A stretch of DNA of 35,126 nt from a virus. The stretch spans positions 1 to 35,126 of the IMG/VR virus record IMGVR_UViG_3300032236_000198. One strand, written 5' to 3'. Position numbers and translations under genes: made by a program. The notes under the pieces are model-generated. The model worked only from the letters and a program-made list of their open reading frames with translations. It was not told where the DNA came from and ran no database searches. Shown here piece by piece: positions 1 through 35,126 of this stretch. Position 1 is the first letter of the stretch. Each line of letters opens with the position of its first letter.

Positions 1-7
1 CGTTGCT

Positions 8-1441
8 GTGCCGCACCGGCTGGAGGAAACCATCGTGCTCCGGAACCTGGGGCACGCAGCGCCGAGTCCGATCGAGCACCACTACGACTGGCCCGGGCGG
101 TTCAAACCGTTCGAGGCGCAGCGCTCGACCGCGTCATTCCTGACAGTGAACCCGAAAGGGTTCGTGCTCTCAGAGATGGGCACCGGCAAGACGCTTGCTT
201 GCTTGTGGGCCTGGGACTACCTGCGCTCGATCGGCAAGACGCAGAAGCTCTTGGTCGTCGCACCCCTTAGTACGCTGGAGTGCGTGTGGGCCGACGAGAT
301 ATTCGGCAACCTGCCACACCTGCAAGTGGCCGTGCTGCACGGGAGCAAGGAGCGGAGACTCAAGCTCCTCGCAAATAATTCGTTCGACGTCTACGTCGTG
401 AACCACCACGGCGTGGAGGTAATCGCCAAGGAACTCGAGGCGAAGTCCGAAATTGATACCATCATTGTAGACGAAGTCGCTGTGTTCCGGAACGCGCAGA
501 CTGCCCTGTGGAAGGCGCTCAACAAAGTCTGCCGCGGTCGCACGCGACTGTGGGCCATGACCGGGACGCCGACACCGAACGAGCCGACCGACGCGTACGG
601 TCAGTGCAAGCTGGTGCTGCCCGGCAGGGTGCCGCAGTTCTTCGGCCAGTTCCGCGACATGGTTATGAAAAAGAAATCCATGTTCAAGTGGGAGCCACGC
701 GATGACGCCCTCGATACCGTAGCGGCCCTCATGCGTCCGAGCATCAGGTTCGTGCGCTCTGAATGCACAGACTTGCCTGAGACGATCTACATGGATCGAA
801 GCGTCGACCTGACCAGTGAACAGAGGGCCGCCTACAAGCAGATGCTCGGAACCCTAAAAGCTGAGCTTGCTAACGGGAGTCTGCTCGCCGTCAACGAGGC
901 GGTCAAGCTCGGGAAGCTCTTGCAGATTTGCTGTGGTGCAGCCTACGACCCCAAAGGCAACACGGTCCACGTCGACGTCTCCACACGCATCAGTGAGTTG
1001 CTGGAGATCATCGAGCAGTCGGAGGGGAATGTTCTAGTGTTCGTGCCTTTTACGTCAGCGCTTGAGCAGATCGCTGCAAAGGTAAGCGAGCATCATGTAA
1101 CTGGTGTGGTGCATGGTGGCGTCAGCAAGTCGGCGCGCGATACGATCTTCCGTGAGTTCCAGAAGGCCAAGGAGATGCGCGTCTTGGTCGCCAACGCTGG
1201 GACACTTAGTCACGGCTTAACCTTGACAGCAGCGAACACCATCGTGTGGTTCGGGCCGCCCACCAGCAGCGAGCAGTACGAGCAGGCCAACGCTCGCGTG
1301 ACGCGGCCCGGCCAGACGAGGACGACGTTCATCACACACATGATGGGGAGCCCCGTAGAAAAGCGGATTTACAGTCGGTTGCGTAAGCGTCAGTCACTTC
1401 AAGGGTTACTGCTTAACATGCTCACAGATGGTGAAGCATAG
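8..1441 (+). CDS. SNF2-type DEAH-box helicase/ATPase (5' end uncertain)
   Basis: Superfamily 2 helicase of the SNF2/Rad54-like kind that phages carry in replication or recombination modules; it would act on phage DNA in the cytoplasm. Visible motifs: Walker A GTGKT at residues 58-62, DEVA box at 155-158, TGTP (motif III) at 185-188, an AGTLSHGLTL motif V region near 397-406, and motif VI with Q426, R430, R433 and GQ at 435-436. Both RecA lobes are therefore present in 477 aa, a normal length for compact phage SNF2 proteins. The GTG at position 8 is the first possible start, but the frame is open to the window edge, so the true start may lie outside. The substrate (fork, recombination intermediate) cannot be told from sequence. 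The family call is firm; the role in replication is inferred from the neighbouring primase-helicase. Confidence 0.92.
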   Translation: MPHRLEETIVLRNLGHAAPSPIEHHYDWPGRFKPFEAQRSTASFLTVNPKGFVLSEMGTGKTLACLWAWDYLRSIGKTQKLLVVAPLSTLECVWADEIFGNLPHLQVAVLHGSKERRLKLLANNSFDVYVVNHHGVEVIAKELEAKSEIDTIIVDEVAVFRNAQTALWKALNKVCRGRTRLWAMTGTPTPNEPTDAYGQCKLVLPGRVPQFFGQFRDMVMKKKSMFKWEPRDDALDTVAALMRPSIRFVRSECTDLPETIYMDRSVDLTSEQRAAYKQMLGTLKAELANGSLLAVNEAVKLGKLLQICCGAAYDPKGNTVHVDVSTRISELLEIIEQSEGNVLVFVPFTSALEQIAAKVSEHHVTGVVHGGVSKSARDTIFREFQKAKEMRVLVANAGTLSHGLTLTAANTIVWFGPPTSSEQYEQANARVTRPGQTRTTFITHMMGSPVEKRIYSRLRKRQSLQGLLLNMLTDGEA

Positions 1442-1463
1442 ACCAGAAACTTGCTAACAACTA

Positions 1464-1492
1464 TTGACATAGCTGCCTAACTGGTGTAAGGT
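1464..1492 (+). promoter_or_regulatory. Sigma70-like promoter candidate in the early block
   Basis: A perfect -35 TTGACA (1464-1469) is followed after 17 bases by a weak -10 TAAGGT (1487-1492), ending about 25 bases before the next start codon at 1517. Three CTAAC words (1453-1458, 1476-1481, 1494-1499) lie in and around it and may be an operator. The -10 is poor, so strength is uncertain. Confidence 0.45.
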
Positions 1493-1516
1493 AGCTAACA
1501 CTTAAGGAGACGAGAC

Positions 1517-1897
1517 ATGGACACAAACAAAGTAGTCGCCGCTTATGTAAAGCTGCGCGACATGAAGGCAGCGAGAGCTAAGCAGTTCAAGGAAGAGATC
1601 GCCAAGATCGAGGAAGCCATGGACAAGTTGGACGCCCGACTGCTGGCGCACCTGCAAGCTGCTAACGCGGAGAGCATCCGCACCGAGGCAGGGACCTTCT
1701 TCAAAACCACGAAGACATCTGCTACAGTGGCGGACTGGGATAGTTTCCTGGCATACGTGCTGGCCAACGAGGCGTATCACATGTTAGAGAAGCGCGTCGC
1801 CAAGCAAGGCGTCGTGGAGTTCAAGGAAGAGAAGAACGATCTCCCGCCCGGCGTGGACTGGCGTGAGGTGCAGACCATCGGCGTGCGGCGTTCATAA
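1517..1897 (+). CDS. Small phage protein of unknown function
   Basis: A 126-aa soluble protein with a helical, charged N-terminal half (residues 1-50, rich in Lys, Glu and Ala, coiled-coil-like) and a more compact C-terminal part containing VADWDSF and LPPGVDWREV. I recognise the general look of a small protein often found in podophage replication regions but know of no assigned function. The start is supported by a strong Shine-Dalgarno AAGGAG at 1504-1509, eight bases before ATG. It stands between the SNF2 helicase and the possible ssDNA-binding protein, so a DNA-replication accessory role is plausible but only inferred from position. Confidence 0.82.
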   Translation: MDTNKVVAAYVKLRDMKAARAKQFKEEIAKIEEAMDKLDARLLAHLQAANAESIRTEAGTFFKTTKTSATVADWDSFLAYVLANEAYHMLEKRVAKQGVVEFKEEKNDLPPGVDWREVQTIGVRRS

Positions 1898-1921
1898 AGA
1901 ATTTTCAAAGGAGACAAGACT

Positions 1922-2950
1922 ATGGGCGAACTCGTCCTTTTCAATGGCGATACCGGCAACCTTCCGGCTCACATTCGCAATGCCTTCGGAAGTCCAGACA
2001 CTAATACTGATCTTTCATCCGGAGTAGGTAATTCTTTTCCAGTAATTTCCATAAAGGGAAAAGTCTTTCACGTTTGTCAAGGCGACGAGAAGACCTTGAT
2101 CGCCAACGAAGACGGCGACGCCAAGGGCTCGATCGAGGTGGTGATCCTCCAGGCCAACCCCGGCATCTCCAAAGTCTACTATCCTGGCGGCTACGTCGAG
2201 GGGTCCGAGGAGAAGCCCACGTGCTACTCCAACGACGGCAAGGCACCCGGCGCTGATGCGCAAGAGCCTCAGTGCACCAAGTGCGCCATCTGCCCACACA
2301 ACGCGTGGGGCTCGCGCATCACCGAGAACGGTGCCAAGGGCAAGTCGTGCTCAGACAGCCGCAGGCTGGCCGTGGCGTCTCTCAACGATCTCGAGAACCC
2401 GATGCTGCTCCGCATCCCTGCGGCCACCCTGAAGGAGCTGACGGCCTACGCTGACCTGCTCACGAGACGTCGGGTGCCATACAAGGCTGTCGTCACCAAG
2501 ATCGCCTTTGATCACACGGTGGCGCATCCGAAGCTGACGTTTAAGCCGACGCGGTTCCTGTCTGACGTAGAAGCCGACATCGTGATCGACGTGCTGCAGC
2601 GGCCCGTCATCGCGGAGATCACCGGCATGGCCCCGGCGCAGGAAACGCTGGACATCGAAGGCACGCCACCGGCTAGGCTGATGGGGCCATCGTCGTCGAT
2701 GGAGGCAACAGTTGATCGCCTCCCCACCAAGCCGAAGCCGACCGTGGTGAAGAAGCACACCGCCACCGAGGCAGACGTCGAGGAGGTTCTGGAGCCGAAG
2801 CCTGAACCCGCGAAGGTCAAGGTCGAGACCAAGCCAAAGGCTGAGCCGAAACCCAAGGCCGAGCCGAAACCTAAAGCCGCCCCGAAGGTCGTAGAGGCTG
2901 ACGAGGAGTCACTCGATGACATCCTTGCTGGTCTGGACAACGACGACTAA
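1922..2950 (+). CDS. Cys-cluster protein with acidic tail, possible ssDNA-binding protein
   Basis: A 342-aa protein in three parts. The N-terminal domain (about 35-240) holds a cysteine cluster, C118-x2-C121-x2-C124-x18-C143, that could bind zinc or an Fe-S centre. A basic, proline-rich linker follows, with three KPKAEP-like repeats around 304-322. The last 20 residues are strongly acidic and end in LDNDD. A folded domain, flexible linker and acidic C-terminal tip is the layout of phage and bacterial single-strand-binding proteins, where the tip recruits partner enzymes; its place between two helicase genes fits. I see no direct sequence match to T7 gp2.5 or bacterial SSB, so the function is inference. 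Start supported by AAGGAG at 1908-1913, in a leader nearly the same as that of the preceding gene. Confidence 0.8.
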   Translation: MGELVLFNGDTGNLPAHIRNAFGSPDTNTDLSSGVGNSFPVISIKGKVFHVCQGDEKTLIANEDGDAKGSIEVVILQANPGISKVYYPGGYVEGSEEKPTCYSNDGKAPGADAQEPQCTKCAICPHNAWGSRITENGAKGKSCSDSRRLAVASLNDLENPMLLRIPAATLKELTAYADLLTRRRVPYKAVVTKIAFDHTVAHPKLTFKPTRFLSDVEADIVIDVLQRPVIAEITGMAPAQETLDIEGTPPARLMGPSSSMEATVDRLPTKPKPTVVKKHTATEADVEEVLEPKPEPAKVKVETKPKAEPKPKAEPKPKAAPKVVEADEESLDDILAGLDNDD

Positions 2951-2974
2951 GCCATACTGGGGGAGACGCGACTG

Positions 2975-3247
2975 ATGTTCAGATATGTCAAGGCTGCAGA
3001 GCTTAAGCCCTGCGACATAGCCAGACTGTTAGGCGTCAGTCGCGTCACGGCCTCCTTGTGGCTGCATGGCCGCAATCATCCCCACCATCTGCTGATAAGT
3101 AGAGTAAGCAGGTTACTTGACAGCGTTAGGCTATGCGTGGATAGTGGAGCCTTCCCTGTCCCTCGCACTATCTCGCGTCGCGAGAGGGGCCTGTACATCC
3201 GCACTGCCCTTGAGGCAGTTGGCTGGAAAGATAACTCCGAAAACTAA
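2975..3247 (+). CDS. Small helix-turn-helix DNA-binding protein
   Basis: A 90-aa protein with a Cro/C1-like helix-turn-helix: residues 12-31 (KPCDIARLLGVSRVTASLWL) give the helix, turn and recognition helix with the usual small residue and LGVS turn. The C-terminal part is basic. It is preceded by a GGGGGAG ribosome site at 2959-2965. The size and position in the early block suggest a transcription regulator of the phage, perhaps of the CTAAC-flanked promoters, but no operator was shown to match it. It could also be a replication accessory protein. Confidence 0.72.
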   Translation: MFRYVKAAELKPCDIARLLGVSRVTASLWLHGRNHPHHLLISRVSRLLDSVRLCVDSGAFPVPRTISRRERGLYIRTALEAVGWKDNSEN

Positions 3248-3302
3248 AGACTGACATTTCAATTGTGCCGCGTAGAAATCCCAGAACATGCAAGGGGGCC
3301 TT

Positions 3303-3926
3303 ATGCGCGCGCTCGATTTGACTGGACAGACGTTTGGACACTGGACTGTGGTACGCCTTGCGACCAAAGGATCGGGCGGTAAATCGTGTAGTTGGGAGTG
3401 CGCGTGTGAGTGCGGCACCGTGCGCGTGGTGTCTGGAGGTGAATTGCAGCGCGGCAATACGAAATCCTGCGGGTGTCATAGGCGTGAACTGCGGATGGTT
3501 GCCGCAGGCTGGGATGGAAAATCTCGCACACCAGAGTATGGTAGCTGGCACGCGATGATCGGGCGATGCACCAAGCCTGACAACGATTGCTTCGAATACT
3601 ATGGTGGCCGCGGCATTACTGTCTGTGACAGGTGGCTAACATCGTTCGAGAACTTCCTAACTGACATGGGGCCGAAGCCCTCACTACATCATACGATTGA
3701 AAGGATAGACAACAACAAGGGCTACGAACCCGGCAACTGCAAGTGGGCTACTCTATCAGAGCAAGCACGTAATAGGCGTGACAACGTGTTGCTAGAGCAC
3801 GACGAGAAGGTACAATGCCTAGCAGCATGGGCTGACGATTTAGGTATTAAGCAGACTACATTACGAATGCGTCTCAAGCGAGGGTGGAGTGCGGAGAGAA
3901 TACTAACCACGCCCGTCAACGCCTAA
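3303..3926 (+). CDS. HNH homing-endonuclease-like protein with C-terminal HTH
   Basis: A 207-aa member of the phage HNH/AP2-type homing-endonuclease-like family. The N-terminal DLTGQTFG strand leads into a Cys cluster (CACECG at 33-38 and CGC at 56-58). The central part has the family landmarks YGSWHAMIGRC, YYGGRGITVCDRW, then RIDNNKGY and CKWATLSEQARNRR, the degenerate HNH core. Residues about 163-197 form a DNA-binding helix-turn-helix (DDLGIKQTTLRMRLKRGWS). Such genes are usually free-standing mobile endonucleases that nick phage DNA near their own site; activity here is unproven. I prefer ATG 3303 over ATG 3288 because AAGGGGG lies just ahead of 3303 and the family normally starts with this strand. 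GC content is lower than in neighbours (31 of 60 bases in the line at 3601), consistent with insertion. Confidence 0.85.
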   Translation: MRALDLTGQTFGHWTVVRLATKGSGGKSCSWECACECGTVRVVSGGELQRGNTKSCGCHRRELRMVAAGWDGKSRTPEYGSWHAMIGRCTKPDNDCFEYYGGRGITVCDRWLTSFENFLTDMGPKPSLHHTIERIDNNKGYEPGNCKWATLSEQARNRRDNVLLEHDEKVQCLAAWADDLGIKQTTLRMRLKRGWSAERILTTPVNA

Positions 3927-3941
3927 CATTGGGACACTCTC

Positions 3942-6866
3942 ATGGACATGCTGGATTTCCTCGGGCGCGTTCTGCCCGCTCAAGGCCGTAGGTGTGCTGG
4001 CGTACTTCAAGCTAAGAAATTTCGCAACGTCTTCTTCTCTACGAATGAGGAGTTGGTGGCGTTCAGTAGGCGCGTAGACGCCAAGGGCGTCGATGTTTAT
4101 TTCGGATGCGCCACCTATGGACAAGCTAACAACAGGACACAAGATAACGTAGTGTTCGCGCGGTCCTTCTGGTGCGACTTGGATTGCGGCCCAGGAAAAG
4201 GTTACGCTACGCAGGCTGCTGCTGTTAAAGCAGTCGTGGCATTTTGCAAGGCGGTCGGCCTGCCTACGCCGATGATCGTGTCATCTGGCAAGGGTATCCA
4301 TATCTACTTTTGCACTCCGGAAGATATAACCCCCGCGAACTGGACACAGACCGCCGAACTCTTGAAGCGCGCCACTAAGAAGTTCAAACTTCAAGTGGAC
4401 TATTCTCGATCGACCGATCGAGCAAGCGTCCTCCGGTGCATAGAGACACGGAACCACAAAGACCCGAGCAACCCCCTGCCGGTCAAGCTACTCCACAAAG
4501 GCCAGATCACCACACACCCAGAGTTCCACCTGCAGCTCACCAAGTACGTTGGCGAGGCCGACGACCTTGGCATCGAAGGTGCTGTCGATCCAAGACTGGC
4601 AGGAGATAACGCAGACCTCGCATCACCACGACGGGAGTTCAAGCCATCGGACGCAAACGCAATCGCAGATCGCTGCGCCGCAATCGGCGCGATGCGAGAC
4701 ACGGGCGGCAATATCGCGGAGCCACACTGGTACGCGGCGATCGGAGTCCTGGCACGGACGAAGCAGGGCGGCATCATCTGCCACGAGTGGAGCAAGGGCC
4801 ACCCGAACTACAGCCGCCTGGAGACACAGACGAGGATCGAGCGTTCGCTTGGGCTAAGTGGTCCTACGACCTGTGACAAAATGAGCGACGGCTTCGCAAG
4901 CTGCCAGTCCTGCAAGTACCGCGGCAACATCAAATCCCCGATCGAGTTGGGCGAGGCCGCACCGGCTGCAGTCGTGACTGACCAAGTCACTGTACAAGCG
5001 ACTGCAACGACTCCACCGCCCACGTCGGACATCCCAGACTTCCCCGAGCACTACGGCTGGGGCCTGTACCCTGGCACCAAAGGCAAAGAGGTTCTCTGGG
5101 TCGAGCACTGGGAGGATATCGAGGACGGCGAAGGTGGCACAACCCCGGGCTGGGTTAAGAGCACGTTGCTCCCATATAAACTATGGCCCATCGCTCGCGT
5201 CGAGACGTCGGCCAAAGTCTATTCGATGAACATGTACATGGAGAAGGAGCGCGGTGACGTGACTGAGTTTGCACTGGACTCGAGCGTGGTCGCGGAGGGC
5301 GGCTCGAAGCTGTTCTCAGAACTGGGATCACGTGAGATGAACCTCAACCAGAAAGACAAGATCGCCATCCAACAGTATCTTAACGCATGGGTCGGACACC
5401 TGCGCCAGACCTACGCTGCCACACCGAGCATCACTCAGTACGGCTGGCACAACGGTGGTTTCATCGTCGGACGTGACAACCTCCACGGAACTGGTATCGG
5501 CAAGGCTGTACTCCGTGAGGCTGCTGCAGACTACGCAGAGTTCTTCGAACCGAGTGGAGACCTCGACACCTGGGTGGACGCCGTCGACAAGGCGTACAAC
5601 CACCCCGGCCTTGAAGCGCTTCAGTTCTGTGTGCTGGGCTCGTTCGCTGCTCCGCTGTGGTCGCTGCTCATGGGGTCCGCTGGTGGTGTCATCGTCTACG
5701 CGCATTCCAAAGACACGGGCCTCGGCAAGACGACTGCGCAGAAGGTAGGTTTGTCTGCGTGGGGCAACCCTGCGAACCTCGTGCGCCAGGAAGGTGGCTT
5801 TACGATCAACGCGCTATATGGTCACATAGGCGTCATGCAAAACCTGCCGGTGGTGATCGACGAGTTCACCAACTCCAAGACTGATTTCGCCAGCCAGCTC
5901 GTCTACTCCGTGTCCGCAGGCCAGGGCAAGGCGCGCATGTCGCAGGACGCCAAGCTGCAGAAAACAGCTAACTGGAGCACGATTGTTTTGGCGTCTGGGA
6001 ACAATCTGATCACGGAGAAGTTGTCAGTCCATCGTGCTGATGCGTCTGCAGAAATGTCCCGCGTGTGGGAGTTCACAGTCGCCTGCAAGTCGCCACTCGA
6101 CAAGCGTCTGGCGAAGCCGTTGTTCCGCAAGTTCGACGAGAACTATGGGCACGCCGGTCGCGCGTACATGGAGTATGTAGTTGCAAACAAAGATAAAATC
6201 CGGAAGATGCTGGCGGCAGTTCAGGACCGGTTCGACGTCGACCATGACATCACTCAAGGCGAGCGTTACTGGTCTGCGTTGCACGCTTGCGTGTTGACAT
6301 CACTGGCGATTTGCAGGAAGCTCGGGCTTGTCCAATTCGACCAAGCAGCTATGAAGTCATGGATAAAAAAACAACTACAAACTAACAGGTGGCAGATCAG
6401 CAGTAACGTGCCCACGATGCTCGACCAGTTCGCTAACATGCTACTCGACCTTGGCCCTGGCATCCTAACCACGATCGGTGACGGCCAGAACAACGGCCCC
6501 ATCCGAGTGGAGCGTCCCATCGTCGGACCAGTTACAGGGCGCATAATCCTTGCGGACCCCGGCAACACGGCAGTCCGAGAGGTGATCTATATCGCGAGTG
6601 ACGCCGCCAAGAAGTGGTGCGTGAAACATTCAGTAGCCTACGAGGACATGCGTCGCGAACTCGTGGCGAACCAGATCGTAAAGGACAAGACAGTCCAAGT
6701 TTGCCTAGGAAAGGGAACGTCGGGATACGCGGGCAACCGTGCAAGGAGTTTGGAGATTAGCCCCAGTGCAATGCGTGACGTGTTCGGGGACACACCTTTA
6801 GCCGACAAGATTACAGCATTGACAAGTGGGGATGATAATGGCCGACAACAAGCAGTTAAAAGATGA
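3942..6866 (+). CDS. Primase-helicase: AEP primase fused to DUF927-like ATPase
   Basis: A 974-aa fusion that should prime DNA synthesis and unwind the fork. Residues 1 to about 205 form an archaeo-eukaryotic primase domain: metal ligands in FWCDLDCG (D79, D81), the SSGKGIHIYF motif with H120, and D153/D159 before RASVLRC. Residues about 238-335 look like a PriCT-type C-terminal primase domain with C245, C311, C321 and C324 as a possible zinc knuckle. After a Thr/Pro linker (about 340-365), residues 370-970 carry a DUF927-like helicase with Walker A DTGLGKTT (K586) and Walker B VVIDEF (D630, E631). Starts at 3942 and 3948 are both possible; the ribosome site is weak. It is the last large gene of the + block and overlaps the following small gene. 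Confidence 0.9.
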   Translation: MDMLDFLGRVLPAQGRRCAGVLQAKKFRNVFFSTNEELVAFSRRVDAKGVDVYFGCATYGQANNRTQDNVVFARSFWCDLDCGPGKGYATQAAAVKAVVAFCKAVGLPTPMIVSSGKGIHIYFCTPEDITPANWTQTAELLKRATKKFKLQVDYSRSTDRASVLRCIETRNHKDPSNPLPVKLLHKGQITTHPEFHLQLTKYVGEADDLGIEGAVDPRLAGDNADLASPRREFKPSDANAIADRCAAIGAMRDTGGNIAEPHWYAAIGVLARTKQGGIICHEWSKGHPNYSRLETQTRIERSLGLSGPTTCDKMSDGFASCQSCKYRGNIKSPIELGEAAPAAVVTDQVTVQATATTPPPTSDIPDFPEHYGWGLYPGTKGKEVLWVEHWEDIEDGEGGTTPGWVKSTLLPYKLWPIARVETSAKVYSMNMYMEKERGDVTEFALDSSVVAEGGSKLFSELGSREMNLNQKDKIAIQQYLNAWVGHLRQTYAATPSITQYGWHNGGFIVGRDNLHGTGIGKAVLREAAADYAEFFEPSGDLDTWVDAVDKAYNHPGLEALQFCVLGSFAAPLWSLLMGSAGGVIVYAHSKDTGLGKTTAQKVGLSAWGNPANLVRQEGGFTINALYGHIGVMQNLPVVIDEFTNSKTDFASQLVYSVSAGQGKARMSQDAKLQKTANWSTIVLASGNNLITEKLSVHRADASAEMSRVWEFTVACKSPLDKRLAKPLFRKFDENYGHAGRAYMEYVVANKDKIRKMLAAVQDRFDVDHDITQGERYWSALHACVLTSLAICRKLGLVQFDQAAMKSWIKKQLQTNRWQISSNVPTMLDQFANMLLDLGPGILTTIGDGQNNGPIRVERPIVGPVTGRIILADPGNTAVREVIYIASDAAKKWCVKHSVAYEDMRRELVANQIVKDKTVQVCLGKGTSGYAGNRARSLEISPSAMRDVFGDTPLADKITALTSGDDNGRQQAVKR

Positions 6867-7005
6867 AGTCAACGCGATACTCGACGAACACTTTGGAGCT
6901 ACGCCAATCCCATCTCGGACGGAGAAGACGAAGGTAAGGCATTTTATTTCGGAGAAGGGACGGCACAAGGTGTCCCACCCGGTACGCCGCCAAGCAGTGG
7001 CGTGA
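6838..7005 (+). CDS. 55-aa basic protein overlapping the primase-helicase end
   Basis: An ATG at 6838 inside the last codons of the primase-helicase opens a 55-aa frame ending in TGA at 7003-7005, 29 bases of overlap. The protein starts MADNKQLKDEVN and has a basic C-terminal half with KGRHKVSHPVRR. A GTGGGGAT sequence just ahead could act as ribosome site. It is followed directly by the terminator, so it fits as the last gene of the early transcript. No family recognised; a small coding gene is likely but not certain. Confidence 0.5.
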   Translation: MADNKQLKDEVNAILDEHFGATPIPSRTEKTKVRHFISEKGRHKVSHPVRRQAVA

Positions 7006-7015
7006 CCTAGAAGTT

Positions 7016-7042
7016 GCCCCGGTGGTTAGCCGGGGCTTTTTC
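7016..7042 (+). terminator. Rho-independent terminator between the convergent blocks
   Basis: A perfect 7-bp GC stem, GCCCCGG (7016-7022) with CCGGGGC (7030-7036), loop of seven, is followed by TTTTTCG. On the + strand this is a classic intrinsic terminator eleven bases after the small gene. On the - strand the stem lies just after the stop of the giant virion protein but is not followed by a T run, so termination in that direction is less sure. Confidence 0.9.
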
Positions 7043-7044
7043 GT

Positions 7045-10000
7045 TTAGTCCTCGGCTTCCTCGCGTGCCTGCCGCAGTCCTGGCGACCGCTGCCTGTACT
7101 GGACGCCTTCGACCGTGGCACGCTGGCGAAGCATCTGGCTCTGCGCCGCACCCATGAGTGTGCTAAGCGGTGAGCGCGGGAACCCTTCCTTCCACTTCGC
7201 GTCTTGGAGCGCACGGAACCTCTCGCGTGCGTCCTGCATTCCTGCGCTGTCACCTTCCTGCCGCGCCTGAGTAAACTCCAGCACGATCCTCTGGGTGCGG
7301 TCCTTGTAGAACTGCTCCTTCTCGGACTGAAGTCCGGACTTCTCCTGACGTTCCGATATCGCGGACGTCTTGAGGCCAAGCCCTGTCCAGAAAGACTGGA
7401 AAAAGCTGACGTCCTCGGGCTTCATAAGCGTGTCGCCCTTGGCGTTGGTGACGCCCTGATTGGCTTCCCTTATCGCCTTCGCAATGTTGGAGAACCCTTT
7501 CGGCATCAGCTTCTCGAGGGCCTTGTAGTACTGCCACTTGTGCATCAGATCGAGCGAGTCCGCCACCTGGAACGGGATGCTCCCAAGCGCCGGGCCAGCC
7601 GCAGCTGTCAGCAGCGACTCGTAGGACTTGCGCTCGGTCGTCCCCGGCTCGTCCTTGGCGAAGGGGAACAGCGAGAGCGCGCCGCCCATGCCCACCCGCT
7701 CGGAGAGATCAAGACCGTACTTACCGAACGTCGGGATGCCATGCAGTAGTATGTTAGCCGTTGAGTCGTCGCCCGCCATCTTCCGGACTTCGTCCTCGAG
7801 ATCGAAGGGATCGTTCGCCGTGGAGAACAGGTTGTTGATGATCCACGTGGCGGTCCCCATCGCAGGCAAGCCCATCATGCCACCCATCACGGCGGCGTGC
7901 GCCACGGTGTAGGCCGCTGCCCGGCGCATCAGCGCTTGATGAACTGGGTCCTCGCCCTGGATGGAGCCGTGCACCATCTTCGCGAGCAACGTGGCTTGCA
8001 TCAGCTGGAACTTCCTGAACTGCGTCAGCAAGCTGCCCACCGGGCCGCGCATCCACTGGGGCGCGTTGAACCCGTCGTACGCGCCGTGCGTGTTGTAGAC
8101 CACGTCGTAGGCGTAGTCGACGGCCTTCTCGTGTATCTCCTTGTCTGTGAGCTTGCCTTTAGCCGTGAGCTTCTGGCGCTCCAGCTTGTATGCCGCTAGC
8201 CCGCTCGTGATACGGTTGAACGACTCCACCTTCCGGGTCGCCTCGGAGAACTTGCCCATGACCTTGTCGATCGGGTTCTGGCCGTGGTCATCCAGCGAGT
8301 GGAACGTGCCCAGCTCTTGGTTGAGCCCCACGTCGATGATGCCGCGCTTCGTCAAGTCCTGCGCTGCCAGCTGCATGGCCGCGCCAAGCTTCTTGTCCTT
8401 GTAGGCGTCCGCGATCTTCGTGAGATCAAACTGCTCGGTCGGGTTGCCCCACACTTTCCAGATATGCTTGTATGCGCTGCCCATCTCGGACACAGCGTTC
8501 ATCCACCCATGCCGCCCACCGATCCACGGCGCAGAGAGCATCAGCGGCTGCAGCCCCTGCTCTAAGAAGAACGCGGGGCTGGTGACAATCATGTAAGAGC
8601 CGGTGAGACCCTTTAGTCTATTAACCAGTGTGCTCGGCCTGTAGGTCATGCCACTAACATGCCGCGCCATCATCTCGTTGTAGATGGACGACGCCAGGGT
8701 GCTGTTCTTCGACTGCTCCCGCATCTGGGACATGGTGTCGAAGATGTCGTTGCTGTGCTGCATCGACGCGATGAAGTGCGCCTGCGCGCGGGCCTGCGTG
8801 ACGAAGTTCCGCATCATGTCCATGTCGCCACCGGCAACACCCAAGCGCCTGATCTCGGACTTGCGAGAGGACGACTGGCGCAGCGACCGGATGTACAGAT
8901 CGTTGACCAGCTTGGTGACGCCGTTCAAGACTTGCTGGTTGATCGCGCCAGCGGGGACTTGGTCACGGATGTAATGCTGCAGCTGCTGGAAGGCCAGCAT
9001 CATGTTACGCGCGCCGACGATCTGGTCGCTCGCTTTGTCTGCCTCTATGGCATCGGGGACTTCGTGGTACTGATTGGTGTCCCGCAGCTGCCGTACCGCC
9101 TCCTGTGCTTCGTGGAACGTGTCGTACATCTGGAAGAAGTAATGGTCTTCATCTTGCCTTAGTGCGTCAACCTTTGCGTGGTCGCCGTTGGCTTCAGCGT
9201 CTTTAAGCTCTTTGCTCTTGGCGAACGCCACGTAGTCGCCCTGGCGGCGGCGCGAGTTGTACGGCTGCGACTCGTCAATGCCCAAGAGCGTCTTGAACTC
9301 CGAGAGCCCTTTGTCGCCAGAGACTTCCTTGACGATGTCCCTCACGGCTGACAGCATCTCGTGGTTCGTCTGGAAGACATCCTTCACGATCTGAGCCGCT
9401 GCCGGGTTCGCCTTCTCCATGGCGTTGAACCGCGCTGTCAAGTCAGCGTCGGCGCGTGGCACGCCGGTAAGGTGCGCCAGATGCGCAGGGTCATAGGGCC
9501 ACGCCTTGGCTTCGTCGATGGCCTGGATCATGCCGTTGACCGTGTCGCCGCCGACGCCCTGGAGCTTAGAGTCCAGCCCGCGGAACTGGTTGAGCACCTG
9601 GGTGAGCCGCTCGTCGTACTGCCTACCAGCGCGCATCTTGACGCCCATAGCGTGGATGTACTTCTCAGCCGCAGGCATGTACTTCTTCGCCATCAAGGCG
9701 AGGTCCTCGGTGAACGCCATCTTGACGACGCCCTTGCGCGCCGCGTTGCTCAGCGTGTCGAGCACGTTGCGTACAACTTCTCGGGATACATCTGGAGCAT
9801 CCTTCGTGATCGCCGCGGCACGCGCCTTAGTAAACTCAGGAGAAACCTGGTTCCCCGGGCGCTCGCGCATCCCCATCTCGCCACCGTCGATGGACGAGAA
9901 GACGTCCTCGGCTGTGTCGTGTCCCTGCTTGTTGAACACGTCCTTGATGGCGGCGAAAAACTGCTTGATCTTGTCGAACAAGCCGCGCGGCTGGTTCTCG

Positions 10001-13000
10001 TACTTGAGAATGCTCTGGTCCCCGTTGACCCAGCGGGCGTAGCCTTCCGCCACAAGCTCCTCGTCGCGGTCGGCACGAGACATACGTTTGTACGCCCTGT
10101 CGATCGCGTCGCTCAGGTCCTTGTTTCTGCGCAGCGCACGCACCAGCGTGTTGTACTCGGGCTTGGTAATCACGCCGATGTTGACAATGTGGTGGATCAC
10201 CTCGTGGTTCAACGTGGTGTACATATCCTTGGCGCTGCCCATCGCCACAGCGATAACCTTCCGGATCGGAGCGTACGCGCCCTTGGCCGGACCCTCTGCC
10301 GTCTTGATCAGCTCACTCGAAATATGCAGCCCGGCGTCGTGCATCCCCAGCTCGTCGAGCCGGTCACGCAGCGTGTCGTAGGCGTACTGCCCGTCCTCCC
10401 TCGTGTACGGCTGGTGCTTCGTCTCGCTGCCGTCGTCGAGCCTGCGCTTGACACCGTACGCTTCCGCCATGGAGCGCTCGGAGTTGCGCTGCACCGCGGC
10501 GTCGAGAAGCTCCTTAAGCTTGCCGGGGTCGACAGCTTTTCCTTGCGCCATCTGCCTGAGCTTCTGCAACTCATAGGGCTTCAGGAGACCTGAGTCCTCG
10601 CTGGCGTAGTGCGCGGCATCTTTAAGGACGGAGTCGTAGGTTACTTCGCCGCCTTCTGCTTCCGGCTCTTGCCTGCCTTGCTCAAGGCTATTGCGATCGC
10701 TTGCTTCGGCGGACGTCCCACGCTCTCCTCGGTCTTGATGTTCCCCCCGATTACTTTCCGGCTCTTGCCTTGCTGCAACGGCATTGGGTTCCTCCTTTGG
10801 TGGTTCCACTGGTTTACGTTCACGCGTTGCGGCGTTCTTTTCCGCCACCTCGCGCTTGATCTGTTCGCCCTTCGTCTCGGGCTTGATCGTCTTGAACGGC
10901 CCCTGGTCGGCAGACTTCTTGATCTTGCCGGTGGGCGTGAACATCTCGCCCTGGCGCTTATCGGGCGCAGGCGCAGGCTCGGCAGCTGGCTCACGTGGGG
11001 CCGGGAAGTCGTCAGGTGTCTGCGCCTCCAGCTTGAAGTTCTCGGGGCTGTTCTTCGCGCGCTGGTCCACCGCCTTCTTGATCTTGCCGGTGGGCGTAAG
11101 CATCTCGCCCTGGCGGTTGCTCGGGGTGAAGCTCAGACCATCCTGTGGTGCAGCGTCAGGCGCAGGCTCGTGGATGTCCTCGGGACGCGGACGCTCCAGC
11201 TTGAAGTTCTCGGGCGCGTTCGGGTCGCGGTTGATCCGGTTGTCGACGGCCTTCTTGACCTTTCCAGTCGGCGTGAACATCTCTCCCTGGCGCGTGTTCC
11301 GCGTCGGCGCGAGTTCGGGTTTCGTCTCCCTGGCCTCGCGTCGTTTCCGTGCGTCCTCCAGCCGTTGGAAGGCGTCCTCGCTCTGGGCCTCCATCTTGAA
11401 GTTCTCGGGCGCGTGGTAGCCGCGCGTGGTGTTGCTCTCTCGTGGAGCGTTGCCGCCTCCTTCGCCGGGGCCACGGTCCTGCGGACTATACTCGAAGATC
11501 GGCTGGTTCGGGTTGGTGTCAGGTACTACGTCAGGTTTGCTGAACGCATCGGTCGCTTCGGCGCGCCGTTGCTGAAGTCGCTGCGCGTTATCCACGGCCT
11601 CGCGTTCATGCGGACGCAACTCGGGGTCGAGCCCGTTGCGCTTAAGGGTTTCCTCGATGCGCGCCCGATGGTTCGTCTCGGTATGATCGTTGAGAACCTT
11701 CTGCACGATGGCGTTGCGGTGGCTGTCCACCACCGTCTGGTTGGCCTGCGCTTGCTGGTCGGCAGCGCTCGCCTGTTGCTGTGTCGCTGCGTCGGCCTGG
11801 GCTTTCTGCTGCTGAGCGTCGAGCGCGGCTTGGCGCTGCTGCGCCACCATCTCGTCAGGCGACATCCCTGTGGGGCCGGTCGAGACCTGTGCTCCCGGCT
11901 CCGGTGCGCGCTGCTTAGCTTCCTGTGCGTAGGCGTCGACCATCCGCGCGTTATAGTCGTGGACGATCTCTTGTGCGGCCTGGAGCGCCTGCTTGCGGAC
12001 TTCGATCCCCTTGGAGCCTATGCCTCGGTGGTCCTGGAGCGTCTGAAGCTGCAGGTCGATATGCTGCTGCGCCCCGGCAGAGTTACCTGCTGCGAGGTTT
12101 TGCGCCACGCCGTCAGCCAGATCAGTCGTGAACTTGGCGTCGATCGGGCGCAGGTAGAGCGAGCGCTGATCCTGGGATTTGCCTTTGATGTCCTTCTCGT
12201 AGAAGCTCGCGCGCTGGATACGCTGCAGAACTTCACGCGGGCCGAAGTCGGACTTCACGCTGGCTGTCGGCGTCACACCAAACAAGCTCGGCTGCCCAGC
12301 GCCTGTTAGTGGCGTGGGTGGTTGTCCACCAGCCTGTACTGGAGCCGGGGACTGCGGGTGGTCGGGTTCAGGCGTAAACAAGTTACCCTGTGATCCCTCG
12401 GGCGCGACTGCAAAGCGTGTGGCCCTGATGTCAGGGTTCGGCCCTACATTGCCCTGCGAGTCCGCATAGAGTGGTGGCCTGAACTTATCGGGGCCAGGGA
12501 GCGCCAACGGTGCGGGAGGCGCAGGACGTTCCACTGGGCTGGCTGCCCCAAACAAACTCGGCTGCTGGCCGGTGTCCGCGCTCGCCTGCCTGCCACTAAC
12601 CTGACGGTCCAGGAACTGCATCCCGGGCTTGTTGAGCTGCTGGTCGATCTTACCAGCCGCGTCCAGATATTTGTAGTAGTCCTCGCGTGTATCCGCGTCA
12701 GCGGCTGCGCGCAGCAGCCTGCTCCTCTCAGCCTTCAGACCAGCCAGATCATCAGGCGTGTACTCAGGAGCCTTCTCCGGTGCCTGGGGTCCGATCGGCA
12801 GGTTGTCAGCGGGCGTGCGCCCGAACAAATCCTTGTCGAGGTCGTGGTTGACAGCCGCGTCGGGGCTTTCACTCTTGAGAAGGTTTGCGTTCTCTGTTTC
12901 GGCAATAGGCTTCTTCCCGCCTGTGAACGGGTGAAGCGCGCCGCCGACAACACCGCCGACAGCTGCACCAGATACAGCTTGCTCAAGATATTCGGACTGC

Positions 13001-13713
13001 GCTTCGGGGCTTGTTAAGTCCTTACCTTCCGCCGCTCGTTCAGTCGCCCCTATGATCGGATTGATAGCGGCTTGTTCCGCTGCACCCTTGACAGCACCCT
13101 TGGCTGCAGACTTGAAAACGCCCTCACCCGCCTCCTTGGCTGTGGCTCGCAGCAAGTCCCCGCCGAACGTGCTGACCACCTTGCCGCCCGCACCTCCGAA
13201 GGCCCCAAGTGTACCCGCTACAGCCGCGGCACCCAATGCCCCTGGGATGTTGTCGTTCCCAGTCTCACGCTGGACGTCACGGGTCTCGCCGTAAGCTGGC
13301 ACAGCCATGCCACCGAACATAGTGGCGGCACCGGCTTCGGGGCCTGCAAGGCTCGCCAGGGCCGATCCCACAAGCAAGGGAGCCCCTTCAGCTGTACGCT
13401 CACCCAGATATCCAAGCGCGCCGCCGATGCTGTGGACAGACGACAGATTGGGATATGCTGGCGGGTTGGCTTCCTCGACACCCTTGCCGTATTGCTCAAC
13501 CGCCTCACCGGTTTCGGGTGCTATGTCTTTAAGCGCGGAGCCAGCGCCACGAATTAGCTGGCCTGTGCCGCGCTTCAAGCTCGGGATGAGCTGCGCGCCT
13601 TTCGACTCAGGTTCCGGCAAGTCAACGCCTGCGATCTTGAACGCCTGCTCAGGCGTCGTGCCGTCGTCGAACTTGGCAAGCCCAAGGCCGGGGATAAAGT
13701 ACTGGACGGCCAT
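7045..13713 (-). CDS. Giant polyvalent internal virion protein with zincin motif
   Basis: A 2222-aa protein, last gene of the structural block, expected inside the capsid and ejected with DNA, as with other large polyvalent virion proteins. Residues about 95-265 are Gly/Ala-rich with zipper-like hydrophobic stretches that could insert in membranes. Residues 280-1000 are low-complexity (Pro, Gln, Ala) with six Qxx[LM][FL] motifs at 384, 442, 474, 809, 868 and 921; the last three sit in long tandem repeats. Around 1130-1240 is a zinc-peptidase-like domain: HEVIHH at 1170-1175 and EELVAEGYARW at 1218-1228, giving E1219 or E1223 as possible third ligand. Residues about 1700-1960 resemble the LPD38-type domain, followed by a hydrophobic segment near 1930-1960. 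Start supported by GAGGG before ATG. Exact roles of the domains are inferred. Confidence 0.88.
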   Translation of the reverse strand: MAVQYFIPGLGLAKFDDGTTPEQAFKIAGVDLPEPESKGAQLIPSLKRGTGQLIRGAGSALKDIAPETGEAVEQYGKGVEEANPPAYPNLSSVHSIGGALGYLGERTAEGAPLLVGSALASLAGPEAGAATMFGGMAVPAYGETRDVQRETGNDNIPGALGAAAVAGTLGAFGGAGGKVVSTFGGDLLRATAKEAGEGVFKSAAKGAVKGAAEQAAINPIIGATERAAEGKDLTSPEAQSEYLEQAVSGAAVGGVVGGALHPFTGGKKPIAETENANLLKSESPDAAVNHDLDKDLFGRTPADNLPIGPQAPEKAPEYTPDDLAGLKAERSRLLRAAADADTREDYYKYLDAAGKIDQQLNKPGMQFLDRQVSGRQASADTGQQPSLFGAASPVERPAPPAPLALPGPDKFRPPLYADSQGNVGPNPDIRATRFAVAPEGSQGNLFTPEPDHPQSPAPVQAGGQPPTPLTGAGQPSLFGVTPTASVKSDFGPREVLQRIQRASFYEKDIKGKSQDQRSLYLRPIDAKFTTDLADGVAQNLAAGNSAGAQQHIDLQLQTLQDHRGIGSKGIEVRKQALQAAQEIVHDYNARMVDAYAQEAKQRAPEPGAQVSTGPTGMSPDEMVAQQRQAALDAQQQKAQADAATQQQASAADQQAQANQTVVDSHRNAIVQKVLNDHTETNHRARIEETLKRNGLDPELRPHEREAVDNAQRLQQRRAEATDAFSKPDVVPDTNPNQPIFEYSPQDRGPGEGGGNAPRESNTTRGYHAPENFKMEAQSEDAFQRLEDARKRREARETKPELAPTRNTRQGEMFTPTGKVKKAVDNRINRDPNAPENFKLERPRPEDIHEPAPDAAPQDGLSFTPSNRQGEMLTPTGKIKKAVDQRAKNSPENFKLEAQTPDDFPAPREPAAEPAPAPDKRQGEMFTPTGKIKKSADQGPFKTIKPETKGEQIKREVAEKNAATRERKPVEPPKEEPNAVAARQEPESNRGEHQDRGERGTSAEASDRNSLEQGRQEPEAEGGEVTYDSVLKDAAHYASEDSGLLKPYELQKLRQMAQGKAVDPGKLKELLDAAVQRNSERSMAEAYGVKRRLDDGSETKHQPYTREDGQYAYDTLRDRLDELGMHDAGLHISSELIKTAEGPAKGAYAPIRKVIAVAMGSAKDMYTTLNHEVIHHIVNIGVITKPEYNTLVRALRRNKDLSDAIDRAYKRMSRADRDEELVAEGYARWVNGDQSILKYENQPRGLFDKIKQFFAAIKDVFNKQGHDTAEDVFSSIDGGEMGMRERPGNQVSPEFTKARAAAITKDAPDVSREVVRNVLDTLSNAARKGVVKMAFTEDLALMAKKYMPAAEKYIHAMGVKMRAGRQYDERLTQVLNQFRGLDSKLQGVGGDTVNGMIQAIDEAKAWPYDPAHLAHLTGVPRADADLTARFNAMEKANPAAAQIVKDVFQTNHEMLSAVRDIVKEVSGDKGLSEFKTLLGIDESQPYNSRRRQGDYVAFAKSKELKDAEANGDHAKVDALRQDEDHYFFQMYDTFHEAQEAVRQLRDTNQYHEVPDAIEADKASDQIVGARNMMLAFQQLQHYIRDQVPAGAINQQVLNGVTKLVNDLYIRSLRQSSSRKSEIRRLGVAGGDMDMMRNFVTQARAQAHFIASMQHSNDIFDTMSQMREQSKNSTLASSIYNEMMARHVSGMTYRPSTLVNRLKGLTGSYMIVTSPAFFLEQGLQPLMLSAPWIGGRHGWMNAVSEMGSAYKHIWKVWGNPTEQFDLTKIADAYKDKKLGAAMQLAAQDLTKRGIIDVGLNQELGTFHSLDDHGQNPIDKVMGKFSEATRKVESFNRITSGLAAYKLERQKLTAKGKLTDKEIHEKAVDYAYDVVYNTHGAYDGFNAPQWMRGPVGSLLTQFRKFQLMQATLLAKMVHGSIQGEDPVHQALMRRAAAYTVAHAAVMGGMMGLPAMGTATWIINNLFSTANDPFDLEDEVRKMAGDDSTANILLHGIPTFGKYGLDLSERVGMGGALSLFPFAKDEPGTTERKSYESLLTAAAGPALGSIPFQVADSLDLMHKWQYYKALEKLMPKGFSNIAKAIREANQGVTNAKGDTLMKPEDVSFFQSFWTGLGLKTSAISERQEKSGLQSEKEQFYKDRTQRIVLEFTQARQEGDSAGMQDARERFRALQDAKWKEGFPRSPLSTLMGAAQSQMLRQRATVEGVQYRQRSPGLRQAREEAED
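10880..11420 (-). repeat. Tandem 160-180 bp repeats inside the giant virion gene
   Basis: The near-identical segment encoding QGEMFTPTGK[IV]KK appears three times, with Q codons at 10951-10953, 11110-11112 and 11287-11289 (periods 159 and 177 bases). Between them PENFK[LM]E is encoded three times, near 11030, 11205 and 11395. The DNA is strongly conserved between copies, so either recent duplication or selection keeps it. Confidence 0.85.
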
Positions 13714-13723
13714 TCTGCCCTCG

Positions 13724-15946
13724 CTATTTGGTATGCTCTTTTACGTACTTCACTACGTTCGGGTCCATCTTGTCCGCGAGCCATGGCCAGCTCTTTAGAC
13801 TGCGACCCAGCGCATTGACGTCACTCGCGTTAGGCGCTTGGTTCTTGTAGTAGGCGTAGTTGACCTTGGCGTAACTCTGGCCAGCTTCACCTTCCCACGC
13901 TGCGTCTGCATGGTCTCGCGCCGTCTGCTGATAGCTCTGCTTCTGAGACTGGATAATGGAATGCACGCCCCTACCGATAGCTCCTAGCGGAGAGTCATCT
14001 ATCGGGGCCGGTGGTCCGCTTGGAGCCGCCGCAGGTGCCCCCGGTGTGGGAAGCGCTGTTGCTGCCGCCTTTGATGCTGCCACTGCTGGAGCCGCAGGGG
14101 TTGGACTTGGTGCAGCGTATGGGTTCGGACCTGTCGTCGTCCCTGGAAGCGCACCACCGGCACCGGGTGCAGGCTTGGTTGCGCCGCCCTTCCCCGTGAA
14201 GTCGAGCCTGTCGTCCGCGTCCAGCCCGTACTGAGTATAGATGTCCCCGATCTGCTTGGCCGCCTTCAAAGGGTCCGGGTCCAGTATTCCGTTGATCCTT
14301 AACTTGTTGACATCCTCCGCAGCTTTCATCCGAGCCTGCGCCTTGAGCTGCAGCTGATCGTGCAGCATCTGGTTTTTGCGGTACTCGGCCTCCGCGGCGA
14401 AGTTCGCAGTCTGTGCTGCCTGGAGCGCGGGCTTGCCCTTCATCTCCTCGATCGCGTATGGTGCCGTCTCCTTCGCGATCTCAGCTTTGGACCTTTCCAC
14501 CTGCCGCGACAAGAAGTCGGTCGCCAGCTTCGAGTCGTCAAGCAAGCGCTGGCGCATTTGATCGGGCGTCCCCAAGGCCGACGCCTTATCGAAGACAGCA
14601 TCGAGCGCAGGTCTACCGTCTTCGGTTGGCTTAAATATCTCGCTCTTTGTGATTACCGGACCAGCTGCAGTGTTGATCGAGTACGCCGCGCCAATCGTGC
14701 CGTCCTTGTTGAACTGGAACGTCGGCGTGATCGCGTCGGGATGGTCCTGACTGTATGCCTGCGTCAGCATGGCGAGCCCTCGCTGCGGGTCCGTCTGTGC
14801 CACTCGCCGGGCCTCTGCAACAGACTGGCCATACTTCTTGACGGTCAGGTCGATTTGGTCGGTGGCGATCTTTTGCGCGCCCTCCAGCATCTTCTGCCCA
14901 GCCACCGGGTCGTACTTGCCAACAACAAGCGCACGGTGCATCGCGATGTCTGCTGGCGATCGGGATTGGGTTTTGCTGGCATCGGCATAGCCGACTGTGC
15001 CGTCCGGCTGCATCACCTTAACGTACTTAGCTGTGGGTGTTGCCGTGGCTGGTGCAGCTGCATCCGTGGGAAGCGCTGTTGTCGCGGGCGTGCCATCTGG
15101 GCTGGTGGGCGCGCCAGAGGGGCTGATGAACTTCGGGCCGCCATCTGACGCGGCTGGTGCTGATGGCAACGCGGCGTCGGTAGCCGTACCGGTATCGGCG
15201 GCAGCTGTCTTCCCACCGAAGGCGCGGGACTGCGCCCTAGCCCATCCCTCGTCCGAAAGCGGAAACTCGCCACCGGCTTCCTGACGGGCCATAGCTTTCG
15301 TGAGCGCAATGCCGCGTGGGCTCGCCAACACTTGAGGCGTGAGCACTTCACCGGGCGCGATACCGGTAGCCTTGGATACCAGTGCAGTGTACTGCGGAGA
15401 ACTGTTGCCGCCGCTCCACTTTGTGATCGCTGCGCTAAGCGGCATCCCTGTGTACTTCTCATTCAGGAGCGCGAAGTGCGCAGCTGCGCCGGACTCCGCG
15501 TCGGGGAAGATCGCGATCTTGTTGCCCTGCCCTGTACCATCGTTCAGGCTCTGATAGCTGGTTGCTCCAAAACGTGACGCGATAGGGTTCGGCCACATTG
15601 CGCCAGGGTTGTTGCTCCTAACCGAAGCGACGCCACCTTTGGCTGGAGCCACCTCTGTGTAAGATGGAGCGGGAGCTGCAGGGTTCGTAGGCGACACAGT
15701 CGCGCCCGGTGCTGCGCTGTACTCCGGGACGTTCAGTTCATCCAGCATCTGGTTGTGGCGCTCGTTCTCTTTACGAGCCCATCCGAACTGCTCGACGTTG
15801 CGGCCTTCTGCTGCTTGCTTAAGCTTGAGTTCCTGATCCTCGCGGTCGGACTTTAACTGCTCGAGCCGCAGCTTCTGCGCAGTATCAATACCTTCTGCTG
15901 CGCCTCCAGCGAAATTGGATGCGATCGCTAATGCTCCAGCGGCCAT
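13724..15946 (-). CDS. Internal virion protein with possible peptidoglycan-active domain
   Basis: A 740-aa protein between two other internal virion proteins. Residues 20-75 are charged and coiled-coil-like. Residues about 106-225 form a compact domain that begins VRSNNPGAMWP, resembling the R-x-N-N-P-G domain of phage virion proteins thought to act on peptidoglycan; it also contains SLNDGTGQGNKIAIF and SGGNSSPQYTAL. The middle is helical, and two Ala/Pro/Thr-rich linkers lie near 255-320 and 595-660. The likely job is to help DNA ejection across the envelope, by analogy with T7 gp15/gp16 and P22 ejection proteins. No catalytic residue can be named with certainty. Start supported by TTAGGAG eight bases before ATG; the stop lies ten bases from the next gene's start. 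Confidence 0.75.
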   Translation of the reverse strand: MAAGALAIASNFAGGAAEGIDTAQKLRLEQLKSDREDQELKLKQAAEGRNVEQFGWARKENERHNQMLDELNVPEYSAAPGATVSPTNPAAPAPSYTEVAPAKGGVASVRSNNPGAMWPNPIASRFGATSYQSLNDGTGQGNKIAIFPDAESGAAAHFALLNEKYTGMPLSAAITKWSGGNSSPQYTALVSKATGIAPGEVLTPQVLASPRGIALTKAMARQEAGGEFPLSDEGWARAQSRAFGGKTAAADTGTATDAALPSAPAASDGGPKFISPSGAPTSPDGTPATTALPTDAAAPATATPTAKYVKVMQPDGTVGYADASKTQSRSPADIAMHRALVVGKYDPVAGQKMLEGAQKIATDQIDLTVKKYGQSVAEARRVAQTDPQRGLAMLTQAYSQDHPDAITPTFQFNKDGTIGAAYSINTAAGPVITKSEIFKPTEDGRPALDAVFDKASALGTPDQMRQRLLDDSKLATDFLSRQVERSKAEIAKETAPYAIEEMKGKPALQAAQTANFAAEAEYRKNQMLHDQLQLKAQARMKAAEDVNKLRINGILDPDPLKAAKQIGDIYTQYGLDADDRLDFTGKGGATKPAPGAGGALPGTTTGPNPYAAPSPTPAAPAVAASKAAATALPTPGAPAAAPSGPPAPIDDSPLGAIGRGVHSIIQSQKQSYQQTARDHADAAWEGEAGQSYAKVNYAYYKNQAPNASDVNALGRSLKSWPWLADKMDPNVVKYVKEHTK

Positions 15947-15955
15947 TGTAGTCTC

Positions 15956-16795
15956 CTAACCAATTCCTGGAATGCCATACTTGCCTATTGCTGCGCCACC
16001 GAGCGTACCGAACAGCTTGCCCAGCCCTGTCCCAAGGCTCGTCGACGCGTCTGCCGCGATGTTGGCCGAGCCGAGCTTGGCCCACGCGTCCACGTTGTTG
16101 TTGTAGCCGGACAGCGCCGTGTTGTAGCCCGCCATAGGCACAGACGCCGCACTGTTCGTGCCACTCAGCGCAGAGTTCGCAACACCAAACGCGCCGTTCG
16201 TTGCGGCTCCAGCTGCGCTTCCGAAGTTCGTGATATTCTGTGCGCCGGTATTGCCGAAGCCTGCGGCCTGGGCGCTCACGTTCATGCCCATCTGCCGGGC
16301 AGTGTTCCTGGCTCGGTTCATCGCGCCAGTCTGGTTAGCCGCGTTCTGAACTGCCGCGGACTGACTGGCCTCGATCGCCGCGGGCGAGTTTGCTTGAATA
16401 CCAAGGCTCGCCATCTGACGGTTACGGGCTGCGTTCTGTGCCGCGATCGCTTGCTCTGAGTCGGACTGGGCCTCGCCAGCTTCGCGCTCCATCTCTTGAG
16501 GGCTCGAGAATTGCGCCGCCTGCTGGTAGAACCTGTTCTGCGCGGGGAGCGCATACTTCTGGTACTGCTCGGCTTGCGCCTGCAGCTGCGGCAGCTCGGT
16601 TTGGAATATAGTATTCTGGTTGCCCTCAGCCCGCGCCGCCATCTGGTTCTGCTGCTGCAGCATCGGGGTGATGACGTTAGTATAATAGTTCTGCGACCAG
16701 TTCTGCGCAGCCGCCGCCGTATCGGCGGACTTCGTCATGGCTGCGCCGATCTGAGGATCGTAGTCGCTTTTCACACCCTTTGATCCACTACCCAT
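15956..16795 (-). CDS. Internal virion (DNA-ejection) protein
   Basis: A 279-aa protein rich in Ala, Gln, Asn and Gly. Its N-terminal two thirds (about 20-190) is helical with many Gln and Ala residues (for instance MLQQQNQMAARAEGNQN); the C-terminal third is Gly/Ala-rich and ends in a hydrophobic LGKLFGTLGGAAIGKYG stretch. This is the look of the small internal core or ejection proteins of podophages (T7 gp14, P22 gp7 type), which leave the capsid with the DNA and build a channel in the cell envelope. It overlaps the preceding acetyltransferase gene by eight bases and is followed by the two larger internal proteins, the usual small-to-large order. Direct homology to gp14 is not claimed. Confidence 0.75.
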   Translation of the reverse strand: MGSGSKGVKSDYDPQIGAAMTKSADTAAAAQNWSQNYYTNVITPMLQQQNQMAARAEGNQNTIFQTELPQLQAQAEQYQKYALPAQNRFYQQAAQFSSPQEMEREAGEAQSDSEQAIAAQNAARNRQMASLGIQANSPAAIEASQSAAVQNAANQTGAMNRARNTARQMGMNVSAQAAGFGNTGAQNITNFGSAAGAATNGAFGVANSALSGTNSAASVPMAGYNTALSGYNNNVDAWAKLGSANIAADASTSLGTGLGKLFGTLGGAAIGKYGIPGIG

Positions 16796-17231
16796 TTTTC
16801 AGCCCCAGCCATCGGTTAGCATCTTCACGAAACATAGCATACAACCTAACATCCTGACCACTACTACCTGCGCCTTTAAGTGTCGCCTCATGCCTGAAGC
16901 CAACATGGGTATCGAACCGTATCGCTGCCAGATTATCTTCCTCGACCCATCCCGTAAGCCGGTCTAGCCCCAACTGCAGAAACGGAAACGCAAAGGTCTG
17001 GTAGAGCAAGTCCCGTGTGACCCAGCGTACTCCTGGCCTCGCTGCAACGTGTAGGAACGCGTTATGCTTATTGGCGCTCTGATATACTATGGCTGCAACA
17101 ATCTCGCCATCCAATTTCTGAACGATCGACTTCGTCCAAGGGCACCACCAAACAGGTGTATATTGGTACAAAAAAGCATACCCTTCGTCGTCCGCCCGCT
17201 CCACCGAATACCGTGACATGCGCTCACTCAT
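16788..17231 (-). CDS. GNAT-family N-acetyltransferase
   Basis: A 147-aa protein with the GNAT fold pattern: a strand LDGEIVAAIVYQ near 40-51, a helix after ARPGVRWVTRDLL, then LTGWVEEDNLAAIRF and THVGFRHEATL, where acetyl-CoA acceptor proteins carry a conserved Asn/Ala-rich helix and a GFR/GF turn. Such enzymes are common in phages just before the internal protein genes; the substrate is unknown, perhaps a virion or host protein. Its ATG overlaps the stop of the 23-aa peptide in ATGAGTGA, and its own end overlaps the next gene by eight bases, so it is translated as part of a coupled chain. Confidence 0.8.
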   Translation of the reverse strand: MSERMSRYSVERADDEGYAFLYQYTPVWWCPWTKSIVQKLDGEIVAAIVYQSANKHNAFLHVAARPGVRWVTRDLLYQTFAFPFLQLGLDRLTGWVEEDNLAAIRFDTHVGFRHEATLKGAGSSGQDVRLYAMFREDANRWLGLKNG

Positions 17232-17295
17232 AAGGCAGCGAAGCCACCGCCAGCGCGATGACCAGAATTATTGCCCACAGGACCAAGTATTCCAT
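17224..17295 (-). CDS. 23-aa single-span membrane peptide
   Basis: A very short frame with a strong ribosome site (TTAGGAG, seven bases before ATG). The product is almost one hydrophobic helix: MEYLVLWAIILVIALAVA followed by SLPYE. Its stop codon lies inside ATGAGTGA, which also holds the start of the GNAT gene, so it may be a coupling leader as well as a membrane peptide. The ribosome site and clean transmembrane helix make it a credible gene despite its size. Confidence 0.6.
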   Translation of the reverse strand: MEYLVLWAIILVIALAVASLPYE

Positions 17296-17304
17296 CGTCG
17301 TCTC

Positions 17305-17493
17305 CTAAGAGAGCTTGTCGATAATCTGGTTCATCTTGATGACAATATCAACCAGGGTCGCATTACTCGCCAACGGTGTAAGCTTCGTGCCGCGGACGCC
17401 TGTTAGCAACTCCACGTTCTCCTTGATCGCGGTTAGCATCTCCCGCAAATCTGGATACCCAGATGGTGGTGATGGGATAGCGGAGCGCTTCAT
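17305..17493 (-). CDS. 62-aa phage protein of unknown function
   Basis: A small protein starting MKRSAIPSPPSGYPDLREML and then helical with LTAIKENVELLTGVRG. The start has a good GAGGGG ribosome site and overlaps the stop of the nozzle protein gene in ATGA. A Pro-rich start followed by an amphipathic helix recurs in small podophage proteins at this place between tail and ejection genes, but no function is known to me. A structural or assembly role is only suggested by position. Confidence 0.75.
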   Translation of the reverse strand: MKRSAIPSPPSGYPDLREMLTAIKENVELLTGVRGTKLTPLASNATLVDIVIKMNQIIDKLS

Positions 17494-19577
17494 GATTGCC
17501 CCTCAAGCTCTTGTACTGTCGTCGCCAGCACCACCGAGCGAATGCTGACGTTCCCGCGGATAAGGAACTCAAGCGTCTTGGACCTGAACGATGGGACGCG
17601 GTGCACGTTGAAGTCCGAGAAGGTCATCGTCGCCTGCGGCACCTCGTCTCCGTAGATCGTTATCTGTGCCGTGAGCGCCTCTGCCGGTGCGGGGATTTCC
17701 GCCAGTACAGAGCCGTTGACCGTGTACGTGTCGAGCGGGGTGGAGTTGAGCGTGCCAAGGAGATCACCGCTAAACAGCGCCGCGTTCGCGGCCTTCAGCG
17801 CGGCAATGCGCGCGGTGTAAGCCGCTGTCACCGCTTCCTGTGCGTAGTCGGCATCGACCTTGATCGCAGAGAACGTCATCGCCTGCGGGAGGACGAACCG
17901 TTTCGACAACCACTGGTAGGTCATCGGGTTGAGCACGTCGGCGTCGGCTTGGTAGATCGTGTTCGAGGCCGGGTCTACGTAGAAGAAGTTCCCGTTCTGC
18001 GCGTCGACGTGGACGGCTGCTGCCGTGATGTCGATCGTGGACAGCGCGGGCGTATCGTCCGTGCTCAAGATGAACGGTGTGTATCCCGACGTGCCGTACA
18101 GCGCGAAGTACTTAGTATCGTAAAGCGCCGCGATAATATCTGTGGGATGCACCGCCTGCCACTCGTCGCGGCGGAACAGTGGCTTCGTGACGATATCCGT
18201 CTGGCCGGGGCCGATCTGCATCAGCCCGTTGGGGCTGGCGTACCAGACACCCATTGCTGAACTAACGATTGAGCGCTTGGTAAGGCAGGGCTCGAGCGCG
18301 GGGACATCCTGCACCGACATCTGGCCGGGGATGGCTCCGTTTATGATGTAGGGATACCGCGTGGTCATCACGGCGATAGACGTGGCAAACACGCCAAGGC
18401 CCACGATAGGATAGGGGAACGAGATCGCGTAGTCGATCGGCCACGCGTGTGGGTAGAACGGCTCTGAGAAGTAAACCGTGTTCTTCGAGAACCCGGCCAG
18501 CGCGCCGGATGGAAGCCCCACCAGCCCAGCAAGGTCCGAAGGCGGCGGGAACCAGCCGATGGTCGGTATCGCGTTTCCAAGCGCGTAGTCGAGAAAGGTG
18601 TCGTCGTAGGAGTGCGTGCTCAGAGGGATGTACGCCACGAACAGGTAAGTGTCCGACTGCGTGCCGCTCACGCTCCGGTAGATGTTGATGCCTGTTATAT
18701 TGTAGCCCGTCGTCGGCGGGGACGTGAACCCACTGATCGTGACCTTGTCGGGAGGTATGACTGCAGCGCCAGGGTTCTGCGGGTTGGCCTGACTGCCCAG
18801 ATAAACCGAGACGATACCTGTCGGCGGGGACGGTGCGCTCTCCTCGGTGACTGCGCCGAACGTCGAGACGTAGGTGTAGACATACACCCGGTCTTCCTTG
18901 TTGTCGTCGGCGTAGACAGTATGCACCCCGGACTGCGAGCCTGCGCTCGTGTCGATCGCGGTGCCGCCCACCAAGTTCGTCTCAAGCTGATACGTGTTCG
19001 CCGTGACGTTGAGCACCACGTACTGCGTGCCCGCTACGATCGGCGCAGGGAGTGCGCCGGTAGTTTTGAACTCAACGATCTGGCCGTCGAGGAACCCGTG
19101 GTTGTTCTGCGTGACGACTGCCGGGTTAGCGATGGATATCGTAACCGTGGAACCAGCGCCGCGGGTTACTGCAGTGGTAGGTGCAGCAGTCGGCGCAGGA
19201 ACGCCCATGTTGAGCCAGCCGCGCGGGTATGGTCCGGTGCCGGTCTTAACCAAGTTCTCGTTGGACTTCTTTGGGACGCCGTCGCCCGTGTAATAAAACC
19301 GGTAGTCGCTGGTGTCCGCCAGGGGCGACAATACCACGTCGACGTTCGCGTTCGCCCACGCCAGCCAGTATGGGTCCGTGGCCGCGGCGTAATACTTGTA
19401 GATGCTCTGAGCGTTGGACGGAAGGGTGGCTACTTGCGCCACCGGGCCGCGCCAGTACCGCAGCTCGTGAGAGTAGAGTTTGACGTTCTCCGCCAATTGC
19501 GCTTGGTTGTCCGCCAACATCGTTGGGGACGTGCGCGGGATGATCCCGTCAAACCCTACTATCTGGAGCTTCGGCAC
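17490..19577 (-). CDS. Tail nozzle/hub (tail tubular protein B-like) protein
   Basis: A 695-aa, beta-rich protein with the opening typical of podophage nozzle or stabilisation proteins: FDGIIPRTSPTMLADNQAQL, then residues 35-60 with LRYWRGP. Many short strands with Tyr/Trp-containing turns follow (SKNTVYFSEPFYPHAWP near 365-381, VVWYASP-like MGVWYASPNGLMQIG near 440-455), fitting the beta-propeller of P22 gp10/T7 gp12 type proteins. Residues about 145-225 hold an extra Thr/Val-rich beta domain. It should form the distal tail tube through which DNA leaves. It is translationally coupled to the next small gene by an ATGA overlap. The family call is from pattern only. Confidence 0.82.
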   Translation of the reverse strand: MPKLQIVGFDGIIPRTSPTMLADNQAQLAENVKLYSHELRYWRGPVAQVATLPSNAQSIYKYYAAATDPYWLAWANANVDVVLSPLADTSDYRFYYTGDGVPKKSNENLVKTGTGPYPRGWLNMGVPAPTAAPTTAVTRGAGSTVTISIANPAVVTQNNHGFLDGQIVEFKTTGALPAPIVAGTQYVVLNVTANTYQLETNLVGGTAIDTSAGSQSGVHTVYADDNKEDRVYVYTYVSTFGAVTEESAPSPPTGIVSVYLGSQANPQNPGAAVIPPDKVTISGFTSPPTTGYNITGINIYRSVSGTQSDTYLFVAYIPLSTHSYDDTFLDYALGNAIPTIGWFPPPSDLAGLVGLPSGALAGFSKNTVYFSEPFYPHAWPIDYAISFPYPIVGLGVFATSIAVMTTRYPYIINGAIPGQMSVQDVPALEPCLTKRSIVSSAMGVWYASPNGLMQIGPGQTDIVTKPLFRRDEWQAVHPTDIIAALYDTKYFALYGTSGYTPFILSTDDTPALSTIDITAAAVHVDAQNGNFFYVDPASNTIYQADADVLNPMTYQWLSKRFVLPQAMTFSAIKVDADYAQEAVTAAYTARIAALKAANAALFSGDLLGTLNSTPLDTYTVNGSVLAEIPAPAEALTAQITIYGDEVPQATMTFSDFNVHRVPSFRSKTLEFLIRGNVSIRSVVLATTVQELEGQS

Positions 19578-19580
19578 CGG

Positions 19581-19730
19581 TTAGCCTTTCTTCTTGGCCT
19601 TCTTGTCCTCGCGTTTCTCCCCCGCAGCGTACTGAGCTTTGGTGATCTTGCCGGACTTAACGGCTTTGGTCTCGGCGTTCTCTTCCGCCTTCGACTCTTT
19701 GCCCGAGAACAGTTTCGGAGGTTTCGCCAT
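19581..19730 (-). CDS. 49-aa lysine-rich protein
   Basis: A short frame whose ATG overlaps the preceding stop as TAATG, four bases ahead of the nozzle gene's start region. The product begins MAKPPKLFSGKESKAEE, contains KAVKSGKITKAQYAAGEK and ends in KKAKKKG, so it is highly charged and probably helical. Proteins with the FSGKES...KSGKIT pattern recur in podophage tail regions with no known function. The overlap and conserved style argue it is real. Confidence 0.7.
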   Translation of the reverse strand: MAKPPKLFSGKESKAEENAETKAVKSGKITKAQYAAGEKREDKKAKKKG

Positions 19731-19999
19731 TACTTCATGACTCCACCAGCCGCTTCGCCCTTGCGCAGGAGCCCGCCACCGGTCTTGGGGTCAACCCCAG
19801 ACTTCTGGCCAGGGCCGCCTTCGCCCTTGCCGACCGAGACCTTCTTGCCCTGGACGCCTTCGTCCATGATGCCGCCCGCGTCGCCGCTGGTTCCCCGCTT
19901 GAGTCCCATCGGGTTGATGGGGGTATGCTGCTTTGCCTCGTTAGCCACTCTGGCCTCCATGTTAGCTTCTACTGCGTGTAGGGCCGCAGCTGCCCACAT
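19730..19999 (-). CDS. 89-aa Gly/Lys-rich small protein
   Basis: Basic, glycine-rich and probably disordered over its second half (GKKVSVGKGEGGPGQKSG), with an Ala-rich N-terminus. Two starts are possible: ATG at 19999 or ATG at residue 14 (19958-19960); neither has a good ribosome site, and a promoter-like TTGACA lies 41 bases before the first. It ends in TAATG with the next gene. The pair of small basic proteins lies between membrane and nozzle genes. No function is recognised; a DNA- or capsid-associated minor protein is possible. Confidence 0.6.
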   Translation of the reverse strand: MWAAAALHAVEANMEARVANEAKQHTPINPMGLKRGTSGDAGGIMDEGVQGKKVSVGKGEGGPGQKSGVDPKTGGGLLRKGEAAGGVMK

Positions 20000-20016
20000 A
20001 CTAACTCTGCTGGAAA

Positions 20017-20045
20017 TGTTTACCGTGTTCAGCTAGGTATGTCAA
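20017..20045 (-). promoter_or_regulatory. Sigma70-like promoter candidate before the small basic genes
   Basis: On the - strand TTGACA (20045-20040) is followed by 17 bases and TAAACA (20022-20017). The TGA stop of the upstream TM protein lies inside the TTGACA, so the promoter would start a new transcript exactly at a gene border. The -10 is weak. Confidence 0.4.
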
Positions 20046-20317
20046 AAAGGGAGGTGGAATAATTTGCCCAACCTCTCGGCTCCTAAGAATGTTGCCACAA
20101 AAGTCGCGACGTAGGCGACCACCTTGATCCTCGCGTTGTCCGTCTCGAGCTTACTGAACCGCGACTCGCACGACTTGCACTGCAGGACAGTCGCGGTATT
20201 AGACGCGATCAGCATGTCGATCTTGCCCTCCACGCGACCCAGCGCACGCGATAAGTCTTCATGATGCCTAGACTTCAGCAGGTCCGCGTCACTCGCTTCA
20301 TCCTGTTCGGTTGTCAC
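20042..20317 (-). CDS. Coiled-coil protein with C-terminal membrane helix (XhlA-like, holin candidate)
   Basis: A 91-aa protein with a GTG start and a good AAGGAG ribosome site. Residues 15-60 are charged and coiled-coil-like (LSRALGRVEGKIDML, SRFSKLETDNARI), with a CKSC pair at 47-50. Residues about 65-84 (VVAYVATFVATFLGAERLG) form one membrane span near the C-terminus. Coiled coil plus a C-terminal anchor is the plan of XhlA-type lysis accessory proteins, so it may take part in lysis; it could equally be a tail-associated membrane protein. It starts one base after the stop of the zinc-ribbon gene, so the two are probably coupled. Confidence 0.65.
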   Translation of the reverse strand: MTTEQDEASDADLLKSRHHEDLSRALGRVEGKIDMLIASNTATVLQCKSCESRFSKLETDNARIKVVAYVATFVATFLGAERLGKLFHLPF

Positions 20318-20318
20318 G

Positions 20319-20654
20319 TCAGTCTCCTTCTATCATAAGTGGTGCTGGACCCCCACGAATAATCTGAGTCGCGCGGCGCATGATGTCCGCCTTCTCCGCC
20401 CTCGCAACAACTTCGTTCCGGAAGCTCTCAGTCGCTGCCGCGGTGGAGCGTTCCATCTTGGCGATCTCGAGGAGCCCGACCATGAGCCACCTGTCGACGC
20501 AACCCCACTCGTCAATATCCTGTCCTGTGTTCGGGTTCTTGCCGCGCAACTGCATCCATAACGAGCACTTGTGGCAGACCTTCTCCATCGGCACCTGCTT
20601 CGGCAGGCAGCGATGACAATTCAAATTCTTTGGGCCGTATGGTATCTGGGTCAT
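20319..20654 (-). CDS. Zinc-ribbon-like small protein
   Basis: A 111-aa protein with two Cys pairs, C13-x2-C16 and C27-x2-C30, with C52 nearby, consistent with a zinc ribbon in the first 55 residues. The rest is an amphipathic helix with AKMERSTAAATESFRNEVVA. No enzyme motif is visible. Similar proteins occur in podophage tail regions without known role. It follows the collar/fibre gene by three bases and precedes the XhlA-like gene by one base, with an AAGGA close to the start, so it is likely translated by coupling. Possible jobs are DNA or RNA binding, or a structural zinc fold. Confidence 0.72.
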   Translation of the reverse strand: MTQIPYGPKNLNCHRCLPKQVPMEKVCHKCSLWMQLRGKNPNTGQDIDEWGCVDRWLMVGLLEIAKMERSTAAATESFRNEVVARAEKADIMRRATQIIRGGPAPLMIEGD

Positions 20655-20657
20655 TCC

Positions 20658-21485
20658 TTAGTTCTTCTGACAGAGGATGAAGTCCGTGTAGTTCAGGTTG
20701 AGCGCGCCACCAGTGAACGTGTGAGGATGCGCCGCACCGGAGCCGCCCGAGTAGACCTGGATATTCGTAGCTGCGGCGTCCGTATAAAACGTCGAGCCGC
20801 CCGTAAGACTACCGCCCTCACTCACAGCGTCCCCGCCACGACTGCCGCTCCTTATCGGGTGCTCATGGCCTGGGTCATAAATTGGGAAAGTGCAATTCGG
20901 TAGCTCGGCCTGTGTAAGCGAGTGGGTCCCCACCGTTCCTGCGGCCACCGCAGTCGAGAACGCCTGCCCCGCGCTGTACCCGCCGTGCCCCGCGCCCGTC
21001 ACTATGCGGAGCGTGATATCGTTGTACGAGGAGGACGTGTCTTGCGTCCAGCCTGTGGGCGCAGCAGCCTGATGGAAGACTGTCCGAGTCCCAGCAGTAA
21101 ACTGCTTCGCCGTAATCGCTGCGAGCGCCGCCACCAACCCCGTCACCTGAGACTGTGCTACAGCAAAAGTCCCGTCGTCATAGGCGACCTTGTTGGCCAG
21201 CCCTGCAGCCGTGACACGCAGCTCGATCTTCGACCCCGAGGCGAACGCCGTAGGCGTCGTGCCCTCCTGGCCACGGACAACCGTCAGTGTGTCAGTCGAG
21301 CGCGCCGTGACCTTTACGATCTCGATATCGCTCAAGCTATCCACCAGGGTAGCATAGAAGTAGTTCGTCCCTGTGAGCGCCGGGAACAAAGCCCCGGTGC
21401 CGGTGGCAAGCGTGATTGACGTCGCCGTGTTAGTAATCCCAGACGCCAATGTCGTCGAAGCATTGTTAGCGAATACGGCAGGCAT
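20658..21485 (-). CDS. Tail collar/fibre-type protein
   Basis: A 275-aa beta-rich protein. Residues 1-90 are Ala/Thr/Ser/Gly-rich with VVRGQEGTTPTAFASGS, a phrase common at the base of phage tail fibres. Residues about 130-275 look like a phage tail collar domain: VFHQAAAPTGWTQDT, then QAELPNCTFP, GHEHPI and HPHTF histidine-containing turns, which in related tips bind metal ions, and the C-terminal LNLNYTDFILCQKN. It probably decorates the tail or capsid, or contacts the host receptor. It lies directly after the connector genes and nine bases from the preceding stop. Confidence 0.78.
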   Translation of the reverse strand: MPAVFANNASTTLASGITNTATSITLATGTGALFPALTGTNYFYATLVDSLSDIEIVKVTARSTDTLTVVRGQEGTTPTAFASGSKIELRVTAAGLANKVAYDDGTFAVAQSQVTGLVAALAAITAKQFTAGTRTVFHQAAAPTGWTQDTSSSYNDITLRIVTGAGHGGYSAGQAFSTAVAAGTVGTHSLTQAELPNCTFPIYDPGHEHPIRSGSRGGDAVSEGGSLTGGSTFYTDAAATNIQVYSGGSGAAHPHTFTGGALNLNYTDFILCQKN

Positions 21486-21493
21486 TAGTCACC

Positions 21494-22402
21494 TCACACA
21501 AATCGTGGTGGGCGCACGTGCAGTGTAGCACGAGTCATGCCCCTGTTGCGTTCAATCCTCGCCTCTCCGATGGCCGTATTGAACATCGCCTTGTTCGCCA
21601 TGGCCATCTGCGGGTCCGTGAACGACTGCTGCGGGAGAGACATCAGCCGGGCCTTTGCGCCACACGCAATCCCTTCCAGCCACCGTTCGTAGATGGTCAA
21701 ATCACAAGACGTGCTGGCTCGGGTAGGTGTCAGCACGACCATCGTGTCGATCGCGGCAGCTTCGTCCAAGAGTGGTGCGGGGCACAACCGGATAGTGTCC
21801 GGCGACAGCTGAGTGTAGTAAGCTGGGCGACCAGTCACCACGCGCCAGTCGAGCCCATAGAGCCGCTTCAGATCGTCTTCGCCTTTCGGCTTGAGCGGGA
21901 CGTGGTCATACCAAGCGTCCTGCACACGCACCAGTTCAGTCTCGACCGGCAGCGTAAGCTGGTAATCCCGCTGAAGTGCAACCAGATCGAAAGTCTGCTC
22001 GTTCAAGAGCCACGCGGACTTCTTGCAGAACTCGATGACAGCGTTGCGGATTGCGTTGATCGCCACAAGCTCCGGACACTCCGGGACGTAAGGCAGCACC
22101 TCGGGCAAGAAGTTGTCATAGGCCCCATAGCCCACCGAGATGGTCACGCCCGCGGGGATGGCTTCGAGGACGAAATACTTGTAGTCGAGATTTACATCTG
22201 GTGGAGGAAACTTAAAACTGATTGCGCCCGCTACCTGTGACGTAACCTGGAGGAACGGCATAATGCCCCACGCCTGCGGGTCCGCGCCAGGGGCCGGTGT
22301 GGGGATAAACGTGCTGCCCATTGTGATGTTGGAGTCGGTGATGGTAAGCGTGTTCGCGCCTGCGAACAGTGTGAAGCTGCCACCCGCTATAATGCTGCTC
22401 AT
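21494..22402 (-). CDS. Connector protein with additional N-terminal beta domain
   Basis: A 302-aa protein in two parts. Residues 1 to about 98 form a beta-rich segment with TITDSNITMGSTFIPTP and FKFPPPDVNLDYKYFVL. From about 99 (FLPEVLPYVPECPELVAINAIRNA) it has the helical opening usual for podophage head-tail adaptor or tail tubular A-like proteins, with VIEFCKKSAWLLNEQ following. So two modules seem fused. It overlaps the preceding connector gene by four bases (ATGA-type). It likely joins portal and tail. The adaptor family call is from pattern only. Confidence 0.75.
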   Translation of the reverse strand: MSSIIAGGSFTLFAGANTLTITDSNITMGSTFIPTPAPGADPQAWGIMPFLQVTSQVAGAISFKFPPPDVNLDYKYFVLEAIPAGVTISVGYGAYDNFLPEVLPYVPECPELVAINAIRNAVIEFCKKSAWLLNEQTFDLVALQRDYQLTLPVETELVRVQDAWYDHVPLKPKGEDDLKRLYGLDWRVVTGRPAYYTQLSPDTIRLCPAPLLDEAAAIDTMVVLTPTRASTSCDLTIYERWLEGIACGAKARLMSLPQQSFTDPQMAMANKAMFNTAIGEARIERNRGMTRATLHVRPPRFV

Positions 22403-23079
22403 GCGATGCCACCTTTCGCGTTCGGATCAGGTGGAGCGAGACCCAAGTTCGGGTTGTTAGCCTGTTCCGCAGTCACCTTAGCACCCATCACTGCGTTGAA
22501 CAAGTCAAGGTACTTGGATGCCTCGGGGCTTCCGGCGAACTCGGCATTCTTGGAAAGCGCTCGGAACATGACGTAGTGGTTCAGAGCTTCCTCATACGCG
22601 TCGGGCACGAAGATGTTCTGCGACTCTGAGGCGAGCGGGATGGGAAGCGCGGAGTAGTTGATCTCGATCTTGTTGTTTCCTGTCGACGGCGGGTACACAA
22701 AGAACGCCATCTGATCCTGCGGGTCGAACAGGTAGTTGTAGACCGGGTCGCTCTGGGTATCAGAGTGCCAGTCGGGGTTGAAGTTATCCAGGAGCCTGCG
22801 CGAGATGAGCCGGATCGCCCGCCCGGGTGTCGTCCCGCTCGCGCCCATGTTCCTTAGTATGTCAAGCAGCATCCAGCCGTTGGATGGGATGATCTGGCGC
22901 GAGCCCGCAGCCAGCTGCACCACCTCAATGGTGTTGGTCGCGCTCGGCTGGATCATGACGATCATGCGCTGGCCAGTGCTCAGCCAGTCAAGCAGAGACT
23001 CCCGTGACCACCGGACGTTGTTTATGTCCAGCAGCTGCGCGGCGACGCGGTTGATGATCGTGGTTGCGACTATTGTCAT
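22399..23079 (-). CDS. Head-tail connector/completion protein, paralogue 2
   Basis: A 226-aa protein of the DUF6682-like podophage family. It starts MTIVATTIINRVAAQLLD and shares with its upstream neighbour the order: N-terminal helix, WSRESLLDWLSTGQRMIV, LLDILRNMGASG, then FDPQDQMAFFVYPP and a C-terminal helix with LNHYVMFRALSKNAEFA. It overlaps the neighbour by four bases. These proteins appear between capsid and tail genes and are taken to be head-completion or connector proteins. The last 30 residues are Asn/Pro-rich and absent from the paralogue. Confidence 0.78.
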   Translation of the reverse strand: MTIVATTIINRVAAQLLDINNVRWSRESLLDWLSTGQRMIVMIQPSATNTIEVVQLAAGSRQIIPSNGWMLLDILRNMGASGTTPGRAIRLISRRLLDNFNPDWHSDTQSDPVYNYLFDPQDQMAFFVYPPSTGNNKIEINYSALPIPLASESQNIFVPDAYEEALNHYVMFRALSKNAEFAGSPEASKYLDLFNAVMGAKVTAEQANNPNLGLAPPDPNAKGGIA

Positions 23080-23705
23080 TTGGCCCCTCCCTTGCGAGCT
23101 TCAAGGAACGCGGAGAAGGACTGCATGTACACGCCTGCAAGCTGCTGGCCCGCGGCGAAATCGCTGTCTTTCTGGTGCGCTCGGAACATCACATAGTCGA
23201 CCAAGGCCGTCTGGAAGATGTCGAGCACGTAGATGTTCTCAGTTGTGGCGACGTGGTCGGGTGGCGTCATGCTGCAGTTTACCGCCACCTGCCCGCTGCC
23301 GTTGTTGTAGGGGAATACGTAGAACACGAGCGGGTTGTTCTCGTCGTACATGTAGTGCAGCACGGTCTGGCTTGCGTTGGTGCTTGTGTGCCAGTCGAGA
23401 TACTGCCGGTCAAGGATCGACCGCTCGAGCATGGTGCATGGTGCGCCTGCGGACCCATCAGCATTGATGTTCCGGACGACTTCGATAAGCGTGTTCGCGC
23501 CATCTGGGAGCTGCTGTAGAGTCCCCGCAGCAAGCGCTACAGTTGTGGTCTGCGAGTAAGCCCAAGGGATCGCCGCGACAATCGTGCGCTCGCCATCCGA
23601 TAGCCAGTTCAATAGCTCAGCGTCCGTCCACCTGGGCTGTGAGGTGTCGGTGTCAACGAGTTGCGTGCGGACACGCGTCAGTATGCTGGTAGCTGCGACG
23701 GTCAT
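23076..23705 (-). CDS. Head-tail connector/completion protein, paralogue 1
   Basis: A 209-aa protein, first of a tandem pair (DUF6682-like). It starts MTVAATSILTRVRTQLVDTD and has WTDAELLNWLSDGERTIVAA, IEVVRNINADGS, YDENNPLVFYVFPYN and LVDYVMFRAHQKDSDFAAG. It follows the major capsid gene. The ribosome site GGTGGG, close to ATG, can pair with an upstream CCCACC, so its translation may depend on RNA folding. Expected role: connector at the portal vertex. Confidence 0.8.
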   Translation of the reverse strand: MTVAATSILTRVRTQLVDTDTSQPRWTDAELLNWLSDGERTIVAAIPWAYSQTTTVALAAGTLQQLPDGANTLIEVVRNINADGSAGAPCTMLERSILDRQYLDWHTSTNASQTVLHYMYDENNPLVFYVFPYNNGSGQVAVNCSMTPPDHVATTENIYVLDIFQTALVDYVMFRAHQKDSDFAAGQQLAGVYMQSFSAFLEARKGGAK

Positions 23706-23708
23706 TTA

Positions 23709-23751
23709 CCCACCCAAGAGTTAGGTGGGGGAGGATTTGCCTCCCCCTAAC
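23709..23751 (-). promoter_or_regulatory. Alternative RNA hairpins after the capsid gene
   Basis: In the - strand transcript a strong hairpin forms right after the capsid stop: GGGGGAGG (23747-23740) with CCTCCCCC (23734-23727), loop of five, and an outer GTTA/TAAC pair separated by a three-base bulge. There is no T run, so it is more likely an mRNA stabiliser or processing site than a terminator. A second pairing, CCCACC (23729-23724) with GGTGGG (23714-23709), excludes part of the first and would cover the next gene's ribosome site. Confidence 0.6.
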
Positions 23752-23753
23752 CG

Positions 23754-24767
23754 TTAAGCATACTGAGCAAGAACCAGCGCGGTGGGCTTCAGCACAGTGT
23801 AGCCGTACACGTTCAAGCCGCGAACGAGCGAACCGAAGTCTCCGGGGTTCGGGAGGCTCTCGACTTTCGCAATCTGCGAAGCGAACGTGATGGCCGACTT
23901 GTGGCCAGCGACCATGCACTTGCGGGCTACCGCGTTGGCAAGCGTGCCACCGTTGAAATCCTTACCGGACGTGCCCGCGGGGAGCAGGTTCGACACATAG
24001 ATCGTGAACCGATCCAGGACGCCGATCTTGCCGTTACGCAGGATGGACTTTTCGTCGCCAGTCAGGTAAGCCTGCTGGAGATTGGAGTTCATCAGCAACC
24101 CACGAACCTGCGGGGAGACGATCAGCCACCGGTCAGTGTCCGGTACGTTGCCTTCGTCAAGCGCCGACGCCATCGCCGTAAGCACGGAGATGATGTTGGA
24201 CGAGGACAGCGAGAGCGGAGCGCCCGCATCAGCACCACTCACAGACGCGCCTGCGCCACCGAGGTTGTACGAGGCAGACTTCGCACCAGCCGCAACACCA
24301 CGAGTCGTGGAGTCAGCGCTGATGATCGTGCCCGGCAGAACGTCGGAGTCGATCGCGATGGCCATCTGTTTGGCCGCGTCGTTGGTGAACATGTCCATCA
24401 GCTTGGGCTGGGACTGGTACTCGATCACGTCGTTGACGCTGACGCCGAAGTACTTCGCCTGACTGATCGACAGGGTGGACTTCGACGGCACGGGGACCTG
24501 ATAGCTCAGGGTCTGGCCGACCTGATAGTTCGAGATGGTGATATCAGGAATGTTATTGATGATAACCGTATCACCAATGTTCTTGATGTCGCCCTCGTAA
24601 TTGGTGTTAGCAATGTCGCCAAACACCGTGGTGCTGTAGAACTTGACGTTGAGCTTGCCAGCCCAAATCGTCGGGATAAACGTACCGGATGCAGCCGGGT
24701 TGGTGTTCTGTGCGCCAGCGGACGTAAACCCACCAGCTGTACCCGAACCCGAAATCGTAATAGCCAT
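23754..24767 (-). CDS. Major capsid protein
   Basis: A 337-aa protein directly after the scaffold gene, the expected place for the coat protein. It opens with a flexible Ser/Gly/Thr-rich arm (1-30), then FIPTIWAGKLNVKFYSTTVFGDI, IKNIGDTVIINNIPDITISNYQ split by a short turn, an E-loop-like part, and VSVNDVIEYQSQPKLMD followed by AAKQMAIAIDSDVLPG. This is the pattern of HK97-fold capsid proteins of podophages, and it makes the icosahedral shell. The C-terminal part includes DRWLIVSPQVRGLL and the final VRGLNVYGYTVLKP. A GAGG ribosome site lies ahead of ATG; a 7-bp hairpin (24786-24803) separates it from the scaffold gene. Confidence 0.88.
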   Translation of the reverse strand: MAITISGSGTAGGFTSAGAQNTNPAASGTFIPTIWAGKLNVKFYSTTVFGDIANTNYEGDIKNIGDTVIINNIPDITISNYQVGQTLSYQVPVPSKSTLSISQAKYFGVSVNDVIEYQSQPKLMDMFTNDAAKQMAIAIDSDVLPGTIISADSTTRGVAAGAKSASYNLGGAGASVSGADAGAPLSLSSSNIISVLTAMASALDEGNVPDTDRWLIVSPQVRGLLMNSNLQQAYLTGDEKSILRNGKIGVLDRFTIYVSNLLPAGTSGKDFNGGTLANAVARKCMVAGHKSAITFASQIAKVESLPNPGDFGSLVRGLNVYGYTVLKPTALVLAQYA

Positions 24768-24785
24768 TTGCCTGTGCCTCTTCGT

Positions 24786-24803
24786 TAGCTTGTTTCCAAG
24801 CTA
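24786..24803 (-). other. Short hairpin between scaffold and capsid genes
   Basis: TAGCTTG (24786-24792) pairs perfectly with CAAGCTA (24797-24803) around a four-base loop. It lies in the scaffold-capsid gap, just before the capsid ribosome site, and has no T run. It could mark RNA processing or protect the capsid message. Confidence 0.4.
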
Positions 24804-24819
24804 GGCACGGGCGGGCGTC

Positions 24820-25821
24820 TTACCTGACTCGGCCCTGCGCGACAGCTTGGTCTATTTCTGACTCAACTTGCGCCAGCTCTGCGTCCTTGCCGTGGTACAC
24901 TCCCCTTCTCACGTCCGCGTAGAACCGCTCGATCTCCTGAGTTGTCCATATCTTGGATGGAGCGCCGGGGGGTATGTCCGCCAGTTTGGACTTGCCGGGC
25001 GTAACCTGACGCTGAAGCTGTTGCCTCGCCTGATCCTGCGGTGTAGCAGGCGCGGCGAGTACGGCTGGAGCTGGAGCCTTCAACTGCTTGTAGGCGTTGA
25101 ACAGTGCGGCTGTGCGGTTCGCGTCGAACTCGGTCCAGGCTTTGTTCAGGTATTCCTGCCGGGGGAACCCGCTAAGCGGATCGACAGCGGCAAGCCAGTC
25201 CATGAACCCCTGATCTACGTTAAGCGCTTCAAAGTCCGGCACCTGATGCGCCAGCTCGGTGAAGTATGCCTTCCGGTCGTTTGACACCTGACGCTCAGTA
25301 ACACCAGTCAACTGGTCTTTCAGTTTCCGGTTCTCGTCTTCAAACTTGCTTACCGTCGAGCCGACCATGGTCTCCGCGACTTCGCGGGCCTTGCGGTCGA
25401 TCACGTCGATAAGGTCGCTTCCGAAAGCTTCGACGTCTTTATCCGTGACCAGTGGCGTCTTCGGCTTCGGTGCCTCGGCCTTCGTTGCCCTTAGACGTTC
25501 TACCTCAGCAGTCGCGGTATCAAGCTTGGCTTGCAACACCTTCACTTCGGCGGATAAACGCGGAACCTCTGCGTTGTACTTGCCTTGCAAGGTGATAAAC
25601 CGCCGCTCCCAAGTCTCCTCGCTTACGGGCTCGACAGGTGTCGGTGGCACAGGTGCCGGTGCAGGTGGGACCTGCGGAGCAACTGGTTGATCCCCTACGG
25701 GTTCGGAACTTGGTTCGTTCGGCGCTGGCTGCACAGGCTCTACTGGGTGCTCACCATACTGCTGTGCGTGTAGCCGGTCTGCTTCGTCGGCCAGTTCTTG
25801 TATCCGCTTGGGTATCGCCAT
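24820..25821 (-). CDS. Scaffolding protein
   Basis: A 333-aa acidic, helical protein just before the major capsid gene. Residues 27-66 are Pro/Val/Glu-rich and flexible. Residues 67-116 form a coiled coil (WERRFITLQGKYNAEVPRLS onward). The middle, about 140-240, is helical and charged, with DRKAYFTELAHQVPDFEAL, and a C-terminal helix (EIERFYADVRRGVYHGKDAE) could dock on the coat protein. This composition is characteristic of phage scaffolds, which fill the procapsid and leave before DNA packaging. No protease domain is seen. Start supported by GGAGATAGAGA before ATG. Confidence 0.83.
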   Translation of the reverse strand: MAIPKRIQELADEADRLHAQQYGEHPVEPVQPAPNEPSSEPVGDQPVAPQVPPAPAPVPPTPVEPVSEETWERRFITLQGKYNAEVPRLSAEVKVLQAKLDTATAEVERLRATKAEAPKPKTPLVTDKDVEAFGSDLIDVIDRKAREVAETMVGSTVSKFEDENRKLKDQLTGVTERQVSNDRKAYFTELAHQVPDFEALNVDQGFMDWLAAVDPLSGFPRQEYLNKAWTEFDANRTAALFNAYKQLKAPAPAVLAAPATPQDQARQQLQRQVTPGKSKLADIPPGAPSKIWTTQEIERFYADVRRGVYHGKDAELAQVESEIDQAVAQGRVR

Positions 25822-25899
25822 TCTCTATCTCCTGCGCCGATCTACGCTTCGCTCGGGCCTTGCGGTGTCCGGCTCGCGGTACGGTCTGCTGGCATCAAA

Positions 25900-25920
25900 C
25901 TAAAAGGAGGACCCTTTTAG
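25900..25920 (-). other. Hairpin over the stop codon of the 81-aa gene
   Basis: CTAAAAGG (25900-25907) pairs with CCTTTTAG (25913-25920), an 8-bp stem with a 5-base loop that includes the TAG stop. On the - strand it is followed only by TTTGATG, so it is at best a weak terminator or attenuator between the portal-side genes and the scaffold. Confidence 0.4.
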
Positions 25921-26145
25921 CTTCTCAAGTATCGTCGGCGCGTTCTGCGCCAGCGAGAGCAACTCTCTTAGGAACTGCGCCCTGCCCTGCATTTGCCGAA
26001 GTCTCCAGTCTTCCTGGGCTTCCGCTAGTACACGGTCTGTCGCGCGCGACTCGTCCTCTAAGAACTTAACAATCTCCAACCACGCTGTCTGGCCTCTTAG
26101 GTTTGTTAGTGCCTGGAGCACCGCAGGTGTTGGCTTTGTTATCAT
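25900..26145 (-). CDS. 81-aa protein between portal and scaffold
   Basis: A helical charged protein: VLQALTNLRGQTAWLEIVKF, then LAEAQEDWRLRQMQGRAQFL and a C-terminal LAQNAPTILEKLKGSSF. Small proteins of this kind, without assigned function, often sit between portal and scaffold in podophages. The ribosome site is weak, and translation may depend on upstream flow from the portal gene 27 bases before. It could be an assembly chaperone or a head-vertex component. Confidence 0.72.
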   Translation of the reverse strand: MITKPTPAVLQALTNLRGQTAWLEIVKFLEDESRATDRVLAEAQEDWRLRQMQGRAQFLRELLSLAQNAPTILEKLKGSSF

Positions 26146-26147
26146 GT

Positions 26148-26176
26148 TCTATGGCCCATGTTAGCGTGTTTGTCAA
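26148..26176 (-). promoter_or_regulatory. TTGACA plus shared 12-mer after the portal gene (weak promoter/operator candidate)
   Basis: TTGACA (26176-26171) overlaps the portal stop, and the 12-base word ATGTTAGCGTGT (26158-26169 on the + strand) is identical to one after TerL. The -10 position, CATAGA, touches the start codon of the 81-aa gene, so a promoter here would have almost no leader. It is kept as a regulatory-motif candidate only. Confidence 0.3.
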
Positions 26177-28278
26177 CTTGTTGGTGAAAAATTATCTGTA
26201 GTGGGTGCGCCATTTTGTAGCGTCTCACCGCCACCAGGGGCGGGAGGACTGCCGTTTGGCTGCATCGGGTTAGGTGCTGCGCCGCCTTGGGCCTGCTGCG
26301 CCTGCATCTGCGCCTCGACTGCCTTCGCTTTCATCTGGCTCAAGGGCGGGATAACCTTGTCGACATCCATGTCGAGGTTCTTCGCCACCTCACGGAGGAC
26401 CGCGGCGCGGCCCTGCATCCCGACAATCTGCACGTCGATCGGGTTTGCCGTCGCCTGAAGGAACTCGGTGCGCCGAAGCTGCGCGTTCTCCTTGTTGATC
26501 AGCGACTCGGCACCGCGGGCAATTACTTGCACGTCGCCCTTGAGTTCGTCATCATCGGAGTATTGCATGTTGTGGTCGTAGAGCCGCTCGAGCAGCGGGG
26601 TCATAATACCAATGTCGATGTTAGCAACCACCTGCTTGATGGCCTTGCCTGCGTTGCCCATGAGCATCGAGAGCCCCGACGCCGTACGGCCTGCGCTGCC
26701 GGGTTCACCGGCCATGTATTTGGGGAGCCCCGAGTATTCGTCAGCGAGTCCCGAGAACGTCTGGAAAACGCCCACCAGTTCCTGGATGCGTGAGTCCGGC
26801 TGGAAGAAGGCGATGGGTGGCTGCGTGGAGCCCGTGATGTCGCTGGTCACTTGCCAGATGCGCCACGGTTTCAGCTGCGTCACGTCCTCGCCCGCGGCCA
26901 GCCGCTCGACGTTGACCATCACCTGGGGACCAGACGCGATGCCCATGTTGTTCACGATGCCGCGCACCGCCGCGTTGGCCACAGTCTGCGCGTCGCGGAT
27001 AAGATCGGCCACCGAGTTGCCCCACCAGTTGCCGGGGACGTCTTCGTAGCTGGCCTTATAGTACGGCTTCCGCTGGAGCGGGTCGTAGTTCAGCACGGCC
27101 TTGATAACGTACTGTCCGATGAGCCACGCTTCGATGTAGTACTCCTTCATCGGGTCAGGGACTTCCTTCTCGTCGAGCCCCCACTCGATCAGCATCTTAC
27201 CTTGCACGCTTCCCCAGAACTGGAGAGCGTCGATTAGCCCGTCGACGTTCTGAGCCAGCTGGGTGGTCGCCTTGCCTTCAGCACTCGCCATTGCGATATC
27301 GTTCGTCAGCCACTCCCTCAGACCGCCGCGCCCGTAGTCGTCGAGCACCATGCGAATGCTGGAGTCATCGTAGCCGTCGACACCTATTAGTGCGTTGAGG
27401 TCACTCCGAGACAGCTGGTGCTTCTCGATCAGATAACCATCCTGCACAGATGTCGCGCCCGGCGACGGGTAGATATTAAACGGGGAGACGCGCTCCCACT
27501 CCTCTTTGAGGGTCTCTTGGATTTGAACCTGATACTGTCCGTTCTGCCCCTTAACCCACTGTAGCGTGTTGCGCTTGCGGATCACCGGCCCCTTTATGAT
27601 GGCGCAGGGGAATGTCGTGATATCGTCGAGGAACGCGTCGAGGGCCTGCAAGAAGCCGCCTTCGAGTAACTGGTCCTCCATCTTGTCGGCCATGCGATCG
27701 CAGCGCTTGCGTGCGTCTTCTTGTACTGCAAGGAGCGCCGAGTCGTGCGCGTCGGACATCGCCTCTTGCAAGTCGGCGTCGGAGACCTGTACGCCCTGGC
27801 CCATCAGCTGGGCGAGCGGTGCGGCCACAGCCTGGACAACGCGCTCCGCGAGATCGGGTGGTAAGCTCGCGACCGGCGTCGGCTTTATCGTCCACGGGCG
27901 CTCGGTCCCGGTCGCCATCATCACGTCCCGCAGCCAGGACGTAGCGGCCCGGCACTTGACGGACGTGATGCCTGCGTAAACTTCAGACCCACCTTGCTCA
28001 CGAATGAGCGCAAGCTTCTCGGGGTCGTACTCACCGCGGCGCGCCCGCATGTTCTGGAGCATCCTCGGCTCCACAGTCATCTGCTTGGCATAGCGCGCGT
28101 CCTGCCAGCATTTCCTGATATGCTGAGTGATACCGGTGGCGATCGGCTGGGCCTGAACGTCTGCCGCGTTGCGACGCTCCTCCTCCATGATAGCGGAGAG
28201 GGGCGCGGCTCGCACCACACCCGTCGAGATTATCCCGGGGAGAGGCGCACCTTGCGACTCGGCTGGGTTCTGGATCAT
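26173..28278 (-). CDS. Portal protein
   Basis: A 701-aa portal (head-tail connector) protein. The N-terminal region has KCWQDARYAKQMTVEPRMLQ and SVKCRAATSWLRDVMMA, the wing/stem region has EEWERVSPFNIYPSPGATSV and KPYYKASYEDVPGNWWGNSV, and the later part has YSGLPKYMAGEPGSAGRTAS, AGKAIKQVVANIDIGIMTPL and LLERLYDHNMQYSDD, all typical of large podophage portals. The tail (650-701) is Gln/Ala/Pro-rich and probably disordered. It forms the dodecameric ring through which DNA enters and leaves. Length fits the 500-750 aa class. Ribosome site AGAGGTG ahead of ATG. Confidence 0.9.
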   Translation of the reverse strand: MIQNPAESQGAPLPGIISTGVVRAAPLSAIMEEERRNAADVQAQPIATGITQHIRKCWQDARYAKQMTVEPRMLQNMRARRGEYDPEKLALIREQGGSEVYAGITSVKCRAATSWLRDVMMATGTERPWTIKPTPVASLPPDLAERVVQAVAAPLAQLMGQGVQVSDADLQEAMSDAHDSALLAVQEDARKRCDRMADKMEDQLLEGGFLQALDAFLDDITTFPCAIIKGPVIRKRNTLQWVKGQNGQYQVQIQETLKEEWERVSPFNIYPSPGATSVQDGYLIEKHQLSRSDLNALIGVDGYDDSSIRMVLDDYGRGGLREWLTNDIAMASAEGKATTQLAQNVDGLIDALQFWGSVQGKMLIEWGLDEKEVPDPMKEYYIEAWLIGQYVIKAVLNYDPLQRKPYYKASYEDVPGNWWGNSVADLIRDAQTVANAAVRGIVNNMGIASGPQVMVNVERLAAGEDVTQLKPWRIWQVTSDITGSTQPPIAFFQPDSRIQELVGVFQTFSGLADEYSGLPKYMAGEPGSAGRTASGLSMLMGNAGKAIKQVVANIDIGIMTPLLERLYDHNMQYSDDDELKGDVQVIARGAESLINKENAQLRRTEFLQATANPIDVQIVGMQGRAAVLREVAKNLDMDVDKVIPPLSQMKAKAVEAQMQAQQAQGGAAPNPMQPNGSPPAPGGGETLQNGAPTTDNFSPTS

Positions 28279-28306
28279 TGGATCGCCACCTCTTTAGTAT
28301 GCTGGA

Positions 28307-28597
28307 TTACGCGACCGGGGCCTTGGGAGCCACGGACGTGTCCAGCGTGCCGACTGCGTCACTCATGGTCGTGAGCGTAGCAGTGATGCTGTCGACGGCG
28401 GCTTGGTTAGCCGTTTCATCGACACCAGCAGCAGCAGCAGCGATTGCCGCGGGGACATCCGTTTCGAGCTTTGCGAGCCCAGCCTGGAGAGCCACGACAA
28501 CTGCCTGGAGCTTCGAGAGATCGAGTTGCATCTGATTTACCTTTCGTTGCAGCGCAGAAAATTTGACCTCGAGTGTTACAATTCGCGGCAGGCTCAT
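28307..28597 (-). CDS. 96-aa coiled-coil protein
   Basis: An N-terminal heptad-patterned helix (VTLEVKFSALQRKVNQMQLD, on to about residue 45) is followed by an Ala-rich region with AIAAAAAGVDETANQAAVDS and a short C-terminal tail. The start overlaps the endolysin stop by four bases (ATGA), so the two are coupled. No function is recognised; a small trimeric structural or lysis-associated protein is possible. Reading-frame quality and the overlap support a real gene. Confidence 0.7.
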   Translation of the reverse strand: MSLPRIVTLEVKFSALQRKVNQMQLDLSKLQAVVVALQAGLAKLETDVPAAIAAAAAGVDETANQAAVDSITATLTTMSDAVGTLDTSVAPKAPVA

Positions 28598-28827
28598 GAG
28601 GCCGACTGAGTTGCCGACGTAGGGGACGCAGGTGCTACCGGAGTAGCATGTACGACAGAGGACTGGATGAGACCGACACCTGTAAAGAGCAGGCCGATGA
28701 AGCCATCCAGCGTCGATGGGTCAAGCCCTGCCTTCACGAAGAGTGCTGTGCCACCGAGCTTAAGCGCGGAGCGCAGGAGCGACTGAACCTGGGCATTCCC
28801 CAGGATCGAAAAGATAATGTTTCCCAT
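28594..28827 (-). CDS. Holin-like protein from an internal start in the endolysin gene
   Basis: Within the endolysin frame, ATG at 28825-28827 (Met208) is preceded by CTGGAGAAGCTAACA, with GGAG nine bases away, a better ribosome site than many real starts in this window. The 77-aa product would contain NIIFSILGNAQVQSLLRSAL, LGGTALFVKAG, LDPSTLDGFIG and LLFTGVGLIQSSV, that is, two hydrophobic spans with a polar turn, resembling small Pam3-gp28-type phage holins. Separate synthesis is an inference from the ribosome site. Confidence 0.45.
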   Translation of the reverse strand: MGNIIFSILGNAQVQSLLRSALKLGGTALFVKAGLDPSTLDGFIGLLFTGVGLIQSSVVHATPVAPASPTSATQSAS

Positions 28828-29448
28828 TGTTAGCTTCTCCAGAGGTTGCCCGAAGTTGATGCTGATGATGAACGGTGCTTCCGGCTTCGGTTCCGGTAGT
28901 CCCGCCAGCTCATGCGACTGCTTCCTGACGCCGACAATGCGTGCGGACCACCCGCCACCGAACGTGGCCCAGAGCGATGCCCCGGTCTCAGGGTTGCGTG
29001 CCCGCTTCATGAACGCCAGCCGGATCGTAAGCATCCGGTCGATGATGTCTCCTGCGGCGAACTTGAACGATGCCTCGATCGTCGCGTCGCCTATCTTCCC
29101 GTCCTCGGGGATGATGATCGTCCCTGCGAGTGAGTTGATGGCCTGCTGGAGCCAGAGCGCGCCACGCTCAATCCCGCTATTTACCCCGGCGTCGAATACG
29201 CAGTTAGCAACACCTGGGTTCAGGTTAGCACATTTCAACGGCGTCCAGTAGTTGACGAGGTAAATTTCCTGCGCCTCGTCGTCAGTAATGAACTTGACCG
29301 ACCGCTCGACGAGCCCCTTGCCCTTGCGGAACCGGTCGTACTCTGTCTGAATGACACCCTTGTTGGTCGCGCCGCCAGGGTCGCGTGGGTCGTTTCCGTA
29401 GCCGCCTTCCCAGGGATACAGGAACGCGAGGGATTGGTCGAACGCCAT
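28594..29448 (-). CDS. GH108-type endolysin with C-terminal holin-like domain
   Basis: A 284-aa muramidase. The N-terminal domain (1 to about 165) has the glycoside hydrolase 108 signature: YPWEGGYGNDPRDPGGATNK, with catalytic E14, followed by GVIQTEYDRFRKGKG and VNYWTPLKCANL, and later GALWLQQAINSL in the peptidoglycan-binding part. It cleaves cell-wall glycan at the end of infection. Residues 208-266 form a hydrophobic double-span region like Pam3-gp28 holins. Soluble GH108 endolysins usually stop near 170-200 aa, so the membrane tail is extra. The start has TTAGGGG ahead. The gene stands unusually between the tailspike and portal genes. Confidence 0.85.
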   Translation of the reverse strand: MAFDQSLAFLYPWEGGYGNDPRDPGGATNKGVIQTEYDRFRKGKGLVERSVKFITDDEAQEIYLVNYWTPLKCANLNPGVANCVFDAGVNSGIERGALWLQQAINSLAGTIIIPEDGKIGDATIEASFKFAAGDIIDRMLTIRLAFMKRARNPETGASLWATFGGGWSARIVGVRKQSHELAGLPEPKPEAPFIISINFGQPLEKLTMGNIIFSILGNAQVQSLLRSALKLGGTALFVKAGLDPSTLDGFIGLLFTGVGLIQSSVVHATPVAPASPTSATQSAS

Positions 29449-29500
29449 GTCAGCCCCTAACTGTTAGCGTATGTGGGTGTGACGTTAGCATATGCTTTCC

Positions 29501-32500
29501 TTAAAAACAAGCGTAGCTGTAATTGGCATTCGCTAAAGCCGACCCTCGGATTATGAACTGGGTGGTCGAAATGTCTCCAGGAGCGGCGTACGCCTTTGTC
29601 GTAGCAAAGGTAGCAGCTGCCGTGTTAGCCGGGGAGATCAAGCAGGCGCGCGGCGCTGTCACCCATGTCGACCCGAAGCTGATCGTGCAAGTTGTGGTGG
29701 TGGCGGAGCCGATATTGACGGTGCCGGAATGATCGTTGCTGCCAGATGCGATTGTGCCGTTTGTGGTTGCCCCACACGCACCTGACGCGATAGTCGGCGC
29801 TGTCGTGTTGCCGACGCGGACATGCTGCGTGTTGTCGAGATTGAGGCCAATAGCCGCGCTGCCAGCCGCGCCGGTATAAAGCGCAATAGCCGAAGTGCTA
29901 TAACTCGTGCCCCGAGTAAATACCATGGCGAAGTTTGTTGACGAAAAGGCATCATTGATTGAGCGAATTTTAAGATTTCCGCTCGTGTCTTCAAAAAGAT
30001 CCCAGTATTTCTGGTCTATACCAGCCCCCGAGGCATACAACCTATAGTCCGTCGATGCAGCGCTTGATGTATAAGTGCCGCCGCTATTGTTATACTGCGG
30101 AGAGGTGACTGCGGTTGTGAATGTAGGATTATCAATTGGGGCTGCCTGATATGTCGTCCCGTTCGTGTACCAATAGAGTCCAGCCGCTCCGGACGTGGTC
30201 CAGATGTCACCGGCAGCAGGGCTCGAAGGCGCTGCTCCATTTGGAAGGTTAAACCCTGCCCCACCAGATGCAGACGCTGCGGTTGTTGCTTTCCCGGTAA
30301 AGGTCGGCGAGGCTTTTGGCGCTTTAAGCTGGTCATTACCATCAATCTTCTGGATGGCTGCAAGAATGCTATCCGACGATCCTACCGTTCCGGACCCGGC
30401 AGAGTAGCTGGTAAGGGTAGACGCAATGGCGCGCGCGTTGGTGAAATAGAGGTTCGTGCTGCCTTCAGTGACCTTGTCCGTGTTGTAATCGCCGCTGTTG
30501 GCCGTAACCGTTCCTGTGCGCCCGAAGACGGATGCCACGGCGCCCGACCCGGTGCCGCAGTCTGCACCCATTCCTGAAACCGCGCCGGTCGTATCAACAT
30601 GAAGGCACTGCGTCGAGCCGGTGATCGGAAGCTTCAGAGTCCCTGCAACCGTGACATTAGTGGTTCCGGTTGGAACAGAGAGCGCCGCCGTTCCGCTCTT
30701 GTTGACAAGCTGGACGTCATAGGTTGATCCGTATCCGCCGAACTGTGCTCCGCCTATTGCCGATGCCCACATGCCGCCCTGGCTTGTTGCCAACGTCGGG
30801 GCCGTCGTTCCGGTCTCGACAAATGGCGCAGCAAAGGTCATGTAGTTTACGGCGTAACCGGTTCCTGATCCTGCCGCGCCGCGATTGAATGTGACCCAGA
30901 TGCTAGAGGCGCTATAATCATCGCTTGCCGACCGGATTGAAAGGTTTCCAGACGCCCCGCTATCAAAGATGCTCCAGTATTTCTGATCTGTCCCTGCTGC
31001 AGTATTGTTAATCTGAATGTCATCTACGGTATTCGTTAATCTGACGACACCTCCGAGTGCTATAAAATTGGTGGACACTGATACTGCGCCGGGAAAAGCA
31101 ACGTTTGTTGTCCCGGTTGGAACCTGAAGCGCAGCGTTTCCGGCATTGTTCAAAATCTGAACGTCGTAGGTCGATCCGTAGCCGCTAAGCTGCGCGCCGC
31201 CTGTGGCAGATGCCCACAGACCTCCCTGACTCGTGGCGAGCGTCGGCGCAATCGTGCCCGTCTCGACAAAGGGTGCGGCAAATTTCATATAGTTAAGCGC
31301 GTATCCGGACCCTCTTACAAAATCCACCCAGGTACTTGCGGCAGAATAAGCATCGTTCACAGACCGTATTGTCAGGTCGCCGCTTCCGTCCGAAATGCTC
31401 CAATATTTTTGATCCGTTCCTGCGGAAGTATTATGAATGCGCAGATCGACATTGGTTCCATTTAGATTTTCAACGCCACCGTTGACATTGAGTAGATTTG
31501 TCACATCGACATTCGTGCTCCCGGTCGGGACCCCCAGGGCAATAGACCCGGCATTGTTAGCAAGCGCCACGTCATAGCTTGACCCGTAGCCGCTGAAAAC
31601 GCCGCCATTCGCCGTAGAGGCGTAGTTACTTCCCTGTCCGCTCGCAAGCGTCGGCACTGTCGTACCTAATTGCAGCATACCTCCATATGAGGTCATGAGG
31701 CCTGCATCGGTCCACGAAACAAGATTGCTTGAATAGGCGCTATTGATAAACTGCAGAGTTCCACTCGAATTGACTCGAACATACTTCTTCCCGGTTGTGG
31801 CATTGTAATTATACATCTCGAACTGAGCGCCTTGATTGGCGTCGAGCGTATAAGTACCTTCGATCAAAAGCGGGACATTGACCGAAGTTGTACCCGCCGT
31901 ACCTAGCGTGGTTGGCCCCGTCGCGCTCAGTGTTGTCGTCGAGAAAGCCCAATCTCTTCCTGTTGAGTCGACGTAATTCCCAAGCGTTCCTGACGGGGTG
32001 AATGACCAATTATTCCAGGCATTGTTTGAGACGATATTCGAGGCGCTGTCATTCATCGAAAGTCCAGTTGAACCGCCACCGTTCGGATTGCCGATGAACT
32101 TGTTACCTGTGAAAATAGTGTCGCCACCAGTAATGGAAACAAAGGTGTTCCCCGTCCCCATTGTACCATTTTCAAAATCAATATGATTTAAGTCTAAGTG
32201 TCCTCCGCTTTTGACAAAGAACGGACTTAGAGAGTTTCCAGAATTGACCCAGATAAAATTTCCATTATTGATCTGGACATGGCCCGATGACATATTAAAA
32301 AACGATGTCGATAGGTTTCCTGAAAATCTTACATTGTCCACCATGATTCTACAGCTACCCGTAGGGGCTGTTATAGAGACAGGCGTATTAGGCGCAGCTG
32401 ATCCTTTTGTTGAATAAAGGTTCGTTATTTGTAACCAATTGCAGTCTGAGACATTAAGGTTTGAACCATTGCCATCCAGCTCAAGATTGGCGAAACTGAT

Positions 32501-33808
32501 CCACGCATTGGCATTTGTAATGTTTACGTTTCCTGACCATATCTGAAAGGTATCGACAGAAAGACCTTCGGATTGCCCGAACGTCGCAGCAATGGTGCTG
32601 CCATCGTAGACGACAGCCGCAAGCGCAGTCGGTGTTGCCGTAAAGCCGGGCCCGACTTGAACAATCGCAAAATTCCAAAAGACATAGGTGTCGATCTTGG
32701 AGAAATTATTTGAGGTTCCGGCATTCAGACCAATATCGAAAGCCGCCATCTGGATCGTGCCGAAATGAAAGGTCTGTCCAACCTCATAGATGCCATCCCA
32801 GCAATCGTCGCAAGTAAACCCATCGACAAGCAAATCCTGCGCGCCATTATCATAGATCGCCCAGGGGTATTTGCATGGAGCGCCGCCTGCCGTCACAGTC
32901 GAGCAGGTTCCGAGCGCAGCAAATCCCGACCGCGGCTGGGCGAACCAAATCGTGTCCCCGTTGTTTATGGCTGCCTGCGTGCCCTGGGACAGATTGACTG
33001 TGCTCCCCGAAACACTTGAAACGCTAGTCCCCGGCACCGACGTAGCGCCGATCGGCATGGCCGAAGCAGTTGTCGCGTCATAGGCCCACATCCCGGAAGT
33101 GATCGTGCATGTCGGAGAACTGACGGTGATAGAGGTCGAACCCTGTGTGGCCGCTGACGCAATCGCCGTGCAGTCTGGAGGAAGATGCTCATGCACGCGT
33201 AAGTCACGCACACAGGGCTGTACATAATCGAGATTGTTTGTCGGAGAAATGACAATGATGCCAGACGCGGATGCATTAAAATCCATATCCACATCAAGGA
33301 TGGTCGATGTTCCTTCGCCAATTAGGCATTGCCCGGGCGGCACCCTTATCGAGTTTTTGATATGGTAGGTTCCAGACGGAAGATAGACATTGACGGGACT
33401 TCCGCGCCCAGCAGGCGTCGCTGAAAAGGCGCTGTTGATGATCGTCGCATTATCGAACGCACTTGCTCCGGAGCTGCTCGGGTCAGCCCCTAACCTCAGT
33501 ACGTTGACGGCGGCACCCTTATCGAGTGGCGCGAATATCGGATTGCCCGACGTGTCGACGCCGGACATCAGTGTGCCCGATGGGGCCGTGGCGCTCAGGA
33601 TGCCACCAAGGATTGACGAGGATGGCGCAGTCAGGTGGATGCTCGTGCCATCTGTCGCCAGCCCGTGGCCGACGTTCAAGCACTTGCCGTTGTCCATGAA
33701 CACGTTGTTGCCCGTTGCCGAGCAAGTGACGTTGGCAAGCGCAGCCTCCTCGCACGACGGGAGGACAAGAGCGAGCGCCAGTCCGGCGAGTGCGAGAAGT
33801 TTTTTCAC
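29501..33808 (-). CDS. Tailspike/tail-fibre protein with signal-like N-terminus
   Basis: A 1435-aa receptor-binding protein. Residues 1-25 look like a Sec signal (KK, then LLALAGLALALVL, with LPSC at 16-19 and ALA at 23-25). Residues about 100-600 have the right-handed beta-helix look of pectate-lyase-fold tailspikes: NVLRLGADPSSSGASAFDN, VYLPSGTYHIKNSIRVPPG, with many Asn/Gly/Ser turns. About 640-1100 is built of repeated modules with DQKYWSI..IRS and FVETGT.APTLATSQGG. Near the C-terminus SPTFTGKA and the last NANYSYACF are typical of phage fibre tips. GTG start with AGGA ahead. The centre is AT-rich (45 of 120 G/C in lines 32221-32340). Confidence 0.85.
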   Translation of the reverse strand: MKKLLALAGLALALVLPSCEEAALANVTCSATGNNVFMDNGKCLNVGHGLATDGTSIHLTAPSSSILGGILSATAPSGTLMSGVDTSGNPIFAPLDKGAAVNVLRLGADPSSSGASAFDNATIINSAFSATPAGRGSPVNVYLPSGTYHIKNSIRVPPGQCLIGEGTSTILDVDMDFNASASGIIVISPTNNLDYVQPCVRDLRVHEHLPPDCTAIASAATQGSTSITVSSPTCTITSGMWAYDATTASAMPIGATSVPGTSVSSVSGSTVNLSQGTQAAINNGDTIWFAQPRSGFAALGTCSTVTAGGAPCKYPWAIYDNGAQDLLVDGFTCDDCWDGIYEVGQTFHFGTIQMAAFDIGLNAGTSNNFSKIDTYVFWNFAIVQVGPGFTATPTALAAVVYDGSTIAATFGQSEGLSVDTFQIWSGNVNITNANAWISFANLELDGNGSNLNVSDCNWLQITNLYSTKGSAAPNTPVSITAPTGSCRIMVDNVRFSGNLSTSFFNMSSGHVQINNGNFIWVNSGNSLSPFFVKSGGHLDLNHIDFENGTMGTGNTFVSITGGDTIFTGNKFIGNPNGGGSTGLSMNDSASNIVSNNAWNNWSFTPSGTLGNYVDSTGRDWAFSTTTLSATGPTTLGTAGTTSVNVPLLIEGTYTLDANQGAQFEMYNYNATTGKKYVRVNSSGTLQFINSAYSSNLVSWTDAGLMTSYGGMLQLGTTVPTLASGQGSNYASTANGGVFSGYGSSYDVALANNAGSIALGVPTGSTNVDVTNLLNVNGGVENLNGTNVDLRIHNTSAGTDQKYWSISDGSGDLTIRSVNDAYSAASTWVDFVRGSGYALNYMKFAAPFVETGTIAPTLATSQGGLWASATGGAQLSGYGSTYDVQILNNAGNAALQVPTGTTNVAFPGAVSVSTNFIALGGVVRLTNTVDDIQINNTAAGTDQKYWSIFDSGASGNLSIRSASDDYSASSIWVTFNRGAAGSGTGYAVNYMTFAAPFVETGTTAPTLATSQGGMWASAIGGAQFGGYGSTYDVQLVNKSGTAALSVPTGTTNVTVAGTLKLPITGSTQCLHVDTTGAVSGMGADCGTGSGAVASVFGRTGTVTANSGDYNTDKVTEGSTNLYFTNARAIASTLTSYSAGSGTVGSSDSILAAIQKIDGNDQLKAPKASPTFTGKATTAASASGGAGFNLPNGAAPSSPAAGDIWTTSGAAGLYWYTNGTTYQAAPIDNPTFTTAVTSPQYNNSGGTYTSSAASTDYRLYASGAGIDQKYWDLFEDTSGNLKIRSINDAFSSTNFAMVFTRGTSYSTSAIALYTGAAGSAAIGLNLDNTQHVRVGNTTAPTIASGACGATTNGTIASGSNDHSGTVNIGSATTTTCTISFGSTWVTAPRACLISPANTAAATFATTKAYAAPGDISTTQFIIRGSALANANYSYACF
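30655..31870 (-). repeat. Tandem protein-coding modules in the tailspike
   Basis: Three modules of about 360-450 bases lie side by side, with borders near 31510 and 31100; each ends in VPTG[ST]TNV. The two downstream ones share DQKYWSI, IRS..D.YSA.S.WV.F and FAAPFVETGT.APTLATSQGG; the first is more diverged. A further DQKYW..IRS.NDAFS unit lies near 29968-30022. Confidence 0.8.
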
Positions 33809-33825
33809 GTTAGGTGTCCTAAGTG

Positions 33826-34194
33826 TTAGCTCACCGAGCCGCCAGTGACAAGCTCACCAACCCAAGTCGTGCCACCGTCAACCGTAATGAACCGGAGCAT
33901 GTAGATCACGCTTGCCGTGGTGTCGATCGTCGGCGCAGTTGCCGCCTTCCACTTCACACCCGTGGGGAGCGTCACGGCGTAGCCGGTCGCGCCCTGCCTG
34001 ATCCAAGCCTCGATAACTTCGCGGTAGCCCTTCTGGACGGACCCCGCTGCAGGCAGCGAGAGCGTCAGGGACGCACTGGTCGTCAAGTCGTAAACCATAT
34101 ACCCGCCAGCGTTCAGCTGGTAGGTTGCGCCTGCCGTTCCTTTGATAACCCCAGGAGCGCTATCAGCGGGGTTAGACTGCGACACGTTAACCAT
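33826..34194 (-). CDS. Small fibre/virion-associated structural protein
   Basis: A 122-aa beta-rich protein: TAGATYQLNAGGYMVYDLTT, LTLSLPAAGSVQKGYREVIE, then TGYAVTLPTGVKWKAATAP. The pattern of short strands with Gly/Thr turns is that of small phage tail or capsid decoration proteins. It sits between TerL and the tailspike, and its start has a very good GGGAGGGG ribosome site. It may be an accessory to the spike; no defined family is recognised. Confidence 0.75.
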   Translation of the reverse strand: MVNVSQSNPADSAPGVIKGTAGATYQLNAGGYMVYDLTTSASLTLSLPAAGSVQKGYREVIEAWIRQGATGYAVTLPTGVKWKAATAPTIDTTASVIYMLRFITVDGGTTWVGELVTGGSVS

Positions 34195-34220
34195 AGGGAT
34201 ACCCCTCCCTGTGAGAGTTC

Positions 34221-34259
34221 GACACGTTAGTATGTACCGTTAGTATGTTAGCGTGTCAA
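34221..34259 (-). promoter_or_regulatory. Promoter/operator-like cluster downstream of TerL
   Basis: On the - strand TTGACA (34259-34254), 17 bases, then TACATA (34236-34231) 37 bases before the next start codon. Inside it CGTTAGTATGT is repeated exactly (34225-34235 and 34238-34248, period 13), flanked by inverted GACACG (34221-34226) and CGTGTC (34252-34257). The repeats overlap the -10 region, the place for a repressor or activator. Confidence 0.55.
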
Positions 34260-34265
34260 GAGAGG

Positions 34266-35126
34266 TTATGTCCAACCACCGGCGCGCACGGCCTTGACTT
34301 CGCGGCGCTCGAGCCCGAACGAACTCCCGAACATCGCGCCACCATCGGCATGAAGGCACAAATACTGGCACGCGTCAGCTATGTGCGAGTGGTGGTTCTT
34401 GTCCGGGGAGTCTTCCATCTCGCCAGATTTTTTAATTTTGTACCGATACCCGCCCCTTAGTGCGTTGACAATTGCCTTCGCACGCGGGTCGACCAGGAAG
34501 CCAGGCCCGCCGTCGACTTGTCTCGAGAGAAATCTCTCCACGGCGCTGATGCGCGCCTGCGTGGCGTTGGTGCGCGCCGGGATGACCTTGAAACCGCAGT
34601 TCTTGAGGATGTCGAAGCACGAGCGCTCGTCCGTCTGCGCGCGTTGTGAGCCCGCTGGGTCGCCAATTATGATAACAGGGTGCCCCGGGAACCTCTCCAC
34701 CAGGGTGGGCTTGAGCTTTTCTTGGATAAATCTCGTTATGCCCATGCCCTCGGACGTCAGAGCCTCCAACACGAGCAGTCTCCCGAGCATATCGAGCTGG
34801 CCGATGGCCGCCGCGGGCGACAATCCGAAGTCCAAACCAACGATTAGTGGCTTAAGGTTTGATTTTATGTGGGTGAGAGGGTTCTTGGCGACGTGAAAGT
34901 CCGCCTTGAAGCTCGGAAACACAGGCTTGCCAGACAGCGAGCGTCCATATTTGCCATGGATGTACACGTCGACCCAGTCGTCGGCCTTCCCTTCGGCCAG
35001 ATCGGCGTAGTAATCCGTGGGAAGCAGGTGCGTCCAGTCCGCCTCGGGGCTCATTCCGGAGGGCTGAAAAACAACTGTGGCATTTTTGGGCGGACTATCG
35101 AGCCACTGCTGCCACCACGAGTCGTA
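34266..35126 (-). CDS. terL: Terminase large subunit, 3' part (gene runs off the window)
   Basis: The last 286 codons of the DNA-packaging motor subunit; the frame is open to the right edge, so the ATPase domain lies outside the window. An internal ATG at 35052-35054 is not the start, because the family sequence (FQPSG before MSPEAD, then LLPTDYYADLAEGKADDW) runs through it. The nuclease domain is clear: VGLDFG, GDPAGS and HIADACQY supply the acidic residues (D99, D156, D241 counted from the window edge) of the RNase-H-like headful or cos nuclease. It would stand first in the structural block and be followed after 71 bases by the small structural gene. Confidence 0.93.
   Translation of the reverse strand, partial: YDSWWQQWLDSPPKNATVVFQPSGMSPEADWTHLLPTDYYADLAEGKADDWVDVYIHGKYGRSLSGKPVFPSFKADFHVAKNPLTHIKSNLKPLIVGLDFGLSPAAAIGQLDMLGRLLVLEALTSEGMGITRFIQEKLKPTLVERFPGHPVIIIGDPAGSQRAQTDERSCFDILKNCGFKVIPARTNATQARISAVERFLSRQVDGGPGFLVDPRAKAIVNALRGGYRYKIKKSGEMEDSPDKNHHSHIADACQYLCLHADGGAMFGSSFGLERREVKAVRAGGWT

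Follow-up and report, generated by a model that had tools for sequence, protein, structure and literature searches.

A muramidase gene that runs into a holin-like tail

The DNA analysed here (the window) is a 35,126-nt stretch of viral sequence, IMG/VR record IMGVR_UViG_3300032236_000198. On its minus strand, at positions 28594-29448, lies a gene of 284 codons with an ATG start, which an initial annotation had read as an endolysin whose GH108 muramidase continues into a tail. Both points were borne out, the PF05838 (GH108) match and the tail lying in the same frame. The N-acetylmuramidase domain (residues 1-182; 28903-29448), defined by PF05838 and by a fold match, is joined through a linker (residues 183-207; 28828-28902), rich in proline and glutamate at its start and predicted to be mostly coil, to a tail of 77 amino acids (residues 208-284; 28597-28827). 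The tail is predicted to form helices at residues 210-216, 219-240 and 244-268, ends in a region rich in proline, serine and threonine, and contains a core resembling the Pam3 gp28 holins (PF23987) at about residues 218-262 (28663-28797). Upstream of the gene, a leader (29449-29500, minus strand) holds two copies of the hexamer GCTAAC 21 bases apart and a weak Shine-Dalgarno (SD) sequence (-5.6 kcal/mol). Downstream, the stop codon of the lysin overlaps, as ATGA, the ATG of a minus-strand ORF for a 96-aa coiled-coil protein (28307-28597), which is also present, at 47% identity, in a related 59.5-kb contig, L001.

The enzyme part is a clear member of its family. Its PF05838 match, at residues 9-92, scored 90.3 bits against a Pfam family cut-off of 21.2, and the catalytic glutamate of the EGG (Glu-Gly-Gly) motif is E14, which all 47 homologues compared share. 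The AlphaFold model, confident to residue 182, resembles GH108 enzymes of known structure, most closely Brucella SagA (7dnp; TM 0.84 on the target), a likeness also found by sequence. Among the best 80 GH108 relatives in IMG/VR (L016-L095), about half have a hydrophobic C-terminal tail, usually with one strong helix; predicted tail-anchored muramidases are widespread.

The tail resembles Pam3-gp28-type holins

PF23987, the Pam3 gp28 holins of Pfam (Phage_holin_10; curated cut-off 27 bits), was the single Pfam family found in the tail. It scored 18.1 bits with the whole protein, 20.4 bits when the 77 amino acids were searched alone, as the initial annotation had suggested, and 21.3 bits with the first 60 of these, all below the cut-off. 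The likeness to Pam3 gp28 noted at the outset was nevertheless supported by two controls. When the tail was shuffled with its pattern of hydrophobic, small and polar residues preserved, 1 of 60 shuffles matched PF23987 and none of the 60 scored as high as the real tail. In addition, standalone PF23987 members were gathered from IMG/VR, and a profile built from 18 distinct ones gave the tail 12.2 bits (7e-6 as the E-value of a single comparison). As high a score came from 1 plain shuffle in 10,000 and from 115 pattern-preserving shuffles in 10,000, and the profile gave no other GH108 tail more than 11.2 bits. An HMM made from three standalone holins was discarded as a discriminator, because it separated the tail poorly (127 of 4,960 shuffles scored as high) and the 18-sequence profile separated it better.

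Comparison of the tail with three standalone members by hhalign gave E = 2e-4 and a probability of 46%, and the alignment runs ungapped over 45 residues, with R226, L229, G233, K239, G252, G259 and S263 in common. The PF23987 match of the tail covers both helices (profile positions 1-43). Other GH108 lysins with a single-helix tail score up to 19.6 bits, over only about 20 model positions. The tail lacks the C-terminal basic cluster (KK or KR after helix 2) found in nearly all standalone members, ending in ATPVAPASPTSATQSAS, and it lacks the conserved tryptophan that precedes their serine. By these comparisons the likeness to the holin family is beyond chance and is not accounted for by composition and hydrophobic pattern; common ancestry of the tail and the Pam3-gp28-type holins is likely, though not certain.

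Several further candidates were rejected. PF23987 matches occurred in 7 of 47 GH108 lysins and were considered as extra holin fusions; there are five such lysins besides those of the window and L001, and the four identified have short matches, to one helix or its end. A bacterial genome with a weak PF23987 match (L097) appears to encode an unrelated membrane protein. L031, whose GH108 lysin (2001-2759) carries two strong C-terminal helices, has no PF23987 match and was not retained as a second holin fusion; it is possibly an independent double-span lysin.

The tail had also been described as a double-span hydrophobic segment, wording that proved too strong. An AlphaFold model of the 77 amino acids does predict a helical hairpin (helices 219-240 and 244-268), with low to moderate confidence, but only the second helix nears the hydropathy threshold for a transmembrane segment, and helix 248-266 is a borderline case. 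The highest Kyte-Doolittle mean that the tail attains over 19 residues is 1.59 (residues 250-268), compared with about 2.05 for helix 2 of the standalone members. The first helix reaches only about 1.1, contains R226, K230 and K239, and is amphipathic; it is unconvincing as a lone membrane span, which is also true, less strongly, of the standalone family.

A candidate internal start at the domain junction

The presence of GGAG nine bases before Met208, also claimed at the outset, was confirmed: the ATG of M208 occupies 28827-28825 on the minus strand, with CTGGAGAAGCTAACA directly upstream and GGAG at 28837-28840 as a candidate internal ribosome binding site. Between the two, one base before the ATG, lies a copy of GCTAAC (28829-28834), the window's commonest intergenic hexamer. 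L001 has GTG in place of this ATG and GGAG at the identical nine-base spacing, retaining CTGGAGAA.CTAAC followed by GTG. The duplex of GGAG with the 16S tail has a predicted energy of -6.4 kcal/mol in both genomes, compared with -5.6 at the gene's own start, and is the strongest among the five internal in-frame starts of the fused gene. Codons 201-206 are identical between the window and L001 in five of six cases, against a background codon identity of about 0.41 across the gene, and the site is among the least structured of each gene (18 of 265 sites are less structured in the window gene, 15 of 263 in L001).

The case for an internal start thus stood in part, the candidate ribosome binding site being kept in L001 along with a start codon (GTG) and the site being the best of five, and was weakened by codon-level controls. 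Across the window's genes, 40 of 512 internal in-frame starts (7.8%) match or exceed this one in the strength of their SD duplex. Synonymous resampling gave an SD as strong in about 31-32% of trials, and an SD together with low structure in 6.6% for the window and 5.8% for L001 (p of about 0.06 in each genome), so that these signals are almost accounted for by codon usage and the residues encoded, and the internal start, by itself, is not beyond chance. The combination of SD and codon conservation was accordingly rejected as proof and kept as suggestive. A further 35 GH108 lysins with TM tails showed no excess of SD-preceded starts at the junction (0.0058 vs 0.0083 per codon), and internal starts as a general trait of membrane-tailed GH108 lysins were rejected on this ground. 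The GCTAAC copy before ATG208 is one of only two among 22 intragenic copies that lie out of the Ala-Asn frame; this argument was framed after the site had been seen. A free 77-aa second product starting at M208 is plausible, and the signals for it are suggestive.

Conservation and genomic context

L001 keeps the same fusion, at 71% identity overall, and conservation is uneven along the protein: dN between the two genomes is 0.07-0.08 in the tail core and 0.29 in the enzyme, which makes the tail about fourfold more conserved than the enzyme; synonymous sites are nearly saturated. Relatives of this exact tail were absent from 50,697 phage records searched by tblastn, and scans of IMG/VR returned only L001. 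Two sister phages, L099 and L100, were found through their portal proteins (76% and 72% identity). Their GH108 genes at the matching place (L099 2581-3150; L100 3794-4477) are only 36-38% identical, one being tailless and the other having a different short tail; in the available data the fused gene is therefore confined to the window and L001, and the lysis gene at this site looks like a swapped module.

Standalone members of the holin family occur next to lysis enzymes. In L096 and L101, the holin directly follows a GH24 lysozyme and precedes a small single-TM ORF resembling an i-spanin, and in L110 it lies downstream of a 306-aa ORF whose N-terminus resembles a peptidoglycan-binding lysin. 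Since some standalone holins are encoded directly downstream of endolysins, a fusion in this order needs only the loss of a stop codon.

PF23987 matches nothing but the tail in the window protein and in L001, whose 59.5-kb contig yielded no second domain of this family, and the window yielded no further clear holin. Two small ORFs were considered in this regard. In L001 an ORF at 4795-5004, which follows the tail fibre and directly precedes the fused lysin, encodes a 69-aa protein with one N-terminal membrane helix, a candidate pinholin or i-spanin that is absent from the window. The window encodes at 20042-20317, on the minus strand and with a good SD, a 91-aa protein whose start is polar and coiled-coil-like and whose C-terminal part has a hydrophobic stretch, possibly a separate holin or an XhlA-like protein, for which no counterpart was found in L001. 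The window being an IMG/VR fragment, part of a genome, a separate holin is possible but not evident.

A proposed mode of action and its alternatives

Taken at the level of sequence, this gene shows a natural fusion of an endolysin to a holin-like domain, with a GH108 fold and selection on the tail; the fusion is supported by the Pfam match, the 18-member profile, the shuffle controls, the predicted hairpin and the conserved relative. That the tail descends from a holin of the Pam3-gp28 type has good support, if not certainty. The gene is probably a phage lysis gene in which a GH108 muramidase is joined to a small membrane domain with two helices, of Pam3-gp28 type, and the following working is proposed. 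The full-length protein would be made in the cytoplasm, and its tail would associate with the inner membrane. With accumulation, the tail helices would insert and cluster, opening or weakening the membrane, and the attached enzyme would thereby be brought to the peptidoglycan through the lesion, perhaps assisted by free tail protein made from M208. We infer membrane insertion, lesion formation and enzyme release. Points against this explanation are the sub-threshold Pfam score, the scores that single-helix GH108 tails attain, the lower hydrophobicity of the tail, its missing basic cluster and tryptophan, and the two small ORFs noted above, either of which could encode a holin.

That the gene yields two products, a 284-aa membrane-bound muramidase and a free 77-aa holin-like protein whose mixed oligomers set the timing of lysis, is a tentative possibility, which adds to this best explanation and does not exclude it. 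It gains from an SD at M208 that exceeds that of the gene's own start, from the retention of this site and of the codons before it in L001, from the low structure of the site in both genomes, and from the position there of a hexamer typical of the phage's intergenic leaders; it loses from the resampling frequencies, from the absence of enrichment in the 35 other tailed lysins and from the post hoc nature of the CTAAC argument.

The tail might instead be a plain C-terminal anchor, with the enzyme held by a single helix (about 248-266) and a likeness to holins that arose by convergence. Hydrophobic tails are common among the best GH108 relatives, mostly as one strong helix, and occur in isolates (Agrobacterium phages 7-7-1 and Milano); lysis by M4Lys (PMC7143992) and LysAP (PMC8879335) likewise depends on a C-terminal TMD. 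We nevertheless consider this reading unlikely, as the window helix is weaker than such anchors (1.59 vs above 2) and has no basic stop-transfer end, and its PF23987 match spans both helices while true anchors match briefly. It is more improbable still that the tail is a helical targeting or oligomerisation module outside the membrane, with an unrelated holin releasing the lysin. The low hydrophobicity, the amphipathic first helix and the C-terminus rich in proline, serine and threonine would fit such a module, and the holin could be one of the small candidate membrane ORFs (69 aa in L001, 91 aa in the window) or be encoded beyond the stretch analysed. Against it stand the similarity of the tail to a holin family and the fact that neither candidate ORF is shared between the window and L001, whereas the tail is.

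Relation to known lysis systems

Phages usually encode holin and endolysin in separate genes, which lets timing and cutting be tuned apart. The order of enzyme and holin in the window gene poses the question of how timing survives if every enzyme bears a membrane domain; an internal start, if true, would be a compact answer. That one in-frame gene of a Gram-negative phage forms a complete enzyme and holin unit, with a membrane-bound muramidase and a free 77-aa holin-like protein from an ATG or GTG internal start that co-assemble and time lysis, is doubtful on present signals.

The window tail shares with the Pam3 gp28 holins a predicted two-helix domain and the spacing of R, L, G, K, G, G and S over 45 residues, and those holins are encoded beside endolysins in L096 and L101; it differs from them in being attached C-terminally to a GH108 enzyme, in scoring below the family cut-off, in having no basic cluster and in being less hydrophobic. 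A natural gene fusion that places holin and endolysin in one polypeptide is described in the available part of a report on Clostridium sporogenes, where a TpeE-type holin stands ahead of the endolysin and is argued to carry it across (PMC9527704). There the holin comes first, belongs to another family and acts in a Gram-positive host, and that part of the report proposes no internal start (PMC9527704).

Enzymes that precede a C-terminal membrane segment, as in the window gene, are LysAP of Acidovorax phage AP1, a GH24 enzyme whose TMD is needed for lysis when expressed and which has a separate holin (PMC8879335), and M4Lys of phage BSPM4, which lyses without holin or Sec and for which the TMD is indispensable (PMC7143992); both have a single helix, not the holin-type hairpin predicted for the window tail. 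The endolysins of Agrobacterium phages 7-7-1 and Milano likewise combine GH108 with a C-terminal membrane segment, but with one strong helix, a basic end and no PF23987 likeness over both helices. In Milano, i-spanin and o-spanin genes follow the GH108 endolysin.

Two polypeptides made from one endolysin gene are known for CTP1L (PMC4777826) and LysIME-EF1 (PMC7098653) and have been surveyed (PMC9430671). An in-frame internal start, as proposed for our candidate, gives the C-terminal product; in these Gram-positive phages, where such starts are established (PMC9430671), that product is a cell-wall-binding domain, whereas the putative product of the window gene is holin-like. The survey covers Gram-positive phages only and deems internal starts unlikely in Gram-negative ones (PMC9430671), a view for which the fused gene offers a concrete test candidate.

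A search of open-access papers, with most subscription papers outside its scope, returned no published holin-family hairpin C-terminal to a GH108 domain. Within that literature, the initial annotation's remark that no exactly matching case was known holds for this order and family. A natural fusion of holin and endolysin (PMC9527704), endolysins with C-terminal membrane domains (PMC8879335, PMC7143992) and two-polypeptide endolysins (PMC9430671) are, however, already in print. What is new is the holin-family hairpin at the C-terminus of a GH108 lysin, together with the possible internal start; a C-terminal membrane segment as such is common among GH108 lysins and annotated in isolates.

Other features of the window

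Of the 34 copies of GCTAAC, the commonest intergenic hexamer, 12 fall within 1,291 bases of intergenic sequence; all of these read in the coding direction, with none antisense. The hexamer may have a regulatory role or mark leaders; no Rfam elements were found in the window. The copies are often paired and sometimes near TTGACA (for example 29463-29468, 29484-29489, 33825-33830, 34247-34252 and 1494-1499), and the hexamer is frequent between L001 genes too. Among the virion genes, the minus strand at 16788-17231 encodes a GNAT-like acyltransferase (PHROG 4470, acyl-CoA N-acyltransferase), and a similar ORF is present in L001.
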